64,000 nucleotides of DNA, taken from NCBI RefSeq assembly GCF_024345395.1, contig NZ_JAGQBA010000003.1, forward strand, positions 1 to 64,000. The letters run 5' to 3'. Positions 1 to 64,000 of this stretch are shown here, one piece after another. Each line of letters starts with the position of its first letter. Position 1 is the first letter of the stretch. A program made the translations under genes and the position numbers. A model generated the notes under the pieces. The model saw only the letters and a list, made by a program, of their open reading frames with translations. It did not search any database and had not been told where the DNA came from. Origin of the DNA: Cyanobium sp. Tous-M-B4 (GTDB lineage: Bacteria; Cyanobacteriota; Cyanobacteriia; PCC-6307; Cyanobiaceae).

Positions 1-2
1 CT

Positions 3-44
3 ACTGCCACCCCCGTGGCACTGACCGCACCTGCAATCGGTTGA
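3..44 (+). CDS. 3' end of an unidentified gene (partial)
   Basis: An open frame runs in from the left edge and ends TATPVALTAPAIG followed by TGA and, immediately in frame, TAG. A rho-independent terminator follows about 45 bases later, which supports a real gene end here. Thirteen residues are too few to identify the product. Confidence 0.4.
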   Translation, partial: TATPVALTAPAIG

Positions 45-89
45 TAGTCAACAGCCCAGCTACGGCTGGGAAATAACGGAATCCCAAAA

Positions 90-116
90 GCTCCCTCTCA
101 CCAGGGGGCTTTTTTA
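90..116 (+). terminator. rho-independent terminator
   Basis: A 7-bp stem (GCTCCCT at 90-96 with AGGGGGC at 103-109, one G-T pair) is followed by a run of six T. It would end the transcript of the gene cut by the left edge. Confidence 0.7.
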
Positions 117-154
117 TTGGCTGGGTGCCCTACCTCGATCTATCACCAGCCACG

Positions 155-421
155 ATGGGACAAGCTCTTACTCTCGCCGTGCTTTTGAATCCCTTCTGCT
201 TGTTCACTACAGCCCAGGTATGGGCTCTTAAAGGCACCGTGCTGTTGCTGCTCACCCTGCTGATCAAGGCCAGAATTCAAATAGTGGCTGGTTCGGCGCT
301 CGGGATCTTCCTGCTGCTGCTCCAGACCCTGGTGTTTCTGGCAGTCGGCGGGGGGCTACTCCTGGCGGGCGGTGGCGCTGCGTTTGTCGCCACACAGCGA
401 CGTCGGTCCGCACAAGCCTGA
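155..421 (+). CDS. small hypothetical membrane protein
   Basis: An 88-residue product if the ATG at 155 is used; a GTG at 125 in the same frame would add 10 residues. It has three hydrophobic stretches: one right at the N-terminus, one around TVLLLLTLLI and a long one ending in a Gly/Ala-rich segment. A basic tail (RRR) suggests the C-terminus is cytoplasmic. I do not recognise a family. It stands alone after a terminator, and no clear ribosome binding site decides the start. It could be a non-coding open frame. Confidence 0.4.
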   Translation: MGQALTLAVLLNPFCLFTTAQVWALKGTVLLLLTLLIKARIQIVAGSALGIFLLLLQTLVFLAVGGGLLLAGGGAAFVATQRRRSAQA

Positions 422-569
422 TCGCCATCCATAGCGGTTTAAGTCTCCCCGGCGACGGAGCCGGTGATGCAGCAGTTGCTCGCGGCTGAGGATGGCGTGG
501 TGCGCACAGCCACGGCGGCCCTGGCCCAACTGAACGCGCCGGTAGGGTGACGCCATTAATGGTGTGTTT

Positions 570-1202
570 ATGGGCTGGAGCCAACTCACGGTGATCAACA
601 CCGCCAAGGCGCTCACGATCGTGCTGCTGCTGGCGCTGGCGGCCGTGATCGGGGTGCAGGACATGCGCCAGGTGCTCTATCTCAGCCTGCACATCAGCTA
701 CTGCCTCTGGTGGCTGCTGGAGCAGTGGCTGTTTCCCGAGCGAGCCCGCCAACTGTTCAACGAGCGCGTAGGGGTGGTGAGCTTTGGCTTCGCCCTGCTT
801 TTCATAGGCGTGCTCTACAGCCTGCCGGGGCTGCTGGCCTTTCTCAATCCCGTGCCTATATCCCAGGCCGCCGTGGCCCTGGCACTGGTGCTATTCAGCT
901 TCGGCAGCCTGATCAACGCCAGCGCCGATGCCCAGAAAACCACCGCCAAGGCGATGGGGGCTGGCCTGGTGAGCGATGGCATCTGGCGGCGCGTGCGCCA
1001 TGTGAACTACCTGGGCGATCTGCTGCGCTACCTGAGCTTCGCGGTGGTGGCTGGCAACATCTGGGCCTACCTGGTGCCGGCTCTGGTGCTGCTGATCTAC
1101 CTGCAGCGCATCGGCCAGAAGGAAAAGCAGATGGCAGCGAAATACCCGGAATTCAGCGTCTGGCAGCAGCGCAGCTCCCGGCTGCTGCCAGGCATCTGGT
1201 GA
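570..1202 (+). CDS. ICMT/DUF1295-like integral membrane methyltransferase family protein
   Basis: About 210 residues with five or six predicted membrane segments. The C-terminal third carries the pattern RVRHVNYLGDLLRY followed by two helices and E-K-Q-M-x4-Y-P-E-F. This matches the cofactor-binding end of isoprenylcysteine methyltransferase / DUF1295 / phospholipid methyltransferase membrane proteins, where R-x-R-H-x-N-Y is the usual core. A methyl transfer from S-adenosylmethionine to a lipid-like substrate is inferred; the substrate cannot be told. An ATG at 570 lies two codons inside a GTG at 564. No functional partner is adjacent. Confidence 0.72.
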   Translation: MGWSQLTVINTAKALTIVLLLALAAVIGVQDMRQVLYLSLHISYCLWWLLEQWLFPERARQLFNERVGVVSFGFALLFIGVLYSLPGLLAFLNPVPISQAAVALALVLFSFGSLINASADAQKTTAKAMGAGLVSDGIWRRVRHVNYLGDLLRYLSFAVVAGNIWAYLVPALVLLIYLQRIGQKEKQMAAKYPEFSVWQQRSSRLLPGIW

Positions 1203-1285
1203 GCTCAGGGACCAGCAGACCCCGGCTCTCAGCAGACCTGCCCTGCGTGCCCGTAATGCCCTTGTGCTGTGGACGCAGCAGAGTT

Positions 1286-1504
1286 TCAGGACTCGTCTAG
1301 CAGGCTCAGCGCTTCCATCACCTGAAGGCGGATGCCGCCCAGCCGGGTCCAGGCCCGTACAGCATCCTTTCTGCTCTGGTAGGGGCGCCAGTCGTCCTCA
1401 GCGATACGGCGCTGGAAATGGGCTGCCACACGCAGGGCAACGGCGACATCGCTTCGCCTTGCCAATCGCAGCGTTGTACTCCCGATCACCACATCAGCAG
1501 GCAT
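1286..1504 (-). CDS. small hypothetical protein
   Basis: A 72-residue frame with an ATG start (1504) and a balanced, largely helical composition ending SLLDES. It is the last of three minus-strand frames (this one, a MarC remnant and a 61-residue protein) read leftwards from about 1974. No family recognised. It has no visible motif, so it could still be a chance frame in GC-rich DNA. Confidence 0.4.
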   Translation of the reverse strand: MPADVVIGSTTLRLARRSDVAVALRVAAHFQRRIAEDDWRPYQSRKDAVRAWTRLGGIRLQVMEALSLLDES

Positions 1505-1519
1505 GGCGTTGGGGAGTAA

Positions 1520-1702
1520 TCAGGAACTGGCCAGGCTCATTCTCTGCCCTTCCCAGCCCCTCTCGGGCCAGGATCGAGAAGCAGCCTCTGGTCCGTTCAC
1601 CAGAACCTGCATCGCCACCGCAGTGATCAATAGACCCATCAGGCGCTGCAACACCTGCCGGATCAACCGCCAAGGCACTTCCAGGCAGTTGATCACCGCT
1701 AC
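1520..1702 (-). pseudogene. remnant of a MarC/UPF0056-family membrane protein (C-terminal piece)
   Basis: The minus-strand translation over about 60 residues contains RQVLQRLMGLLITAVAMQV followed by LVNG. This resembles the last transmembrane helix of MarC-family proteins (typically R-I-M-G-L-L-L-A-A-I-A-V-Q). The rest of the roughly 200-residue family (five further helices) is absent upstream, where the frame becomes non-membrane sequence. I infer a decayed gene that kept only its 3' end. The assignment rests on one helix and is therefore moderate. Confidence 0.4.
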
Positions 1703-1788
1703 ACGACTGACACGCCTCAGTAGGGAAGCGCTTACGGCGTCGACTTGGCCTACAAAATTGAGCCATCCCACCTCCAAGGTGGACAGGC

Positions 1789-1974
1789 TTATGTCGATGG
1801 CGGGGTGATGCCCAGAGCTTGGGCGCCAAAGTGCCGCGTCATGTCGGTCTGCAGATGCCAAGCCGTCAGCAACGTTTTGGCGATGCGCCTGAGCTCGTCC
1901 ACGTCGTTGCAGGCATCGATGGCTCTTGCCTGGGTCTCAACAACGAACTGGCGACTGAGGTCACAATCCAGCAT
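1789..1974 (-). CDS. small conserved-looking hypothetical protein
   Basis: A 61-residue product from the ATG at 1974; a TTG at 2013 would add 13 residues. The sequence is strongly amphipathic and helical (CDLSRQFVVETQARAIDAC, then DELRRIAKTLLTAWH), with no signal peptide or membrane segment. Its composition looks like a genuine small cytoplasmic helical protein of picocyanobacteria, but I cannot name a family. The next minus-strand element downstream is the MarC remnant. Confidence 0.55.
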   Translation of the reverse strand: MLDCDLSRQFVVETQARAIDACNDVDELRRIAKTLLTAWHLQTDMTRHFGAQALGITPPST

Positions 1975-2081
1975 GGCCTTGATGCAATGTTTCGAAACGT
2001 TAAGCAGTGGCAATGCCAGGCGCGGCCGGTTTCCCGCATGATTCCAATTCCTGTGTCGCAGGCTTCACCCATGCCACCGGG

Positions 2082-2924
2082 CTACCAGAGGGCAGCAGCC
2101 GCCTGAGCTGGCGCGCCTATTGGCAACGTGGACGCCGGCAGATCAGAAAACAAATCCTGCGACTTGAGGATGGCAGACAAATTGAGTTGAGTCTCCAAAA
2201 GGCAGGCATGCCCACTATCCGGAAGCTGAACGATTGTGGTGTCTGGAAGAAAGCGTGCCAATCGCTTCGCTTCGCGTTGAGAAGGCAGGAGTCGATCCGC
2301 TTCTGAGGCCAGGATTAAAACAGGCTGACGTACGCGATCCAGGGGCAGATCCTCCAGGTGGAACTGACTAAGCAATGCCAATCTCCAGGCAGCGCTTTGA
2401 GGCCTCACAGCCTGCATGGCGGCCAGCAGCTGATGCCGCCTGGGCCTGCTGACCCGATGGGATGCAATCAGCAGATTGCACAAACTGAAGGTGGAGAGCT
2501 GGTAAATCGGTTCCGGCAGCAGCTGAGTCAAAGAGCTGCAGGCACCGATCCAGGGTTGACGCTGAGCTGAGGAGGCGGGATTGATCAGAATCAGTTGGTC
2601 ACACAGCTTCGGAAAGCGTGTGATCAATCTCAACGCCAAACAACCACCAAATGATTCACCACAAACTGTGGTCTTTCGCCCAGGATGCCGTTGCTGCTCC
2701 ATCTGGATCAGTGCGGCGACATGCTCAGTCAATTCTTCCCATCCTCTGAGGTCGTCTGGAGGAATAGACAAGCAGCGAATGTCAAAGCCAGTGCTGAGTC
2801 CAGCAACCTGTGGTTGCAGCAGCGCACCACTGCCGTCCATGCCCGGCAAAAAGACAAACAGCGGTCGTGATGCCGTTACAGGTGTACAAGCAAGGAGCCG
2901 CAAAGACTTCGGGGTAGCGATCAT
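2082..2924 (-). CDS. alpha/beta hydrolase (possible acyl-ester hydrolase)
   Basis: A roughly 281-residue alpha/beta hydrolase. The oxyanion segment FLPGMDGSG comes early, the nucleophile elbow is GESFGG (Ser about residue 93 counting from the upstream TTG at 2930), the acid is in SEADRLLPS (Asp about 212) and the base in DSGHACLLE (His about 241), so a full catalytic triad is present. There is no signal peptide, so it is cytoplasmic or membrane-peripheral. Its gene follows a PlsC-like acyltransferase by 16-22 bases on the same strand. Plant phytyl ester synthases (PES1/PES2) fuse a hydrolase of this type to an acyltransferase, so the pair may act on fatty-acid esters of isoprenoid alcohols or on galactolipid acyl groups. 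That role is inferred. Confidence 0.8.
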   Translation of the reverse strand: MIATPKSLRLLACTPVTASRPLFVFLPGMDGSGALLQPQVAGLSTGFDIRCLSIPPDDLRGWEELTEHVAALIQMEQQRHPGRKTTVCGESFGGCLALRLITRFPKLCDQLILINPASSAQRQPWIGACSSLTQLLPEPIYQLSTFSLCNLLIASHRVSRPRRHQLLAAMQAVRPQSAAWRLALLSQFHLEDLPLDRVRQPVLILASEADRLLPSQREAKRLARFLPDTTIVQLPDSGHACLLETQLNLSAILKSQDLFSDLPASTLPIGAPAQAAAALW

Positions 2925-2946
2925 GATCAAGGAGTACTAATAAGCA

Positions 2947-3660
2947 TCAGCGGGCCAACAATTCAGCGATCTGACTCCAACAGGCTTGGGTGAGCTCTCG
3001 AGCTGTAGTAGCTCCGCCGCTACCTCGATACCGAGATTTCCAACTCTCGTCGATCAGCAGAGGATGGCCAAAGAGAACATCAACATGCCGATAGAGGATT
3101 GCAGAATGCCAGCCATCGCCTTGAAACAGTGCTTCTGATGGATCAAAGCGCCGAAACAAGGCAAGCGGAGCAAGCTTTCCCCGTTTTTCCTCCCTTGAAG
3201 CAATAGCAATCGGCAGGATCGCAAGGCCATCCACCGGCACCCTCAGGGCTAAATGGGCAAAACCCCTGTAGAACGGGCTGAGCTGCTGAGGGGCGTTGAC
3301 CTTCACCATCGGGTCCGCACCCTCAGGAAACACGCCCACTACCTGATTGGCTTGCAGAAACCCGGCCGACTGCCGGAAGAACGATGCCTGCCTTCTCTGA
3401 TCTGCCTCGAGCGGAAAGGCGCCCATCAAGGCAATTGCCTGCTGCAGTAGCGGCACTTGACTCATGTAATAGTGACAGGCGAATCGCACAGGGCGGCCAA
3501 TCGCCTTCATCAGCACGGGAGCATCAAGCAGGCTGCGATGGTTGCTGACAATAAGAAGTTTGCTTTTGGCAGGTATTCTCTCAAGATTGTGCAACGAAAC
3601 TGATACTCCAGCGGCATCCAGCAGGCTGCGAGACAGTTGCAAAGGGATGGGTTGATTCAT
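2947..3660 (-). CDS. PlsC/LPLAT-family acyltransferase
   Basis: 237 residues of the lysophospholipid acyltransferase superfamily. The catalytic H-x4-D motif is NHRSLLD (His41, Asp46) and the acceptor-binding block is FPEGA (111-115). It is soluble or peripheral, since there is no clear membrane helix. It is the first gene of a two-gene unit with the alpha/beta hydrolase, whose start lies 16-22 bases beyond this stop. Either lysophosphatidic acid acylation or a DAGAT/phytyl-ester-synthase type reaction is possible; the hydrolase neighbour favours the second. The upstream spacer of about 225 bases to the next gene presumably holds the promoter. Confidence 0.82.
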   Translation of the reverse strand: MNQPIPLQLSRSLLDAAGVSVSLHNLERIPAKSKLLIVSNHRSLLDAPVLMKAIGRPVRFACHYYMSQVPLLQQAIALMGAFPLEADQRRQASFFRQSAGFLQANQVVGVFPEGADPMVKVNAPQQLSPFYRGFAHLALRVPVDGLAILPIAIASREEKRGKLAPLALFRRFDPSEALFQGDGWHSAILYRHVDVLFGHPLLIDESWKSRYRGSGGATTARELTQACWSQIAELLAR

Positions 3661-3887
3661 ACTTGCTGCTTGCCACTCACGAAAATGTTGACCGAGTGTC
3701 TATACTGCAACTCCCCTTTTCAAGAACAATTCATATATCTGTACTGCAAATAGTCTTTAAATAAAAGCGCCCAGTGCGAGCCTCGATCCTGGCGGTTAGC
3801 CGCACAATTGTGTCGCTTGGATTTAAGCGCTGATGGGCGGGCGATCCAGTCGGAGCAACTGGAAACGCCCCTCCCCTCGACTTGTCG

Positions 3888-4151
3888 TCAGGCAGCCAGG
3901 GCCAGGGAGGATCGGCGCCTTGGTCCGAACGGCTCGGTCAACTCGTTCAGCGCCTGGAGCTGCAGATGTGGCTGCGGTGCGACCCGGCAGCCCAGCTGGA
4001 TCTGCCCTTGATCGAGCAGGCGGCCAAGCCGCTGCATGGCTGCCTGCTCGGTCCTGGCGAAGTGCTCTTGCTGGCTCAGCAGCCAGTCGATCTCAGATTG
4101 GGTGATCACCCCGGAGCTCAGGCTCTCAAGGAACAGTTCGCCAGTGGTCAT
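3888..4151 (-). CDS. small hypothetical protein
   Basis: An 87-residue product with an ATG at 4151. The N-terminal two thirds are helical and charged (SGVITQSEIDWLLSQQEHF, then AMQRLGRLLDQGQIQLGCR), and the C-terminus is basic. No membrane segment or signal peptide. The composition is that of a real small cytoplasmic protein, but I recognise no family and no motif. It stands alone between the acyltransferase promoter region and the divergent doxX-like gene. Confidence 0.6.
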   Translation of the reverse strand: MTTGELFLESLSSGVITQSEIDWLLSQQEHFARTEQAAMQRLGRLLDQGQIQLGCRVAPQPHLQLQALNELTEPFGPRRRSSLALAA

Positions 4152-4302
4152 CGTTTTGTAACGAACTAGTTACATACTGGCTGCCTGGCGGAGCATCCGT
4201 GAGCCCTGGCGCTCCGAGCCGCCGCCCGGAAGCTCCGCCATTACAGGGCTGGGCTGGATGTCCGCGGCGCTTCACGTTCCTTAATGAAGCTTGCCATGAT
4301 TT

Positions 4303-4998
4303 TTGAAAACGACCTCCCACCCCGTGTCCACGTACACCCTGCTCGAACTGTTCGGCGGCTTCATGGCCGCCTGTGTCGCCCTTTGGTTCATCTCGATGAA
4401 CAGGTTCGTCGCGATTGACTTTCCCGCCTCTAGGTCTGCACCTCTGGCTGGGCTAGTAGCAGCAGTGGCGCCTGCCGTCCGCGCCTACCTGCAGCGCCCA
4501 GGCTTGCTGGCTTCCGTCGGTCTGCTGCTGCTGCGCCTGAGCATCGGCGGACTGATGATTCACCACGGCCAAGAAAAGCTCGCCGATCCCCAGCAGTTCG
4601 CCAACACCTATGTGGCCTCGCTGCACCTGCCCTTCCCGCTGTTCTTCGCGTACGCCGCCGGCTTCTCGGAGCTGATTGGCAGCTGGCTGGTGATCCTGGG
4701 CCTGCTTACGCCCGTGGGTGCCCTGGCCCTCAGCGGCACGATGACGGTGGCGGCCTATCAGCACATCTCCACAGCCGGCTTCAACATCTATGTGCTGGAG
4801 CTGGTGGTCCTCTATCTAGGCGGCAGCCTCGCCCTGCTGTTCAACGGCCCCGGTCGCTTCTCCTTTGATGCCGGCATCGTGCCGGCTGTGCTCGACGACC
4901 TCAGCGCGACCAATGACCTTGAGCCTGCTTTCTCCTCACTGGACGCTGGCGAGCTGCGCGCCATACCGGTAACCGTCAACTCCAACGCCCGCGGATGA
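4303..4998 (+). CDS. DoxX family membrane protein
   Basis: About 231 residues from a TTG at 4303. After a variable N-terminal helix the DoxX core reads LLRLSIGGLMIHHGQEKL, then FAYAAGFSELIGSWLVILG, with two more helices to about residue 190 and a soluble tail. The H-H-G-x-E-K-L pattern after the first core helix is typical of DoxX/DoxD-like proteins. The family is membrane-bound; redox roles are known for some members, but the substrate here is unknown. The first 75 residues are not typical of DoxX, so translation may begin later, for example at the ATG codons near residues 20 or 32. Confidence 0.82.
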   Translation: MKTTSHPVSTYTLLELFGGFMAACVALWFISMNRFVAIDFPASRSAPLAGLVAAVAPAVRAYLQRPGLLASVGLLLLRLSIGGLMIHHGQEKLADPQQFANTYVASLHLPFPLFFAYAAGFSELIGSWLVILGLLTPVGALALSGTMTVAAYQHISTAGFNIYVLELVVLYLGGSLALLFNGPGRFSFDAGIVPAVLDDLSATNDLEPAFSSLDAGELRAIPVTVNSNARG

Positions 4999-5010
4999 GC
5001 GGGCGTGTTG
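4985..5010 (+). terminator. hairpin overlapping the doxX-like stop codon
   Basis: A perfect 8-bp stem ACGCCCGC (4985-4992) / GCGGGCGT (4999-5006) has the stop codon TGA in its 6-base loop. Only a weak T-rich stretch follows, so termination may be inefficient; the hairpin could instead protect the 3' end of the transcript. Confidence 0.5.
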
Positions 5011-5163
5011 CTTTGGCCTTCTTCCTCTGGACTGACCTCCCTCGATCAACAGGGACCGAATCGGTAGGGGGAAATTGATGCAAGCATCCTTGGCTTTTGC
5101 TGCCTCCCTGCCACGTTTGTTGGATCGGCACCCCAGCTACTGCCCTGACTCACGGCTATCGCC

Positions 5164-5781
5164 ATGAACCCACCGCTGATCTTTGTGGTGGCCCCGGCAC
5201 TACAGCTGCCTGACGCCACCACTTCTCATGAGGTTCAGCAGCAAGCGCAGGCCGCAGGGCCCTCCACTGGTTTCGCTCTGCGGATCTTCAACCGGGGCGC
5301 TGAGCATCCCGATCTGGAGCTGCTTCCACTCGATGGTCGTCTTACCGGAGAGCAACGCCGCAGCAGTGATGGCACTCAGTTGCTCTGCGCCGCCCTGGTG
5401 GTTCGGATCGAACCCCGGCACCACTGGCTTGGTGTGTACCAGGGCGATCCGGAGGACCCAACCTGCCTGCGGTGCCTCGATCGCGTGGCGCTCAGCGAGC
5501 TGAGCAACGCCACCTGCTGGTTTTACCCCACCCACGACGGCACCTTCCTGAGCTGGGAGCGTGGCCTGCACCTCACCTTGAAGCCGGGCTCGATCGTCGA
5601 TTGTCCTGAGGAGCTGAGTTCTGCGCCCTACGACCGCAGCCTGATCTCCGTGCTCTGGAGCCTGCTGGGCTCCGACCCGATGGCGACCTGGGGACGGTTC
5701 AGGGTCGACAACCAGGCCGAGCACAGCCTTGTCGTGGAGGACTGTCTAACGGTCTTCCCAGCTCCGCCGTTAGCGGGCTGA
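5164..5781 (+). CDS. hypothetical protein
   Basis: 205 residues, soluble, no signal peptide. It begins MNPPLIFVVAPALQLPD. Two cysteines lie in a C-L-R-C-L segment near residue 100 and the middle is rich in W/Y (CWFYPTHDGTF). Codon usage fits the neighbourhood and the frame is open throughout, so it is probably a real gene, but no domain is recognised. The Cys-x-x-Cys could bind metal or be redox-active. It precedes a small Cys-containing gene by about 120 bases. Confidence 0.6.
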   Translation: MNPPLIFVVAPALQLPDATTSHEVQQQAQAAGPSTGFALRIFNRGAEHPDLELLPLDGRLTGEQRRSSDGTQLLCAALVVRIEPRHHWLGVYQGDPEDPTCLRCLDRVALSELSNATCWFYPTHDGTFLSWERGLHLTLKPGSIVDCPEELSSAPYDRSLISVLWSLLGSDPMATWGRFRVDNQAEHSLVVEDCLTVFPAPPLAG

Positions 5782-5903
5782 TGCTTCCGGGCCGCCCAGT
5801 GATGACGCCGCTCCACTTTTGTGGCTGTAATGACCAGTTTGGCCGCATTCGTGATGCCCAGAACTGAAAAAAGTGGAAGCAGATTCAGTTAGGAAGTACG
5901 CCA

Positions 5904-6089
5904 ATGACAAACAGATCGATCAGCTCAGGCTGCTGTGTCGCCCTCACTTGCCTGAAATGGAATACCGACGGCGAACTTTCGGCTTTTGATCTTCAATTAG
6001 TCCTAGGCCGATTGGCGCGGGTAGATCAGCATTTCGCCGCTATCTGGGGGAACAATCTGGATCTCGAACCAAGTCCTTCGATCAGCTGA
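5904..6089 (+). CDS. Cys-containing microprotein, paralogue of 25197-25385
   Basis: 61 residues, ATG preceded by TAGGAAG about 7 bases upstream. The core CC-x4-TCLKW followed by DGEL-x-A-x-DLQLVL-x-RLA-x-VD and the terminal PSIS are shared with the minus-strand gene at 25197-25385. The same ordered motifs and length in both show a gene family. The function is unknown. The other copy overlaps a Nif11-like peptide gene, so a peptide-associated role is possible but unproven. This copy has no such neighbour. Confidence 0.72.
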   Translation: MTNRSISSGCCVALTCLKWNTDGELSAFDLQLVLGRLARVDQHFAAIWGNNLDLEPSPSIS

Positions 6090-6420
6090 ACGCCATTGTC
6101 AGGTGCGGATCAGCCCAAGCCGCATCGTCAGCAGAGGCAGGCTGGCCCACGCTGCAGTGATGGCTTTCGTGAGCCGGGCCTCCGTGGCCGTGAAGGATTG
6201 CACCGAGACCAGGCCGGACTGGTTGCGAGCCTTAAGGATTGCTTTAGGTTTTGGCCGTGCTGGAGCTGCCGGTGGTTCAATCCTTTTCGCTTCTCGCCGC
6301 CACCGGTCTGGCAGGGCTGGCCCTGGTGAGCCTCTGCATCGCCTTCCTCTTCTGAGCATCCTGTTTTTCTGAACCGCTGCGTGTCTGTGGCGGCGCGGTG
6401 CCGGCTGTGATCCGACATCC
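6090..6420 (+). other. 331-base stretch without a confident gene
   Basis: Between the Cys microprotein and the P450 nothing large is convincing. On the plus strand lies a possible 32-residue membrane microprotein (6257-6355). On the minus strand a frame ending at 6099 contains a protein-like helical stretch (FTATEARLTKAITAAWASL) but has no clear start and runs into the P450 coding region. No terminator with a T-run is visible. Confidence 0.5.
6257..6355 (+). CDS. possible single-pass membrane microprotein (32 aa)
   Basis: GTG start, 32 residues: MLELPVVQSF followed by a continuous hydrophobic helix (SLLAATGLAGLALVSLCIA) ending FLF. The length and single helix are like the small subunits of photosystems and cytochrome b6f, but the sequence matches none I know (PetG, PetL, PetM, PetN, PsaM, PsbM and PsbT were compared from memory). 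No good ribosome binding site. It could be chance. Confidence 0.3.
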   Translation: MLELPVVQSFSLLAATGLAGLALVSLCIAFLF

Positions 6421-7782
6421 TTGGCCCTATTCCAGCTGACGTTGGTGCCCCTCGATCCCGCCACCCTCCAGCCCCTGCCGAGCACGCCAGCGCTGAGCGG
6501 AGTGCTCGAGACCCTTGCCTTCTTTCGCGATCCTGATTTCGCCCGCTCTCGCTTCGAGCGCTACGGCGATGTGTACGAAACCAGCCTGCTGGGGCAACGG
6601 ACCGTATTCATTCGCGGTGGCCAGGCGATCGGCGACTTGTTTGCCCAGGGCGATGCGGTTCAGGGCTGGTGGCCCGACAGTGTGCGAGAGCTGCTGGGGC
6701 CCCTGTCGTTGGCGAACCGCAACGGCGCCGACCACAAAGCCCGCCGCCGGGTGGTGGGCCAGCTGTTCGCCTCTGCTGCCCTCAAGCGCTATAGCCCGAC
6801 GATCGTGGCGCTGGTCAACGAGCTCAGCCAGGAGCTGCTCGCTTCAGACGCGCCGGTGGCCCTGGTGCCAAAGCTGCGGCGTTTTGCCTTCAGCGTGATT
6901 GCGAGCACGGTGCTGGGGCTAGACCCCATCGATCGCGAGGCCCTGTTCGTAGATTTTGAAACCTGGTGCCAGGGTCTCTTCTCACTTCCCCTGGCGTTGC
7001 CCGGCAGCCCCTACGCCCGTGCCCGCCAAGCCCGCCAACGTCTGCTTAAGCGTCTAGGCGCTGTGCTCAAGAAGGCGCAGTCCGCCATGGCATCTGGAGC
7101 ACCCATCGCCGCCGGCGGCCTTGATCTGCTAGCCGGTGGCCTCGATCAAGCCGGTCTCCCCCTGGGCGACGACGACGTGGCGGAGCAGCTTCTACTGCTG
7201 CTGTTTGCCGGCTACGAAACCACCGCCTCCGCCCTGAGCTGCTTGCTTCTGACCCTGCTGCAACACCCAGCCGAGCTGGACTGGCTAAGGGAGGAACTCG
7301 ACGTCTTGCCGTGGCCGCCGGAGGAGGGGGAGGCTGGGAGCGCCACCGACGCCCTCCGTGCCCCGCGGCTCGATGCGGTCGTGAAGGAGGTGATGCGGCT
7401 GACCCCGCCAGTGGGTGGTTTCTTCCGCCGCACCCTGAAGCCCATTGCCCTAGCGGGTGTACTGGTGCCAGCCGATCGGGTGGTGCAGGTGAGCATCGCC
7501 GCCAGCCAGCGCCATGGGGCCGATACGGAGGATCTGGCAATCTTCCGCCCGCAGCGGCATTTGGACGGTGACACCACGGTCACCTTGCTGCCTTATGGAG
7601 GTGGTGAGCGGGTGTGCCTGGGCAAGGCGCTTGCGGAGCTGGAAATCCGGCTGCTGGCGGTGGGGCTGCTCAAACAGGTGACCTTGGCGCTGGAGGCGGA
7701 TCAGGACCTGACGCTCAGGGTCATCCCTAGCCCCTCGCCGGCAGATGGCCTGCTAGTTCGCGCTCGTTCCACAGCCAGCTAA
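6421..7782 (+). CDS. cytochrome P450, CYP120-like
   Basis: 453 residues, full P450 length, with no N-terminal membrane anchor. All signature elements are present: I-helix AGYETT (263-268), E-x-x-R as KEVMRL (Glu323, Arg326) and the heme loop PYGGGERVCLG with the axial Cys at 399. The helical signature AGYETTAS and the G-G-G-E-R-V-C-L-G loop are of the CYP120/CYP26 type. Synechocystis CYP120A1 hydroxylates retinoic acid, so an apocarotenoid or isoprenoid substrate is plausible but inferred. The start is a TTG at 6421; no upstream in-frame start exists before the spacer. Redox partner genes are not adjacent. Confidence 0.93.
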   Translation: MALFQLTLVPLDPATLQPLPSTPALSGVLETLAFFRDPDFARSRFERYGDVYETSLLGQRTVFIRGGQAIGDLFAQGDAVQGWWPDSVRELLGPLSLANRNGADHKARRRVVGQLFASAALKRYSPTIVALVNELSQELLASDAPVALVPKLRRFAFSVIASTVLGLDPIDREALFVDFETWCQGLFSLPLALPGSPYARARQARQRLLKRLGAVLKKAQSAMASGAPIAAGGLDLLAGGLDQAGLPLGDDDVAEQLLLLLFAGYETTASALSCLLLTLLQHPAELDWLREELDVLPWPPEEGEAGSATDALRAPRLDAVVKEVMRLTPPVGGFFRRTLKPIALAGVLVPADRVVQVSIAASQRHGADTEDLAIFRPQRHLDGDTTVTLLPYGGGERVCLGKALAELEIRLLAVGLLKQVTLALEADQDLTLRVIPSPSPADGLLVRARSTAS

Positions 7783-8008
7783 GCCTCCAACTTCATCAGC
7801 ACGGGGGCCTCGGATGGGAACCGTGCTGCTTCTCAAGCCCCTCTGCCGATTTTCCGCAGCCACGTCGGCGAGGACTGCAGGCCAGGCACTGCTGCGGGTC
7901 TCCGCTGTTCAGGTCAAAACTTGAGGGGTTGGGCTCACGGGATTGAGGCAAAGTGGCCAGCGGTTAACAATTCTTTGCACTAGGTTTACGGAAAGAGATT
8001 TCCACCCT

Positions 8009-8233
8009 TTGAACGACCTCCTGGCTGCTGTCTACCTGATCTTCTTTGCGCTCATCGCAGGTGGAGCTTTTGCCTTGATGAGTCAGAACCTACGTGGCTC
8101 CGCTTCTCTTGCATCCCAAAGAAGTGGCGCCAAGCCAAGGCGCCATCCCGAGGCTCCCGAGCCCGGTGACGAGGTCCTCTACGTCGACTTCAGCCGGGAG
8201 CGGCTGGAGGAGCTCTATCAACAGGCGTCGTAA
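8009..8233 (+). CDS. small single-pass membrane protein
   Basis: About 74 residues from TTG 8009 (GGAAAGAG lies upstream). One N-terminal helix (LLAAVYLIFFALIAGGAFA) is followed by a polar linker and a conserved-looking tail HPEAPEPGDEVLYVDFSRERLEELY. The layout of helix, linker, HPE and acidic tail resembles the cyanobacterial DUF2973 family, but I am not certain of the match. A longer reading from 7943 is possible but unlikely, because its first 22 residues look random. Confidence 0.62.
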   Translation: MNDLLAAVYLIFFALIAGGAFALMSQNLRGSASLASQRSGAKPRRHPEAPEPGDEVLYVDFSRERLEELYQQAS

Positions 8234-8317
8234 GCCATCAGCTCACCACACGACTTCTCCAGCCCAGCCGCCACTACTGCGGAAGGGCTTGAGGAAATCA
8301 ACTCGCAGTACCTCGCT

Positions 8318-8506
8318 GTGGAGCTGGTGATGGTGAATCACATCCACCGGCGCACGGCTCTTGTGATTCCTGTTGAGCTGTTTATGCAGCTTGAGCAGTT
8401 GCAGCCACTGGAAGGTCAGGTCTTGAGCCTGGTCAGAGAACATGAACTGTTTGCTGGATCCATTTGGGGCACCCGTCTGGGCAGCCATAACCCCCTCGCA
8501 GATTGA
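8318..8506 (+). CDS. possible small protein
   Basis: 62 residues from a GTG. The frame is the continuation of the preceding gene's frame after its TAA, with protein-like sequence also upstream of the GTG (GLEEINSQYLAVELV). The stretch RTALVIPVELFMQLEQL resembles the edge strand and helix of Phd/RelB-type antitoxins, but there is no partner toxin gene. It may be a remnant of a longer gene. Confidence 0.33.
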   Translation: MELVMVNHIHRRTALVIPVELFMQLEQLQPLEGQVLSLVREHELFAGSIWGTRLGSHNPLAD

Positions 8507-8587
8507 CTGCGGGACACGTTGCAGCTCTTGTTCACCAGATAGGGGTGAACACAACAAACCCCGAAACGTTCGGCCTGCATTGCCTGG

Positions 8588-9132
8588 TTAGGAGAGCCAG
8601 CCACGCCCAGTGGCCAGGCGAGAGCATTCCTGTACCGCCTCGATGCAGCGGTGGGCGCGGTGCTTGGCATCGTCCTGCCCCTGGGCTCGCAGTACATATG
8701 CCTCCATCGCCTCCGGCGTTTCGATCAGAGCCAGCAGCAAGCAGGCGGCTCACCAGGACGTGCTCCCACAGCTGCTCCCCAGTGGAGCTGGGTGCAAACA
8801 GCTCCTGGCGCAGCACCTCCAACAACTGCGGCTTAGGGGCATCAAGCTGACCGGGCCACAGCCGGCGGCTGTTGAGCAGCCCTTCTGCTCTCCCCGCTGG
8901 GATCACGGCTGGACGATCCGGCGCGTGCTCCACGCTCCAGCTCAGGCCCGTGCCCGGCCCTCCCACCGTGGTGCGCGCACCACCACTCCGGGCGACGGGG
9001 ATGTTGAACGAGGCACCTAGCCCGCCCACTGAGATCGAGCTAAGCCCACCCTTGCTGTAGCCGCAGGCCCGCGAAGCGGTAGTTGAAGCGCAGCGGGCCC
9101 ATGCGGGTGGAGCGTCGAAAGCGGAAGCCCAT
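8588..9132 (-). pseudogene. DUF4236 protein gene broken by two frameshifts
   Basis: Read leftwards from the ATG at 9132 it begins MGFRFRRSTRMGPLRFNY, the classic DUF4236 start. The continuation SKGGLSSISVGGLGASFNI, then TTVGGPGTGLSWS, is in another frame. The switch coincides with a 22-bp insertion flanked by GTAG (9057-9060 and 9079-9082 on the plus strand). A second shift near 8740 leads to LLLALIETPEAMEAYVLRA and a stop at 8588. Restoring both frames gives one continuous protein of about 170 residues. The role of DUF4236 is unknown. Sequencing error is possible for the second shift but unlikely for the 22-bp insertion. Confidence 0.8.
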
Positions 9133-9137
9133 GGCAA

Positions 9138-9377
9138 TCAGCGGCTCTTGACGCAGTAGTTGCCAGATGAGTAGAACCCCAGCGGGCAGCTGCTCCCCGC
9201 TTTCTCGATGGCGCCGAGGGTGTTGCCGCTGGCGCTCGGCACGCAGTAGCCGCCAGAGCTGTAGTTGCCGAGCGGGCAACCGCCCACTTTCGGGAGGGGC
9301 TGCACCGGCTGCTGAGCCAGGGCCGATGCGCTGGCCACGGGGAGTGCAAGCGGCAGCCAGCGCAAGGGCGTTTGCAT
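9138..9377 (-). CDS. secreted protein with two CPxGxYSSGxYC repeats
   Basis: 79 residues from the ATG at 9377. A signal peptide (MQTPLRWLPLALPVASASALA) is followed by a mature part with two copies of the motif C-P-L-G-x-Y-S-S-G-x-Y-C: one as CPLGNYSSGGYC, one as CPLGFYSSGNYC. Four cysteines in such spacing suggest two disulphide-bonded knots in the periplasm or outside the cell. The function is unknown. It lies just 5' of the broken DUF4236 gene on the same strand (6-base gap), so the two were probably co-transcribed. Confidence 0.78.
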   Translation of the reverse strand: MQTPLRWLPLALPVASASALAQQPVQPLPKVGGCPLGNYSSGGYCVPSASGNTLGAIEKAGSSCPLGFYSSGNYCVKSR

Positions 9378-9493
9378 CGACACTCCTGCGTGCAACTCAG
9401 GTTGCCCTGCCAGCGCGGTCAGCCGCAACTTCGTGCATCGAATGCATTGACCTGGCGGGCATGCACTGACGAGACCGGCTCAGTCCGCCAGTC

Positions 9494-10132
9494 CTACTGA
9501 CGCTCGGCGTAGCTGGCTGCCCATACGGCTGCTGCCATGCCCTCGGGCACGATCCGCTGGAAAGGCGGACTAGCCAGGATCTCGGGCACCGCTTCCCCCA
9601 GAAGTTCGGTGGAGCGGCTGTGGGGCAGGCGATGGCTGAGCTGCTGATGCATCCGCAGCAGATACCAGGCTGAGCCCTCCAACCCGGCATTGAATTTCAC
9701 CCACATCTCCTGATCGCGGCGGGCATCGAGAACCATGTCGCGGGCATTGTGTGCCTTATCGGCGGCGGTCACCAACAGGGAGTCCTCGGGCTTGTGCGCC
9801 AGGGCGCCGAGGTAACGGGTCTTGCGCAGCAGCCACGGCTCCTTCTCGCCTGCTGGTGCCTCCTCGCTGGTGTCGGTGCAGTCGCGCACGATGTCGGCCA
9901 CCGCCACGCCAAAGCGTTCGGCGATTGAGATGTGGCTTTGGCCAGCGTCTTCGATGGCGTCGTGCAGCAGGCCAGCGATCGCCTGATCCTCCGTGCCGCC
10001 GTCCTCCCACACCAGGCCACTGACGGCGATCTGGTGGGAGATGTAGGGCACGGCTTTGCCCTTGCGCCGCTGGTCGCGATGCAGTTCATCCGCCCAGGCC
10101 AGAGCGTCGCCATAGCGGGGGGTGATCGGCAT
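9494..10132 (-). CDS. HD-domain hydrolase of the (p)ppGpp-hydrolase fold
   Basis: 212 residues. The metal-binding HD motif is LLHDAIED (His57-Asp58), with GKAVPYISHQ before it and ADKAHNARDMV later. This is the arrangement of the RelA/SpoT hydrolase (HD_4) fold, including the conserved second Asp in T-A-A-D-K-x-H-N. There is no synthetase or TGS domain, so it is like the stand-alone small alarmone hydrolases or a general phosphohydrolase. The gene follows a small membrane protein gene after 27 bases and probably forms an operon with it. Confidence 0.85.
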   Translation of the reverse strand: MPITPRYGDALAWADELHRDQRRKGKAVPYISHQIAVSGLVWEDGGTEDQAIAGLLHDAIEDAGQSHISIAERFGVAVADIVRDCTDTSEEAPAGEKEPWLLRKTRYLGALAHKPEDSLLVTAADKAHNARDMVLDARRDQEMWVKFNAGLEGSAWYLLRMHQQLSHRLPHSRSTELLGEAVPEILASPPFQRIVPEGMAAAVWAASYAERQ

Positions 10133-10159
10133 GGGTTCCCAGCTGGGGCTTCAACGTAA

Positions 10160-10480
10160 TCAGCGCTGGTCAAACACGCGTTCGAGTCGTTCGCGCTGCA
10201 CCTCGATGTTGATCCGCTCCACCTGCGCCAGCGCCTGGGCCCGCACCTGAGGATCCAGCACCGGGCCAGCTGGAGGTGGGCTGATGGCCGGTGCCTGAGG
10301 GGCGGTGGCCTGAGGCCTGGGCTTGGCGCCACCACGAGAGAGGACTGCAGCCAGCACCAGCAGGGCCAGTAGCGGCAGCACCAGGGGCCAGAGCGCTACG
10401 CCCAGCGCCACACCGATCCCCAGCAGCAGCAGCAGACGGGACAGGGTCAACAGGGCAGATCTAGACAGCTCGCTCAGCAT
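10160..10480 (-). CDS. small membrane protein
   Basis: About 106 residues from ATG 10480; a GTG at 10522 would add 14. A double-length hydrophobic segment (residues 10-45, two helices) is followed by a proline/alanine-rich linker and a charged amphipathic C-terminal helix (RAQALAQVERINIEVQRER). No family recognised. It faces a MerR-type regulator across a spacer of about 65 bases and precedes the HD hydrolase gene. The helix-linker-coil layout suggests a membrane-tethered scaffold, by inference only. Confidence 0.65.
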   Translation of the reverse strand: MLSELSRSALLTLSRLLLLLGIGVALGVALWPLVLPLLALLVLAAVLSRGGAKPRPQATAPQAPAISPPPAGPVLDPQVRAQALAQVERINIEVQRERLERVFDQR

Positions 10481-10544
10481 GGCCCGGGCAGAAGCAATCT
10501 GCTGCTTTGTTGACAGCAGCACTGCAACCGTATACGTTTGAGGG

Positions 10545-11171
10545 ATGGCCGACCTCCCCGTTGCTGCTCCTGTCCCTTCTCCGGTCTACGGGCTGGAGGA
10601 ACTGCTGGCCCTTGCCAGCGAGCGCCTTGGCGAGAAGGTCACGCCGCGCACCGTGCGTCTGTATGCCACTGAGGGGCTGATCGATCGCCCGGGCAAGGAC
10701 GGCCGCCGCGCGGTTTACGGGCAGCGTCAGCTGCTGCAGCTGCTGCTGGTTCGCTCCCTCGCCCGGCGCGGCCTGAGCCTCACGGCCATTGCGCCGCTGC
10801 TGGCCGCTGGCAACAGCGAACTGGAGCGCCAGCTCACCCAGCTGGAAGAGCCGCCGGCCACCAATGCCGCCCTCGACTATCTCCAGGAGCTGCAAAGCGC
10901 GCCCCCCCTCCAGAGCTCTCCGGATCTGGATCTGCTGGAGATGCTTGGCGCTCCGATCTGTCAGTCGGCACCGTTCGAGGAGCCCAGCCGTCGCCTGACG
11001 CCGCGCGGTGGTGGCCGCACTACCAGCCGCTGGCATCGCCTCGCCCTGGCACCCGGTGTGGAGCTGCACCTCAGTGACAGCGCCTCGCTGCCGCCACCTG
11101 GCAGCCGCCGTGAGGCCTGGCTGCAGCGCCTGCTCGATCGCCTCCGCGACCACCTCGACGACCTCTCCTGA
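10545..11171 (+). CDS. MerR-family transcriptional regulator
   Basis: 208 residues. The N-terminal region (15-85) is a MerR winged helix-turn-helix: VTPRTVRLYATEGLIDRP is the HTH with its typical R-x-x-R-x-Y-x-x-x-G-L pattern, followed by the wing (GRRAVYGQRQL) and a dimer helix. The C-terminal part has no effector Cys cluster and does not resemble metal- or drug-binding MerR ends. It lies 36 bases upstream of a VWA-domain gene on the same strand and divergent from a small membrane protein; it may regulate both. Assignment to MerR is firm, the effector unknown. Confidence 0.85.
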   Translation: MADLPVAAPVPSPVYGLEELLALASERLGEKVTPRTVRLYATEGLIDRPGKDGRRAVYGQRQLLQLLLVRSLARRGLSLTAIAPLLAAGNSELERQLTQLEEPPATNAALDYLQELQSAPPLQSSPDLDLLEMLGAPICQSAPFEEPSRRLTPRGGGRTTSRWHRLALAPGVELHLSDSASLPPPGSRREAWLQRLLDRLRDHLDDLS

Positions 11172-11207
11172 ATCTCTACCCCCCTGAATCGTTAACCCGT
11201 AATTCCC

Positions 11208-12464
11208 ATGCAACCCACGATCACCATCCGCCCCCTGCGGCCCGCTGTTGCGGGCGATGCGTCCACGACCCTCGATCTGTTGATCAGCATCGAGCCACCA
11301 CAGCGGCCCCCAGATCTGCAGACGCCCCAGCGGCCGCCGCTAAATCTGGCGCTGGTGATCGATCGCTCCGGCTCCATGGCCGGCGAGAAGCTCAGCCATG
11401 CCCGCAAGGCCGCACGCAGCCTCGCCGCTGAACTCACCGCCCGCGACCGGCTCGCCATCGTCACCTTCGATGACGAGGTGCAGATCGTCGTTCCCTCCAG
11501 ACCGGTTGATTCGGCTTTGCCGTTCCTGCAGGCGATCAACACGATCGAGGCCGGCAGCACCACCGCGCTCTTCGATGGCTGGCTGGCCGGTGCCCTGCAG
11601 GTGGCGGAACACCTCGATGCTGCGGCCCTTAACCGGGTGCTGCTGCTCTCCGATGGCCAGGCCAACGAAGGCCTCACGAAAGAATCCGCCGTTGCCGAGA
11701 AGGTGGCTGGCCTGAACCAGCGCGGCATCAGCACCAGCGCCTTTGGCCTGGGGGCTGGTTTCGATGAAGACCTCATGGGCGCCATCGCCGCAGCCGGTGA
11801 CGGCACCTTGGCCCAGATCGAAAGCCCCGCCCAGCTGGCCGACCTCTACGCCAGCGAGCTGCAGGGTCTGGCAACCACGAGCGGCCGCCGGGTGAGCATC
11901 GGCATTCGCCCCCAGCACGGCGCCGAGTTGGTTGACGTGATCAACGACCTCAGCGTCACCAGCGCCGGCAATCTGCAGCTGCCCAACCTGCGTCAGGGCC
12001 AGACACTGCAGGTGGGTCTGCGTCTGCAGCTGCCCGCCTGGACGCCCAACCAGCCGATCACCGGCATCCGCCTCGCCTGGGACAGCCCCGGCATCGAGCG
12101 CCGCCAGGAGCTGCGCCAGCAGCTGATCCTGCCCGTGCTGAGCGCTGCTGAACTCAGTGAGCTGGAGGTGGATCTCGATGTAGCCGAACAGCTGGCCCTG
12201 CTGCAGGCCAGCCGCGACCGGCGCAGCGTCATCGAGGCTCTCGATCGTGGTGATCAAGGCGCCGCCTTAGCCAGCCTGCAGTCGATCGATATCGAGCTGG
12301 CCGCCATGCCCCAGAGCAGCAGCATCAGCCACGAGCGCCAGCGCCTTGCCGAACAACGCCACTTGCTCAGCAGCGACCGCAACCTCAGCCGCAAACGCTT
12401 ACGCCAAGACGTGCTGCGCAGCAGCTTGAACGTCTGGGACGGCACTAACACCCAGCAGGACTGA
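11208..12464 (+). CDS. von Willebrand factor A domain protein
   Basis: 418 residues without signal peptide, so cytoplasmic. The VWA domain (about 45-230) has an intact metal-ion-dependent adhesion site: DRSGS (52-56), a Thr in EAGSTTALFDG (about 118) and Asp149 in LLLSDGQAN. The C-terminal half is beta-rich, then helical. The MIDAS should bind Mg2+ and a protein ligand. No MoxR ATPase is adjacent, unlike many bacterial VWA genes. The gene follows the MerR regulator and precedes a broken small gene at 12469, probably as one transcript. Confidence 0.88.
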   Translation: MQPTITIRPLRPAVAGDASTTLDLLISIEPPQRPPDLQTPQRPPLNLALVIDRSGSMAGEKLSHARKAARSLAAELTARDRLAIVTFDDEVQIVVPSRPVDSALPFLQAINTIEAGSTTALFDGWLAGALQVAEHLDAAALNRVLLLSDGQANEGLTKESAVAEKVAGLNQRGISTSAFGLGAGFDEDLMGAIAAAGDGTLAQIESPAQLADLYASELQGLATTSGRRVSIGIRPQHGAELVDVINDLSVTSAGNLQLPNLRQGQTLQVGLRLQLPAWTPNQPITGIRLAWDSPGIERRQELRQQLILPVLSAAELSELEVDLDVAEQLALLQASRDRRSVIEALDRGDQGAALASLQSIDIELAAMPQSSSISHERQRLAEQRHLLSSDRNLSRKRLRQDVLRSSLNVWDGTNTQQD

Positions 12465-12468
12465 ACCG

Positions 12469-12771
12469 ATGCAAGAACTGACCAACCGTCAGCTAAAGCT
12501 CGATCGCATTCCCGATCCCGATGGCGACCTGCGCAAGTGGGAGATGTTCGCTCACACGATTAATGGTTACGAGGTGGCAGGGAGCTTTTAACACTGCGCG
12601 GCTCTCTATAACGACAACAGCGCCACCACCCTCACTGAATTGCGCTGTGCGCTGTTTTTTGCGGCCCGCAAAGAACGTCACAGCGCCGGTGGCCCCTGTG
12701 ATGAATCCCATGGGGCGCGAGGTCTGCTGCGCCGCATCCGCGAGAAGGTGGCCGCAGGGGAGCTGGAGTGA
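12469..12771 (+). pseudogene. small gene interrupted by an in-frame TAA
   Basis: An ATG five bases after the VWA stop opens a 100-codon frame. It reads MQELTNRQLKLDRIPDPDG, then AHTINGYEVAGSF, stops at TAA (12589-12591), and continues in the same frame as CAALYNDNSATTLTELRCAL, later LLRRIREKVAAGELE, ending at TGA 12771. Protein-like sequence on both sides in one frame indicates a nonsense mutation; a single base change (GAA to TAA) would restore it. The family is not recognised. A downstream restart could still yield a shorter product. Confidence 0.65.
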
Positions 12772-12775
12772 ACCG

Positions 12776-12949
12776 ATGCCAGAAGATCACGAGCGGATCT
12801 CGATGCAGGAGCAGCGCCGCATTCACACCCGAGCGCTAAGCGAATCGGGACCGCCGGCAGCGGGTGAAACCAAGCCGCAAGAGGAGTTCCGGCTGGAATG
12901 TGAGGCCGTAGGAGCCAATTCCGAGCATTCCGGGTCGATCCTGAACTGA
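12776..12949 (+). CDS. truncated paralogue of the 15.2-kb small gene
   Basis: 57 residues from an ATG 4 bases after the broken gene. The first 43 residues (MPEDHERISMQEQRRIH, then ALSESGPPAAGETK and RLECEA) match the gene at 15110-15373 closely (97 of 114 bases identical by my count). The C-terminus then differs: the partner continues SRDRATAERLGITLVYEFPFD while this one ends in unrelated sequence (SEHSGSILN). I infer loss of its own 3' end where the AT-rich island begins. Charged, helical, cytoplasmic; function unknown. Confidence 0.6.
   Translation: MPEDHERISMQEQRRIHTRALSESGPPAAGETKPQEEFRLECEAVGANSEHSGSILN
12794..12907 (+). repeat. direct repeat copy A (114 bp) left of the AT-rich island
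   Basis: Matches 15188-15301 in the same orientation without gaps, with 17 differences in 114 bases counted by eye (about 85% identity). It is the coding core of two paralogous small genes that bracket the three-gene island. Confidence 0.75.
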
Positions 12950-13024
12950 ACCCTGATCATTAATGAGGCACTCAGAAATACCCCAATAGAATTGTCGCTC
13001 TATAGATAGTAAGCAATATGTCGG

Positions 13025-13052
13025 GGTTCCAGACGCGCACAAGACTGGAACC
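13025..13052 (+). other. inverted repeat at the left edge of the island
   Basis: A perfect 8-bp inverted repeat GGTTCCAG (13025-13032) / CTGGAACC (13045-13052) with a 12-base loop lies in the gene-free stretch 12950-13172. No T-run follows on either strand, so it is not a clear terminator; it may be a regulatory hairpin or a protein-binding site. The rest of that stretch shows nothing I can name. Confidence 0.4.
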
Positions 13053-13172
13053 TCAGATAGCCTCCGCCTCTTGTGGGATGTTCCTTAACCAGATCTGGCC
13101 CTGGATATTTCACCTTAAATATTCAACTCGAAGTCGGCACTAACACATGCAAACAAAAGGGGAGCCGATTGC

Positions 13173-13664
13173 TCAATTAATCTCTTTCGCCTCTGCAAGC
13201 GCCGCTTTCATGGGTAAAACGTACTGCTTATTATCGAAATCAAGCAGGGTCGTTTGTCGATCACCAAATTCATCACGATAGACAATCGTGAATACGTGAA
13301 TGTGCTCAACTTTGGTAAAAAGCAGGCCTATGATACCAATACGGCCAGCGAGGTCCCAGTCGCGCTTACGCAGACTAGAATCAGAGTAATTCCAATGAAC
13401 AATATCTCCGTAGTTTATTTTGACCGATCGCCCAGTTCTAACGAAGTTGACCTTCATAAACTTACGGTAAAAGCTTACATTGCAAATATCCTTCGAATTA
13501 ATATCGCTAAGGCATTGGAGGTCGGTGAACTCTTCAGCGGCTCGCGCGGGAGCCTGCATGAAGTAGATACCGCCCGATGCAACACTGATGGCAGTTATTC
13601 CGGCGCAAGTTGCTACAGAAAGCTTTTGCAGGCATGAATGCATAATACGAGGATGAGCTTTCAC
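13173..13664 (-). CDS. exported hypothetical protein, related to 14496-15011
   Basis: 163 residues; an N-terminal hydrophobic segment (about 15-40, ending APARAAEE) looks like a signal peptide. The mature part begins with two cysteines (LQCLSD...DICNV) and has a core IGIIGLLFTKVEHIHVFTI followed by YRDEFGDRQTTLLDF. The same layout occurs in the 171-residue protein two genes upstream (IGLLGFLATKK..., FRDDRGKKRTAFIRF), so they are probably paralogues. Codon usage is AT-rich compared with neighbours, a sign of transfer. It lies downstream of the CsgG-like gene in the same direction. The function is unknown. Confidence 0.72.
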   Translation of the reverse strand: MKAHPRIMHSCLQKLSVATCAGITAISVASGGIYFMQAPARAAEEFTDLQCLSDINSKDICNVSFYRKFMKVNFVRTGRSVKINYGDIVHWNYSDSSLRKRDWDLAGRIGIIGLLFTKVEHIHVFTIVYRDEFGDRQTTLLDFDNKQYVLPMKAALAEAKEIN

Positions 13665-13691
13665 ATGAATCGAGAATGATTTTTCGGATAT

Positions 13692-13710
13692 AGGGGGCGA
13701 GGAGCCCCCT
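13692..13710 (-). other. hairpin between the CsgG-like gene and its downstream partner
   Basis: A perfect 7-bp stem AGGGGGC (13692-13698) / GCCCCCT (13704-13710) with a 5-base loop sits in the short spacer of the island operon. It is very GC-rich in an AT-rich setting. No T-run follows on the transcribed strand, so partial termination or mRNA processing is more likely than full termination. Confidence 0.45.
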
Positions 13711-13738
13711 CCTCGACATTGGACAGCTTAATTATTAA

Positions 13739-14458
13739 TTACTGAGTTTTATCTTGCATAAATTCTACTATCTTGTCTATAGTATCATAGAAGGCAATTT
13801 TCGTAGCATCCATTGTACTGCCACCACTGAATACCTGCATGCCAGTAATACCGTCTAGTCGGTTGGCGCGATCTTTCGTCACTTCCCTGGATCGGCCAGA
13901 AAAGGTTTTAGAAGCAATTATATCTTCTTCGGCGGTGCTTATGATATCAACTTTGACATCAACTTCTGCATCGCTGTTGACCTCAGTCTTAACACTCGGC
14001 CCGCCTAAGCCAAATAGCATGCCAAAAGAAGGGGCAAATTTAGTACGAGCCTCGCTATTAGCCGATTGCTTAAGAATTACTGGGCGAAGAATATAGCGTG
14101 AGCCCAACTTTTTACCCGCAACAATAAGCTCATTCATATTTGAATCACTTGGAACGCCCTTGATGGCTTTTTCTACCTTGAACCAAGCAACAGTTGTAAT
14201 TCCACCGTTGCGAACAGACTGATTTATGACTTCTGTAGCAAATTCAGCAAGTGCGGAGCCTTGTCCAGATTTATCCGAGACCGGCATCAGGATGACCTTT
14301 CGAGCCGTTGTGGATTTAATTCCCCTTAGGGTCTCGCCGGAAGCCGGTTTTGCAGAGACTGGCTTAGCTTTGGTCTGCTGAGCAAGAGCGCTGCCGGTTA
14401 CGCTCAGCGCAAAGACAGCAGAGGCAAGGGCCAGGGAAACTTGGCGAAAGCGAACCAT
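13739..14458 (-). CDS. CsgG/LpoB-like exported protein
   Basis: 239 residues with a clear signal peptide (VFALSVTGSALA cleaved before QQ). After a basic, Ser/Ala/Lys-rich linker the CsgG-like domain begins at about 50: RKVILMPVSDKSGQGSALAEFA, then VRNGGITTVAWFKVEKAIKG, and AGKKLGSRYILRPVILK, followed by a domain in which EVDVKVDIISTAEEDI matches the family's last strands. CsgG forms the curli export channel, and LpoB-type relatives are periplasmic activators. There is no lipobox Cys and no evident amphipathic barrel insert, so a soluble periplasmic CsgG-fold protein is likelier than a pore. It is AT-rich, and central in the three-gene island. Confidence 0.75.
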   Translation of the reverse strand: MVRFRQVSLALASAVFALSVTGSALAQQTKAKPVSAKPASGETLRGIKSTTARKVILMPVSDKSGQGSALAEFATEVINQSVRNGGITTVAWFKVEKAIKGVPSDSNMNELIVAGKKLGSRYILRPVILKQSANSEARTKFAPSFGMLFGLGGPSVKTEVNSDAEVDVKVDIISTAEEDIIASKTFSGRSREVTKDRANRLDGITGMQVFSGGSTMDATKIAFYDTIDKIVEFMQDKTQ

Positions 14459-14495
14459 AAGGGTTTTGTTTAAATTAAATTTAGAAAACAGTAGG

Positions 14496-15011
14496 TCAGA
14501 TCCCTGTCACAGGAGTGACGCTTACAGGATTGTCCCTGTCGCCAGTGATACTAGGATCCATGGTGCGAAGAAAACCGCGAAAGTCTTTACCGAAAGAATC
14601 AGCAGCTTTCATATTCACGAAGCGTATGAATGCAGTACGCTTTTTCCCCCTATCATCACGAAATTCGATGCCGAAGTCCACCGTACCGGCCTTTTTGGTA
14701 GCAAGAAAACCGAGTAGACCAATAGGACCAAACAGAATCGTCGTGGCTGCACCAATTAGGTGATTCGACTCTCGACCTGTATCGTCGTAGATCTTGGTGT
14801 CGACGTAATTTGTCTTGTCTATGCTCAGAAAGTCAGTAGGCAAGTTGGCTTCCAGCTGTTCCGGGCCAATGACGACGGTGCAGGGCTCATAGCGGGTGTA
14901 ATAAGAGCAGATCGCGCGATGGGAGGATGCCCTAGCTACGGGAGCCAAGGCAGTAATCATGCAAAACAGCAGAGCGGTTACGGAGGAAAACCGCCGTGAT
15001 TGGAGATCCAA
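14496..15011 (-). CDS. exported hypothetical protein, related to 13173-13664
   Basis: About 171 residues from a TTG at 15011 (an ATG 17 codons later is too deep in the signal peptide to be preferred). The signal peptide is LLFCMITALAPVARASS. The mature protein has two early cysteines (AICSYYTRYEPC), a membrane-like or buried hydrophobic stretch TILFGPIGLLGFLATKK and a strand pair FGIEFRDDRGKKRTAFIRF. These match the order of features in the gene at 13173. It is the first gene of the island operon, 37 bases upstream of the CsgG-like gene. No family recognised. A periplasmic or outer-membrane partner of the CsgG-like protein is inferred. Confidence 0.72.
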   Translation of the reverse strand: MDLQSRRFSSVTALLFCMITALAPVARASSHRAICSYYTRYEPCTVVIGPEQLEANLPTDFLSIDKTNYVDTKIYDDTGRESNHLIGAATTILFGPIGLLGFLATKKAGTVDFGIEFRDDRGKKRTAFIRFVNMKAADSFGKDFRGFLRTMDPSITGDRDNPVSVTPVTGI

Positions 15012-15109
15012 GCCTGTAGCAATCCCCCAAAAGATTTAATATCAAATGTTTAGCATCTCTTAAGCCTTCTTGTAAAGCCCTGCGGCGGCAGTCTCTTCTT
15101 GTATCAATT

Positions 15110-15373
15110 GTGTCCGCATGGCCAAGCCATGGCCAGCCTGATGGAAGTGCAGCGGCACCTCGGCGGCACCCCGATGATCAACCCGAGCGGATCTCGATGG
15201 AAGAGCAGCGCCGCATTCACAACCGAGCGCTGAGCAAGTCAGGCCCTCCTGCAGCGTGTGAAACCAAGGAGCAGGAGGCCTACCGGCTGGAATGTGAGGC
15301 CAACATCTCCCGCGACCGCGCCACCGCCGAGCGCCTTGGCATCACCCTTGTCTACGAATTTCCCTTCGACTGA
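15110..15373 (+). CDS. small hypothetical protein (intact paralogue of 12776-12949)
   Basis: Up to 87 residues. The conserved part starts at ERISMEEQRRIHNRALS and ends RDRATAERLGITLVYEFPFD. By comparison with the copy at 12776, the homologous ATG (15174) is out of frame here because 4 bases are missing, so translation must start at an upstream GTG (15110) or at the internal ATG in ISMEEQ. The first 25 residues are therefore doubtful. Charged, cytoplasmic, function unknown. It sits immediately right of the AT-rich island. Confidence 0.62.
   Translation: MSAWPSHGQPDGSAAAPRRHPDDQPERISMEEQRRIHNRALSKSGPPAACETKEQEAYRLECEANISRDRATAERLGITLVYEFPFD
15188..15301 (+). repeat. direct repeat copy B (114 bp) right of the AT-rich island
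   Basis: The partner of 12794-12907, same orientation, no gaps, about 85% identical by hand count. The two copies are 2.4 kb apart and enclose the three minus-strand genes. Confidence 0.75.
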
Positions 15374-15477
15374 CAACGACTGGGGTTAGATAAAAAAAGC
15401 CGTTCTTCGCAACAGCTTAGAGACAGGCAAGCAACTGCTCAATAGGGTGAATCCAGCTGCTTCCAAGACGAGTGAAA

Positions 15478-16230
15478 ATGCAGAGTTGGGCGCTGAGCAG
15501 CTGGAATTTTGTCAAGCGGACGCCAACCCTGGTATTTGCTATGGCAGTGCTTGGACTCGGGCTCACCAGCGCCAGTGGCGTATTGGTGAGGGGCATCCGC
15601 ACTGCCAACGACACCATCACAGTTACTGGAGCAAGCACCGAGCGAATTACATCCGACTACGTCGACTGGTCGGTGGAGGTCTCCCAGAGCGGGGCCAGCC
15701 AGCAAGCTTCTTACCAAGGGCTCCAGCCTGCAGTGGAACAAACCGTGGCCTTCCTCAAGGCCCAGGGCATCGAGGCCGATGAGATGGAGCTCGACTCGGT
15801 CAAATCGCAAAAAGAGGAAGTGCGCGATCCCCGCACCGGGGAGCTGCGCTCCACCACCTGGACCACCACCCAAGCGGTGCTGATCGGCAGCTGGAACGTC
15901 GCCAAGATCTACAAGATCTCTGGTCAGATTGGGCAGTTGATCGGCAAGGGCGTGCCTCTGACGATCAACGAGCCGGCCTACACCTACACCAAGCTTGCGG
16001 AGAAGCGGGTCGACATGCTCGCCAAGGCCACTAAGGACGCCCGGGCACGGGCGCGGGCCATAGCCTGGCAGGCCGGTGCTGGCATCGGTGCGATCACCAA
16101 CGCCGACACCGGCTCGTTCCAGATTACCTCCCCCAACTCAACGGAGACCAGTGACAGCGGCTCCTACGACACCCGCACAATTGAGAAGGACATCACTGCT
16201 GTGATGGCAGTGACCTTCAGGGTTGAATGA
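15478..16230 (+). CDS. SIMPL domain (DUF541) exported protein
   Basis: About 250 residues; an N-terminal helix (TLVFAMAVLGLGLTSASGV) is a signal anchor. The SIMPL domain follows: ITVTGASTERITSDYVDWSV at the start, the middle QAVLIGSWNVAKIYKIS, and AKDARARARAIAWQAGA before the final strands (ITAVMAVTFRVE). The family is periplasmic, often with oxidative-stress or outer-membrane links, but its activity is unknown. A GTG two codons upstream is an alternative start. It is unlinked by strand to the island and converges on the potassium channel gene with a 12-base gap. Confidence 0.87.
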   Translation: MQSWALSSWNFVKRTPTLVFAMAVLGLGLTSASGVLVRGIRTANDTITVTGASTERITSDYVDWSVEVSQSGASQQASYQGLQPAVEQTVAFLKAQGIEADEMELDSVKSQKEEVRDPRTGELRSTTWTTTQAVLIGSWNVAKIYKISGQIGQLIGKGVPLTINEPAYTYTKLAEKRVDMLAKATKDARARARAIAWQAGAGIGAITNADTGSFQITSPNSTETSDSGSYDTRTIEKDITAVMAVTFRVE

Positions 16231-16242
16231 ACCTGGTAAAAC

Positions 16243-17100
16243 TCACTCGCTATCTATGCATTGGTCAGGCTCACTCTCGAGGCCGAATGGGCGCCCGCAG
16301 GAGCTACAAATCCCCTTTTCAGTCCTGCCACGCCGGGTTTCTTCTTCATAGCCAGCTGCAATAATGCCAGCCGGTAGCGCAAAGATAGCAATCCCTAGTA
16401 GCTGAATTATACCGCCCAGGAATTTGCCAAACGGTGTAACTGGAGCCATGTCACCGTAGCCAACAGTTGTAAGCGCTGAAATCCCCCACCACATCGCCGC
16501 AGGAATACTTGTAAATACCTCTGGCTGGCTATCAGACTCAACGTAGTAAATAGCACTCGAAGCAAGCACGAGGATGACCACAACAGCTGCGAGTGCCACG
16601 CCAAGATCACCACGCCGTGCACCGATCACACGCTTCATGCGACCGATGGAATCCGAATAGCGGCCCAACTTCAGCACCCGTGAGAATCTCAGTAGTCGGA
16701 GAACTCGGAGTATCCGCAGATCTAAAGCAGAGGCAGGTACGGCGAGCGTGATGTAGAAAGGCAAAATGGCTAAAAAATCGACCACGCCAATGAAGCTGCT
16801 CACATAGCGCAGCCGGCCAACAAGCGGCTGCCGGTAACGTGGATCAGCCGTACAAGACCAAATCCTCGCTGCGTATTCGACGCTAAATACCGCTACCGAA
16901 AAGGCCTCAAATGCCCAAAAAGCCGTGCTGAAACGCAGCTGCAGGCTGTTGACAGTCTCCAGTATCACCGCAAGCACATTTAGAAGGATCAGCGCGAGCA
17001 GGAAAACGTCGACCCAATCCCAATCGGCCACCCCGCTTTGCGGGTCCTCGCTGACATCCAGGAGCTCCCAAACTCGCTGGCGGAGCTCTGAGCCAGTCAT
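16243..17100 (-). CDS. voltage-gated potassium channel
   Basis: 285 residues with six transmembrane segments. S4 carries regularly spaced arginines (RILRVLRLLRFSRVLKLGR, 129-147), and the pore helix is followed by the K+ selectivity filter TTVGYGD (211-217), then S6 with an AIFALPAG hinge. This is the Kv/KvAP-type single-subunit channel that forms tetramers in the cytoplasmic membrane. The short C-terminal tail holds a C-S-S-C-G-R-P-F motif, the half of a zinc ribbon seen in some cyanobacterial channels; a second Cys pair is missing, and only a lone Cys near the end (DQCIDSE) could help. Confidence 0.93.
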   Translation of the reverse strand: MTGSELRQRVWELLDVSEDPQSGVADWDWVDVFLLALILLNVLAVILETVNSLQLRFSTAFWAFEAFSVAVFSVEYAARIWSCTADPRYRQPLVGRLRYVSSFIGVVDFLAILPFYITLAVPASALDLRILRVLRLLRFSRVLKLGRYSDSIGRMKRVIGARRGDLGVALAAVVVILVLASSAIYYVESDSQPEVFTSIPAAMWWGISALTTVGYGDMAPVTPFGKFLGGIIQLLGIAIFALPAGIIAAGYEEETRRGRTEKGICSSCGRPFGLESEPDQCIDSE

Positions 17101-17144
17101 TTCCCTAATGCGCTTGAAACAAGCTGAACCATAAGGAGAGAAGA

Positions 17145-18398
17145 ATGTGCCTGCAGCGGCGCCGCTGCAGAGTGCTGATACCTATCGTTTGGGGGGCCTT
17201 TGTGGCCACTTCCATTCCCCCTTGTCCTGCGGCAGCTTCATTGACTCCACCTGTTTCCCTGCCGTCCCTCGCCACCGCGCAGGTCGCCACGCCAGCAGCC
17301 ACCTATCCCAGCAAAGCTGAGCTGCTTGCCTGCCTGCCATCTGAGCTAACCCAGATCAACCCGGTTAAAGCCTGGGGAAGTCTGGCCATGTCCCTGGGCC
17401 TATCTGTTTTGGCCTATGGCGTGGGAACCCTGATCCCCTTGCAGCTCAGCGCTGCGCCCCTCTGGCTGCTGTACGCCCTGGTCACAGGAACAGTGGCGGG
17501 AGGTTGCTGGGTAATTGCCCATGAGTGCGGTCACCGTGCCTTCCATCCCAACCCACGCGTCGAAGCTGTGGTGGGATTTGTGCTGCACAGCTTGCTGCTT
17601 GTGCCCTACTTCAGCTGGCAGCGCAGCCATGCGGTGCACCACGCCAACTGCAACCACCTCGAGGCTGGTGAAACCCATGTGCCGCCCCGCTCCGATTCCA
17701 GCGCTGGACGCTTCGTGGCCGGAGCAAAACGCCAGCTTGGCCAGGGCTTCTACGGCGTGGCCTCCCTGTTTACCCACTTGGTGCTGGGCTGGCCCCTTTA
17801 TCTGATGTTTGGTGTTGCCGGCGGCGAGGAGTACGGCAGCCCCACCTCCCATTTCACTACGGCTGCACCCTTCCGCAACGGTGGGCGCCAGCTATTTCCC
17901 GACTCCTGCCGTCGCCTGATGGTGATCTCCAACCTCGGCCTGCTGGCGATGGTGGCGGCCCTGGTATGGGCCTCTATCCACTTCTCTCTGACGAGAGTGC
18001 TGCTGGTGTACGGGCTGCCCTATCTGGTTATCAACGCTTGGTTGGTTGGGTACACCTGGCTGCAGCACACCGATACCGATATTCCCCACTTCTCAACAAG
18101 CGACTGGAATTGGGCAAAAGGTGCTCTACAGACGGTTGATCGACCCTATGGCCCCCTGCTGAACCTGCTGCATCACGGCATCGGCTCAACCCATGTGTGC
18201 CATCACATCAACCCGAAAATTCCTCACTACAACGCTTGGCGGGCCAGCGCCTTGCTCAAGCAGCGTTTTCCCGAGCTAGTTCGCTACGACCCGACTCCTA
18301 TTCATCGCGCCTTGTGGCGGGTTGCAACTCGCTGCACCGTAGTCAGCCAAACCGGAGTCAATGGTGGTTTCTACTACCATTCCATGCCAGCTAACTAG
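17145..18398 (+). CDS. membrane fatty acid desaturase (delta-12/DesA-like)
   Basis: 417 residues. The three histidine boxes of acyl-lipid desaturases are complete: HECGH (126-130), HAVHH (162-166) and HVCHH (350-354), with two pairs of membrane helices between them. The spacing and the W-Q-R-S-H box context are those of the delta-12/omega-3 (DesA/DesB) group; it would introduce double bonds into glycerolipid acyl chains using ferredoxin. The first 45 residues are hydrophobic and unusual for DesA and may be a start artefact, yet ATG 17145 has an excellent AAGGAGAG site 6 bases upstream. Confidence 0.9.
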   Translation: MCLQRRRCRVLIPIVWGAFVATSIPPCPAAASLTPPVSLPSLATAQVATPAATYPSKAELLACLPSELTQINPVKAWGSLAMSLGLSVLAYGVGTLIPLQLSAAPLWLLYALVTGTVAGGCWVIAHECGHRAFHPNPRVEAVVGFVLHSLLLVPYFSWQRSHAVHHANCNHLEAGETHVPPRSDSSAGRFVAGAKRQLGQGFYGVASLFTHLVLGWPLYLMFGVAGGEEYGSPTSHFTTAAPFRNGGRQLFPDSCRRLMVISNLGLLAMVAALVWASIHFSLTRVLLVYGLPYLVINAWLVGYTWLQHTDTDIPHFSTSDWNWAKGALQTVDRPYGPLLNLLHHGIGSTHVCHHINPKIPHYNAWRASALLKQRFPELVRYDPTPIHRALWRVATRCTVVSQTGVNGGFYYHSMPAN

Positions 18399-18413
18399 CT
18401 AGCTAGCTAGCTA
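18395..18413 (+). repeat. (CTAG)n tetranucleotide tract
   Basis: Four complete CTAG units plus CTA. The desaturase stop codon TAG (18396-18398) is part of the tract, and each following unit offers TAG again, though in shifted frames. CTAG is usually rare in bacterial DNA, which makes a run of it notable. Confidence 0.9.
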
Positions 18414-18422
18414 TTCCATGAA

Positions 18423-18458
18423 AAAAGCCCGGAGCATAAGCTTCGGGCTTTTATTTTT
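18423..18458 (+). terminator. strong rho-independent terminator, probably bidirectional
   Basis: A 13-bp stem with one G-T pair (18423-18435 with 18440-18452), loop ATAA and a following TTATTTTT. On the other strand the A-run becomes a T-run. It therefore can end both the desaturase transcript and the leftward hli transcript. Confidence 0.88.
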
Positions 18459-18525
18459 GGAAGCTGAATTTCTGGAGAATTAGCCAGAGGTTACCAGGAG
18501 CCAGATTATCAAGAAGCAAAGACAA

Positions 18526-18639
18526 TCAAGATTTAGAAGCCAAGTCGCTGGGGCGACTCAACACATAGGTGGTCATCCCCGTAAGCACGACAACTAATGC
18601 GATTACAACGGCAATAGCAGTGGTGTAATCAGTGCCCAT
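18526..18639 (-). CDS. 37-residue membrane microprotein downstream of hli
   Basis: ATG at 18639, product MGTDYTTAIAVVIALVVVLT, then GMTTYVLSRPSDLASKS. One transmembrane helix (8-28) with a Ser/Pro-rich tail. It starts 5 bases after the hli stop, so co-translation with the light-stress protein is likely. It resembles small photosystem or Hlip-associated subunits in size, but I could not match PsbN, PsbX, PsbY, Psb30 or PetN from memory. Too short for most gene finders. Confidence 0.65.
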   Translation of the reverse strand: MGTDYTTAIAVVIALVVVLTGMTTYVLSRPSDLASKS

Positions 18640-18644
18640 CGCGA

Positions 18645-18788
18645 TCAGCCCAGGCCCAGTTGTGCTGCGATGCTTTGGCCCGTAAGCAGCTCGGTGCCAA
18701 GGCCAATCACGAAACCCATCATGGCTAGGCGGCCATTCCAGGTTTCGGCGAAGGCAACAAATCCAAAGCGGGGAGTGGATTCAGTCAT
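18645..18788 (-). CDS. hli: high-light-inducible protein (small CAB-like)
   Basis: 47 residues, single transmembrane helix with the chlorophyll-binding Hlip signature: FAETWNGRLAMMGFVIGLGTE, where Glu and Asn/Arg (E-x-x-N-G-R-x-A-M-x-G-F) form the ELIP/LHC motif. Hlips bind chlorophyll and beta-carotene as dimers and protect photosystem assembly in the thylakoid. It is nearly identical to the copy at 26078-26221. An HLR1-like element lies 26 bases upstream of the ATG, in keeping with RpaB control. A 37-residue microprotein follows. Confidence 0.95.
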   Translation of the reverse strand: MTESTPRFGFVAFAETWNGRLAMMGFVIGLGTELLTGQSIAAQLGLG

Positions 18789-18813
18789 TTGTGTTGAGGA
18801 TTGTTTCAACAAC

Positions 18814-18829
18814 TATAACTGACTGTAAA
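18814..18829 (-). promoter_or_regulatory. HLR1-like element upstream of hli
   Basis: On the minus strand: TTTACAGTCAGTTATA. This fits the two-half-site HLR1 pattern ((G/T)TTACA, four bases, (G/T)TTACA-like), the known binding site of the response regulator RpaB at high-light genes. The second half-site is imperfect. The other hli gene has GTTACAGTCAATTCAC in the same place. Confidence 0.6.
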
Positions 18830-18846
18830 GACGCCGGCCTGCCCAG

Positions 18847-19434
18847 ATGTTGAAAGCAAGAGAAGAGCTGCTGGCCCTGTTGCGTCATGGCGCCAGGGGA
18901 GAAGCCCAACGCCAGGGGCCGCGGGTACGGGAGCTGATCCTCGAGCTCGAGCGCACCTCACCGGTAGATCTCGCCGCCCCAGGTGCCCTCGAACTGCTGG
19001 AGGGGGTTTGGGAATTGCGCTGGAGCAGCAGCAGCCAGCCCTATCTCCAGGCTGTGCCATGGCTGGAAAACCTGCAAATACTGGCTCCATCGCGGGGGCG
19101 AGCCCTGAATCTGTTGAGGCCGCCAGGGCAGCTGGCCAGCCTGGGTGGCATTGCTGTAGAGGCCAGCATCCAGCTCGAATCAAGCCCGGGCGATAACAGC
19201 CCAACACCCCAGCAGCGCGTACAGGTGCGCTTCCAGCGGGGTGGCTGGCGCGGTCCCCGGCTTGGCAACTCACGCTTGCAGCTGCAACGTGCGGTGCAGC
19301 AAAGCTTTTCAGCCTGGCTCGACATCACCGTGCTCAGCCAAGAGCTGAGGCTGTGCCGTGGCAACGCAGGCACAATTTTTGCCCTGCTGCGCCGCCCCGA
19401 TCTTGCCGTTGCAGACTTTTTTGACAAGCAATAA
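18847..19434 (+). CDS. PAP/fibrillin family protein
   Basis: 195 residues of the plastid lipid-associated protein (fibrillin) family: an N-terminal helical pair ending LILELERTSPVD, then L-L-E-G-V-W-E-L-R-W-S-S (the family's entry strand), and the closing strands LDITVLSQELRLCRGNAGTIF followed by a final hydrophobic L-R-R-P-D. Fibrillins bind lipids or quinones at thylakoid membranes and carotenoid bodies. Six bases before a VOC-family gene on the same strand, so likely co-transcribed. Divergent from the hli operon. Confidence 0.87.
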   Translation: MLKAREELLALLRHGARGEAQRQGPRVRELILELERTSPVDLAAPGALELLEGVWELRWSSSSQPYLQAVPWLENLQILAPSRGRALNLLRPPGQLASLGGIAVEASIQLESSPGDNSPTPQQRVQVRFQRGGWRGPRLGNSRLQLQRAVQQSFSAWLDITVLSQELRLCRGNAGTIFALLRRPDLAVADFFDKQ

Positions 19435-19439
19435 AAACG

Positions 19440-19853
19440 GTGCAAGACACCCCAAACCTGAGCAGCTCTCTTGTGCTGGCTGCAGATAATCCCTCAGCGC
19501 TAGCAAGGTTTTACGCCGATTTGCTCGCGGTAGAGCCCCTGCAGGGGTTTGGTGCCAGCCATTGGCGGGTGCCCTGGCCCGCCGGTGGCTTCCTGGAGAT
19601 CTATGCCCCATCCCAAAGCCGGCCCCAAGCGAAGCAACCAGGCCGGCTAGCAACGTGCCTGCAGCGCAGCGTGCCTGCCGGCAACGACCACGAAGCTGCC
19701 ATGGAGCTGCTGCAGGTCTGGCTGGCGAGCGCCATTGGGCTGGGCGCCTCGCTACTGGACGGTCCGCGCCAGGAGGCCTTCGGAGTGGAGGCCTGGCTGC
19801 TGGATCCGGAGGCAAACAGGCTGCTGCTGCTGGTGCAGAACCAGGTCAATTAG
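19440..19853 (+). CDS. VOC/glyoxalase-like family protein
   Basis: 137 residues, GTG start 6 bases after the fibrillin stop. It has the two beta-alpha-beta-beta-beta modules of the vicinal oxygen chelate fold: LVLAADNPSALARFYADLL opens the first and WLLDPEANRLLLLVQN closes the second. The metal ligands expected of glyoxalase I (His, Glu) are not all evident, so the catalytic role is open. The stop overlaps by 8 bases with the convergent kinase gene. Confidence 0.78.
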   Translation: MQDTPNLSSSLVLAADNPSALARFYADLLAVEPLQGFGASHWRVPWPAGGFLEIYAPSQSRPQAKQPGRLATCLQRSVPAGNDHEAAMELLQVWLASAIGLGASLLDGPRQEAFGVEAWLLDPEANRLLLLVQNQVN

Positions 19854-20682
19854 GGCGGGCGTAGGGACCAAAAGCAACGGCGCACTCAGCGCCGCAGCGG
19901 GCGCCCAGGCCTATTGCTGCGGCTGCGCTCCAACCAGCCGCCAGTCCCGCCAGCACCCCGGCTGCAAAGCTGTCGCCGCAGCCATAACTGTCGACCGGCG
20001 GTGCCACCAGAGCCTGGGCAGCGAAGCGCCCGCCGGGTTCGCTCCAGCCACCAGCAGCCCCTTCGGTGGCGATTCGCAGTCGCGGGGGGCGCGATAGAGC
20101 GCCAGCAGGCACCTGCTCACCAGGATCAAGGGCGCTGCCGATCAAGGCATCGCAGCTCACCCCGCTGGCCTCCAAGAGCGGCAAGCCAACCCGTGGCGTG
20201 GCGCCGAGCAGCCCGGCCCGGCGGCAGTGCTGCAGGGCTGCCGCGTCGGCCGCGGTCACAAAGACGCCATCGCAGCCAGCCAGATCAGCCCAGGGGAGTG
20301 GATCCCTAGCCAACGGGGCCAGTCGCTCGCCGATCACGGTGATGCTGCGGTCACCGGCCCGATCAACAAAGCTCACGCCCCGGCGGGTTGGGGCATCCCG
20401 CCAGGCCACCTCCAGATCAAGCCCCAGCTCAGTGAGCCGCTCCGCTGAGCGCTCGCCGGTGGCGTCCCGGCCCAGGGAGGTGAAAAACCGCACGCGCTTG
20501 CCACTGAGACGGGCCAGCTGCACCGCCACCACCGCCCCACCACCGGCGGGTTCCTCCAGAAAGGCAGTGGCCCGGTCGATCGAGCCAGCGACTGGCAGCT
20601 GCTCCACGGCCACAAAGCTCACCCACTCCACATGACCCACCACCGCCAGGTTGAGCGCAGCGAGGGCGGAATCCGGGGCCAT
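19846..20682 (-). CDS. PfkB-family sugar kinase
   Basis: 278 residues. The second PfkB signature DSYGCGDSFAAGVLAGLA (GCGD at 234-237, catalytic Asp237) is intact, and the first region reads GGGAVVAVQLARLSGKRVRF, typical of the ribokinase fold. The family phosphorylates sugars or nucleosides with ATP; no residues distinguish the substrate here. I chose ATG 20682; the open frame extends upstream but that sequence is unlike the family. It is divergent from the PPC-glutaredoxin gene, with a spacer of 64 bases. Confidence 0.88.
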   Translation of the reverse strand: MAPDSALAALNLAVVGHVEWVSFVAVEQLPVAGSIDRATAFLEEPAGGGAVVAVQLARLSGKRVRFFTSLGRDATGERSAERLTELGLDLEVAWRDAPTRRGVSFVDRAGDRSITVIGERLAPLARDPLPWADLAGCDGVFVTAADAAALQHCRRAGLLGATPRVGLPLLEASGVSCDALIGSALDPGEQVPAGALSRPPRLRIATEGAAGGWSEPGGRFAAQALVAPPVDSYGCGDSFAAGVLAGLAAGWSAAAAIGLGARCGAECAVAFGPYARPN

Positions 20683-20746
20683 GGCAACAGGGCAACCCCA
20701 CCAGCATGGGCCGGCGTAGCCTTGCGCCCATATTTCTGTATCTGCC

Positions 20747-21337
20747 ATGCATGCCGTGCCGCTGCACCTCGAAGCCGGCAGTGATGTGCGCCGCAGCCTG
20801 GAGCAGCTGGCCCTTGAGCACAACGCCGGCGGATTTGTGCTGAGTGTGGTGGGCAACCTCTCCCAAGCCGCCTTTGCCTGCCCCGGCAAAAGCGCACCCA
20901 CAGTTTTGGCTGGTGAGCTCGAGATCATCACCCTGCAGGGCACGATCAGCCCGGATGGGGTGCACCTGCACTTGAGCTTCTCCGATGCCAGCTGCCAGGT
21001 GTGGGGCGGCCACCTCGAGCACGGCACCCTGGTGCTGCGCGGCGCCGACCTGCTGGTGGGCCTACTCAGCTCCGGCACGAGCGCAGCGCAGAGTGCAGCG
21101 CCTATTGCATCAGCCAGCAGCGAACCGCGAGTTGAAATCGCCGGCCGGCCGGATTGCCCCTTTTCGCGCCGGGCCCTGCGCATGCTGCGGACCCTGGGCA
21201 TTGCCTTCGTGGAAATCGAACCCGACGAGACGGGACCGGTGCCCCAGCTCTACATCGATGGCGTTCCAATTGGTGGCTACAATCAACTGGCCGAACTGCA
21301 CAGCCGCGGCGAATTAGACGTGCTGCGCAGCCTGTGA
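20747..21337 (+). CDS. PPC (DUF296) domain fused to a monothiol glutaredoxin-like domain
   Basis: 196 residues in two domains. Residues 3-109 form a PPC/DUF296 domain (SLEQLALEHNAGGFVLSVV, GTISPDGVHLHLSFSD and GGHL as the metal/trimer core). Residues 128-196 are a glutaredoxin fold with the active site PDCPFS (Cys137, no second Cys), cis-Pro in VPQLYIDG and the GSH-binding GGYNQLAEL. A Ser/Ala linker joins them. PPC domains trimerise, and occur in plant AHL DNA-binding proteins; the fusion suggests a redox-sensing or Fe-S-related trimer. It is translationally coupled to the next gene (GTGA overlap). Confidence 0.87.
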   Translation: MHAVPLHLEAGSDVRRSLEQLALEHNAGGFVLSVVGNLSQAAFACPGKSAPTVLAGELEIITLQGTISPDGVHLHLSFSDASCQVWGGHLEHGTLVLRGADLLVGLLSSGTSAAQSAAPIASASSEPRVEIAGRPDCPFSRRALRMLRTLGIAFVEIEPDETGPVPQLYIDGVPIGGYNQLAELHSRGELDVLRSL

Positions 21338-21900
21338 GTCCTGAGTTAGGGGTTGCCAAGCTGCAGCTAGGCACCAGTAAGGGTTGTGGCCTGGCCATCG
21401 GCGCCTATCCCCACTTCAGCTACGACGCCAGCGGCGGCGGCGGAACCGGCGAGCTCGGCCCAGGCCCAGCTGACGGCCCGCGAACCGTGAGCTTCGAGCC
21501 CTCAACCCTGTTGATTCCGCCGCTCAACTGGCGCACCACTCGGGTGCTGGGGCTGCCCCTGCCCCCGGGACTGGAGATCGCCATCGCTCCTGAGCAGCTG
21601 GCGGGCAGCATCGATTCAGCAACTGGTGCTGTGCAACTGCACTTCCGGGCCCGCTTTCGTTTCCGCATTGCTGGGCTCTACCGCGCCCCCGACCTGCTGA
21701 TCGACACCCTGCTGAGCACGGGCGCAGCGCAGGGGCAACGCCACCGGGCCATGGGCCAGCCCCTAAGCGCCGATGGCACGGCCCTGCTGGTGGGGGTGGC
21801 GAGTGTGCCGCCGTGCGGCGACCCCTGGCTGGACCGCCTGCTGGGCCTGCCGGATGAAGCCCTTGCCATGCTGCGCTGCAGCTTCAAGTGCGAGCCGTGA
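21334..21900 (+). CDS. hypothetical protein
   Basis: 188 residues from a GTG overlapping the previous stop (GTGA). No signal peptide. The product has a Gly-rich loop near residue 35, a PPLNWRTTRVLGLPLPPG segment and a strand-rich middle (VQLHFRARFRFRIAGLYRA), ending with two cysteines (RCSFKCEP). No family recognised. The beta-rich, amphipathic composition suggests a lipid- or pigment-binding barrel, by inference only. It overlaps the rhomboid gene by 4 bases, so the three plus-strand genes form an operon. Confidence 0.65.
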   Translation: MSPELGVAKLQLGTSKGCGLAIGAYPHFSYDASGGGGTGELGPGPADGPRTVSFEPSTLLIPPLNWRTTRVLGLPLPPGLEIAIAPEQLAGSIDSATGAVQLHFRARFRFRIAGLYRAPDLLIDTLLSTGAAQGQRHRAMGQPLSADGTALLVGVASVPPCGDPWLDRLLGLPDEALAMLRCSFKCEP

Positions 21901-22475
21901 GCGAATCTCTACCCCAACGTCTGGATCGCTGGATCGCCCGAGCCGGTTTCAATCTGCTGATTCCGCCGCTGATCTTGCTGATCCCCTGGCTGCAGGAGCT
22001 GGTGGACCAGCTGGTTTTCGGTGGCAACTGGAACCTGCCGATGACGCCCGGAGGCTCCTTCCTCGGGGTACTGACAGCTCCCTTCAGCCATAGCGGTTTT
22101 GGCCATCTCCTGGCCAATTCGCTCACCTTTCTGCCCCTCTCCTGGCTGGTATTGCTGCGCGGCCGCCGCGACTATCTGGCCGTTTGGTTGGGGGTTTATG
22201 CCACAGCTATTCCCGTATGGCTGCTTTGGCCCAACGGCAGTCACGGACTCTCCGGGATCGTGTATGGGCTGCTGGGCTACCTGCTGCTGATCGGCTGGTT
22301 GGAGAAGCGGCCCCTCTCCTTGCTCCTGTCGGTGCTGGCCCTGGTCACCTATGCGGGGGTGCTGCCGAGCCTGCTGCCGATTTTTTCACCGCCAGGGGTG
22401 AGCTGGATCGGCCACCTCAGCGGTTTTGGCGGCGGCCTGCTGGCGGCCTTGGCCGTGGCTCGTGAGTCGCCATAG
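21897..22475 (+). CDS. rhomboid-family intramembrane protease
   Basis: 192 residues from the GTG that overlaps the previous stop. Six membrane segments. The rhomboid signatures are FSHSGFGHLLAN (64-75, oxyanion His/Asn), the nucleophile motif GLSG with Ser119 and the partner His173 in GHLSGFGGG. With the Ser-His dyad present it should be active and cleave single-pass membrane proteins. The substrate is unknown. It is the last gene of the PPC-Grx operon and converges on a TspO-like gene with a 10-base gap. Confidence 0.9.
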   Translation: MSESLPQRLDRWIARAGFNLLIPPLILLIPWLQELVDQLVFGGNWNLPMTPGGSFLGVLTAPFSHSGFGHLLANSLTFLPLSWLVLLRGRRDYLAVWLGVYATAIPVWLLWPNGSHGLSGIVYGLLGYLLLIGWLEKRPLSLLLSVLALVTYAGVLPSLLPIFSPPGVSWIGHLSGFGGGLLAALAVARESP

Positions 22476-22485
22476 GTGACCAGGG

Positions 22486-23007
22486 CTAGCGATTTAGCTG
22501 ACGCATCTGCCAGGTAACCCAGGTGCCCACCGGGCTCCAGAGCAGGTAAGGCAGCAGCAAAGCAGCCGCCAGCGTGCTCTCGCTAGCCACAGCCAGGGTG
22601 AGGGCAATGCCCCACACCAAGCCAGCAAAGCCAATGACCGTGCCCCTACCCAGGCTGCGGCTACGGCAGATCACAAGCGTGTAGCTCTGCACCAATACCA
22701 GCTGCACCAGGAAAGCCGCCATCCACAGGCCGCTCCAGCTGGCCTGCCAGGTGAGCCAAGCCGAGATGTAGAAGCAGGCGTAGATCAGCAACCAAATCAC
22801 GGGAATCAAGCCCTCAAACACCAGCCAGCGGGGGCGGCGCAGCCGGATAAACCAGGCAAAATCCTGCCGGCTTGGATTAAGGCTCCACGCCACCACCACA
22901 ATCACCAACAGAATCACCAGGGCGGCGAGCACTGCAAAAGGAATCAGCGGCACCCCAGCCTGCAGGTTCAACGCCCCTGATGCAGCAAACCAGGCCACGC
23001 AAAACAT
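22486..23007 (-). CDS. TspO/MBR-family membrane protein
   Basis: 173 residues with five predicted membrane helices. The pattern is that of the tryptophan-rich TspO family: RPRWLVFEGLIPVIWLLIY early (P-x-W ... P-V-W) and LLLPYLLWSPVGTWVTWQM at the end (the usual LLxPYLxWxxxAxxLN). TspO proteins bind tetrapyrroles and are linked to light and oxidative stress. Start ATG 23007 overlaps on the other strand with the ATG of the next gene; a TTG at 23022 is the alternative. Confidence 0.82.
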   Translation of the reverse strand: MFCVAWFAASGALNLQAGVPLIPFAVLAALVILLVIVVVAWSLNPSRQDFAWFIRLRRPRWLVFEGLIPVIWLLIYACFYISAWLTWQASWSGLWMAAFLVQLVLVQSYTLVICRSRSLGRGTVIGFAGLVWGIALTLAVASESTLAAALLLPYLLWSPVGTWVTWQMRQLNR

Positions 23008-23374
23008 GACCCCAACCAGCAATCCAGATCAAGCCAGCCAAGAACCCAGCCAGAAAGTCAACCAAGAAGAAATCCTTGCCGCCTCCAGTGGCTGGGTGGC
23101 TGTAGTGCTCAACCTGGTGCCTGGTTTAGGTACGGGATACATCTATCAACGCCGCTGGCGGGCTTACTGGATCAGCTCAGGCCTGGCAACGGCCTGGTTT
23201 GTGGCGGGAGGCGTATTGGGCCAAAACGTAGACGGGGTGTTGATGCCCGATTTGGTGCAGCAAAATCAACTGATCGGGCTAGGCGGCCTGCTGCTGCTGG
23301 CTGTTGTGACTGCAACAGAGGCTGGCCTCGCCGCCCGCCGCGCTCAGCCCAGCTCCAGGCAGGCCAACCCGTAG
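23006..23374 (+). CDS. small membrane protein
   Basis: 122 residues: a polar Gln/Ser-rich N-terminus, then three hydrophobic segments (VAVVLNLVPGLGTGYIY, WISSGLATAWFVAGGVL, LIGLGGLLLLAVVTATEAGLA). The first one with N-L-x-P-G-L-G-x-G-Y-I-Y-Q-R-R-W is reminiscent of the TM2-like motif found in small cyanobacterial membrane proteins. The function is unknown. Its ATG overlaps the ATG of the opposite TspO gene, and its 3' end overlaps 31 bases of the convergent acetyltransferase gene. Confidence 0.7.
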   Translation: MTPTSNPDQASQEPSQKVNQEEILAASSGWVAVVLNLVPGLGTGYIYQRRWRAYWISSGLATAWFVAGGVLGQNVDGVLMPDLVQQNQLIGLGGLLLLAVVTATEAGLAARRAQPSSRQANP

Positions 23375-24222
23375 ACATCGCCCAGGGGAACCGCCGGCAG
23401 GCTGCCCCGATACATCCTCAGCGTCTCGGCGACCACCGCAAAGCCCAACTGCAGCAGCAGGGTCCCTGCCTCCGGATTGGCGGCAGGGGCATCGATTAAC
23501 ACCACGCCGGCATGGCGGGCCATCAGGGCGTTGAGAAGCTGGGCCGCCAGGGCAGGCGTGTCGGCCAGCAGCGGCCCGATCCGCCAACCCTCGCCTCGAT
23601 GCAGCAGGCAGGGCCGGATCCGGCCAAAGCCGTGGCAGGAGCCATCCGGGCCGATCAGGGCCAGCACCGTGCCGGCGGGATGGTGCAGCCAATCGGCAAG
23701 GAAGTGGGGCCGGGGACTGAGCTCCCGCTGGGCGTCATAGGCCTGCACGGCCCTGTCGGGGATGGCACTTCCCTCAAGCAGGCTCAGGCCCTCTGGAGTG
23801 GCGGCGGGCGGGATGTTGCCGTCACTGATCCGCTGCCAGCGCTGGGTTGGCGACGCCGGCGCAAACCCAGCGCTGGCGTAGTCACCGATGCGATCGGGGG
23901 CGGCCTCAATGCCGATGCAAGTAAGGCCCTCCAGATGCTGCAGGGCACGCTGCCAAAGCTGACGGCCAAATCCCTGACCCCGGTGCTCTGGTTGCACCAG
24001 AAACATGCCGATGAAGCCGTATTCGGCGTTGTAACGGACCCCTGCGATACAGCCGATCGGACGACCGTTGAGGCAACCAACCCAAAGCCCCTGGCGGTCG
24101 GTATGGCGGTAGATGGCTACGTCTCCCTGGCCCGGCGCGAAGTGTTCAGCGCGGGCCCAGGCGATGACGTCGGCGAGATCGCCCTTCTCCAGGGCCCGAA
24201 TCCGCAAAAGGGATGGGGCCAC
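23344..24222 (-). CDS. GNAT N-acetyltransferase, two GNAT domains
   Basis: 292 residues, GTG start. The N-terminal GNAT domain has the acetyl-CoA loop EHRGQGFGRQL (79-89) preceded by the strand FIGMFLV. A second, degenerate GNAT-like half follows (ALIGPDGSCHGFGRIRPC, then IGPLLADTPALAAQLL), the architecture of the YdfB/Acetyltransf_18 type of two-domain enzymes. The acceptor is unknown. The 3' end overlaps the convergent small membrane protein gene. It lies upstream of no partner on its strand. Confidence 0.87.
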   Translation of the reverse strand: MAPSLLRIRALEKGDLADVIAWARAEHFAPGQGDVAIYRHTDRQGLWVGCLNGRPIGCIAGVRYNAEYGFIGMFLVQPEHRGQGFGRQLWQRALQHLEGLTCIGIEAAPDRIGDYASAGFAPASPTQRWQRISDGNIPPAATPEGLSLLEGSAIPDRAVQAYDAQRELSPRPHFLADWLHHPAGTVLALIGPDGSCHGFGRIRPCLLHRGEGWRIGPLLADTPALAAQLLNALMARHAGVVLIDAPAANPEAGTLLLQLGFAVVAETLRMYRGSLPAVPLGDVYGLACLELG

Positions 24223-24227
24223 CCCGC

Positions 24228-24938
24228 TCAGTTAGAGCCGTAGGCGATGTGGCAGCTGGCATTGAGCACCTGGGCCTGGTCAGCCGTGGTAGGTGCCATG
24301 CCATTGATCAGCCCCTGCTTGCAATCGCTGGTTGCTGTCATCAGGGGCATACCGGCAACGCCGTAGGCAAACTGAACTCGATTAGGTGGCAGGGCTTGAA
24401 CCGAGCCGTAGTCGAGCTGCAGGCTGGTTTGGGGCACCACGATCACGGTTGACTGCTGATACGTAGCTGCGTCGACAGCACTGGTGATTGCAGCAGCCGT
24501 GGCCAAGCTGCCCACTCCCCAGGCCACCGAACTGGCTCCCCACCAGGGCCAGGCCGCTGGATAGGGCCGGTACCAGCCGGTGCTCCAGGTGCGCGACGAC
24601 CAGTAACCGCCTTGGCGGCCCCAGGCCGGATTCCAGGCAGAGGCCCCTGGCGCGCGGGTGAGACCAGCGCCAGGAGCACCCCAACCCACACCAGGGCGAG
24701 CTCCCGCTCCGGGTGCACCTACTCCGGGCGCCCCTACTCCGGGTGCTCCCACACCAGCGCCCGGTCTCACTCCGGCGCCAGGAGCACCCCAGCCAGCTCC
24801 TGGACGCACTCCCGCACCGGAGCCCGCACCGCCAAAGCCACCGCCGCCCATGGGGCGGGCCAGAGCGCTGAAGCTGCCCGCAGCTGCTACGACGAGCCCT
24901 AAGCCAATCGCCGTGATCAGTTCTGCCCGCTTGCCCAT
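24228..24938 (-). CDS. exported Gly/Ala/Pro-rich repeat protein
   Basis: 236 residues. A signal peptide (LVVAAAGSFSALA) precedes 60 residues of repeats built on G-A-P-G-V-G / R-P-G-A-G-W-G (about residues 35-95), then a Trp/Tyr-rich segment (YWSSRTWSTGWYRPYPAAW), a hydrophobic helix (residues about 140-160) and a C-terminal domain with two cysteines that may pair (SDCKQ... NASCHIAYG). The low-complexity stretch suggests a flexible cell-surface or cell-wall spacer. No family recognised. It follows the Nif11-like gene on the same strand after 61 bases. Confidence 0.75.
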   Translation of the reverse strand: MGKRAELITAIGLGLVVAAAGSFSALARPMGGGGFGGAGSGAGVRPGAGWGAPGAGVRPGAGVGAPGVGAPGVGAPGAGARPGVGWGAPGAGLTRAPGASAWNPAWGRQGGYWSSRTWSTGWYRPYPAAWPWWGASSVAWGVGSLATAAAITSAVDAATYQQSTVIVVPQTSLQLDYGSVQALPPNRVQFAYGVAGMPLMTATSDCKQGLINGMAPTTADQAQVLNASCHIAYGSN

Positions 24939-24999
24939 GGTGTTGCTACTGCATTCACTAGAGATGGTCTAACCGCGAACGAAGCCCACAGCACGGCAG

Positions 25000-25215
25000 C
25001 TAGTTGTATTCCCCGGGAAGGTCCTGCTTGGTAACCGTTACCCGACCTACTTTTTTGCCTGAAAGCCGCAGCAGCTCGTCGCCAGAAAATTCAAAGCCCA
25101 GGCCAGCCCCGATCTTGGCCACGTCATCAGCAGTAGCCGCGGCTTGCACGGCCTGCCGGAGCGACTGGTCATCCTGAACCTTGCCCAGGAAGGCCTTCAG
25201 CTGATCGAGGGACAT
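25000..25215 (-). CDS. Nif11-like leader peptide family protein
   Basis: 71 residues: MSLDQLKAFLGKVQDDQSLR, then VQAAATADDVAKIGAGLGFEFSGDEL. This is the Nif11 domain (S-x-D-Q-L-x-A-F-L-x-K-V-x-x-D-x-x-L-Q), found in nitrogen-fixation loci and as leader peptides of ribosomal natural products. The tail (KKVGRVTVTKQDLPGEYN) lacks Cys and the double-Gly cleavage site, so it is not an obvious precursor. The start overlaps the end of the Cys microprotein by 19 bases, so the two are coupled. Confidence 0.83.
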   Translation of the reverse strand: MSLDQLKAFLGKVQDDQSLRQAVQAAATADDVAKIGAGLGFEFSGDELLRLSGKKVGRVTVTKQDLPGEYN

Positions 25216-25385
25216 GGGATCTCGTCGACAGTGCGATCCAGGATGGAGACCACATCTTCGTCGACCTGGGCCAGCCGCTCGAGCACTAGCTGCAGATCAA
25301 GGGCGGTGAGCTCGCCATCGGGCTGCCATTTGAGGCAGGTGCGTCCCAGGCAGCAAGTAGTCAAAACTTGGGTGGTGTGGACCAT
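25197..25385 (-). CDS. Cys-containing microprotein, paralogue of 5904-6089
   Basis: 62 residues, ATG at 25385 with GGAGG 7 bases upstream. It contains TTCCLGRTCLKW, then DGELTALDLQLVLERLAQVD, and ends PCPSIS, matching the protein at 5904 in order and length. Cysteines: four, three of them near the N-terminus. Start-to-stop overlap with the downstream Nif11-like gene suggests the two products act together. Function unknown; a bacteriocin-like or regulatory peptide pair are both open. Confidence 0.75.
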   Translation of the reverse strand: MVHTTQVLTTCCLGRTCLKWQPDGELTALDLQLVLERLAQVDEDVVSILDRTVDEIPCPSIS

Positions 25386-25516
25386 GGCCCACCTCCGTTC
25401 TGTGTTCAATTCATCATCATCTGGATGGCTGCCCTTGTATGCCCCCATCTGGGGGTGATTTCCGCTGAAACATGCCAAAGCCTGATCAAAATGGCGCAAA
25501 AGCCATCTCCTGCGCC

Positions 25517-26050
25517 ATGACCCTTGAAACTGGGCCCCGTAGCTCGCAGCGAGACCGTCAGCTTGACCTACTCAGGGTGGTTTGCTGCGTGGCCTGGGCC
25601 GATGGCGATGTTTCCGCAGACGAAAAGCGGCTGCTCGAGAAACTCGTGGCCAAGTACTTCGCCTGTGGAGATGGCTCAGGGGCAAACCAGGAAGCTGCGC
25701 GTCAGCTAGCTGCCTGGACAGTCGACTCTTCCGTGCTCGCGGAAGTAGTTCCAAGGATTACTAGCGAGGAAGACCGGGCTCTAGCCCTGAAGCTCAGCTA
25801 CATGATGGCCAAAGTGGGCCAACGTCCTCAGGACAGTTCGCCGATCAACCCGGCAGAAAAAGCCCTGTACCGGCAGCTGGTGGAAGCCCTTGGCCTGAGC
25901 GAATCTGAAGTGACTGAAGCCGAATGGGCCGCTGAACAGGAGCTGTCCAGCGGCAAAGGGGTATGGGCTGCCCTAGGGGCAGCCTTTGCCGGTCTCGGTG
26001 CCTGGCCCAGCCAAGAAATGCTGGAAACCCCGGGCATGCAGTGGCTATGA
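25517..26050 (+). CDS. TerB-like protein
   Basis: About 177 residues from ATG 25517 (an earlier start at 25472 would add 15). The helical bundle of the TerB family is visible: RQLDLLRVVCCVAWADGDVSADEKRLLEKL, where W-A-D-G-x-x-x-x-x-E is the characteristic acidic first motif, and a second repeat EKALYRQLVEALGLSESEV. TerB-type domains are all-helical and bind metal through acidic residues; roles range from tellurite resistance to phage defence. No Ter gene neighbours. Divergent from the microprotein/Nif11 operon. Confidence 0.75.
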   Translation: MTLETGPRSSQRDRQLDLLRVVCCVAWADGDVSADEKRLLEKLVAKYFACGDGSGANQEAARQLAAWTVDSSVLAEVVPRITSEEDRALALKLSYMMAKVGQRPQDSSPINPAEKALYRQLVEALGLSESEVTEAEWAAEQELSSGKGVWAALGAAFAGLGAWPSQEMLETPGMQWL

Positions 26051-26077
26051 AGCCAGCTGCTCAGGCCCGATCGGGAT

Positions 26078-26221
26078 TCAGCCCAGACCGAGCTGGCCCA
26101 GGATGCCCTGGCCAGTAAGCAGCTCGGTGCCCAAACCGATCACGAAACCGAGCATGGCCAGACGGCCATTCCAGGTTTCAGCGAAGGCAACGAAGCCAAA
26201 GCGGGAAGCGGAGTCAGCCAT
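26078..26221 (-). CDS. hli: high-light-inducible protein (second copy)
   Basis: 47 residues, almost the same protein as the one at 18645 (differences near the N-terminus and at the end, GQGILGQLGLG against GQSIAAQLGLG). The chlorophyll-binding motif FAETWNGRLAMLGF is intact. It is the last gene of the leftward run pgi-recQ-hli, but its start lies only 11 bases from the recQ stop, so any own promoter must overlap recQ; an HLR1-like site at 26243 supports this. Confidence 0.95.
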   Translation of the reverse strand: MADSASRFGFVAFAETWNGRLAMLGFVIGLGTELLTGQGILGQLGLG

Positions 26222-26232
26222 GAAAGGAATCC

Positions 26233-28128
26233 TTAAGGAAACGTGAATTGACTGTAACGCCTCATGAAGCTGGCGTTTGTATCCCCTATTGGAAAAAGCG
26301 CAGCATCCAAGCTCGCCAGCAGCGCCAAGCCATAGCGATCGAGCTTGGCTTGGCCCACACCGCCGATCCCGGCCAGTTCCTCCAAGGAGCGGGGCCGGCG
26401 GGTCACCACCTCCACCAGGGTGCGGTCGTGAAACACCACGTAGGGCGGCACTCCCTGCTGCCGCGCTTGCTCGCGGCGCCAATCCTTCAGCGCCTGCAAC
26501 ACGGGCGCCTCATCAGGGTTCAACTCTGCCGCAGCAGGAGCCGGGCTCACCCCAGGCTGGCTGCGGCGCTCTCGCTTCGCTGGCGGCAGCCGCAGCAGCA
26601 GTTGAGCCTCACCCCGCAGCAACGGCTTGAGCCGCCCGTCCTCGCCGAATCCCAGAGCCCCAAAGCGCTCGGAGTCGGACTGCAGCAACCCCTGGGCCAC
26701 CAGCTGGCGAAACAGGCTGCGCCACTGGCCGCGATCAAGCTCCTTGCCAATGCCATACACACCCAGCTGCTGGTGGCCGAGCTCGCGAATTCGGGCCGTA
26801 TCTGCCCCCAGCAGCACATCCACCAAATGGGAGGCACCAAAGCGGCTGCCGGTGCGGTATACAGCCGATAGGGCCTTGCGCACCGACTCGGTGGCATCGA
26901 CTGCCGTATCTGGCTCAAGGCAGAGATCGCAATTGCCACAGGGCTCGGGCAGGGCCTCGCCAAAGTGGCTGAGCAACACCTGACGGCGGCAGCCGCTCGC
27001 CTCGGTGAAGCCAATCAGGGCATCGAGCTTGCCGTGCTCAACCCGTTTTTGCTGCTGCTCCGCGTCGGAGTCGTCGATGAAGCGGCGCAGCTGGGGCACA
27101 TCGCCGCCGCCATGCACCATCCAGGCCAGGGCCGGCAGGCCATCCCGGCCGGCGCGGCCGGTTTCCTGGTAGTAGGCCTCCAGGCTTTTGGGCAAGTCCA
27201 CGTGGGCCACAAAGCGCACATCCGGCTTGTCGATGCCCATGCCAAAAGCGATCGTGGCAACCACCACCACGCCGCTTTCGCGGCGGAAGCGCTCCAGAGC
27301 GGCGCTGCGCACCGCCCCATCCAATCCGGCGTGATAGGCAACCGCGTCATATCCCGCTGCCTGCAGGTCGCGGCAGAAGCCATCCACCCGGTTGCGGGAG
27401 CGGGCATACACAATTCCTGAGGCGCCGCGGTGATCGGCGAGCAGCTCAAGCAATTGGCGGCGGACGTCGTCCTTGTCGCGCAGCAAATAGCGGATGTTGG
27501 GGCGATCAAAGCTGGCCAGAAACACTCGCCCCTGCTCCAACTGCAACCGGGCGCGGATCTCGTCTCGGGTGCGGGGATCGGCCGTAGCGGTGAGTGCCAG
27601 CCGCGGCACGGCGGGAAATCGCTGGGCCAGCACCGAAAGCTGCAGGTATTCCGGGCGGAAGTCATGCCCCCACTGGGAAACGCAGTGGGCCTCATCAACG
27701 GCAAACAGGGCCAGGGGTAGGGAAGCAAGCCGCTCGAGGGTGTCCCCCGCTAGCAAGCGCTCGGGAGACAAATAGACCAAATCCAGTTGGCCCGCCCGCA
27801 GCAGGCGCCAGGTGTTGGCGGTTTCCTCAGCGCTACAGCCCGAGTGCAGCGCCGCAGCCCGCACCCCCGCCTGACGCAGCCCCTCAACCTGGTCTTGCAT
27901 CAGGGCGATCAGGGGCGAAATCACCACCGCCGTTCCCGCTCGGCAGAGGGCCGGGATCTGGTAGCAAAGCGATTTGCCCCCACCGGTGGGCATCAGCACC
28001 AGGGCCGAGCCACCAGCCACCACATGCTCAACAATCTCCTGCTGGGGCCCGCGAAATGCGCCGTAGCCAAAAACCTCGCGCAGCACCTGCCCGGGAGAGG
28101 CAGGGCTCGCCGCAACGGGCTCTGGCAT
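26233..28128 (-). CDS. recQ: ATP-dependent DNA helicase RecQ
   Basis: 631 residues with the full RecQ order: helicase core with Walker A PTGGGKS (47-53) and DEAH (145-148) followed by CVSQWGHDFRPEY, a Cys-rich zinc-binding region (CRRQVLLSHFGE, then CGNCDLC), the RQC winged helix, and a C-terminal HRDC domain (ALKDWRREQARQQGVPPYV, DRTLVEV). RecQ unwinds DNA 3' to 5' in recombination repair. Its start is 15 bases from the pgi stop, so the two are probably transcribed together. Its 3' end seems to carry the hli promoter. Confidence 0.97.
   Translation of the reverse strand: MPEPVAASPASPGQVLREVFGYGAFRGPQQEIVEHVVAGGSALVLMPTGGGKSLCYQIPALCRAGTAVVISPLIALMQDQVEGLRQAGVRAAALHSGCSAEETANTWRLLRAGQLDLVYLSPERLLAGDTLERLASLPLALFAVDEAHCVSQWGHDFRPEYLQLSVLAQRFPAVPRLALTATADPRTRDEIRARLQLEQGRVFLASFDRPNIRYLLRDKDDVRRQLLELLADHRGASGIVYARSRNRVDGFCRDLQAAGYDAVAYHAGLDGAVRSAALERFRRESGVVVVATIAFGMGIDKPDVRFVAHVDLPKSLEAYYQETGRAGRDGLPALAWMVHGGGDVPQLRRFIDDSDAEQQQKRVEHGKLDALIGFTEASGCRRQVLLSHFGEALPEPCGNCDLCLEPDTAVDATESVRKALSAVYRTGSRFGASHLVDVLLGADTARIRELGHQQLGVYGIGKELDRGQWRSLFRQLVAQGLLQSDSERFGALGFGEDGRLKPLLRGEAQLLLRLPPAKRERRSQPGVSPAPAAAELNPDEAPVLQALKDWRREQARQQGVPPYVVFHDRTLVEVVTRRPRSLEELAGIGGVGQAKLDRYGLALLASLDAALFPIGDTNASFMRRYSQFTFP
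26243..26258 (-). promoter_or_regulatory. HLR1-like element within the recQ 3' end
   Basis: On the minus strand GTTACAGTCAATTCAC. The first half-site is a perfect HLR1 half (GTTACA), the second imperfect, with the same 10-base spacing and the same central GTCA as at the other hli gene. It covers the last codons of recQ. Confidence 0.55.
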
Positions 28129-28142
28129 GGGGATTTCCCTGC

Positions 28143-29738
28143 TCAGACCTTGGCGAACTTCATCGCCGCCGGAGAACCCCAGTCACCAGTCACCTGATAG
28201 CCGCGGGGATTGGCGCAGAGGTGGCGCAGGATCCAGAACAGGCTCTCTGGGCTGTCCGTACCCAAGGCCAGCTGCAACTCCTGCAAACTGCGCTCCTGGC
28301 CATCGCTGAGGAGGGCTTCGAGCCGCTCCTGCAGAGCCAGGATCAGGGCTGCTGCCTTTTTGCCGGCCTCCACCCCCGGCTGGTCGTAGGCGTTGACATT
28401 TACCAGTTCGGCGTAGAGGCCGACGGCGCGCTCAAACAGGGCGATCAGGGCACCGAGAGCTGTGGCATCAAAGCGGCGCAGGGTGATCGAGAGGCTCTGG
28501 CGGCCACCTTCCATCAGGGCCGAACGGGTGCCCTGCAGGAAGCCATCGAGGAAGTCGCCAGGGATCTCATCACCGATGGGCGGGATATCGCTGGGCTCTT
28601 CCAGTGCCTCGATGAAGGTCACAAAGAAGTTGTCGATGCCATCGCGCAGCTGCTGCACGTAGGCGTGCTGGTCGGTCGAGCCCTTGTTGCCGTAAACGGC
28701 AATGCCCTGGTGCACCACCTCGCCGCCGCGGTCGTGCTTCTTACCGAGACTCTCCATCACCAACTGCTGGAGATAGCGGCTGAACACCTCCAGCCGATCG
28801 CGATAGGGGAGCACAACCATGTCGCGCTTGCCCTGGCCATGGCCAGCCACAAACCACGCTGCAGCCATCAAGGCAGCCGGGTTTTGGAGCAGATCTGACA
28901 CCCGGGTCAGGGCGTCCATTCGGGCGGCGCCGGCCAGAAAGCCGCGCAGATCGGCACCCACCAAGGCCGCCGGCAGCAGGCCAACGGCACTGGTGATGCT
29001 GGTGCGGCCGCCCACCCAATCGAACATGTCAAAGCGGCGCAACCACTGACCGGCCACGGCCACCTGATCGAGCTTGCTATCGAGCATGGTGACCGCCACA
29101 GCTTGGGCGGCCCACTGCCCGCCCCGGGCCTCCAGCCGGGCCTGGGCTTGCTCCATGCCGATATGGGGCTCAGGGGTGCCGCCCGACTTGCTCACCACCA
29201 CCACCAAGGTGGTGGCTAGGCGGCCGTCTAGGGCCGCCAAGGTGCGACTCATCCCGGCGGGGTCAACGTTGTCGAAGAAGTGGAAGGGGAGACCCTGACC
29301 CTCTTCCTGCAGGGCGCGCACCATCAGCAGCGGGCCGAGGCCGGAACCGCCAATACCGATCCAAAGCACGTCGGTGAACGGCTGACCGTTTGGAGCAGAG
29401 AGGCTGCCGTCGAGAACTTCGCGGCCAAAGGTCTCAATCCGCTCCACCTCGGCGTTGATGTGCGCGGTGGTGGCGGCGTCTGGTGCCAGCTCTGGGGTGC
29501 GCAGCCAGTAGTGGCCAACCTGGCGCTGTTCATCCTGGTTGGCAATCGCACCACCCTCTAGGGCCGCCATCGCCGCAAAGGCCAGGTCGAATCGGGGAGC
29601 CAAGGCATCGAGATCGGCCTGGCCGATCGCCATGCGACTCATATCGAGCCAAATACCAAGATCGCTTTCATACCAAAGCAAGTCGCAAAAGCGCTGCCAT
29701 TGGATCTCGGCATTGGAGCCATCAAAGTTGGCAAGCAT
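28143..29738 (-). CDS. pgi: glucose-6-phosphate isomerase
   Basis: About 531 residues from ATG 29738 (a TTG 5 codons upstream is possible). Sugar isomerase (SIS) elements: WIGIGGSGLGPLLMVRAL, VSKSGGTPEPHIG, DWVGGRTSITSAVGL (PGI signature) and VNAYDQPGVEAGKKAA near the C-terminus. It interconverts glucose-6-P and fructose-6-P at the branch between glycogen metabolism, glycolysis and the pentose phosphate path. The gene stands upstream of recQ. Length is normal for cyanobacterial Pgi. Confidence 0.97.
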   Translation of the reverse strand: MLANFDGSNAEIQWQRFCDLLWYESDLGIWLDMSRMAIGQADLDALAPRFDLAFAAMAALEGGAIANQDEQRQVGHYWLRTPELAPDAATTAHINAEVERIETFGREVLDGSLSAPNGQPFTDVLWIGIGGSGLGPLLMVRALQEEGQGLPFHFFDNVDPAGMSRTLAALDGRLATTLVVVVSKSGGTPEPHIGMEQAQARLEARGGQWAAQAVAVTMLDSKLDQVAVAGQWLRRFDMFDWVGGRTSITSAVGLLPAALVGADLRGFLAGAARMDALTRVSDLLQNPAALMAAAWFVAGHGQGKRDMVVLPYRDRLEVFSRYLQQLVMESLGKKHDRGGEVVHQGIAVYGNKGSTDQHAYVQQLRDGIDNFFVTFIEALEEPSDIPPIGDEIPGDFLDGFLQGTRSALMEGGRQSLSITLRRFDATALGALIALFERAVGLYAELVNVNAYDQPGVEAGKKAAALILALQERLEALLSDGQERSLQELQLALGTDSPESLFWILRHLCANPRGYQVTGDWGSPAAMKFAKV

Positions 29739-29899
29739 GGGCTTGCGGCTCAAGCCGCTCTCGTCGCCAGAACTTAGATCTGACCACGCCCCAGCACCAG
29801 CACTAGTACCAGCCCCAGCCCAAGGGACGGACGGAAGACCGTTCCGTCGTCAGGGGTCTAACCCAGAAAAATTCCGTAATATCAATCCATAATTAATGA

Positions 29900-30745
29900 G
29901 TGTTTGTGCCTAACCCCACCAGCTACCCGCGCTGGCTTGCCCTAGGCAAGCGGCTGGTAGGGGTCCGGCGTTTCACCGGCCTTGCAGCAGCCCTGTTGGC
30001 TGTTGCAAGCAGCCCGCTCCTTAACGGTCCAAAAACGCCCCTGCTGCTGCTTGATCCCGGTCTCAGCGGCAGCATCAGCTCCGCTGCTGGCTCGGGGCAA
30101 CTTGCAGATCCGCTGCAATTTTCACCAGACGAACTTAAGGAGCTGCAGCGCCGCTTTGGTGTCCACGGACCCCAGCCCCGCCTGGCCCAGTTATTCACCA
30201 GTGGTATCGACCAATTAGAGCCGCTGCGCAGCCACACCCTGGGGCGCTTGGTCGAGCTTCGTCCCCTGATCCTGGCCGAATCCCGGCGCCAGAAGATCAA
30301 TCCCGTTTTGGTGACAGCAGTGTTGTTCGACGAAATGCGGCACGCCAAACCGGGCGAAGATCTGCCCCTGGCGGCCCATTCCGGCTTATTCAGCACCCAT
30401 GGCCCCGCCCAGCTAAGTCTCGGCGAAATGGTGCACCAGGGCCTGCTGCCGGCCAATGCCTCCGAAGCCGAAATCACCGAGGCCCGCAACCAGCTGCTCG
30501 ATCCCGAACGCAACGTGGTGCTGCTGGTGGGCAAATTCGCTCGCCTCAGCCGCGCCCTCGAGCTGCCCCAACGCCCCCTGCAGGCCAGCGGCAACCCCCG
30601 TGACGCCAAGGCCCTAGCCACCCTGGCCTACCTCCACAACGGCAAGCTCGACTACCCCCGCCGCATCCTGCGCACCATGCAGGATCCCGAACTCCACGCC
30701 CTGCTGTACGCCACCCGTAAACAGGCCCCAGCACCACTAATTTGA
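29900..30745 (+). CDS. exported lysozyme-like-fold hypothetical protein
   Basis: 281 residues, GTG start, with an N-terminal hydrophobic segment (FTGLAAALLAVASSPLL) acting as signal or anchor. The central part INPVLVTAVLFDEMRHAKPG, then GLFSTHGPAQLSLGEM, has the lay-out of lytic-transglycosylase-like folds: helix with catalytic-type Glu followed by a G-P-A-Q-L motif. A role in cell-wall turnover is plausible but not shown. The stop codon lies in the first unit of a tandem repeat; the convergent neighbour is an amidase that also acts on peptidoglycan. Confidence 0.65.
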   Translation: MFVPNPTSYPRWLALGKRLVGVRRFTGLAAALLAVASSPLLNGPKTPLLLLDPGLSGSISSAAGSGQLADPLQFSPDELKELQRRFGVHGPQPRLAQLFTSGIDQLEPLRSHTLGRLVELRPLILAESRRQKINPVLVTAVLFDEMRHAKPGEDLPLAAHSGLFSTHGPAQLSLGEMVHQGLLPANASEAEITEARNQLLDPERNVVLLVGKFARLSRALELPQRPLQASGNPRDAKALATLAYLHNGKLDYPRRILRTMQDPELHALLYATRKQAPAPLI

Positions 30746-30813
30746 TCAGGTTCAGTGATTTGATCAACAGTTTACTGATTTAATCAAGAGTTCACTGATT
30801 TGATCAACGCTTG
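30740..30813 (+). repeat. tandem repeat, about 20-bp unit, almost 4 copies
   Basis: Units 30740-30757 (2 bases shorter), 30758-30777, 30778-30797 and 30798-30813, consensus ATTTGATCAAcAGTTtACTG. Units 1, 2 and 4 contain the palindrome TGATCA, which gives TGA on both strands. The plus-strand gene ends with the TGA in unit 1 and the minus-strand gene with the TGA in unit 4. Confidence 0.9.
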
Positions 30814-31682
30814 CAGAGCAGGCCGAGGTTTTGCAGTCGGGTCTGCAACTCAGACCAACGGAAGCTGCGGGGATCAGCTCGCTCCCCGCCCAGGTCCACT
30901 GCCCGGTGGGTGGTGATGTTTGACGGGGGGATGGGGAAACGCTGCATCCAGCCAGCTAGCAGGGCCGCCAGGGCGTCGTATTGGGCTGAGGTGTAACCGC
31001 TATGGGCTGGTCCGTCGTCCTCGCCATCGAGGGGCGTTTCCAAGCTGATGTGCAGGGCGAAGTTGTTGATCGAACCTCCCACCTTGGCGTTCGTTACAAC
31101 CCAGCGGCCGTTGAAGGCCGAATTGCCAGCCCCGAAGGCCCGTTTGGAAGGATCGAGCACCTGCACCACCGAGCCATCGCCACCAATCAAGCTGTGGTAG
31201 CTCACCTGATCTTCATCGCGGGGATGGGGCGTCACGAAGGTGTTGATGGCTGAACCAATGCCGTAAACCGTTTCGTGCAGGACCACCAGCTGGGGTGTGG
31301 GATCAACCGGATTGCCGTAGGCATCACGATTGAAGCGCTCGCCAAAGTTGGTGGGGTGGATCTGCACCCGCGCCGGGGAGGTTTGGACCCTTTCTGCCAA
31401 TTGCTGCAGCCTTAAACGCTGGGCCGGATCGCCGGGAGCGCAACTCGCCCGCAGGGGAGATTGCCAAGGCGGATGGTCAGGCGGCCCCGGTGCCGCCCTG
31501 CGGCCCGGCTCAGGCGCTGCCGGAGGGTGGCGCACCTCTTCGAGCAGCTCGAGCAGGCTGGGGCGCTTCTGGCCGCCGCTCGGTTGGGCTGAGAGGTCTC
31601 GAGCCAGCCAGCCAAGCCCGCCCAGGGCGAGCATGGCGCCGGCGCCTAGGGCGATCCAGAGGGGCTGGCGGCTGGAATTCAT
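30804..31682 (-). CDS. N-acetylmuramoyl-L-alanine amidase (Amidase_2/AmpD type)
   Basis: 292 residues with an N-terminal membrane anchor (WIALGAGAMLALGGLGWLA) and a proline-rich linker. The amidase domain begins at about 125: VVLHETVYG, SYHSLIGGDGSVVQV, FALHISLET, and ITTHRAVDLGG with the final D-P-R-S-F. These provide the Zn ligands (His in LHET and THRA, Asp in DPR) of the T7-lysozyme/AmpD fold, so it should cleave the bond between muramic acid and peptide in the periplasm. It overlaps the M61 peptidase by 4 bases. Confidence 0.9.
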   Translation of the reverse strand: MNSSRQPLWIALGAGAMLALGGLGWLARDLSAQPSGGQKRPSLLELLEEVRHPPAAPEPGRRAAPGPPDHPPWQSPLRASCAPGDPAQRLRLQQLAERVQTSPARVQIHPTNFGERFNRDAYGNPVDPTPQLVVLHETVYGIGSAINTFVTPHPRDEDQVSYHSLIGGDGSVVQVLDPSKRAFGAGNSAFNGRWVVTNAKVGGSINNFALHISLETPLDGEDDGPAHSGYTSAQYDALAALLAGWMQRFPIPPSNITTHRAVDLGGERADPRSFRWSELQTRLQNLGLLCKR

Positions 31683-33412
31683 GCAGCCTCAAGACCCAGC
31701 CAGCGGCGGCGGCGCTCAGCACAGCCGGGATCAGTAGTGGCGGGATCGAGCTGGAGCTGCCAGCTCTCCACTGCTGGTGGCGTTGGCAGCAGCACGGTGC
31801 TGCGCACCAAACCGTCCCGGCAGAACAGCAGCTGGTGGGGAATCAGGGGAGCCTCCGGCCGCAGATGCACCATCAAATCGTCAATGCTGCGCAGGCGCAG
31901 GCCATCGAGGGCAATCCATTCATCGCCCACTACCAGCCCCGCCCGTTGGGCCGGTCCATCGCGGCCCACCCGCTGCACAACTAAACCGCCGCTGCCTGGC
32001 TCCAAGCGGCAGCCCAGCTCCTGGCTACCGGCCAGCCGGGGTTCAAGCCGCAGGCCCACATAGGCCAGATTGCCAAATAGGGGCGGATCCTCACAGGAGC
32101 TGAGCCAGCGGGGCAACAGCTCAGCTAAATCGGGCGCCTGGCTGGCAAAGGCAGCAATCAGGTCTGCCTCCTGATAACCCCGGCCTACGGCGCCATGACT
32201 GGCCCAAAGCTGCCGCAGCACCACGGGCAGCCCGCTGCCGGCACGGCGTAGGTGCAGGTCCAGCACCAGGGCCAGCACCGCGCCCTTGAGGTAGTAGCTC
32301 ACCTGGCTGTTGGGGGAGTAAGCATCGGGGCGGTAAAGCTTTACCCAGGCCTCCTCACTGCTGGCGCGCAGGCTCTGCAAGCCCCGCCCAGCACTGAGCA
32401 GATAGCGGCTCAGATCCGCGCCCAGATCCTCGAGCAGCTCCGCCTCGCTGCTGCAGCCGGCGCAGTGGGGCAACAGCTGATCCACATAGCTGGTGATGCC
32501 CTCGGCAAACCAGAGGGTGGGCACCACCACCGCCTGGTCGTAGCGATAGGGGCTCAGCTCAGCGGGCCGCAGCCGGCGCACGTTCCACTGGTGCAGGTAT
32601 TCATGGGCGGCTAGCTGCAGCAACTTGCGGCGCCCATCAGGCTTGGCCAGGACCCGGCGGCCAAACTGCAACACGGTGCTGAAGTCGTGCTCAAGGCCGC
32701 CATAACCGCTTTCGGTGAGGTGCAGCACAAATAGGTAGTGGTCGGCCGCAGGTCGCTCAACGCCCATCAACCGGCAGCAGGCCAGGCAAACCTTTTCGAG
32801 ATCGCTGAGCAGCTGGGGATCACTGTCGAGCAGGTCGGCACCTTGCAGATCGCGGCCCCAACTCACCCAGCGATGGGGCACGCCGGCGACGCTGAAGTGA
32901 TGGGATCGATGGGGACCGACCTCCACCGGCGTATCGATTAGTTGGTCGAAATCAGCGGCAAGCCAGCCCTGCGCCGGGCCCTGCAGCTCTGGCAGGGGCA
33001 CGAAGGCATCCCAGCTGGGCGGAAGGCTGAGCTGCAGCCGGTGGGGCGACCAACGCTCCCCCTCCAGCTCCAGAACCACGGCTGCCAAGGCCAGAAAGCC
33101 GTGGTCGCCATCGAGATGGCAGGTGCGCACCGTGAGCTCGGCGGCCAGCACCGAGTAGCTGATTTCAACTGGTTCGAGGCTGGGCAGCTCCAGCTGCCAA
33201 CTGCTCGGGCTGGTGCGGCGCGGCTCCAGCTGGTGTCCAGCCTGAGTAATTTCCAGACTCTCAAGCTGCCGCACATAGTCGCGGATCAGGTATGAGCCGG
33301 GAGTCCAGGCCGGCAGGGCCAGGCGCAGGCTCTGCTGACGGGGAGTGTGAAGCAGGCGAACCCGCACCAGGTGTTGGTAGCAGGCGGTGAGGTCGAGATG
33401 CAGCTCAGGCAC
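31679..33412 (-). CDS. M61-family glycyl aminopeptidase with PDZ domain
   Basis: 577 residues, no signal peptide. N-terminal M61 domain (LALPAWTPGSYLIRDYVRQ), catalytic domain with GLEHDFS (239-245) and the zinc motif HEYLHQWNVRRLRP (His270, Glu271, His274), followed by a downstream Glu in WFAEGITSYVD. The C-terminal 100 residues form a PDZ domain (GLVVQRVGRDGPAQRAGL, VGDEWIALDG). The family removes N-terminal Gly or other residues. It is translationally coupled with the amidase gene downstream, and the ycf35-like gene stands 4 bases upstream. Confidence 0.93.
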   Translation of the reverse strand: MPELHLDLTACYQHLVRVRLLHTPRQQSLRLALPAWTPGSYLIRDYVRQLESLEITQAGHQLEPRRTSPSSWQLELPSLEPVEISYSVLAAELTVRTCHLDGDHGFLALAAVVLELEGERWSPHRLQLSLPPSWDAFVPLPELQGPAQGWLAADFDQLIDTPVEVGPHRSHHFSVAGVPHRWVSWGRDLQGADLLDSDPQLLSDLEKVCLACCRLMGVERPAADHYLFVLHLTESGYGGLEHDFSTVLQFGRRVLAKPDGRRKLLQLAAHEYLHQWNVRRLRPAELSPYRYDQAVVVPTLWFAEGITSYVDQLLPHCAGCSSEAELLEDLGADLSRYLLSAGRGLQSLRASSEEAWVKLYRPDAYSPNSQVSYYLKGAVLALVLDLHLRRAGSGLPVVLRQLWASHGAVGRGYQEADLIAAFASQAPDLAELLPRWLSSCEDPPLFGNLAYVGLRLEPRLAGSQELGCRLEPGSGGLVVQRVGRDGPAQRAGLVVGDEWIALDGLRLRSIDDLMVHLRPEAPLIPHQLLFCRDGLVRSTVLLPTPPAVESWQLQLDPATTDPGCAERRRRWLGLEAA

Positions 33413-33416
33413 GGCG

Positions 33417-33761
33417 TCAGGACGCCACGCTCACCTGGGCCCCAGGAAAGGCGCTAGCGGCCTGGCGCAGGGCCAGCTCAGCGGCGTAGCGGCGGGTGAT
33501 GGCGCCAAGCAGGCGCTGCAGGCTCTGGGAGCGGCTAAGGCGCTGCAGGTCGCCGACCAGGGCAAGGGAGCCGTCGCGGTGGCGCTGCCAGCCCAGCCGT
33601 TCCCCTCCCGGCAAAACAACTTGCAAAAGAACGGGCTGGCTCTCGGCGGCAAAACCCTTAAGCACCCCGCCATAAATGGGGGTGTGGCCCAGGGCCACCA
33701 AGCTGGCGGCGAGCCCCTCGGCATCGCGCAGCACTGTGGGCAGGATGGTGAGGTGGGACAC
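33417..33761 (-). CDS. DUF1257/Ycf35-like protein
   Basis: 114 residues, GTG start. The beginning MSHLTILPTVLRDAEGLAASL is the hallmark of the Ycf35/DUF1257 family, followed by a Gly-rich strand region and a C-terminal helix (SQSLQRLLGAITRRYAAELAL). The family is found in plastids and cyanobacteria; its function is not established. The gene is 4 bases upstream of the M61 gene and starts 6 bases away from the divergent purN start, so the promoters must overlap coding sequence. Confidence 0.82.
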   Translation of the reverse strand: MSHLTILPTVLRDAEGLAASLVALGHTPIYGGVLKGFAAESQPVLLQVVLPGGERLGWQRHRDGSLALVGDLQRLSRSQSLQRLLGAITRRYAAELALRQAASAFPGAQVSVAS

Positions 33762-33767
33762 GGCACA

Positions 33768-34457
33768 ATGCCCGCTTTTTCAGACCCTAGCGATCAACAG
33801 ACATGCGTCCAGTGGCCATTGCCACCGGAATTGCCACCGGATTGGGCCAGCGCCCAGCCAATCCTGCGGCTGGGGGTGATGGCTTCGGGAGCCGGCAGCA
33901 ACTTTGAAGCCCTGGTGCAAGCCTGCACTTACGGCCGGCTCCAGGCAGAGGTGGCCCTGCTGGTGGTCAACAACCCCGGCTGCGGTGCCCAGCAACGGGC
34001 CGAGCGCCTCGCCATACCTTGCCAAGTGCATGACCACCGCAGCGTGGCCAGCCGCGCAGCCCTCGACCAGGCCCTGGTGGCGGCTTTTCAGGCAGCTGGC
34101 GTTGATGTGGTGGTGATGGCGGGCTGGATGCGCGTCGTCACAAGCACCTTGATCGGCGCCTTCCCCGAGCGTCTGATCAATATTCATCCCTCGCTGCTGC
34201 CCAGCTTCCGCGGCCTTGATGCGGTGGGTCAGGCCCTGGCGGCGGGAGTCACCCTGGCCGGCTGCACTGCCCACCTGGTGTGCGAGGAGGTTGATGCAGG
34301 GCGCATCCTGGTGCAGGCGGCGGTGCCGGTGTTAGCAACGGACGACCACGCCAGCCTCAGCGCCCGCATCCAGCGCCAGGAGCACCGCATCCTGCCCCTG
34401 GCGGTAGCCCTCACCTCCCAGCACCTCACCGCCCAGCAGCTCGCAGCTCAGGGATAA
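33768..34457 (+). CDS. purN: phosphoribosylglycinamide formyltransferase
   Basis: 229 residues from ATG 33768. The PurN domain starts LRLGVMASGAGSNFEALV, with the catalytic segment INIHPSLLPSFRG (the Asn-His pair), and a late VDAGRILVQAAVPV. It transfers formyl from 10-formyl-THF to GAR in purine synthesis. The first 30 residues are an extra polar leader rich in Pro/Asp. The 3' end overlaps the argC stop region by 10 bases (convergent). The frame extends upstream of the ATG but that part is antisense to ycf35. Confidence 0.95.
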   Translation: MPAFSDPSDQQTCVQWPLPPELPPDWASAQPILRLGVMASGAGSNFEALVQACTYGRLQAEVALLVVNNPGCGAQQRAERLAIPCQVHDHRSVASRAALDQALVAAFQAAGVDVVVMAGWMRVVTSTLIGAFPERLINIHPSLLPSFRGLDAVGQALAAGVTLAGCTAHLVCEEVDAGRILVQAAVPVLATDDHASLSARIQRQEHRILPLAVALTSQHLTAQQLAAQG

Positions 34458-35512
34458 AAGGGCAGCAACGGCAGGCCGGCGGTGGGCTCAAGCCCGGCCA
34501 TCAGGTTGAGACATTGCACTCCCTGACCCGCCTGGCCCTTGACCAGGTTGTCGATAGCAGCCATCACGATCAGCTGGCCGGTGCGACGATCCACCTGCAC
34601 CGAGAGCAGGGCCCGGTTTGTCTGGCGCACCCATTTGGTGGAGGGATAGGTGCCCACCGGCAGCACCTCAATGCAGGGGGCCTGGCGGTAGGCCGAGGCC
34701 AGCAGGGTGGCGCAGTCTTCAGCGGTCAGGCCTGGGTCGCGCAGACGGCAGTAGACGGTGGCCAGCAGGCCCCGCACCATCGGCATCAGGTGCGGGGTGA
34801 ACTGCAGCTGGATCTCATGGCCCGCCACCCGGCTAGCCAGCTGCTCAATCTCACTGGTGTGGCGGTGGCCCACCACCCCGTAGGGAGCAACCGCCTCGGA
34901 GCACTCCGCCAGCAGCAGGTGCTCCTTGGCAGCCCGACCACCACCGGAGGTGCCGGTTTTGGCGTCGATGACGATGCCGGTGGTGTCGATCAGACCTTGC
35001 TTCAAGAACGGCAGCAGCCCCAGCAGTGAGGCCGTGGGGAAACAGCCAGGAGCCGCTATTAAGCGGGCGGTGCGAATTGCCTCCGCCTCCCATTCGGGCA
35101 AGCCATAGACGGCCTCAGCGCAGAGGTCGTCATCGCTGCGGGCCACCTCCCGGGCCTCGCTGGCATACACCTCCTGCCAGCGGCCCAGGCTGCTGAAGCG
35201 GTAGTCGGCGGAAAGATCAACCACCCGCACACCCCGCTGCAGCAGGGGCGGCACCAGCTGTGCCGCCAGGCCATTGGGCAGGCTGAGCACCGCGAAATCA
35301 GCCGCCGCGGCTATGGCATCGGGATCTGGGGTTTGCACCACCGGGTCGCCGGCCAGGGGCAAAAAGGGCACCAGCTCACTCCAGCGCTTGCCGCTGCTGC
35401 GCTCGCCGCCCAAGAAGCTGACATCCAGGGCAGGGTGCTGGTGGAGCAGGCGCAGGGTCTGCAGGCCGCCGTAGCCACTGGCCCCGATCACCGCAACACG
35501 CTTGTTGGCCAT
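34448..35512 (-). CDS. argC: N-acetyl-gamma-glutamyl-phosphate reductase
   Basis: 354 residues. NADP-binding start VAVIGASGYGGLQTLRLL, the active-site Cys157 in LIAAPGCFPTAS, and the dimerisation domain region KTGTSGGGRAAKEHLL followed by HRHTSEIEQ. It catalyses the third step of arginine synthesis. Start ATG 35512. Divergent from ribBA (spacer about 140 bases with ribBA's start chosen as below) and convergent with purN. Confidence 0.97.
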   Translation of the reverse strand: MANKRVAVIGASGYGGLQTLRLLHQHPALDVSFLGGERSSGKRWSELVPFLPLAGDPVVQTPDPDAIAAAADFAVLSLPNGLAAQLVPPLLQRGVRVVDLSADYRFSSLGRWQEVYASEAREVARSDDDLCAEAVYGLPEWEAEAIRTARLIAAPGCFPTASLLGLLPFLKQGLIDTTGIVIDAKTGTSGGGRAAKEHLLLAECSEAVAPYGVVGHRHTSEIEQLASRVAGHEIQLQFTPHLMPMVRGLLATVYCRLRDPGLTAEDCATLLASAYRQAPCIEVLPVGTYPSTKWVRQTNRALLSVQVDRRTGQLIVMAAIDNLVKGQAGQGVQCLNLMAGLEPTAGLPLLPFYP

Positions 35513-35651
35513 GGCAAGGCCCGGGGGCAGGACGAAGGGGCTTTATAAAGGATGATTGCGCCAGGGCCTAGTCCCCGCCCGCACTCCGTTGACCCTCCTG
35601 CGCGACTCGAGTTTCTCACCCTTGCCATCCGGTTCCAGCCCGGAGGTCTCT

Positions 35652-37283
35652 TTGAACGGGGAAGAGCGAATCGCTTTTGACTCAGTTGCCGATGGTCTCG
35701 CCGCGATCCGCAACGGCGAATCAATCGTGGTGGTAGACGATGAAAATCGGGAAAATGAAGGCGATCTGATCTGCGCCGCGCAGTTTGCAACGCCCGAGCA
35801 GATCAATTTCATGGCCACCGAAGCCCGGGGCCTGATCTGCCTGGCCATGGAGGGTGAACGGCTCGATGCCCTTGATCTGCCGCTGATGGTGGATCGCAAC
35901 ACCGACAGCAACCAGACGGCCTTCACGGTGAGCGTCGATGCGGGCCCAGAAAACGGCGTCAGCACTGGAATTTCCGCCGATGATCGCGCCCGCACCATCC
36001 AGGTGGCGATCCACCCCCACACCCGTCCGGCCGACCTGCGCCGGCCAGGCCACATTTTTCCGCTGCGGGCCAAGCAAGGCGGCGTACTGAAGCGCGCTGG
36101 ACACACCGAGGCCGCCGTTGATCTCGCCAGGCTTTCGGGCCTCTATCCCGCTGGGGTGATCTGCGAAATTCAAAACAGCGACGGCTCCATGGCCCGGCTA
36201 CCCCAGCTGGCTGCCTACGCCAAACGCCACGGATTACGCCTGATCAGCATTGCCGAACTGATCAGCTACCGCCTCGATACCGAGCGCTTCGTGCAGCGCC
36301 AGGCGGAAGCGGCCATGCCCAGCGCCTTCGGCGACTTCCGCGCCATCGGCTACCGCAACGAACTCGATGGCAGCGAGCACGTTGCCATCATCAAGGGCCA
36401 ACCGCAGCTGGCTAAAGAGCCAGTGCTGGTGCGGGTGCACAGCGAGTGCCTCACCGGTGATGCCTTTGGTTCGCTGCGCTGCGACTGCCGGCCCCAGCTG
36501 GAGGCTGCCCTGCGCATGATCGAAGCGGCTGGCGTTGGGGTGGTGGTGTATCTGCGCCAGGAGGGCCGCGGCATTGGCCTGATCAACAAGCTCAAGGCCT
36601 ACTCCCTGCAGGACACCGGCCTCGACACAGTGGAAGCGAATGAACGCCTTGGCTTTGCTGCCGACCTGCGCAACTACGGAGTGGGGGCTCAAATCCTCAG
36701 CGACCTGGGCATCCAGCGCCTGCGCCTGATCACCAACAACCCGCGCAAGATCGCTGGCCTCGGTGGTTATGGCCTGCAGGTCGAAGACCGGGTGCCGCTG
36801 GTGATGGATGCCGGCAGCCACAACGCCGCCTACTTGCAAACCAAGCGCATCAAACTTGGCCATCTGATGGGTGATGGTCCCTCCTGCCCGATCGGCGGAC
36901 CCACGGCAGTGCTGGCCTGGCACGGCCAGGTTGCGGCCAGCGGTCAGCAGGAGCAGCTGGAGCAGCTGCAGCTTTGGGCCTTGGAGCAGGGGCTGCAGGT
37001 GGAGCGCGAGGAGCATCCAAGGCTGCTGGCCCTTCTCGACCAGCCCCAGCTGGCGGTGCTACTTAGCGGACTCGACCATGCCGGCAGCGGTGTGGGGGCC
37101 GTTGCTGCGGCGCTGGTGCTGATGGGCGGCTGGCCCAAATCCGAACGACTAAGCCTGCTACTAGCCCCTGATGGCCAACGCAGCAGTCATCCCAGTGCGG
37201 ATCTGGAGTCGGAACAGCGGCCCCTTAAAGATTTGGGCACCGACCTGATAGTTCAGCCCGGTGCCTTTCTGGTCTGGCGCTGA
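35652..37283 (+). CDS. ribBA: bifunctional DHBP synthase / GTP cyclohydrolase II
   Basis: About 543 residues from a TTG with GGAGGT 4 bases upstream; a TTG at 35556 would add 32 poorly conserved residues. DHBP synthase: [15 protein letters not shown], later [28 protein letters not shown] cyclohydrolase [20 protein letters not shown] (zinc Cys) and [10 protein letters not shown]. Both first steps of riboflavin synthesis are thus in one chain. About 130 residues follow the usual end ([10 protein letters not shown]) as a C-terminal extension rich in Leu/Gln. No FMN riboswitch is visible upstream. Confidence 0.96.
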
Positions 37284-37288
37284 GCCAA

Positions 37289-37349
37289 TCCTGAATTGTC
37301 GCTATCAGTCCTGGATTGTCAGCTTTCAGTCCTGGATTGTCACTTTGGT
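37289..37349 (+). repeat. tandem repeat, 20-21-bp unit, 3 copies
   Basis: Units 37289-37308, 37309-37329 and 37330-37349, consensus TCCTGGATTGTCaGCTTTCAG. The repeat fills the space between the convergent ribBA (stop at 37283) and the cyclophilin gene, whose stop codon (37326-37328 on the minus strand) is inside unit 2. Confidence 0.88.
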
Positions 37350-37766
37350 GATTCGGCTGCCGTTCTTGAGGGCCGTGACCACATTCATGTTGCCGGTGTG
37401 GCCAAACACGGTGTGCACACCGTCAAGGTGGGGCTGGGCTCCGTGGCAGATATAAAACTGCGAGCCGCCAGTGTTCTTGCCGGCATGGGCCATGGCCAGG
37501 GTGCCCGCCTGATGCTTCTGGCTATTGATCTCGCAGTCGATCTGGTAGCCAGGGCCGCCGGTGCCGGCGGTGCCACGGGCGCCTTCACGGCTATTGGGGC
37601 AACCGCCCTGGGCCATGAAGCCGGGAATCACGCGGTGGAAGGCCAGGCCGTCGTAGAAGCCCTCCTTGGCGAGCTTGGTGAAGTTGGCCACGGTGTTAGG
37701 TGCATCGGCCTCGAACAGTTCGAGTTCGATGGTGCCGGCGTCGGTCTCCATCAAGGCTTTGGTCAC
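37326..37766 (-). CDS. peptidyl-prolyl cis-trans isomerase, cyclophilin type
   Basis: 146 residues, GTG start, no signal peptide so cytoplasmic. Cyclophilin motifs: [16 protein letters not shown] (catalytic Arg), the active-site region [13 protein letters not shown] and [10 protein letters not shown]. The chain is slightly short of the family norm but has all core strands. The last codons and stop lie in the tandem repeat, so the extreme C-terminus (TIQD) may have been altered by repeat expansion. Confidence 0.94.
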
Positions 37767-37894
37767 GGCGGCAGGGGATAAAGGCCGACTTTATGGGGTG
37801 GCACGGGCCAACCGGCTGAAACGCCGTGCTGAGAATGGGGCAAGCTCTAGCCGGATAAACCCTTTCAACGCCCCGTCGCCAGACCCCGCCGCCG

Positions 37895-38818
37895 ATGAGC
37901 AGCCCCACCCCCAACTCCCCTAACGGCATCGATCTCAGCCGCGCCCGCCTGGGGGTCCTGGGGGGCAGTGGTCTCTACGCCATGGAGGGCCTCGAAGACA
38001 TTCAAGAGCTCACGCTCGAAACGCCCTACGGAGCCCCCTCTGATGCCCTACGCCTCGGCCGTATAGGCGACCTGGAGGTGGTGTTCCTGGCCCGTCACGG
38101 CCGCCACCACAGCCACACCCCCACCGAGGTGCCCTACCAGGCCAACCTCTGGGCCCTGCGCTCCCTCGGCGTGCGCTGGATCCTGTCCCTATCGGCGGTG
38201 GGCTCCCTGCAGGAGCAGGTTCGGCCCCTCGACATGCTGGTGCCGGATCAATTCATCGATCGCACCCAGCAGCGGCCGCTGACGCTGTTTGGGGAGGGGC
38301 TGGTGGCCCATGTGGCTTTTGCCGAGCCCTTCTGCCCGGTGCTCAGCCGCCTGCTGGCCGATGTGGCCGAAAGTCTGATGCCCGAAGGCCGCAAGCTGCA
38401 CCGCGGCGGCACCTACCTCTGCATGGAGGGGCCGGCCTTCTCCACCCGGGCCGAATCGAAGCTCTACCGCTCCTGGGACTGCGAAGTGATCGGCATGACC
38501 AATCACACCGAAGCGCGGCTGGCCCGGGAAGCGGAGATCGCCTACGCCACCTTGGCAATGGTGACCGACTACGACTGCTGGCACCAGGAACACGCCTCGG
38601 TGACAGTGGAAATGGTGATCGCCAACCTGCACGCCAACGCCAGCCTGGCCCAGCAGATCGTGCGGCTAGCGGCCCAGCGGGTTGAGGCCCAGCGACCCAC
38701 CAGCAGCGCCCACCAGGCCCTGCGCCATGCCCTGATGACTCCCAAGGAGCACGTGCCTGCCGCCACCCGCCGCAAGCTCGACCTGTTTACGGCTCCCTAC
38801 TGGGGCCCGTTCAGCTGA
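37895..38818 (+). CDS. mtnP: S-methyl-5'-thioadenosine phosphorylase
   Basis: 307 residues of the MTAP/PNP family: phosphate-binding GVLGGSGLYAM and RHGRHHSHTPTEVPYQANL, catalytic YLCMEGPAFSTRAES and GMTNHTEARLAREAEI (MTAP-type Asn-His-Thr in place of the PNP residues). It splits methylthioadenosine, a by-product of polyamine synthesis, into adenine and methylthioribose-1-P. It overlaps the convergent murQ gene by 22 bases. Confidence 0.95.
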   Translation: MSSPTPNSPNGIDLSRARLGVLGGSGLYAMEGLEDIQELTLETPYGAPSDALRLGRIGDLEVVFLARHGRHHSHTPTEVPYQANLWALRSLGVRWILSLSAVGSLQEQVRPLDMLVPDQFIDRTQQRPLTLFGEGLVAHVAFAEPFCPVLSRLLADVAESLMPEGRKLHRGGTYLCMEGPAFSTRAESKLYRSWDCEVIGMTNHTEARLAREAEIAYATLAMVTDYDCWHQEHASVTVEMVIANLHANASLAQQIVRLAAQRVEAQRPTSSAHQALRHALMTPKEHVPAATRRKLDLFTAPYWGPFS

Positions 38819-39756
38819 GCGCCGCAGGCCGCCAGCGCCTGGCGCAGGCTGGGTCCATGGTTGGCCAGGTGGGCGGCGGCTGAGGCCGCATCCAGCCCAG
38901 TGGCCGCGATCAGCAAGGCCAGCTTCACCGAGCCGCCGCTCTGCTGCAGCAGTTCCCGGCCGCGCTGCCGCTCCAGCCCAGCCAGATCGCGCAGGATGCG
39001 CAGGGCCCGATCCTCCAGCTTGCTGTTGGTGACGGCCACATCCACCATGCGGTTGCCGTGCACCTTGCCCAGGCGCACCATCACGCCGGTGGAGAGCAAA
39101 TTCAGGGCCATCTTGGTGGCGGTGCCGGCCTTGAGCCGGGTGGAGCCCGCCAGCAGTTCAGGGCCCGTGAGCAGGCGAATATCGATGGAGCAGGGCATCG
39201 GCACCTGCTCGGCTGGCACGCAGGCCATGGCGATTGCCAGGGCTCCGATCGCCTGGGCGTGCTCCAGGGCCCCGAGCACGTAGGGAGTGGTGCCGCCAGC
39301 AGCAATGCCCACCAAACAATCGGCCGGGCCAAAGCCGCGCTCCTCCAGGTCACTGCGGCCAGCAGCTGCCAGATCCTCCAGGCCCTCGGAGCTGCGCAGC
39401 AGGGCTGGGGCGCCGCCAGCAAGCACGCCCTGCACCAGCTCAGGCGCCGTGCAGAAAGTTGGCGGACACTCGGCGGCGTCGAGCACACCGAGCCGGCCGG
39501 AGGTGCCCGCCCCTAGGTAAAAAAGTCGCCCGCCGGCCTGCAAACGGGCAGCGATGGCATCAACGGCGGCAGCCAGGGCCGGGGCCGCCGCTTCTAGGGC
39601 CCGCTGGGGCTCCCGTTCGTTGGCACAAAAAAGGCCCACCAGCTCGTCGGTGGGCAGCTGGTCGAGCCGCTCGCTGAGGGGATTGGCCTGCTCGGTGAGC
39701 AGGTGGCCGCGATCAGTGCCGCTTACGGGAGAGAAACTCACAGAAGGGATGGTCAC
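38797..39756 (-). CDS. murQ: N-acetylmuramic acid 6-phosphate etherase
   Basis: 319 residues with the SIS domain of MurQ: YLGAGTSGRLGVLDAAECPPTF near the N-terminus (catalytic Glu in D-A-A-E-C), and the later conserved AGTATKMALNLLSTGVM and RMVDVAVTNSKLEDRA. It cleaves the lactyl ether of MurNAc-6-P during recycling of cell-wall sugar. It is the last gene of the dnaK-dnaJ-DUF3110-murQ unit and overlaps the gene before it by 4 bases. Confidence 0.95.
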   Translation of the reverse strand: MTIPSVSFSPVSGTDRGHLLTEQANPLSERLDQLPTDELVGLFCANEREPQRALEAAAPALAAAVDAIAARLQAGGRLFYLGAGTSGRLGVLDAAECPPTFCTAPELVQGVLAGGAPALLRSSEGLEDLAAAGRSDLEERGFGPADCLVGIAAGGTTPYVLGALEHAQAIGALAIAMACVPAEQVPMPCSIDIRLLTGPELLAGSTRLKAGTATKMALNLLSTGVMVRLGKVHGNRMVDVAVTNSKLEDRALRILRDLAGLERQRGRELLQQSGGSVKLALLIAATGLDAASAAAHLANHGPSLRQALAACGAQLNGPQ

Positions 39757-40157
39757 AGCAAGCCCTCCAGTTGACGGCGGAAGGCTTCGAGGCTGGGGTC
39801 ACCGCTGCTCTCGCTTGCCTGCTCCCGCTGCTCCTGCCAGTTGGTTACGTCCATGTTGCGCTCAGGCGGCGCAATCAGCAGCCGGTCTTCAGCGCTCTGG
39901 GGCAGGAAGCCCGCCGGCACAAAGCGAGCCTCATAGCCGGCCTCGCCGCAGAAAAGCTCCATCTCCTCGCGGTCGAGCGGCTCCACGGTGGGCACGGGGA
40001 AGTCCTGGGCTTCGAGCAGACCGGCGTAGCGCTCCGCATCGTCGCTGTCTTCAAACAGCAGCACCACCGTGCGGCCGTTTAGCTCCAACGAATGGATGCC
40101 TTCCTGATCGGTTCCAGCATCAAAGAGCAGCACATGCACCGGCATGGATCGCGGCAT
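39753..40157 (-). CDS. DUF3110 domain protein
   Basis: 134 residues from ATG 40157 (an ATG at 40145 is also possible). The DUF3110 core is clear: VHVLLFDAGTDQEGIHSL, VVLLFEDSDDAERYAGLLEA, PTVEPLDREEMELFC. The family is limited to cyanobacteria and plant plastids, with no known function. The gene lies between dnaJ (22 bases upstream) and murQ (4-base overlap), so it is expressed with a chaperone pair. Confidence 0.87.
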   Translation of the reverse strand: MPRSMPVHVLLFDAGTDQEGIHSLELNGRTVVLLFEDSDDAERYAGLLEAQDFPVPTVEPLDREEMELFCGEAGYEARFVPAGFLPQSAEDRLLIAPPERNMDVTNWQEQREQASESSGDPSLEAFRRQLEGLL

Positions 40158-40179
40158 GGGGCAATGGCCCTCCAGTGTG

Positions 40180-41127
40180 TCACCGGTGCTGGTCGTCGGG
40201 ATCGTCGGCGAGCTCCTGCAGCCGCTTGTAGAGGGCTGCCTCCGCCTCACCCAGCTGCTCCGGCACCAGGATCCGCACCTCCACCAGCTGGTCGCCGCGC
40301 TGCTCAGCCCACTCCTGGCCCCGCCCCCGCAGGCGCAGCAGGCGGCCGCTGGAGGAGCCGGCCGGCACCCGCAACTTCACCGGTCCTCGCAAGGTGGGCA
40401 CCACCACCTGGCAACCCAGGGCCGCTTCCGCTGGGGTCAGTTCGAGGGGGTAGAGCACCCGCAGGCCGTCGATGCGCAGTCCTTCCTCGGTGCGCACCCG
40501 CAACTGCAGGAAGTGGTCTCCGCCGCCAGGGGTCACCCCCGCCAGCCGCAGTCGCCAGCCATCGCCGGCAAAAGGAGGGGTCCACACCTCCACCGCCGTG
40601 CCGTCAGCCAGCTCCAGCTCCAGCCGCTCCCCCTGCAACGCCTGCTCCGGCGTGAGGTCCACCAGGCTCTCCTGGTCGCTGGAGGCCCGCACCGGTGGCG
40701 GCGGCGGCGGTGCAGCAGTTACCGATCCAGAAGCCTGCCGGGGGGTTTCCGCGGGAGGCTCGGGCTCGGGTTCCTGCCACTCGGGTTCGGCAGCCCGGCG
40801 GGGTCGGCGGCGCTCACCGAAAAGCACCTCGAGGTATGCCTCAAAGTCCGGGAAACCGGAAGCAAAGGGATCCTGGGACTCCCGGCCCTGGCCGTCAGCG
40901 GGTACACCGGCCTCCCAGGCCTGGCGGCGGCGCGGATCTGAGAGCACCGCATAGGCCTCGTTGACCAGCTTGAAGCGCTCCTCCGCCAGCGGGTCGTTGC
41001 CGTTGAGATCGGGGTGCCAGCGGCGGGCCTGGGCCCGGAAAGCCCGCTTGAGATTGCTGGCATCGGCGCCAGGCTCGAGGCCCAGCACCGACCAGTAGTC
41101 GGCTGAGGCGGCGGGGCTAGAGGTCAC
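40180..41127 (-). CDS. DnaJ-type co-chaperone
   Basis: 315 residues, GTG start overlapping the dnaK stop (GTGA). J domain at 10-75 with HPD at 38-40 (RAQARRWHPDLNG). A Pro/Glu-rich linker takes the place of the G/F region, and there is no zinc-finger domain; the C-terminal part (QALQGERLELELADG to VRILVPEQLG) is the substrate-binding DnaJ_C domain. It is therefore a class B/CbpA-type J protein. Translational coupling with dnaK makes it that protein's likely partner. Confidence 0.9.
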   Translation of the reverse strand: MTSSPAASADYWSVLGLEPGADASNLKRAFRAQARRWHPDLNGNDPLAEERFKLVNEAYAVLSDPRRRQAWEAGVPADGQGRESQDPFASGFPDFEAYLEVLFGERRRPRRAAEPEWQEPEPEPPAETPRQASGSVTAAPPPPPPVRASSDQESLVDLTPEQALQGERLELELADGTAVEVWTPPFAGDGWRLRLAGVTPGGGDHFLQLRVRTEEGLRIDGLRVLYPLELTPAEAALGCQVVVPTLRGPVKLRVPAGSSSGRLLRLRGRGQEWAEQRGDQLVEVRILVPEQLGEAEAALYKRLQELADDPDDQHR

Positions 41128-43214
41128 CGGTAGGAACCATCTCCCCAGGGATCTGAGTCGCTGCGGGGCCGGCGCTCGCGGGCTACCGGTTCCGGTTCGC
41201 GATAGGGATCCCGGTAGGGCTCTTTATAGGGATCCCTGTAGGGCTCGCGATAGGGATCCCGGTCGTAGCGACTGGGGGGGGCAGCCCAGGGATCGCTGCC
41301 AGGGCGATTCCAGTCATCCCAGTCGTCATCGGCAAACAACTCATCTTTGAGTGAGCCCAGGGTGTTCTTGAGCCCCTGCAGCGGCCCCTGCTCTGCTTTG
41401 CGTTCACTCAGCAGGCGGCGGTTGAGACCAAACAGAGCTTCCTGCAGCTGGCTCACGGCCAGCTCAAGCTCCACCAGGTCGTCGGCAGCCAGCAGATCTT
41501 GCACATCGCGCAGGGCCATCTCCACGGAGCGCTGCTGGCGCTCGGCGCCGTAGGGGCCCAGTTCAAGGAATGCGTCGCGCAACCGGCGCTCCGCCTGGGC
41601 CACCAGGGTTTGGGCGCGGTTGCGGCGATCAATCTCGGCTCGCTTGCGCCGATCCTCGCTGGCCTTAAGATCGGCCTCCTCAATCAACTTGGTGATCTCC
41701 TCCTCGCTGAGGTTGGAGCCCCCCTGGATGCTGACGCTCTGCTGGCGACCGGTGGTGCGGTCGGTAGCCGACACCTGCAGCAGGCCGTTGGCATCGATGT
41801 CGAAGGAGACCTGCACCTGGGGCACACCCCGAGGCGCCGGCGGTATGCCAGAGAGACGAAAACGCCCCAGGCTCTTGTTATCGGCGGCCATCTGCCGCTC
41901 CCCCTGCAGCACGTGGATCTCCACCGAGCTTTGGTTGGCCTCGGAAGTGCTGAACAAGTCGCTCTTGCGCACCGGGATCGAGGTGTTGCGAGGAATCAGC
42001 ACCTTCATCACGCCGCCAATGGTTTCCAGGCCAAGCGATAGGGGCGTGACGTCGTTGAGCATCAGATCGCGCAGCTCACCGGTGAGGATCCCGGCCTGCA
42101 CCGCAGCACCAATCGCCACCACCTCATCGGGGTTCACCGACTGGCAGGGCTCCAGCGGAATAAGGGTGCGCACCATCTGCTGCACCATCGGCATGCGGGT
42201 GCAGCCGCCCACCAGCACGACGTCGTCGATGTCTTCGGCCGCGAAGGCCGAATCCCGCAGGGCCCGCTGCACGGGGCGCAGCAACCGATCCAGCAGATCG
42301 GGGCAGAGGCCCTCAAACACCCGCCGCTCCAGGGTGGTTTCGATATGCAGCGGCCCGTCGGGGCCAGTGGCAATAAAAGGCAAAGAAATCGGCGTGCTCT
42401 GCACCCCGCTGAGCTCGATCTTGGCTTTCTCCGCTGCTTCGGTGAGCCGCTGCAGGGCCTGGCGGTCACGGCGCAGATCAATGCTGTGCTCCGCCAGGAA
42501 GGCATCGGCCAACCAATCAACAATGCGCCGGTCCCAGTCGTTGCCGCCCAGCTGGGTGTCGCCGCTGGTGGCCTTCACATCGAACACCCCTTGGGCGATG
42601 CGCAGCACGGATACATCAAAGGTGCCGCCGCCCAGGTCAAACACCAGCACCCGCTTGACAGTGCTGCGATCGAAGCCGTAGGCCAGGGCTGCCGAGGTGG
42701 GCTCATTGAGGATCCGCTCAACGCTGATCCCGGCCAGGCGGCCGGCATCGCGGGTGGCCTGGCGCTGGGCGTCGTTGAAGTAGGCCGGCACGGTGATCAC
42801 CGCCGCTTCCACGGGCTCGCCCAGGTAGGTGGCGGCGTCATCACAGAGCTTGCGCAGCACGCTGGCAACGAGCTCTTCAGGGGCGTATTCGCGTTCAGTG
42901 GCTGGGCACACCACCCGCACATTGCCCTGGTCGTTGGCCCGCACGCTGTAGGGCACCGACAGACTGCTTTCCTCGAGCTCGTCCCACTGACGGCCAACGA
43001 AACGCTTGAGGTTGGCGAAGGTATTGCGTGGATTGAGCACGAGCTGACGCCGGGCCAGCTGGCCGACGAGCAACTCTTGGTCGCGGCTGAAGCCCACCAC
43101 CGAAGGGGTCGTGCGGCCGCCCTCAGCGCTGGCGATCACCTGGGGACGGCCGCCCTCCAGTACCGCCACCACAGAATTTGTGGTGCCAAGGTCGATGCCA
43201 ACTATCCGGGACAT
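41124..43214 (-). CDS. dnaK: Hsp70 chaperone DnaK (DnaK1-type)
   Basis: 696 residues: ATPase domain from GIDLGTTNSVVAVLEGG, with VPAYFNDAQRQATRDAG and FDLGGGTFDVSVL, then the substrate domain, and a helical lid. The tail is unusual: about 40 residues of D-P-Y-R-E-P-Y type repeats (encoded at 41186-41265) followed by DPWGDGSYR instead of the EEVD-like end of DnaK2. Length and non-standard tail fit cyanobacterial DnaK1. No HrcA/CIRCE inverted repeat was seen upstream. Operon with dnaJ, DUF3110 and murQ. Confidence 0.95.
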   Translation of the reverse strand: MSRIVGIDLGTTNSVVAVLEGGRPQVIASAEGGRTTPSVVGFSRDQELLVGQLARRQLVLNPRNTFANLKRFVGRQWDELEESSLSVPYSVRANDQGNVRVVCPATEREYAPEELVASVLRKLCDDAATYLGEPVEAAVITVPAYFNDAQRQATRDAGRLAGISVERILNEPTSAALAYGFDRSTVKRVLVFDLGGGTFDVSVLRIAQGVFDVKATSGDTQLGGNDWDRRIVDWLADAFLAEHSIDLRRDRQALQRLTEAAEKAKIELSGVQSTPISLPFIATGPDGPLHIETTLERRVFEGLCPDLLDRLLRPVQRALRDSAFAAEDIDDVVLVGGCTRMPMVQQMVRTLIPLEPCQSVNPDEVVAIGAAVQAGILTGELRDLMLNDVTPLSLGLETIGGVMKVLIPRNTSIPVRKSDLFSTSEANQSSVEIHVLQGERQMAADNKSLGRFRLSGIPPAPRGVPQVQVSFDIDANGLLQVSATDRTTGRQQSVSIQGGSNLSEEEITKLIEEADLKASEDRRKRAEIDRRNRAQTLVAQAERRLRDAFLELGPYGAERQQRSVEMALRDVQDLLAADDLVELELAVSQLQEALFGLNRRLLSERKAEQGPLQGLKNTLGSLKDELFADDDWDDWNRPGSDPWAAPPSRYDRDPYREPYRDPYKEPYRDPYREPEPVARERRPRSDSDPWGDGSYR

Positions 43215-43316
43215 GGCACCCCTTTACTTAGATGCATGCGCCTAGAACCCCGTCGACCCATGAAAACGGCGGCTCAGCCCCGCGCTGTGGAAGCCCAAAA
43301 CTAACGGGCTCCCAGA

Positions 43317-43335
43317 CGTTAATCACTGCTTAAAC
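43317..43335 (+). promoter_or_regulatory. possible Pho box upstream of pstC
   Basis: The sequence GCGTTAATCACTGCTTAAAC-like stretch has two TTAA cores at 43319 and 43330, exactly 11 bases apart, each in a context like the cyanobacterial Pho box half-site CTTAACCT. It lies about 80 bases before the pstC start. Only two half-sites are seen, and both are imperfect. Confidence 0.4.
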
Positions 43336-43412
43336 GGCGGCAAGGGCAGCGCTTCGTAGATTTCTATCGGATCGGCCGCTCAGCGCTGACCGATGCAAAG
43401 CCATCCCTACCC

Positions 43413-44408
43413 ATGCTGACGGACTCCAGCCAAGCGGGCACAGGCCCAGTGAATCCCAATCGCAATCTGGATGCTGACGCCTTCACGCTGCGTCGCCGCC
43501 CACCCTCGGAAAAGCTGGTCGACCTCGGCTTTCGGCAGCTAACACTGGTGCTTGCCTCAGCCGTAGCAATTGTGCTGCTGGGCATCTTCCTCACGGTGTT
43601 TCAAGGGGCCCGGGAGGCGATTTCAAGCTTTGGGCTCAGCTTCCTCACCACCTCCAGCTGGGATCCCGTCAACGAGCAATACGGGGCCTTCATTGCCATC
43701 TACGGCACGTTGGTGACCTCGATCCTGTCGCTAGCAATCGCCATTCCCTTGGGTGTGGGCACGGCGATCTTCATCACCGAAGACCTGATCCCCAGCTCCC
43801 TGCGGGAGGCGATTGGCTTGATGGTGGAACTACTTGCGGCCATCCCTTCGGTGGTGCTCGGGCTTTGGGCCATCTTTGTGATGGAGCCGGCTATCCGCCC
43901 AGCCCTCAACCTGCTCCACAGCCTTTTGGGTTGGACTCCTTTCTTCAACACCGTGCCCCAGGGACCAGGCATGGCCCCAGCCATCTTGATCCTGGTGGTG
44001 ATGGTGCTGCCGATCATCACCGCCATCTCAAGAGATGCCCTCAACCAGGTGCCGCTGGAGCTGCGCCAGGGGGCTTACGGGGTGGGTACAACCCGCTGGG
44101 GGGCCATCTTCAGCGTGATTTTGCCGGCCGCAGTTTCGGCAATAATTGGCGGCGTGATGCTCGCCCTGGGTAGGGCGATGGGGGAAACAATGGCGGTCAC
44201 GATGATTATTGGCAACGCCCTCAACTTCGATCTTTCATTACTTGCTCCAGGCAACACGATCGCCTCGATGCTCGCCAACCAATTCGGCGAAGCCGATGGC
44301 ATCCAGGTATCGGCGCTGATGTATGCCGCATTAATCCTGATGCTGCTCACATTTGCGGTGAATGTGGCGGCCCAATGGCTCGTCCGTCGTCTCAGCCTGC
44401 GTTACTGA
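43413..44408 (+). CDS. pstC: phosphate ABC transporter permease PstC
   Basis: 331 residues with six membrane segments after a polar N-terminus of about 45 residues. The binding-protein-dependent permease motif (EAA loop) is PLELRQGAYGVGTTRWGAIF, and the late segment GRAMGETMAVTMIIGN is typical of PstC. It pairs with PstA to form the channel for phosphate across the cytoplasmic membrane. pstA begins 8 bases downstream. No pstS gene is adjacent, as often found in picocyanobacteria where pstS copies are elsewhere. Confidence 0.95.
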   Translation: MLTDSSQAGTGPVNPNRNLDADAFTLRRRPPSEKLVDLGFRQLTLVLASAVAIVLLGIFLTVFQGAREAISSFGLSFLTTSSWDPVNEQYGAFIAIYGTLVTSILSLAIAIPLGVGTAIFITEDLIPSSLREAIGLMVELLAAIPSVVLGLWAIFVMEPAIRPALNLLHSLLGWTPFFNTVPQGPGMAPAILILVVMVLPIITAISRDALNQVPLELRQGAYGVGTTRWGAIFSVILPAAVSAIIGGVMLALGRAMGETMAVTMIIGNALNFDLSLLAPGNTIASMLANQFGEADGIQVSALMYAALILMLLTFAVNVAAQWLVRRLSLRY

Positions 44409-44416
44409 TCACCACC

Positions 44417-45331
44417 ATGGCTAACCCTTCTCCGATCACCTACGACAACACCGCCCTGTTTGACCGGCGGCCGTTGCACTTCGACCCAGGCTTGCGCCGC
44501 AATCGACTCAATCTGCTGTTTACCAGCATTGCTGGCATATTTGCTGCCATAGCGGTGCTGCCGCTGGTGCTGGTCCTATTCCACGTGTTGATGCAAGGCG
44601 GTCGCCTGATCAGCGTCAGCTTGTTTACCCAACTGCCACCACCTCCCGGCCTGGAGGGAGGCGGCATTGGCAACGCCATCCTCGGCACAATTTTGGTGAC
44701 CCTGATTGCCTCCTTGATCGCCATCCCCGTGGGAGTGGGGGGGGGCATCTACCTCAGCGAATACTCCAGTCGGGGCTGGTTTGCCCAGTTCGTCAGCTTC
44801 GGCACCGATGTTTTAGCCGGTGTGCCATCGATCATCAGCGGCGTTTTCGTTTACGGAATCGTCGTAGCCACCCGGATATTTTTCGACCAGAGCTACAGCG
44901 CCATGGCTGGCGGCATCGCTCTTTCGGTATTGATGCTGCCCACAGTGATTAAGACCACCGATGAGGGTCTCAAGCTGGTGCCCCAGGAGCTGCGCTGGGG
45001 TGCCTACGGAGTTGGTGCTTCGAAGTTTGTGACCGTAATGCGGATCACCTTGCCATCGGCCTTCACCCCGATAGCAACTGGCATCGTGCTTTCGATCGCC
45101 CGAGCCGCCGGCGAAACGGCTCCCTTGATATTCACGGCACTTTTCTCACCCTTCTGGCCTGAGGGGGTGTTTAATCCGATCGCCACCATGTCGGTGCTGA
45201 TCTTCAATTTCGCGATCATGCCCTATGAGGCCCAAAACGAACTTGCCTGGGCCGCTTCATTTGTGCTGGTGATGATGATCCTGGGCGCCAACCTGCTGGC
45301 CCGCTGGATCAGCCGAATGGCCAAAGTCTGA
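44417..45331 (+). CDS. pstA: phosphate ABC transporter permease PstA
   Basis: 304 residues from ATG 44417. Six membrane segments; EAA loop LVPQELRWGAYGVGASKFV; the sequence VGVGGGIYLSEYSSRGW and ARAAGETAPLIFTALF are diagnostic for PstA. Eight bases after pstC and about 45 bases before pstB. Together they give the high-affinity phosphate uptake system. Confidence 0.95.
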   Translation: MANPSPITYDNTALFDRRPLHFDPGLRRNRLNLLFTSIAGIFAAIAVLPLVLVLFHVLMQGGRLISVSLFTQLPPPPGLEGGGIGNAILGTILVTLIASLIAIPVGVGGGIYLSEYSSRGWFAQFVSFGTDVLAGVPSIISGVFVYGIVVATRIFFDQSYSAMAGGIALSVLMLPTVIKTTDEGLKLVPQELRWGAYGVGASKFVTVMRITLPSAFTPIATGIVLSIARAAGETAPLIFTALFSPFWPEGVFNPIATMSVLIFNFAIMPYEAQNELAWAASFVLVMMILGANLLARWISRMAKV

Positions 45332-45376
45332 AGCCAAAACCTCCAGTCCTTCCCTTTTCCCATTCTTTTCAGAGCC

Positions 45377-46201
45377 ATGACCAGCAGCCTCCACTCCAGC
45401 CAAACCGCCGGCTCTAGCAAAGGTGACGCCTGCATGTCCCTGCAGAACGTCACCATCTCCTACGGCAAGTTTGAGGCGGTGAAAAATGTCTTCATGGACA
45501 TCCCTCGCGGCCGAGTGACAGCCTTTATTGGCCCTTCTGGGTGCGGCAAGTCGACAGTGTTGCGCGGCCTCAATCGGATGAACGATCTGATCCCAGGCTG
45601 CAAGCTCAAGGGCAGGGTTGTGTTTGACGGCCACGATCTCTACGACCCCAAGGTGGATCCAGTGGAGGTGCGCAGGCGCATTGGCATGGTGTTCCAGAAG
45701 CCCAATCCCTTCCCCAAAACAATTTACGAAAACATCGCCTTCGGCGCCCGGATCAACGGCTTCAAGGGCGATATGGATGAGCTGGTGGAGCGCTCCCTGC
45801 GGAAGGCTGCGGTGTGGGATGAATGCAAGGACAAACTGCGGGAGAGCGGTTTTGCCCTGTCTGGCGGCCAGCAGCAACGCCTCTGCATCGCCCGAGCCAT
45901 CGCCACCGAACCGGAGGTGATCTTGATGGACGAGCCCTGCTCAGCACTTGATCCGATCTCCACACTGAAGATCGAAGAAACAATGCATGAGCTGAAGCGC
46001 AGCTACACAATCATCATCGTGACCCACAACATGCAGCAAGCCGTGCGCGTGGCTGATCAAACGGCCTTCTTTAATGCCGAAGCCGTGGAAGGTGGCACCG
46101 GCAAGGTGGGTTACCTGGTGGAGTTCAACGACACCGAACGGATCTTCAATGCCCCCGGCCAGCAGGCCACCCAGGACTACGTGAGCGGCCGATTCGGCTG
46201 A
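45377..46201 (+). CDS. pstB: phosphate ABC transporter ATPase PstB
   Basis: 274 residues. Walker [10 protein letters not shown] (52-60), Q-loop in [20 protein letters not shown], signature [15 protein letters not shown], Walker [14 protein letters not shown]. The N-terminal 18 residues are a polar extension with a Met (C-M-S-L-Q) that may be the true start. It energises the PstCA channel. A spacer of about 110 AT-rich bases follows before the tRNA terminator. Confidence 0.96.
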
Positions 46202-46312
46202 CAAGCAACGATAAGGGTTTGAATTAGATATTTAAATCAAAAAATAGCTTCTTATTAATGAATAAACTTAGTAGATCAGGGATTGATTCATTCAATCTCT
46301 GGAGTCCATGAA

Positions 46313-46336
46313 AAAGCCGGCCGCAAGGCCGGCTTT
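46313..46336 (-). terminator. rho-independent terminator of tRNA-Ser
   Basis: A perfect 10-bp stem AAAGCCGGCC (46313-46322) / GGCCGGCTTT (46327-46336) with loop GCAA, and a T-run on the minus strand. It stands 4 bases beyond the 3' end of the tRNA gene. It could also act on the pstB transcript. Confidence 0.85.
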
Positions 46337-46340
46337 ATAA

Positions 46341-46427
46341 CGGAGAGGGAGGGATTCGAACCCTCGATAGAGTTGCCCCTATACAGCATTTCCAGTGCTG
46401 CGCCTTCGACCACTCGGCCACCTCTCC
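46341..46427 (-). tRNA. tRNA-Ser (anticodon GGA)
   Basis: An 87-base class II tRNA on the minus strand. The acceptor stem GGAGAGG pairs with CCTCTCC, the anticodon stem CAGCA/TGCTG holds the loop CTGGAAA with anticodon GGA, a long variable arm follows, and the T arm is GAGGGTTCGAATCCCTC. No CCA is encoded. It reads UCC and UCU codons. Confidence 0.97.
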
Positions 46428-46465
46428 AGGGGCAAAATGGGGCAACCAGATGGCAATGTAGCAGC

Positions 46466-46834
46466 ATGACTCGCACCCATCCGATCACGGTTCACTGGCT
46501 CCAAACCGGCCAGGTGATTCGCCACGAGGTTCCCGAAGGGGAGTACATCCTGCGCAGCTTTGAGCAGCAAGGAGATCCCCTGCCTTTTAGTTGCCGCAAC
46601 GGCTGCTGCACCGCCTGCGCCGTGCGCGTGATCAGCGGTGAAATCGACCAGCGCGAGTCCCTGGGGCTCTCGCGGGAGCTGCGCGGGCGTGGCTACGGAC
46701 TGCTTTGCGTGGCCCGGGCCACCGGCCCCTTGGAGGTGGAGACCCAGGAAGAGGACGAGGTCTACGAACTGCAGTTTGGCCGGCACTTTGGCCGCGGCAA
46801 GGTGCGCAGCGCCATGCCCTTGGAAGAGGAATGA
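46466..46834 (+). CDS. [2Fe-2S] plant-type ferredoxin
   Basis: 122 residues from ATG 46466. The cluster loop is CRNGCCTAC (C-x4-C-x2-C, with an additional Cys next to the second ligand), and the fourth Cys is in YGLLCVAR. The acidic C-terminal part (TQEEDEVYEL) extends about 20 residues beyond petF-type ferredoxins. It is a low-potential electron carrier of the stroma-like cytosol. The partner is unknown. ATGA overlap with the inositol phosphatase gene. Confidence 0.92.
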   Translation: MTRTHPITVHWLQTGQVIRHEVPEGEYILRSFEQQGDPLPFSCRNGCCTACAVRVISGEIDQRESLGLSRELRGRGYGLLCVARATGPLEVETQEEDEVYELQFGRHFGRGKVRSAMPLEEE

Positions 46835-47709
46835 AAGCAACCAGCACCGCGGCCTACGAGCAATCGGGCCTGAGCAGCGGCGAGCTCGAACAGCTAACGG
46901 CGGTGGCGCGCCGGGCGGCGGAAGCCGGAGGCGAGCAACTGCGCCAGCACTTTGGCCGCCTGCAGCAGGTGCGTGAGAAGGGGCGCTCCGGCGATCTGGT
47001 CACCGAGGCAGACCATGCCGCTGAAGCCGCGGTGCTGGCGCTGCTCGAGGCCGAAACACCGCAGATTGGCGTTCTGGCCGAGGAAAGCGGACGCCGCCCC
47101 AGGCCCGGCGATCTGGAGTGGTGCGTCGATCCCCTCGATGGCACCACCAACTACGCCCACAGCTACCCACTGTTTGGCACCTCGGTGGGCTTGTGCTGGC
47201 GCGGCCAGCCCCTACTCGGCGCCCTAGCTGCTCCGGGCCTGGAGCAGCTCTACTGGGCCGCCCCCGGCCTGGGCTCTTGGTGCAATGGCAGCAGGTTGGC
47301 GGTTAGTAATTGCCCCAGCCTCGGGCAGGCCCTGCTGGTGACCGGCTTTGCCTACGACCGCTGCAGCCGACTCGACAACAACTACGCCGAATTCGCCTGG
47401 TTTACCCACCGCAGCCAGGGCGTACGCCGCGGCGGCTCGGTGGCCCTGGATCTCGCCTTCGTGGCCGCCGGCAAGCTCGATGGCATTTGGGAGCGGGGCC
47501 TATCGCCCTGGGATCTGGCCGCCGGAGTGGTGCTTGTGGAGCAAGCCGGCGGAGTGGTGAGCGCCTACGACGGCTCGGCATTTGCGATCGATTCGGGGCG
47601 GATCCTGGCCTCTGGAGCGACCCTGCAACCAGCCCTGATAGAGGGCCTGGCCTCTTGCCGCCCCCTGGCCGGCGCCAGCTATGGCGCCCCCGAACTCGAC
47701 TCCCCCTGA
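46831..47709 (+). CDS. inositol monophosphatase family protein
   Basis: 292 residues from ATG 46831. Metal-binding motifs: GDLVTEADHAAE, EESG, and VDPLDGTTNYAHSYP (D-P-x-D-G-T-x-N), with the final GLSPWDLAAGVVLVEQAGG. This is the Mg2+-dependent, Li+-sensitive phosphatase fold that hydrolyses inositol-1-P, histidinol-P or 3'-phosphoadenosine-5'-phosphate. The next gene is hisZ, so histidinol-phosphatase activity is a real possibility, though not demonstrated here. Confidence 0.92.
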   Translation: MKATSTAAYEQSGLSSGELEQLTAVARRAAEAGGEQLRQHFGRLQQVREKGRSGDLVTEADHAAEAAVLALLEAETPQIGVLAEESGRRPRPGDLEWCVDPLDGTTNYAHSYPLFGTSVGLCWRGQPLLGALAAPGLEQLYWAAPGLGSWCNGSRLAVSNCPSLGQALLVTGFAYDRCSRLDNNYAEFAWFTHRSQGVRRGGSVALDLAFVAAGKLDGIWERGLSPWDLAAGVVLVEQAGGVVSAYDGSAFAIDSGRILASGATLQPALIEGLASCRPLAGASYGAPELDSP

Positions 47710-47755
47710 TTCGATCCATAGGATCAGCCCACCCCATCCCACCTTCAACGCCGCA

Positions 47756-48925
47756 ATGGCCCTGCAACCTGCCGCTGGCGTTCGGGATCTCAACCCCCGT
47801 GAAGTTGAGGGCAACCGGCGCATCGCCGATCAACTAGCAGCTGTGTATCGGCTCTGGGGCTATCAGGAGGTGGCGCCGCCCAGCTTTGAGCGGCTCGACA
47901 CCCTGGAGGCTGGTGGTGGCATCGACGGCCGTGAGCTGGTGCGGCTGGCAAGTGATGAGCCCCTGGGGTTGCGACCGGAACTGACCGCCTCAATCGCCCG
48001 CGCCGCCAGCACCCGCCTGGCCGAGCGGCCCCGCCCCCTGCGGCTCTGGGCCATGGGCAGCACCTTCCGCAGCTCCACGGCTGACGGCGGCTCCCAGCGG
48101 CTGCATGAACAGTTGCAGAGCGGCGTGGAGCTGCTCGGGGCCCAAACCGCCGCCGCCGATGTGGAGCTGATGCGGCTGCTGCTTGCCGCCGCCGGAGCTC
48201 TTGGACTGCAGGCCCATCACCAGCCGCGGCTGCTGGTGGGGCACCACGGGGTGCTCAGCGCCCTGCTGCGCCAGCTGCCCGACCAGCAGCAGGGAGCGGC
48301 CCGCGCCGCCCTCACCAACTTCGATCCCCTAGCGCTGGCCCAACTGGCCCTCCCCGATTCTGATCGGCAGCGACTGGGCAACCTGATGCGCCTGCGCGGC
48401 GAGCCAGCCAAGGTGCTGTATCAACTGGAGCAATGGCTCGGCCCCATACCCCTGCTAACGGAGCTGGGCGAGACCCTGGCAGCGGTGGCCCCGGCCGCCG
48501 AGCGCCTGGGGGTGCAACTACAGCTCGACCCGAGCTTCCAGCCACACTTCGCCCTCTATGACGGCCTGGTGATGAAGCTGGTCTGCCAGGGACAGGATGT
48601 GCCGGTGGAGATCGCCAGCGGCGGTCGTTACGACGCCCTGGTGGGTCGCTTTTGCCCAGAGCCAAGCGAGGCTGCGGGAGTGGGCTTTGGCTTCGATGTG
48701 GGAGCGGTGCGGGAGCTGGTGGCACCGGCCATAGAGAGCCCTGCGCCGGTACTGGTGGCCTACGGCAACCCCCAACACCTGGCCGCAGCCCTCGATCAGC
48801 TGGAGGCCCTGCACCAGATGGGCACCTGCGCTGAACTGCTCAGCGGCGCCTGCGCCAACCAGGCGGAAGCTGAAACCCTCAGCCAGGCTCGCGGCTGCGG
48901 CCGTACCCTCTGGATCGATTCCTAA
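47756..48925 (+). CDS. hisZ: ATP phosphoribosyltransferase regulatory subunit
   Basis: 389 residues from ATG 47756. It is a HisRS-like catalytic core without the anticodon domain: LQPAAGVRDLNPREVEGNRRI, LRPELTASIARAASTRLAE (motif 2 region), and ASGGRYDALVGRFCPEPSEAAGVGFGFD (motif 3). HisZ activates short-form HisG in histidine synthesis. It lies 46 bases after the inositol phosphatase gene on the same strand, and the 4Fe-4S ferredoxin follows after 9 bases. Confidence 0.93.
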   Translation: MALQPAAGVRDLNPREVEGNRRIADQLAAVYRLWGYQEVAPPSFERLDTLEAGGGIDGRELVRLASDEPLGLRPELTASIARAASTRLAERPRPLRLWAMGSTFRSSTADGGSQRLHEQLQSGVELLGAQTAAADVELMRLLLAAAGALGLQAHHQPRLLVGHHGVLSALLRQLPDQQQGAARAALTNFDPLALAQLALPDSDRQRLGNLMRLRGEPAKVLYQLEQWLGPIPLLTELGETLAAVAPAAERLGVQLQLDPSFQPHFALYDGLVMKLVCQGQDVPVEIASGGRYDALVGRFCPEPSEAAGVGFGFDVGAVRELVAPAIESPAPVLVAYGNPQHLAAALDQLEALHQMGTCAELLSGACANQAEAETLSQARGCGRTLWIDS

Positions 48926-48934
48926 AATTCGAAG

Positions 48935-49159
48935 ATGGCTCACACGATCGTCACCAACGTCTGCGAGGGCGTAGCCGATTGCGTCGATGCCTGCCCCGTG
49001 GCTTGCATCAACCCCGGCCAAGGCGCCAACAGCAAGGGCACAAACTTTTATTGGATCGACTTCGACACCTGCATCGATTGCGGCATCTGCCTGCAGGTGT
49101 GTCCCGTGCAGGGGGCCATCCTTCCCGAAGAAAAGCCCGAGCTGCAGCAGGCGGGCTGA
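48935..49159 (+). CDS. bacterial-type 4Fe-4S ferredoxin
   Basis: 74 residues. Cluster motifs: CEGVADCVDACPVACI and CIDCGICLQVCP. The first set is spaced as in 3Fe/4Fe seven-iron ferredoxins (C-x7-C-x3-CP), the second is the regular C-x2-C-x2-C-x3-CP. It is a soluble electron carrier. It follows hisZ by 9 bases and is separated from htpG by about 160 bases that hold a tandem repeat. Confidence 0.93.
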   Translation: MAHTIVTNVCEGVADCVDACPVACINPGQGANSKGTNFYWIDFDTCIDCGICLQVCPVQGAILPEEKPELQQAG

Positions 49160-49189
49160 GCGCCATAGGAGGCAGGTTGTGCGCTCCGC

Positions 49190-49237
49190 CGCTTAGTCAA
49201 CTCAAGGCTTAGCTAAGTCTTGGCTTAGCCAAGCCAG
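49190..49237 (+). repeat. tandem repeat, 16-bp unit, 3 copies
   Basis: Units 49190-49205, 49206-49221, 49222-49237, consensus GGCTTAGcYAAgtctt. The second and third units contain the inverted repeats CTTAGCTAAG and CTTGGCTTAGCCAAG, so small hairpins are possible. It lies in the spacer 30-80 bases after the ferredoxin stop. Confidence 0.8.
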
Positions 49238-49320
49238 AAGTTCGGAGACCCCTCCCTCAGAGCCATTGAGCCGAAAGGCCCAAGCTCCGTAAGGTTTGGC
49301 CCAACGACGAAACGCCTGCC

Positions 49321-51246
49321 ATGACGGTGCTGGAACAGGGCCAGATTCAGATCCACACCGAAAACATCTTTCCAATCATCAAAAAGGCCGTCTACAGCGG
49401 CCATGAGGTGTTTCTGAGGGAGCTGGTGAGCAATGGCGTGGATGCCATTAGCAAGCGGCGCATGGCGGCTATGGCTGGCGACTGCAGCGAAGGGCCTGAA
49501 GCCAAGATTTCGATCCGTATCGACCGCGAGGCCAAAACCCTCACCATCTCCGACAACGGCATCGGCATGAATGTCGATGAGGTGAAGCGCTACATCAACC
49601 AGGTGGCCTTTTCCAGCGCCGAAGACTTCCTCGAGAAATACAAGCAAGAAAACGACGCGATCATCGGCCACTTCGGCCTGGGCTTCTATTCCAGCTTCAT
49701 GGTGGCTAAGCAGGTGGAGCTGGTGAGCCTCTCGGCCAGCGCTGGCGCTGAGGCGGTGCGCTGGAGCTGTGATGGCTCCCCCAACTTCAGCCTGGAGCAG
49801 GCCGAGCGCAGCGAGCCCGGCACCGACGTGATCCTGCACCTGATGGAGGAAGAGCTCGAATACATCGAGCCGGCCCGCATCCGCACCTTAATAACCACCT
49901 ACTGCGACTTCCTGCCGGTGGAAGTGCAGCTGGAAGGCGAAACCGTTAATAAGCGCGAAGCCCCTTGGCGCAAGAGCCCAAGGGATCTCAGCGACAACGA
50001 CTACATCGAGCTCTACCGCTACCTCTACCCCTTCCAGGGCGATCCCCTGCTGTGGGTGCACCTCAACACCGACTACCCCTACAACCTGCAGGGCATCCTG
50101 TTTTTCCCTAAATCCACTGGCCGGGCCGACTGGGAGAAGGGCGAGATCAAGCTCTACTGCAACAACGTGTTCGTGAGCGATTCGATCAAGGAGGTAGTGC
50201 CCCGCTACCTGCTGCCCCTGCGCGGCGTGATCGATTCGCCCGACATCCCCCTGAACGTGAGCCGCTCCGCTCTGCAAACCGACCGGCGAGTGCGCTCGAT
50301 CGGCGGCTTCGTGGCCAAGAAGGTGGGCGACCGGCTCAAGGAGCTACATCGCGACGACCCCAAGCGCTACGCCGAAAGCTGGGAGTCGCTGGCCCCCTTC
50401 ATCAAGATCGGCGCCATGGAGGATGAAAAGTTCGCCGACCAGGTGGCCGATCTGGTGCTGTTTGGCACTAGTGCGTTGCCCACGGAGCAGGAGCCTGGCG
50501 AAGGCGAGAGCATTGACCCCATCCCCGGCGAAGGCGGCAAGGCCTACACCACCCTGGCTGGCTACCGCACCCGCCTGGATGCCGCCAACGACAAGCGCAT
50601 CCTCTACTGCACCGATGAGGCCGGCCAGGCTGGGGCCCTTGCTTTATGGAAGAGCCAGGGGGCCGAAGTGCTGCTGGCCGACACCTTCATCGACACGCAG
50701 TTCATCCCCTGGCTGGAATACCGCCACGAGGAGCTCAAGTTCCAGCGGGTGGACAGCGAGCTGGATGAATCGCTGCAGGAGAAAGAAAGCGAGATCAGCG
50801 ACGCAGACGGCAAGGACAATTCCGAAAAGCTGCGCGATTTATTCAAAGCAGCTCTGGCCAACGACAAGGTGACCATCCAGGTGCAGGCCCTCAAGGGTGA
50901 CAACGCCCCCGCCGCCCTGATCCTGCTGCCGGAGCAGATGCGCCGCATCAACGACATGGGCGCCCTGATGGAGCAGCGCCTGCCGGGCCTGCCCGATCAC
51001 CACGTGCTGCTGGTGAACCGCAAGCACCCCCTGGTGGAGGGCCTGCTCAAGCTCTCGGCCGGTTCGGTGATCACAACCGGTGGCAGTGGCGGCAGCTCCC
51101 CCAGCCAGCAGCTGGCCGATGATCTTGGCCGCCATGTGTATGAATTGGCCCGCCTGGCGGTGGGCGGTCTTGAGCCCAACGAGCTGGCCGGCTTCCAGCA
51201 GCGCAGCTCCACCCTGATGGGGCAGTTGATGCAGAGGGGGCTCTGA
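49321..51246 (+). CDS. htpG: Hsp90-family chaperone HtpG
   Basis: 641 residues. N-terminal GHKL ATPase: EVFLRELVSNGVDAISKRR, DNGIGMNVDEV and GHFGLGFYSSFMV; the middle domain has SRSALQTDRRVRSIGG (catalytic Arg); C-terminal dimerisation domain with a Ser/Gly-rich loop (GGSGGSSPSQQ). It refolds clients in heat and light stress; in cyanobacteria it also stabilises phycobilisome linkers and HemE. The canonical SNASDALDK is here SNGVDAISK. Confidence 0.97.
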   Translation: MTVLEQGQIQIHTENIFPIIKKAVYSGHEVFLRELVSNGVDAISKRRMAAMAGDCSEGPEAKISIRIDREAKTLTISDNGIGMNVDEVKRYINQVAFSSAEDFLEKYKQENDAIIGHFGLGFYSSFMVAKQVELVSLSASAGAEAVRWSCDGSPNFSLEQAERSEPGTDVILHLMEEELEYIEPARIRTLITTYCDFLPVEVQLEGETVNKREAPWRKSPRDLSDNDYIELYRYLYPFQGDPLLWVHLNTDYPYNLQGILFFPKSTGRADWEKGEIKLYCNNVFVSDSIKEVVPRYLLPLRGVIDSPDIPLNVSRSALQTDRRVRSIGGFVAKKVGDRLKELHRDDPKRYAESWESLAPFIKIGAMEDEKFADQVADLVLFGTSALPTEQEPGEGESIDPIPGEGGKAYTTLAGYRTRLDAANDKRILYCTDEAGQAGALALWKSQGAEVLLADTFIDTQFIPWLEYRHEELKFQRVDSELDESLQEKESEISDADGKDNSEKLRDLFKAALANDKVTIQVQALKGDNAPAALILLPEQMRRINDMGALMEQRLPGLPDHHVLLVNRKHPLVEGLLKLSAGSVITTGGSGGSSPSQQLADDLGRHVYELARLAVGGLEPNELAGFQQRSSTLMGQLMQRGL

Positions 51247-51348
51247 CTCCCTCAGGTAGCTAGCGGCAGGGCCAGCCCAGGCTGGATCTGCACTTTGATA
51301 GGATGTTTACCTGGGTTTAGTCCCTGCAAGTCGTTTCGGAAATCGGTC

Positions 51349-51585
51349 ATGTCCCGGGTCTGCCAGCTCACCGGCAAGCGCGCCAACAACGGCATGGCCG
51401 TCTCGCACTCCCACGTGCGCACCAAGAAGCTCCAGCAGGTAAATCTGCAAGAGCGCCGTCTTTGGTGGGCCGAAGGCAACCGCTTTATCAAGTTGCGCGT
51501 CTCCACCCGCGCTCTGAAAACCATTCAGAAGAAGGGTTTGGGCGCTTACGCCAAAGAACTGGGCGTCAACCTGGCAAAAATCTGA
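51349..51585 (+). CDS. rpmB: 50S ribosomal protein L28
   Basis: 78 residues: [20 protein letters not shown], then [19 protein letters not shown] and the C-terminal [19 protein letters not shown]. This is the standard L28 sequence. It lies 8 bases before the peroxiredoxin gene on the same strand. Confidence 0.97.
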
Positions 51586-51592
51586 GCCTCCG

Positions 51593-52171
51593 ATGCGGCG
51601 TCGGGCAGTTCTGCAGGGCCTAGCTGCTCTTCTGCCCGCAACAGCGGGTGCTACAAGCCTGTTGGCATTCAGCCGACAGGCTTGTGCTTTGGGAGGCACC
51701 CTGCCCGCTCTCAACCAATCCGCCCCTGATTTCGACCTAGCAGGCATTGCGCCAGCAGCCGGTGGTGAAGCCGTGCCTACCCGGTTGAATTTGGCCGACT
51801 TCCAGGGCAAATGGTTGGTGCTCTACTTCTATCCCCGTGATTTCACCGGCGGCTGCACGATCGAAGCCCGCGGTTTTCAAAAAGACCTGGCCAGTTTCAC
51901 TGCCGCCAATGCGGCCGTGGTGGGGGTGAGCGCCGATGACGCCGAATCCCACGCCGATTTCTGCAGCAGCGAAGGGCTGGCCTTTCCCTTGCTGTCAGAT
52001 CCAGCTGGCACTGTGAGCCGCGCCTACGGCAGCTGGATCGCACCTTTCTCCCAGCGCCACACCTTCCTGATCGACCCCTCAGGCATATTGCGCTCCACAT
52101 GGGTGGCGGTCCGTCCCAGCGGCCACAGCGCCGAAGTGCTCAGCGCCTTGCAGCAGTTTCAGGCCAGCTGA
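51593..52171 (+). CDS. exported peroxiredoxin, PrxQ/BCP type
   Basis: 192 residues with an N-terminal MRRRAVLQGLAALLPATAG, a twin-arginine-like signal, so the enzyme acts in the periplasm or thylakoid lumen. The thioredoxin fold carries the active site YPRDFTGGCTIEA: the peroxidatic Cys is residue 88 and the P-x3-T-x2-C pattern is kept. The usual P of FTPGC is replaced by G (FTGGC), and a resolving Cys five residues on is missing, so a 1-Cys or other-Cys mechanism applies. It reduces H2O2 or lipid peroxides. Confidence 0.9.
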   Translation: MRRRAVLQGLAALLPATAGATSLLAFSRQACALGGTLPALNQSAPDFDLAGIAPAAGGEAVPTRLNLADFQGKWLVLYFYPRDFTGGCTIEARGFQKDLASFTAANAAVVGVSADDAESHADFCSSEGLAFPLLSDPAGTVSRAYGSWIAPFSQRHTFLIDPSGILRSTWVAVRPSGHSAEVLSALQQFQAS

Positions 52172-52195
52172 TCGGGCCCTAACGCAGCCGATAGG

Positions 52196-53296
52196 TCATA
52201 AACCAGCCCGTGGGTCCAGACATGCAAATACTTGCTGGTGTACTTCGCTCTGCCGACGCAGCTCCAGCAACCGGGAAGCGGGCGGCGGGGTGTCGAGCGC
52301 CCCATCCCAGCTGGCCAGCATTGCTGGCGATGGCGCCGCGTCCAGGCTCTGACAGGGGCAGCCCAGGTTGGCGGCGGCGGCAGCCACCTTGGGGTCGTAG
52401 CTGAGGGCGGCGCAGGGAGCACCGGAGAGGGCCGCAAGGATCAGGCCGTGCAGCCGCATCGCCACCACCAAGCCAGCGCCGCTGCATATGGCCATCGCCT
52501 CCTGGGGCCGCTCAGCCAGCACCTCCCGACTGCGGGCTGCCAGCCCTGGCGGCAGCAGCAGCTCGCTGCGCAGCTGCTCCAGTAGGCCCCTGTCCTGATT
52601 GGCGTGAAAAGGCAGCCAGATCACCTCCCGATCGTGGCTGGCGGCCAACTGATCTAGAGCTGCCAAATAGGGCTTCCACGCTGAGCCCTGCAACTGGCGG
52701 GTGGGGCGAAAGCAAAGCACTAGGGGGCCGCCCCTACCTCGCCATGGCTGGGGCTCTAGGGCCCAGACGGGATCGCTGCCCACCGGTCCCTCGCGCCCCA
52801 GGCTCCTGGCCAGAGCCGCCGACTCCGGATCCCGCCAGCTCACAGCCGTTGCCAAGCGCAGCAGGCGGCCCACCAGCAAGCGGCTGCGCCGCCGCTGCAG
52901 GGGTCCCAGCCCCTGGCCCCAAAGCAGCACAGGCTTGCCCTGCAAGCGGGCGGCCCCAATCAGAGCTGCGTAATAAAGCAGGCTCTTGAAACTGGTGGAA
53001 TCCTGCAGCAGGCTGCCGCCGCCAAGCACCAAGGCGTCACAGTGCCGCAGAGCCTTGAGCACCAGAGGCAGGCTGCGGCGCGCAACTGTTTCCACGCTGA
53101 AGCGTTCCCGCACCAGGGCACCGTCATGGGCTGTGACCGTGGCCTGGCAACCCGCAGGCAACTGGCCCAGCAGCACCTCCAGCAGGGCATCATCCCCGAG
53201 GTTGTGCTCGCCGTAGTAACCGCAGAGCAAGAGCCGCCGCGGCGGTACCGAGATCTCCTGGCGGGTTGCGACCACAGACCGCTCGAAAGCACCCAA
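52196..53296 (-). CDS. csaB: polysaccharide pyruvyl transferase, CsaB-like
   Basis: About 366 residues from TTG 53296 (GTG 53275 is an alternative). The pyruvyl transferase fold begins LLLCGYYGEHNLGDDALLEVL, a diagnostic G-Y-Y-G-x-x-N-x-G-D-x-A, followed by VLGGGSLLQDSTS and the second domain AGLVVAMRLHGLILAALSG with SYDPKV. It adds ketal pyruvate from PEP to cell-wall polysaccharide, which in other bacteria anchors S-layer proteins with SLH domains. It is divergent from a sulfotransferase. Confidence 0.92.
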   Translation of the reverse strand: MGAFERSVVATRQEISVPPRRLLLCGYYGEHNLGDDALLEVLLGQLPAGCQATVTAHDGALVRERFSVETVARRSLPLVLKALRHCDALVLGGGSLLQDSTSFKSLLYYAALIGAARLQGKPVLLWGQGLGPLQRRRSRLLVGRLLRLATAVSWRDPESAALARSLGREGPVGSDPVWALEPQPWRGRGGPLVLCFRPTRQLQGSAWKPYLAALDQLAASHDREVIWLPFHANQDRGLLEQLRSELLLPPGLAARSREVLAERPQEAMAICSGAGLVVAMRLHGLILAALSGAPCAALSYDPKVAAAAANLGCPCQSLDAAPSPAMLASWDGALDTPPPASRLLELRRQSEVHQQVFACLDPRAGL

Positions 53297-53349
53297 ATAG
53301 TCTTTCAGCCTACCTAACTTGTTCGAAGTTTTTGCACTGTTACGGTTTA

Positions 53350-54288
53350 GTGAGCCCTGATCCTCAATGCACGCGCCGCATCCGCAATCACCACTTCGAT
53401 AGCCAGCGCTGGAATGGGCTGAACCCGCGCGACGACGACATCATCATCGCCAGTCCGTACAAGAGCGGCACCACTTGGCTGCAGTCGATCGTGGCCCATC
53501 TGCTCTTTGAGGGCGAATTGCCCGCCTCGCTGGCAGAGCTCTCACCCTGGCTCGAGGCGAATTATCACGATCTTGAGGCCCTGCAGCAAACCCTTGAGCA
53601 GCAACTTCACCGCCGCTTCATCAAGAGCCATTTGCCCCTGGACGCCCTCCCCTGGGACCACCAGCGCTCGTTTTTATACATCGCCCGCGATGGACGGGAT
53701 GTGGCGATGTCGCTCTGGAATCATTACTCTAACTGGAGTGATGAAGCCCACCAGCTGGTCAACCAAGTGCCCAATGAACGGGGTGATACCTTTCCGCGGC
53801 CCCCCGCCGATGTGCACACCTTCTTTGACGACTGGCTGCAGCGCGGCTGGCTGAGCTGGGAGCAGGATGGGTGGCCCTACTGGTCGTTCTTTCACAACGT
53901 GCAGTCTTGGTGGGATCACCACCAACAACCCAACATTCTCTTACTCCACTACAACGACCTCAAGGCCGATCTCCTGGCTCAGGTGCAGCGGATCGCCAGC
54001 TTCCTGGGCCTCGACCCCGACCCGGAGCGCTTAGAGATGGTGTGTGCCGCCGTCGACTTCAAAGCCATGCGGCGGCAAAGCGCCACCTATGTGCCCTGCG
54101 GCGGGCGTCTCTGGCAGGGGGGCGCCGAATCTTTCCTCTATCGGGGTACCAACGGGCGTTGGCGGGGGGTGCTGCGGCCGGAGCAGCTGGAGGCCTACGA
54201 ACGGGTCAGCCGCAGTGCCCTTAGCCCCGAATGCCACCGCTGGCTCCATCGAAGCTGCGATCAACAACTGCCCACGGTGGATGGCTAG
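53350..54288 (+). CDS. PAPS-dependent sulfotransferase
   Basis: 312 residues, GTG start at 53350. The cytosolic-type sulfotransferase fold: 5'-PSB loop SPYKSGTTWLQS (35-46), a 3'-PB region FLYIARDGRDVAMSLWNHYS, and a late GRWRGVLRPEQLEAYE (R-K-G-x-x-G-D-W-K equivalent, degenerate as GTNGRWRG). It transfers sulfate from PAPS to a hydroxyl or amine acceptor. No transmembrane segment. Together with csaB it suggests modification of surface glycans with acidic groups. A LysR-like gene follows after 5 bases. Confidence 0.92.
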   Translation: MSPDPQCTRRIRNHHFDSQRWNGLNPRDDDIIIASPYKSGTTWLQSIVAHLLFEGELPASLAELSPWLEANYHDLEALQQTLEQQLHRRFIKSHLPLDALPWDHQRSFLYIARDGRDVAMSLWNHYSNWSDEAHQLVNQVPNERGDTFPRPPADVHTFFDDWLQRGWLSWEQDGWPYWSFFHNVQSWWDHHQQPNILLLHYNDLKADLLAQVQRIASFLGLDPDPERLEMVCAAVDFKAMRRQSATYVPCGGRLWQGGAESFLYRGTNGRWRGVLRPEQLEAYERVSRSALSPECHRWLHRSCDQQLPTVDG

Positions 54289-54293
54289 GCGCG

Positions 54294-55160
54294 ATGGTCA
54301 CCGTTGAGACACTGGAAGCTCTGGATCTGTTGATCTGGCTTGGGAGTGGTGCCCTAGCCGGAGATCGGGCTCGCTGCAATCAGAGCACGGTGTCCAGGCG
54401 GGTCCGTCAGGCCGAGTCCAACCTCGGCCTCAAGCTGCAACGCAGAGGCGGCCAGTGGCACCTGAGCGGAAATTCCCTGCTGGTGCGAATGGAGCGAGAG
54501 GTGCACCAACTCAATCGGATCCATGGCCATCGCCCCCTGCGGCTTCAGGCTCCAGCCTGGAGTCACGACCACCTACTGAGGCCGCTGCCGCAGGACTGGA
54601 TCATCAACCCCAGCGACGCGCCGGGGTCGCCCCATCACTGTCTGGACCTGCTGAAGGAGCGGGTGGTCGACGCCTGCCTGGCAACCCTGCCCGAACGACC
54701 TTCCAGCGACGACCATCGCTTCACCTGTTTCGACCTCTACAACTCGCCAATCCATCTGGTCACCACGGCGGACTCCCGCGTAGGTGATATCTCCAGGCCC
54801 ACTCGCCTGGACATCGGCTCTTGCTGCCAGATCGCTACCTTCCCGTTCAATCCCCGCGCACAGAAGCTGTTCATCCAAAACTTCTTCCAGCATCACTTCC
54901 AGCCAGCGCAGGGCTACGCCGTCGCTGGACAAAGTCAGAAAGAGGCCGTGTACTTCGCCAATAGCCTGATACTCAAGACCCTGCGAACCACCCTGCCGGT
55001 GGTTGAGCTCGATGTCGCCATGCCCTCCCATTACGTCGAGAGCCTGGTGGTGCTGCACGACAACCGAAACGCGCCGGCCATTGCCGAACTGGTCGACACC
55101 CTGCGCCGCCGCATCCAGGACGTGTCACGCTCCGAAGAGAAGCTCACGCCCCTGCTCTGA
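54294..55160 (+). CDS. LysR-type-like transcriptional regulator
   Basis: 288 residues. N-terminal winged helix: ALAGDRARCNQSTVSRRVRQAE followed by SNLGLKLQRRGG, with the classic LTTR T-V-S-R-x-V-R-x-x-E pattern. The rest is a reduced effector domain (SPIHLVTTADSRVG, FPFNPRAQKLF) with low similarity to known LTTRs. It follows the sulfotransferase by 5 bases, so probably controls that gene or itself. The ligand is unknown. Confidence 0.78.
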   Translation: MVTVETLEALDLLIWLGSGALAGDRARCNQSTVSRRVRQAESNLGLKLQRRGGQWHLSGNSLLVRMEREVHQLNRIHGHRPLRLQAPAWSHDHLLRPLPQDWIINPSDAPGSPHHCLDLLKERVVDACLATLPERPSSDDHRFTCFDLYNSPIHLVTTADSRVGDISRPTRLDIGSCCQIATFPFNPRAQKLFIQNFFQHHFQPAQGYAVAGQSQKEAVYFANSLILKTLRTTLPVVELDVAMPSHYVESLVVLHDNRNAPAIAELVDTLRRRIQDVSRSEEKLTPLL

Positions 55161-55164
55161 CCCC

Positions 55165-55470
55165 ATGCATGCCCTCTCCCTACCCACCTGGTGGATTCAC
55201 GTCACCTCGGTGCTCGAGTGGGTGGTAGCGATGGTGGCAGTGCAGCGCCTGGGTGTGGCGCGTCGGGAGGGCGGTTGGCGTTGGTTGAGCCTGGCAATGT
55301 TGCCAGCCTTGGTGAGCGCCATGGCTGCCTGCACCTGGCATCTGTTTGACAACAGCCCAAACCTGCAGGGCCTGGTGGTGTTTCAGGCGGGCCTCACCAC
55401 CATTGGCAACGCCGCCCTGGCTTTAGCAGCCTGGAACCTGCTGCGTCAGCAGCGGCAGGCGGCCCCATGA
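55165..55470 (+). CDS. DUF2499 membrane protein
   Basis: 101 residues with three membrane helices. The family signature is complete: LPTWWIHVTSVLEWVVAMVAV, then LAMLPALVSAMAACTWHLFD and NSPNL. DUF2499 is found only in cyanobacteria and plastids; in plants its homologue is a chloroplast protein. No function is known. Its stop overlaps the next gene (ATGA), which encodes its usual partner DUF3593. Confidence 0.9.
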   Translation: MHALSLPTWWIHVTSVLEWVVAMVAVQRLGVARREGGWRWLSLAMLPALVSAMAACTWHLFDNSPNLQGLVVFQAGLTTIGNAALALAAWNLLRQQRQAAP

Positions 55471-55796
55471 GCGGCCCCCTCGGCTGGCTTGCCGGCATTG
55501 ACCCCACGCCATTGTTCGTGCTGTCGCTACTCCCCTATCTGGCCTTCCTTTGGTGGGCAGGGCGGATTGAGGGGTTTCCCAAGCTGGCCCTGCGGGGTTT
55601 TCAATTCACCCTGGTTTTTGTGGCCGTCACGATTGCCGCCGCCATCGTGGCCCAACTGCGCTACGGCGAGCTGCTGGCCAATGTGGATTCCCTGCATGGG
55701 GGAGCTGAATCGCTGCTCACGATCTCCAACCTGCTGGTGGTGCTCGGCTTCAGCGGTATTGGCGCCGTAATCACGGCCCAACCGCCCCGATCCTGA
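55467..55796 (+). CDS. DUF3593 membrane protein
   Basis: 109 residues, three membrane helices: TPLFVLSLLPYLAFLWWAGR, VFVAVTIAAAIVAQLRYGE and ISNLLVVLGFSGIGAVI, with the conserved loop NVDSLHGGAESLL. Like DUF2499 it is limited to oxygenic phototrophs. The gene pair is coupled by a 4-base overlap, and the stop TGA shares a base with the ATG of the receptor gene downstream (TGATG), so three genes are translated in a chain. Confidence 0.9.
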   Translation: MSGPLGWLAGIDPTPLFVLSLLPYLAFLWWAGRIEGFPKLALRGFQFTLVFVAVTIAAAIVAQLRYGELLANVDSLHGGAESLLTISNLLVVLGFSGIGAVITAQPPRS

Positions 55797-56878
55797 TGCT
55801 CTGGCTCCTGGCGATCGCCGTCAGCCTGGCCGCTGGGCCCAGCCAGGCTGCACCCGTATTAAGGGTCGGTGTAGCCGATGGCTCCCAGCCCTGCTCCTAT
55901 CGCCAGCGGGGCAGCTGGAGTGGCATGGCCGTGGAACTGTGGCAACAGGTCGCCGACCAGGAGCAGATCCCCTATGTACTGGTGCCAGCTGACAACACAA
56001 CCGAGCTGCTGGCGGCCACCAAGCGCAACGAACTGGACGTCGCGATCGGCTGCATCACCATCTCACCAGAACGCATCCGCCAGAACCGTTTCAGCCTGCC
56101 CTTTCAGGAATCGGGCTTGGGGGTGATGGTCAAGCGCAACCAGCTGGAGCTCGGCAGTTCCCTGCTGCGCAGCCTGCTGGCTCCTGATCTGATCAGGCTG
56201 CTGCTGGCCTACGTGCTGCTGATAGGCCTGCTGAGCGTGGCTGTCTGGCAGGTGGAGCGCAACGGCAGCAAACCCAGTAGTTGGGAGATCGGGCCGCGAC
56301 GCGCCTTCGCCCTGATCTTTCAGGTGCTGGCCACCGGCCCTGGCACAAACACCGTGGTAGTTAGTACACGGGGCCACACCTTTGTTTTTATGGCCTACTT
56401 GGTGCGGATCATCACCGCCTCGCTGCTGGTCAGCTACGTCACCTTGAACGTCGTGCGGCGCAACCAGGAATTGGCGAGCCGCAACATCCGCAGCCTCAAC
56501 GATCTCGCCGGCCAGCGGGTTGCCGTGCGGCGTGGCACCGTCAGCGACGACCTACTGCAAAAACTCAACGACTCTGGCCTGCAGCCGCCGATTCAGCTGC
56601 GAGAGCTGGATCAGGTGATCCGCACCGACAGCCTGCTGGGGGCTGATGCCGTAGATGCGGTGCTCGCTGACGACATCCAGCTCGACTTTTTGCTGCAGCA
56701 ACTGCCCCACAAGCGCTACGGGCTGACACTGCGCAACCTCAACCCCCAATCCCAGGCATTCGCCCTCTCACCAGGCATCAGCGAAGACCTGGAAACCCGG
56801 ATCAATGAAGCGCTTGGCAGGCTCAAGCGCGACGGCGAAGTCACCCGGCTGCGGCAGCAGGCAATGAACAAGTCTTAA
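55796..56878 (+). CDS. GluR0-like receptor: substrate-binding domain with an ion-channel insert
   Basis: 360 residues. Signal peptide to about 19, then lobe 1 of a periplasmic binding domain (VLRVGVADGSQPCSYRQ, ELDVAIGCITISPERIR), a membrane helix (133-152), a re-entrant pore-like loop (about 169-188, FALIFQVLATGPGTNTV), a second helix (195-218), and lobe 2 (NIRSLNDLAGQRVAVRRGT...). This is the layout of prokaryotic ionotropic glutamate receptors such as Synechocystis GluR0. The K+ filter TVGYG of GluR0 is absent, so ion selectivity is unclear. The acidic ligand-binding Asp/Arg is plausible in TISPERIR. Confidence 0.83.
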   Translation: MLWLLAIAVSLAAGPSQAAPVLRVGVADGSQPCSYRQRGSWSGMAVELWQQVADQEQIPYVLVPADNTTELLAATKRNELDVAIGCITISPERIRQNRFSLPFQESGLGVMVKRNQLELGSSLLRSLLAPDLIRLLLAYVLLIGLLSVAVWQVERNGSKPSSWEIGPRRAFALIFQVLATGPGTNTVVVSTRGHTFVFMAYLVRIITASLLVSYVTLNVVRRNQELASRNIRSLNDLAGQRVAVRRGTVSDDLLQKLNDSGLQPPIQLRELDQVIRTDSLLGADAVDAVLADDIQLDFLLQQLPHKRYGLTLRNLNPQSQAFALSPGISEDLETRINEALGRLKRDGEVTRLRQQAMNKS

Positions 56879-56933
56879 GCCGGATCATCCATGGGCGGTG
56901 CTGCCCGGAAGATGGGGCGTTGGCACCTGCTCC

Positions 56934-57191
56934 ATGATTGCTCCCCTCCTGGCCCTTGCCCCCGCCACCATCACCTGGTCACCCAAGGTGGCGTTGGTGA
57001 TGATTGTCTGCAACGTGATTGCCATCGCCCTAGGCAAGGCCACGATCCAACATCAAAACGTTGGTCTGAAGCTGCCCAGCGCCGGCCTATTTGGCGGCTT
57101 CAGCCACGGCGCCATGCTCGGCACCTTGAGCCTCGGCCACATCCTCGGCATGGGCGCCATCCTTGGCCTGGCCTCCCGCGGCGTGGTCTGA
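56934..57191 (+). CDS. psaK: photosystem I subunit PsaK
   Basis: 85 residues from ATG 56934 (the frame is open for 12 more codons upstream). Two membrane helices: WSPKVALVMIVCNVIAIALGK and FGGFSHGAMLGTLSLGHILGMG, with the conserved loop LPSAGLFGG between them. PsaK binds chlorophyll at the edge of photosystem I and is needed for state transitions. It is the only photosystem core gene in the window. The convergent flavoprotein gene ends 44 bases away, the spacer carrying a tandem repeat. Confidence 0.93.
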   Translation: MIAPLLALAPATITWSPKVALVMIVCNVIAIALGKATIQHQNVGLKLPSAGLFGGFSHGAMLGTLSLGHILGMGAILGLASRGVV

Positions 57192-57205
57192 AAACCTGGC
57201 TTCCA

Positions 57206-57243
57206 ACCTCAGGGCTGAGCGCCACCCTCAGGGCTCAGCGCCA
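57206..57243 (+). repeat. tandem duplication, 19-bp unit, 2 copies
   Basis: Units 57206-57224 (ACCTCAGGGCTGAGCGCCA) and 57225-57243 (CCCTCAGGGCTCAGCGCCA), 17 of 19 bases the same. The stop codon of the minus-strand flavoprotein gene (57235-57237) lies within unit 2. Confidence 0.85.
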
Positions 57244-58443
57244 ACCCAGCAAGTAGGGCAGCGCTTTAAGCCCGTAGCGCTCAAAGCGGTAGTCAAACAA
57301 CAGGGCGGAGAGATCCTCCGCCCGCCGGGTTTGCAAGCCAGCCAGCAGGCGCTCCAGGCGAGCATCGGCCCTGGCATCAGCCAGTCCTAGCCAGGTGCGC
57401 CTAGCTAGGCGGCCACTCAGGCTCCAGCGCCAGCCCAGCTCCCGCCTTAACAGGCTCGGGTATTGATCTAGGCCGGCAGAGCCTGCTGGCTTGGCCAGGG
57501 CCTTCAGCAGCAGCGGTGCCAGCACGCGGGCACTGGCTAGGGCGTGGCGGATGCCCTCACCACCCAGCAGGTTGGCCGTGCTCACCGCGTCACCTAGGCC
57601 GATCAGCCTGTCCAGCCGGTGTGGTTCATGGCGCCGCAACGTGCTGCGAATGCGTCCCCCATGGCGATCGAGCACCTCGGCTTGGCCTAGGCCGCAGCGC
57701 TGCACCAGGGCGCCCAGCTCTAGAGCCAGCGCTGGCTGGGCACGGCTGGGATCGGCCAAGCGACACACCCCCACCTTGAGCTGGCCCGGTGCCATCGGAA
57801 ATACCCAGCCGTAACCCTGCCGCACCCAGTCGCTGCCAAGGAAGAAGCTGAGCCGGTCTGCCCAGGGCCGCTGCTGCTCGGGATCCACCTGCAGCAACCA
57901 CTCCACCCCCAGGCCGGCCACCAACGGATCGGCCAGCGTTGCCTGCTCGCCAATCAGGGCGCGGCCCTCGCCGCTGGCATCCACCAGCCAGCGGCTGCGC
58001 AGCAGGCGGCGACCAGCAGCGCCATCGCGCACCACGGTGCACACGCCAGGGCCATCTTGATGCCAGCCAATGGCCGTGACGCCGAGCTGCAGGCGGGCGC
58101 CCCAGGCCTGGGCCTGGTCAGCTAGCCACTGGCGCAGGGCGCCAAAATCGAGCACGGCGCCGAGGGGTTGCTCCGCGCTCCAGAGCCGCCGCTGCTCGCC
58201 TGGTCCCACCAGCTGCCAGCCACTCCAGCGCGCCGCCACAACGTGAGCGGGTATGCCAAAGCGATCAAGGGTCTCAAGCGGCAGGGCCGCACTACTGAAA
58301 GCCGCTTGACCCAAATGCTTAAGCCGATCCACCAGCAGCACATCAACTCCAGCCTGGGCAAGTAGGCGGGCTAGCTCAGCACCCGAAGGGCCAGCACCCA
58401 CCACAAGCACATCACAGCCGTAGGGCTCCGGTTCAGACAGCAA
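57235..58443 (-). CDS. geranylgeranyl-reductase-family flavoprotein
   Basis: 402 residues from a TTG that overlaps the dxs stop. FAD-binding GAGPSG (16-21) in [19 protein letters not shown] and the second FAD motif [20 protein letters not shown], as in ChlP and related reductases of isoprenoid chains. The middle part ([16 protein letters not shown]) also resembles lycopene cyclases. The dedicated ChlP signature is not complete, so it is probably a paralogue acting on another prenyl substrate. Translation coupled to dxs supports a role in isoprenoid metabolism. Some upstream starts are possible within dxs. Confidence 0.8.
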
Positions 58444-60361
58444 CGGGCGCAGCCGGAGCAGGGATACTGCTCTGAAGGGGAGCACCAAAACGGGTGATGA
58501 TCCGCTCCGCCATCTGGGGCGGGGTGAGGCCCAAGCTCTGCTTGCTCTGCTCCGGGCTGGCATGGTCCACGAGCACGTCGGGGATGCCGATGCGCAACAC
58601 GGGCACCAGGACGTCGTGGTCGCTGAGGGTTTCCACCACGGCGGCACCGAAGCCACCCGCCAAGGAGCCTTCTTCCATGGTCACCACCTTGCCGATGCGC
58701 TTTGCCAGCGGCAGGATCAGGGCCTCATCCAGGGGCCGCAGGAAGCGGGCATTAATCACCGCAGCGCGGATGCCTTTTTCTTGCAGCAGTCCGGCCGTAG
58801 CCATCGCCGGGGCCACCATGGCGCCGTAGGCCACGATCAGCAGGTCGTCGCCGTCGGTGAGCAGCTCGCCCCGGCCGATCTCTAAGGGTTCAAAACCTTC
58901 TTCAGCCAAAGGAACCCCCTCGCCTTCGCCGCGGGGAATGCGCAGGGCGCAGGGACCACTGTGGTGAATTGAGGTCACCAGCATGCGCTGCAGCTCAGCT
59001 TCATCCTTGGGCGCCATCACCGTGAAATTGGGGACAGCGCGGAAGTAGCTGATGTCGTATTGCCCCTGATGGGTAGGGCCATCGGCGCCAACTATGCCGG
59101 CCCGATCGAGCACGAAGGTGACGGGCAGGTTCTGAATGCCGACGTCGTGAATCAACTGGTCGTAGGCGCGCTGTAGAAAGGTGCTGTAGATCGCTACCAC
59201 CGGCTTGAGGCCCTCGCAGGCCATGCCAGCCGCCATGGTGACGGCGTGCTGCTCGGCGATGCCCACATCGAAATACTGGGCCGGGAAAGCCTTCTCCAGC
59301 AGATCCAGGCCGGTGCCGGTGGCCATGGCAGCGGTAATACCCACCACGGTGGGGTCCTGTTCGCAGAGCTTCACCAGCGTCTGGCCAAACACCTTGCTGT
59401 AGCTGGGTGGCTTGGGCTTACTGGAGGGATAGGCCTTGCCAGTGGCCAGATCAAAGGCGCTCTGGGCGTGGTAGCCCACCTGATCTGCTTCGGCGTAGGC
59501 GTAGCCCTTGCCCTTGGTGGTGGCCACATGCACCAGCACAGGCCCCTCGGTGCGGTGGGCCTGCTCAAAGGTGCGCACCATGCCGGCGATGTCGTGGCCA
59601 TCGATTGGGCCGATGTAAGTGAAGCCCAGCTCCTCAAACACCGCACCCACCTTGGGCACCGCCAAACGCTTCATGCTCTCTTTGAGCGTCTTGAGCTCGT
59701 TGGGCAGCTCGCCGTGCAGGAAGGGCAGGTGCTTGATCGCCTCCTCGGCATTGCCCTGCAGAAATTGCAGGGGTGGGCTCAGCCGCATGCGGTTGAGATA
59801 GGTGGAAAGGGCCCCCACCGGCGGGCTGATCGACATGTCGTTGTCGTTCAGCACCACGACCAGCTTGGTTTTCGGCAGGTGGCCGGCGTGGTTGATCGCC
59901 TCCAGCGCCATGCCACCGGTGAGGGCGCCATCGCCGATCACCGCTACACATTTGAAGTCTTCACCGCGGCGATCGCGGGCCAGGGCCATGCCAAGGGCCG
60001 CCGAGATCGAGGTGCTGGCATGGCCGGCACCGAAATGGTCAAAGCGGCTCTCGCTGCGCTTGAGGTAGCCAGCTACCCCGTTCTTCTGGCGCAGGCTGTC
60101 GAAATCCTTGTAGCGGCCAGTTATCAACTTGTGGGGGTAGGCCTGGTGACCCACGTCCCACACCACTTTGTCGTGGTCGAGATCGAGGGTTTGATAGAGG
60201 GCGAGGGTGAGCTCCACCACTCCCAGCCCGGGACCCAGGTGCCCGCCGCTGGTGCTCACCACCTCCAGATGGCGCTCACGAATCTGTCGGGCAATGGCTT
60301 CAAGCTCTGCCGTGCTGAGGCCGTGCAGCTGATTCGGGTGACTCAGCTCGCTGAGATGCAT
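58433..60361 (-). CDS. dxs: 1-deoxy-D-xylulose-5-phosphate synthase
   Basis: 642 residues from ATG 60361 (a TTG two codons upstream is also open). Transketolase-like TPP enzyme: [19 protein letters not shown] motif [18 protein letters not shown]...[10 protein letters not shown], and [15 protein letters not shown], the DXS-specific motif. It condenses pyruvate and glyceraldehyde-3-P, the entry of the MEP pathway that feeds chlorophyll phytol, carotenoids and quinones. It precedes and overlaps the prenyl-reductase-like gene. Confidence 0.98.
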
Positions 60362-60434
60362 GCACAACCCTGGAGGTGGGGTGCAATCTAGGCCTTAGCT
60401 TCCGCCCAGGGGTCCGAATTGCGACACTGGTGCG

Positions 60435-62006
60435 ATGAGCGAGGCCCCTGAGAGCTATCTGCAACGGATCCTGCGGGCGCGGGTCTACGACGTGGCCATT
60501 GAGTCGCCACTGGATCCAGCGCCGAATCTCTCGGCGCGCCTACACAACCGAGTGCTGCTGAAGCGCGAGGATCTGCAACCCGTGTTCAGCTTCAAGCTGC
60601 GCGGCGCCTACAACAAAATGGCTGGCCTCTCGCCTGCCGAGCTGGAGCGGGGCGTGATCGCCGCCAGCGCCGGCAACCATGCCCAGGGAGTGGCGCTAGC
60701 CGCCCAGAAGTTGGGCTGCAGGGCCGTGATTGTGATGCCTGTCACCACACCGGAGATGAAGGTGAAAGCGGTGGCAGCCCGGGGCGCTGAGGTGGTGCTG
60801 CACGGCGACAACTACGACGCCGCCTGCACGGAAGCCACGCGGCTAGGCCTTGAGCGGGGGCTCAGCTTCATCCATCCCTTTGACGATCCCGATGTGATCG
60901 CCGGTCAAGGCACGATCGGATTGGAGATCCTGCGCCAGTGCTCCTCTCCGCCTGACGTCATTTATGTGGCCGTAGGCGGTGGCGGCTTAATCGCCGGCAT
61001 CGGCGCCTACGTCAAAACCCTCTGGCCCCAAGTTCAGATCGTTGGCGTTGAGCCGGTGGACGCTGATGCCATGACCCGCTCCCTAGCCGCCGGGGAGCGG
61101 GTGCAGCTTGAGCAGGTGGGCCTTTTCGCCGATGGCGTGGCGGTGCGCCGCGTCGGTGAGCTCACTTTTGAATTGGCGAAACAAACGGTGGATCGCATGG
61201 TGACAGTCGACACCGACGCCATCTGCGCAGCCATCAAGGACGTGTTCGAAGACACCCGCTCGATCCTGGAGCCAGCCGGAGCCTTGGCAATAGCAGGCAT
61301 GAAGCGCGATGTGGTGCAACAGGGCTTACACGGCCAAACCTTGGTAGCGGTTGCCTGCGGCGCCAACATGAACTTTGACCGGCTGCGCTTCGTGGCCGAG
61401 CGCACTGAGATCGGCGAAGACCGCGAAGCGATGCTGGCGGTGGAGATCCCCGAGCAGACCGGCAGCCTGCGGCGCTTCTGTGGCGTGCTGGGCCAGCGCA
61501 GCCTCAGCGAGTTCAGCTACCGGCTCGCCGATCCCAGGGTTGCTCACATTTTTGTGGGGGTGCAGACCAGTGGCACGGCCGACGAGCAGCAACTGATCAA
61601 CGACGTGCAAAACGCAGGCTTCCCCTGCCTCGACCTCTCCAACAACGAGCTGGCCAAGCTGCACCTGCGCCACATGGTGGGCGGCCGCCTGCCCGCCAGC
61701 GCTGGCCCGGCGCTTGAGCAGGGCGAAGAGCTGCTCTATCGCTTCGAGTTCCCCGAAAAACCAGGCGCCCTGATGGCGTTCGTAGACGCCCTACACGCCA
61801 ACTGGAACATCAGCATCTTTCACTACCGCAACCACGGCGCCGATGTGGGGCGGATCGTGGTGGGGGTGCAGGTGCCTCGCGCTGACAGACCCGCCTGGCA
61901 GGAGTTCCTCGATGGCCTGGGCTATCAGCACTGGGACGAATCGGCCAACCCCGCCTACAAGCTGTTTTTGGGGCCCAGCTCCGCGCCCCTGCCAGCCCTG
62001 GCATGA
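60435..62006 (+). CDS. ilvA: threonine ammonia-lyase, biosynthetic
   Basis: 523 residues. PLP domain with Lys54 in FSFKLRGAYNKM, SAGNHAQGVALAAQKLG and the PLP phosphate loop VAVGGGGLIAGIG; the C-terminal third contains two ACT-like domains (LAVEIPEQTGSLRRFC, FEFPEKPGALMAFVDAL), so the enzyme is the allosteric, isoleucine-inhibited biosynthetic form. Divergent from dxs across a spacer of about 70 bases; scpB follows after 28 bases. Confidence 0.97.
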   Translation: MSEAPESYLQRILRARVYDVAIESPLDPAPNLSARLHNRVLLKREDLQPVFSFKLRGAYNKMAGLSPAELERGVIAASAGNHAQGVALAAQKLGCRAVIVMPVTTPEMKVKAVAARGAEVVLHGDNYDAACTEATRLGLERGLSFIHPFDDPDVIAGQGTIGLEILRQCSSPPDVIYVAVGGGGLIAGIGAYVKTLWPQVQIVGVEPVDADAMTRSLAAGERVQLEQVGLFADGVAVRRVGELTFELAKQTVDRMVTVDTDAICAAIKDVFEDTRSILEPAGALAIAGMKRDVVQQGLHGQTLVAVACGANMNFDRLRFVAERTEIGEDREAMLAVEIPEQTGSLRRFCGVLGQRSLSEFSYRLADPRVAHIFVGVQTSGTADEQQLINDVQNAGFPCLDLSNNELAKLHLRHMVGGRLPASAGPALEQGEELLYRFEFPEKPGALMAFVDALHANWNISIFHYRNHGADVGRIVVGVQVPRADRPAWQEFLDGLGYQHWDESANPAYKLFLGPSSAPLPALA

Positions 62007-62034
62007 GCCCAAAAAGCTGCGGTAACCTGCAGCC

Positions 62035-62544
62035 ATGCAAAGCAAGGGGCTGATTCAGGGCCTATCCCTGCCCGCCCGGATGGAGGCGATCCTCTACTTG
62101 AAAGGTCGGCCCCTCAGCCTGGCAGAGCTTGCTGAGATCGCTGCGGTTAGCCGAGAGGAAGCGGAGCTTGGCTTGATCACCTTGATCACCGACTACGCCC
62201 ACCGGGATACGGCCCTTGAAGTGCGCCAAGAGGGCAACCGATACAGCCTGCAGCTGCGCGATGGGCTGGGCGACTTGGTTCAAAACCTCCTGCCTGTGGA
62301 CCTATCCACTGCCGCCCTGCGCACCCTGGCCACGATTGCCCTCAAAAAGCGGATCTTGCAATCGGATCTAGTCGAGTTGCGCGGCTCCGGCGCCTACGAC
62401 CACATCAAGGAGCTACTGGCCCAAAATTTCATCGAGCGCAAGCGCCAAAGCGAGGGCCGCTCCTACTGGCTCACCCTCAGCGAGAAGTTCCACCGCACCT
62501 TTGCCATCAAGGCTGAGGCTGACCTCTGGAAGCAAGCTGCCTAG
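62035..62544 (+). CDS. scpB: segregation and condensation protein B
   Basis: 169 residues with the two winged-helix domains of ScpB: MEAILYLKGRPLSLAELAEIA at the start, ALRTLATIALKKRILQSDLVELRGS in the middle (the T-L-A-x-I-A motif) and GRSYWLTLSEKFHRTF at the end. It is a kleisin-binding partner of the SMC condensin complex for chromosome segregation. scpA and smc are not in the window. A yggT gene follows after 23 bases. Confidence 0.93.
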   Translation: MQSKGLIQGLSLPARMEAILYLKGRPLSLAELAEIAAVSREEAELGLITLITDYAHRDTALEVRQEGNRYSLQLRDGLGDLVQNLLPVDLSTAALRTLATIALKKRILQSDLVELRGSGAYDHIKELLAQNFIERKRQSEGRSYWLTLSEKFHRTFAIKAEADLWKQAA

Positions 62545-62567
62545 AGTTGGCCCACTAACAAAATTCC

Positions 62568-62855
62568 ATGGACGCCCTGAGTTTCCTGCTGCAGGTTCTG
62601 GCCCAGACCCTCAGCATCTACACCCTGGTGTTGCTGGTTCGGGTATTGCTGAGCTGGTTTCCCAATCTCGACTGGGGCAACCCCGTGCTTTCGACGGTGA
62701 GCTCGATCACTGATCCCTACCTGAACGCCTTCCGCGGCCTGATTCCGCCCCTAGGCGGCTTAGACCTTTCGGCGATCGTGGCCTTCATTGCCCTGCAACT
62801 GGTGCAGAGCCTGCTCGAAGGAGCCAGCGTTTCGGTGCTGGGAGCTGGTTACTGA
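62568..62855 (+). CDS. YggT family membrane protein
   Basis: 95 residues, two membrane helices: LSIYTLVLLVRVLLSWF, then NPVLSTVSSITDPYLNAFRGLIPPLGGLD and a final hydrophobic helix LSAIVAFIALQLVQSLL. These are the YggT/Ycf19 family elements, with the D-P-x-L-x-x-x-R-x-x-I-P-P-x-G-x-x-D-x-S-x-I motif. Homologues are involved in thylakoid/chloroplast nucleoid or membrane assembly. Overlaps the convergent gene by 7 bases. Confidence 0.92.
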   Translation: MDALSFLLQVLAQTLSIYTLVLLVRVLLSWFPNLDWGNPVLSTVSSITDPYLNAFRGLIPPLGGLDLSAIVAFIALQLVQSLLEGASVSVLGAGY

Positions 62856-63361
62856 TCAGCTAACGCCTGTTCAAGAGGCAGCAGCTCGTCATCGACGCCA
62901 GCGCGGCTGCGCACTGGAGCACTGAAACCCCTTGCCTTGACATTGCGGAAGCTCAGCGGTCCAGGGGTGCCAGCCGGCACCGATAGGCGCAGGGCAAAGG
63001 CAGAGGTGCCAGGGGGCACATCACCGATCGAACCCACCCGGGTGCGGTTTTGCAGCACCGGCTCGCCACTTGAATCAACGATCAGGGCAAAGACGTCGGT
63101 GTCAACAACGGGCTTGCGGGTGGGATTCACCACGCTGCCGCGCAGGGCATAGCAGCTGGCGCCAGCCGGACGCCGCAATTCCGGCTGGGCGCCGATGTCC
63201 TCGGCGGGGCAGGGCTCGATGCTCAGCTCAGATACCTGCAGATCTGCTGCCCAGGCAGGAGCTGGCAGCAACAGCCCACCAATGACTAGGAGGCCGAGCA
63301 GCCGCCCCAGCCACTTGGCGAGCCCATGCCGTGGCCCAAGCTCATTACCTTGCTTGCTCAC
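62849..63361 (-). CDS. exported hypothetical protein
   Basis: 170 residues. An N-terminal helix (LGRLLGLLVIGGLLLPAPAWA) with A-W-A cleavage site is a signal peptide. The mature region is a beta-sandwich-like chain with two Cys (EPCPAED, SCYALRG) likely disulphide-bonded, resembling FxLYD-type domains (RGSVVNPTRKPVVDTDVFALI, then GDVPPGTSAFALRL). The function is unknown. Its start overlaps the MazG-like stop by 4 bases. Confidence 0.75.
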   Translation of the reverse strand: MSKQGNELGPRHGLAKWLGRLLGLLVIGGLLLPAPAWAADLQVSELSIEPCPAEDIGAQPELRRPAGASCYALRGSVVNPTRKPVVDTDVFALIVDSSGEPVLQNRTRVGSIGDVPPGTSAFALRLSVPAGTPGPLSFRNVKARGFSAPVRSRAGVDDELLPLEQALADQ

Positions 63362-63687
63362 CGCCTGTCACCACTGCCTCCAATCACGTTACGGGCGGCG
63401 CGGCTGGCCAGTTTGTCGAGGTTGGTCTGGGCAATTTCCTCTAGCTCCAGGCCAAGTTCAGAAGCGAGCTGGGCCACGTACCAGAGCACATCACCAAGCT
63501 CGAGCTGCAGGTCTGCAATCACCTCAGGCGAGAAGCTGCCCTGCCGGTCGCGCAGCACCTTTTTGACCTTGTCGGCCACCTCTCCAGCCTCACCGCACAG
63601 CCCCAAGGTGGGATAGATGGGGTTGGCGCCGACATCTGGGTAGCGGGCCGTGGCGCGGCAACGCTCTTGGTACAACTGAAAATCCAC
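63358..63687 (-). CDS. MazG-like nucleotide pyrophosphohydrolase
   Basis: 109 residues of the all-alpha NTP-PPase superfamily: GLCGEAGEVADKVKKVLRD carries the E-x-x-E motif (GEAGEVAD), and ELGDVLWYVAQLASELG has the E-x-x-D motif, together four metal-binding acidic residues. It would hydrolyse non-canonical NTPs or dNTPs. ATG 63687. The exported gene is coupled downstream. Divergent from pyruvate kinase across about 57 bases. Confidence 0.9.
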   Translation of the reverse strand: MDFQLYQERCRATARYPDVGANPIYPTLGLCGEAGEVADKVKKVLRDRQGSFSPEVIADLQLELGDVLWYVAQLASELGLELEEIAQTNLDKLASRAARNVIGGSGDRR

Positions 63688-63744
63688 CTATGGCTGCCCA
63701 TTGCAGGCCTGGATGGTAGTTTCCAGTCGTCTGTTGGCGTTTAT

Positions 63745-64000
63745 ATGCCCCAGCCCGATCTCATGCGTCGCACCAAGATCGTGGCCACGATCGGGCCTGC
63801 CACGGAATCCGCCGAACGTCTGCGCGAGTTGGTGGCCGCCGGCGCCACTACTTTCCGTCTCAATTTTTCTCACGGCGACCACAGCGAGCATGCGGCTCGC
63901 ATCGCCACGATTCGGCAGGTGTCAACGGAGCTGGGCATTGAGCTCGGCATCCTTCAAGACCTGCAGGGTCCCAAAATTCGTTTGGGACGCTTTGCCGATG
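63745..64000 (+). CDS. pyk: pyruvate kinase (5' part, cut by the window edge)
   Basis: 85 residues are present, from ATG 63745: MPQPDLMRRTKIVATIGPAT, then AGATTFRLNFSHGDHSEH, and GILQDLQGPKIRLGRF. These are the N-terminal blocks of pyruvate kinase, with substrate-binding R-x-N-x-S-H and D-x-Q-G-P-K-I-R. It makes pyruvate and ATP from PEP and ADP. The remainder lies to the right of the window. Confidence 0.96.
   Translation, partial: MPQPDLMRRTKIVATIGPATESAERLRELVAAGATTFRLNFSHGDHSEHAARIATIRQVSTELGIELGILQDLQGPKIRLGRFAD

Follow-up and report, generated by a model that had tools for sequence, protein, structure and literature searches.

An AT-rich insert carries three genes for exported proteins

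The window, by which we mean the whole 64-kb stretch of DNA that was analysed, contains three adjacent leftward genes that encode p163, a CsgG-like protein and p171 (Table 1). A preliminary description had presented them as AT-rich genes for exported proteins, and the open reading frames were indeed found where it had placed them. Each protein starts with a hydrophobic segment of the signal-peptide type, a call made with a hydropathy heuristic and not with a trained predictor. The start codon of p163 was taken to be a GTG, an ATG at 13643 being equally possible. The region covered by the trio (13173-15011) has a G+C content of 46.8%, compared to a mean of 63.7% (sd 3.1) in windows of equal length that avoid the insert; the lowest equal-length window outside the insert has 54.5%. 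Only 8 of 1244 windows had a G+C content at or below that of the trio region, all 8 overlap the island, and the trio region is the G+C minimum of the 64 kb. Third-position G+C was 42-53% in the trio, 82% in the VWA gene to the left, 77% in the SIMPL gene to the right and 56% in an ion-channel gene further to the right.

Table 1. Features of the locus and of related loci
Feature	Locus	Position	Strand	Basis
Small gene, left copy, 3′ part replaced at the insertion	window	12776..12949	+	alignment with L075, L076; own-genome search
Inserted AT-rich segment	window	12908..15169	.	flank alignment by blastn to L075/L076; G+C
p163, exported, modelled PH fold, invariant Cys pair (families A2, A6), 163 aa	window	13173..13664	-	ORF; AlphaFold2, Foldseek, VIA-align; adjacency
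CsgG-fold exported protein (families A1, A5), Sec-type N-terminus, no lipobox, 239 aa	window	13739..14458	-	ORF; profile match; Pfam in relatives; model fold
p171, exported, remote p163 paralogue, invariant Cys pair (families A3, A7), 171 aa	window	14496..15011	-	ORF; hhalign; adjacency
Small gene, right copy, 3′ end intact, own start lost	window	15167..15373	+	alignment with L075, L076; own-genome search
Third gene c3, beside trio	L028, L048, L036, L037, L039			
Third gene c11, beside trio	L033-L035			
Small exported-looking protein, helical by eye	L033	6143-6796	+	
Small exported-looking protein, helical by eye	L034	9623-10132	-	
Small exported-looking protein, helical by eye	L035	3725-4210	-	
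Small exported-looking protein, helical by eye	L039	8887-9336	+	
Small exported-looking protein, helical by eye	L053	9046-9549	+	
Small exported-looking protein, helical by eye	L046	6756-7133	+	
Small exported-looking protein, helical by eye	L057	6789-7169	+	

The trio got to this place by insertion into a site that is unoccupied in relatives. The insert measures about 2.26 kb, has a G+C content of 47.3% and is not present at the same site in genomes of the same genus; its boundaries are alignment ends, accurate to about 20 bases. In two such genomes, G045 (L075) and G158 (L076), the left flank aligned by blastn up to 12906/12907 and the right flank from 15170/15184 to 15378, and both flanks map onto overlapping parts of one unbroken stretch, in which the small gene occurs once and is intact. 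In G106 (L073) the two flanks are joined, with about 2.97 kb missing and the small gene among it. None of the 15 other genomes of the genus within the 400-genome family draw has the CsgG-like gene.

The copies of one small gene on both sides, mentioned in the preliminary description, are real and mark the insertion. They share 83-86% identity over about 120-130 bp (83% over 132 bp in one alignment) and are the only two matches in the genome of 2.74 Mb, with no third. At 83-86% identity, the flanking copies are not a fresh target-site duplication; they would have originated by recombination with a donor that had its own version of the small gene. The three genes occupy most of the insert, the remaining open reading frames being short or overlapping them, and none of the insert's open reading frames was recognised as a transposase or integrase gene. 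From the earlier view of a mobile or recently acquired unit the insertion therefore stands, given the empty sites in the same genus, whereas neither a mobility gene nor a fresh duplication was found to go with it. A search for sigma-70-like promoters between 12700 and 15500 gave none, which is weak evidence in either direction. Read by eye, the last 1.3 kb of L074 (G126), which correspond to this chromosomal position and lie upstream of the SIMPL gene, contain a transposase-like end together with an HNH-like fragment and remains of the small gene.

The middle protein has a CsgG-type fold

The middle protein had been described as CsgG-like, with a search by PF03783 as the proposed check and the lack of a CsgG-family hit as the outcome that would refute it. 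The window protein had no Pfam match at E<=1, PF03783 included, and PF03783 found no match in its genome, while 4 of 14 control genomes were matched. Its relatives, on the other hand, did match PF03783, 6 of the 13 members of the family doing so at E<=1 (lowest E 4.6e-5), and it is only by way of these relatives that the middle protein survives the proposed refutation. An hhalign comparison of the family profile with canonical CsgG proteins of cyanobacteria gave E 5.9e-6 across 81 columns; the canonical proteins in turn match PF03783 (E 2.6e-40) and E. coli CsgG (E 1.3e-7). None of the 13 members matched LpoB (PF13036) at E<=1, and a sequence search of solved structures gave nothing at E<=10 for the CsgG-like protein or for its alignment A1.

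An AlphaFold2 model of the CsgG-like protein was obtained with medium confidence (pLDDT 72.4, pTM 0.62), nearly all of residues 5-49 having a pLDDT below 50. Foldseek matched the model to CT253, PelC, HpaA, CsgG, FlgT and LpoB at E 2e-7 to 1e-4, with the CsgG pre-pore structure 4uv2 at E 4.5e-6; TM-scores on the query were modest, at 0.25-0.46 among the matches listed. In VIA-align the Z-scores ran from 13.8 to 8.2 among the 50 matches listed. CsgG 6lqh reached Z 10.2 (rmsd 3.7, 144 aligned) and LpoB Z 11.1, and the LptE rows lay at 8.3 to 8.9; TolB and TraT were also among the fold matches. CT253, FlgT, PelC and TolB outscore CsgG 6lqh, so the fold match holds at the level of the superfamily only. 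The CsgG superfamily includes proteins that form neither pores nor rings, such as the TolB N-domain, LpoB and LptE. The model and the profile comparisons together make a CsgG-type fold and superfamily well supported for the middle protein, as had been proposed, and it likely belongs to the pore-forming CsgG branch.

CsgG has two membrane-spanning beta-hairpins per protomer. In the model the first hairpin consists of strands 120-141 and 156-174; it is extended and has an apolar tip of low confidence at a position common to canonical CsgG and E. coli CsgG. Where the second hairpin would lie, the monomer model is helical and some members are rich in Ser/Gly, so that this part does not clearly span the membrane. 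The constriction of CsgG is formed by Tyr51, Asn55 and Phe56 (PMC6957492); in the present family strand 1 is followed by a short, variable loop, with no reliable residue-level alignment to E. coli CsgG there.

p163 and p171 are related, and p163 is modelled as a PH fold

The kinship of the two outer proteins, claimed earlier, was borne out by BLASTP (37% identity over 57 aa, E 1e-6 for a single comparison) and by profile-profile comparison with hhalign (E 2.1e-6; 5.3e-5 with a wider alignment). When the three proteins of the window and the two copies of the small gene were compared to Pfam, PHROG and NCBIfam, nothing usable was found (weak matches at E 0.02 to 0.3 only), and among solved structures the best sequence match of the p163 alignment A2 had an E of only 0.29.

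The AlphaFold2 model of p163 (pLDDT 75.8, pTM 0.59) has strands at 37-45, 51-58, 62-67, 73-77, 81-94, 110-123 and 129-136 and a helix at 139-151. These seven strands form a sheet sandwich closed by the C-terminal helix, which is the topology of the PH-like superfold. Foldseek gave the PH domain of Sin1 as best match (E 2.9e-4), with only 4 matches at E 0.001 or better. VIA-align gave the N-domain of SSRP1 (Z 12.4, 96 aligned, rmsd 2.6), and domains with PH, PTB, FERM-F3 and FACT/Rtt106 PH titles made up most of the matches listed. p163 is thus modelled as an exported PH fold. Structure prediction, which the preliminary description had put forward, therefore yielded a CsgG fold for the middle protein and a PH fold for p163 from models, and p171 would be expected to have the PH fold as well by its homology to p163.

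Both proteins have an invariant pair of cysteines (13/13 members of A2 and 14/14 of A6 for p163; 16/16 of A7 for p171), which would form disulphides. The window's p163 is 64% identical to its counterparts in the nearest group, the CsgG-like protein 51% and p171 42%. p171 is the fastest-evolving of the trio, the window protein having 42, 25, 25 and 18% identity to the four groups. A match of p171 to RRM domains (3 of 9 members, best E 2.7e-4) and a weak one to RNA-binding protein 40 in the PDB (E 0.04) were judged to be due to chance, the protein being exported.

The trio recurs sporadically with conserved linkage

Scattered genomes of Prochlorococcus and its relatives carry the same trio. In a first search, 18 of 251 family genomes were matched: the own genome, 12 strong matches and 5 weak ones, the weak ones being canonical CsgG proteins. 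With the alignment A1 the CsgG-like gene was found in 16 of 400 family genomes, 3 of which were unmatched in the first search, and presence among genomes, which the preliminary description had proposed to check, is thus patchy. p163 was found in 17 of the 400, namely the same 16 and G224, where it is a fragment with stops. p171 was also found in 17: in 15 of the 16 carriers of the CsgG-like gene, the sixteenth being cut by a contig end, and in G041 and G638. The p171 match in G219 runs across one stop, that in G041 is 283 bases away from the end of its contig, and that in G638 is a solitary weak relative.

A single window protein searched against named bacterial genomes (contig scan) gave no match, and the A1 alignment in the same scan gave 13 loci, all in Prochlorococcus. 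Ten of these 13 were taken as duplicates of genomes in the family draw and 3 were additional, giving 18 distinct relatives. In a sample drawn across the phylum, A1 was found in 3 of 386 genomes, all 3 in this family, and A2 in 1 of 117 sampled genomes, which was the own genome. A phage origin was also considered; it was rejected since neither the CsgG-like protein nor p163 had a match in phage records and neither A1 nor A2 had a relative in viral contigs.

The preliminary description had named scattered, unlinked genes in relatives as a refutation; the same triplet occurs elsewhere in picocyanobacteria and its genes are not scattered. p163 adjoins the CsgG-like gene in 18 of the 18 distinct relatives, and p171 lies on the opposite side of it in all 17 that could be tested, the contig of L048 beginning inside the CsgG-like gene. 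The trio is codirectional in the window and 7 relatives (with only two genes visible in L048). In the other 11 of the 18, p163 and p171 hold their sides and both point against the CsgG-like gene. Since the sides are held despite the opposed partners, it is the linkage that is conserved and not a single transcript.

In the tree of the CsgG-like protein the codirectional group is set apart by a branch (93/90); as drawn, the window splits off first within this group. In the p163 tree, however, the window groups with L033, L050 and L051 (99/92), although its p163 is 64% identical to the codirectional group and 40% to that of L033, L050 and L051. The p171 tree gave no resolution around the position of the window. 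Because the trees disagree, we claim neither a single flip event nor a named donor. Pattern search shows no lipobox in the window's CsgG-like protein. With either of two patterns, one of them from PROSITE, or by eye, lipobox-like motifs were found in 6 of the 7 codirectional relatives, the seventh (L048) being truncated by the start of its contig, and in 2 of the 11 others (L033 and L036).

Some carriers and near-carriers differ from this picture. In G224 (contig C38, L083) a decayed p163 with several stops lies at about 1341-1646 and no CsgG-like gene was found in the genome, so that this strain likely lost the module. G638 has a solitary exported-looking p171 relative (L084:4630-5076, minus strand; E 3.6e-8) without the trio, hinting that the p171 family extends beyond the module. 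L028 and L037 have neighbour genes in common and different orientations of the trio, and a tRNA-Ser(cga) lies about 2.9 kb from the trio in L028 (tRNA at 12527) and 0.2 kb from it in L037 (9198). This suggests that the region is a common insertion hot spot.

A third related gene accompanies the trio in some relatives

Directly beside the trio, 8 of the 18 relatives have a third related gene, which belongs to one of two families, c3 and c11 (Table 1). The two are clearly akin (hhalign E 3.9e-8). In searches with profiles against single members, c3 found the p171 of L047 (E 1.5e-6) and c11 the p163 of L048 (E 9e-5). By hhalign the link to p163 is weak: against the p163 profile c3 gave an E of 0.0043 and c11 one of 8.7e-5, and c3 aligned with p171 at E 1.7e-5 but over 35 columns.

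In L028 (6715-7662, minus strand), next to p163, an exported domain related to p163 and p171 runs on into a Ysc84/SYLF domain (PF04366, E 2.4e-8). In a review of the envelope of Brucella (PMC10787603), the structure of a SYLF domain is shown next to EipA, a periplasmic envelope protein. By analogy this parallel would fit an envelope setting and proves nothing for the trio.

Comparison with known systems

With CsgG and HfaB (PF03783, the curli channel) the middle protein shares an exported CsgG fold, a profile kinship by way of canonical cyanobacterial CsgG, a first hairpin modelled with an apolar tip and the small exported proteins encoded alongside. It differs in that the window protein stays under Pfam detection and has no lipobox, only a short variable loop after strand 1 and no clear second membrane hairpin, and in that its partners are PH-like. 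As for the partners of curli (type VIII) secretion, p163 and p171 match no CsgE-, CsgF- or curlin-type family in Pfam or NCBIfam, and no curlin-like gene was recognised beside the trio. PelC, FlgT and TraT, which form outer-membrane rings of the CsgG fold, resemble the middle protein in fold by model comparison and in being small and exported; they have other partners, and no Pel, flagellar or conjugation gene is found among the few annotated neighbours of the trio. LpoB, LptE and the N-domain of TolB are likewise similar in modelled fold and periplasmic, but the family has no LpoB match in Pfam and the trio's partners are unlike theirs.

The model of p163 resembles the PH/PTB/GRAM superfold (Sin1 PH, SSRP1, MTMR, FERM-F3) in its seven strands and C-terminal helix. 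p163 differs from these in being exported, in its invariant cysteine pair and in having no usable match in Pfam, NCBIfam or PHROGs; the solved proteins among the matches listed are eukaryotic by title.

Pelagimyophages are described to carry curli operons with CsgF, CsgG and hypothetical genes (PMC7029224). These operons resemble the trio in combining a CsgG-type protein with small proteins, in their mobile context and in their marine genomes; they differ from it in that the CsgG-like protein and p163 had no phage matches, nor A1 and A2 any in viral contigs. In print we found no closer parallel than this CsgF-CsgG operon. The mostly open-access papers searched, PMC10787603, PMC7029224, PMC6957492 and PMC4389571 among them, contained no description of the module, and none on exported PH domains was found among the titles listed.

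A proposed envelope module and its alternatives

The reading that we favour, and to which we would give an even chance, is a horizontally acquired envelope module in which a ring or channel of the CsgG fold sits at the outer membrane and has obligatory periplasmic partners of the PH fold. Proteins of the CsgG type are the building blocks of gated export channels and of envelope rings, and PH folds are best known from inside eukaryotic cells. All three proteins would be exported, and the CsgG-fold protein would most likely form a ring on the inner surface of the outer membrane; a putative lipid-anchor motif is present in the CsgG-like protein of the closest Prochlorococcus relatives and not in that of the window. 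The two PH-fold proteins, presumably braced by disulphides, may dock on the ring in the periplasm as obligatory subunits, a role that could be compared to that of CsgE and CsgF, which serve CsgG and have another fold. Some relatives would add a third related subunit, once with a SYLF domain, and the assembly would probably move or anchor something at the cell surface. We infer ring formation, outer-membrane location, physical contact and transport.

In a more specific form, which we put forward only tentatively, the trio would be an undescribed picocyanobacterial outer-membrane machine for export or assembly. It would combine a CsgG-fold channel with exported PH-fold subunits braced by disulphides, of which two are always present and a third often, in one case fused to SYLF, and would travel as a movable cassette among Prochlorococcus and its relatives. 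If this is true, two exported PH-like proteins in strict linkage with a CsgG-fold protein would represent a new envelope machine in the kin of the most abundant phototrophs. It would also give a function to gene families whose window members have no usable match in Pfam, NCBIfam or PHROGs.

LpoB is an activator of peptidoglycan synthase, and PH and SYLF domains have been linked to lipid binding. The trio might form a channel-free periplasmic complex for regulation or lipid handling, in which an LpoB- or LptE-like CsgG-fold protein acts together with PH-fold proteins that bind lipid or protein. LpoB (Z 11.1) and LptE (8.3 to 8.9) are among the fold matches, a SYLF domain occurs in a neighbour, and the window's CsgG-like protein has no lipobox. 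We nevertheless regard this complex as unlikely: none of the 13 members matches LpoB in Pfam at E<=1, a core cell-wall regulator would be odd in only 16 of 400 genomes, and no penicillin-binding or Lpt gene was recognised among the 10 neighbour proteins scanned.

Less probable again is that the CsgG-like protein is a true outer-membrane channel with p163 and p171 as its cargo, secreted as subunits of a surface coat or adhesin. CsgG does secrete small proteins encoded next to its own gene, the apolar tip of hairpin 1 lies at the place common to canonical and E. coli CsgG, and p171 evolves fastest, as is often the case with surface proteins. However, p163 is the best conserved of the three to the nearest group (64%, the CsgG-like protein having 51% and p171 42%). 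Folded PH-like proteins are also unlike the unfolded, repetitive substrates of the curlin type, and the second-hairpin region, modelled as helical and rich in Ser/Gly in part of the family, does not clearly span the membrane. As p163 is well conserved and folded, a role of p163 and p171 as secreted cargo becomes less likely than that of subunits in the favoured envelope module.

We see only a slim chance that the trio is best understood as an island for surface variation or defence, which alters the cell surface and spreads by lowering phage adsorption or grazing. Its patchy presence, its insertion at an otherwise unoccupied site, the decayed p163 in G224 and the common neighbours of L028 and L037 near tRNA-Ser(cga) would all agree with such an island. 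PADLOC, on the other hand, found nothing of note in the 7 proteins searched (best E 0.014, for p171), and the proposal describes an ecological role, not a mechanism, and is compatible with the favoured module. That three unrelated exported genes came together by accident as passengers is hardly credible: the insert is foreign by composition, but the genes are adjacent in 18 of 18 relatives across deep divergence despite changes of orientation, and they co-occur strictly.

Other small genes near the trio

Small exported-looking proteins that appear helical by eye are encoded beside or near the trio in several lineages (Table 1). A common origin of three families of small exported neighbours (c10, c32 and c116) was considered and is unsupported, the hhalign E-values ranging from 0.001 to 0.094. 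In L034 (5403-6155, plus strand), about 0.6 kb from p171, two adjacent small genes encode repeated apolar motifs of the IGIxPMG type. An apolar-repeat gene as cargo was set aside, because the repeats were seen in one lineage only. The first of these repeat genes matches PF01744 (E 3.2e-17) and DUF3721.
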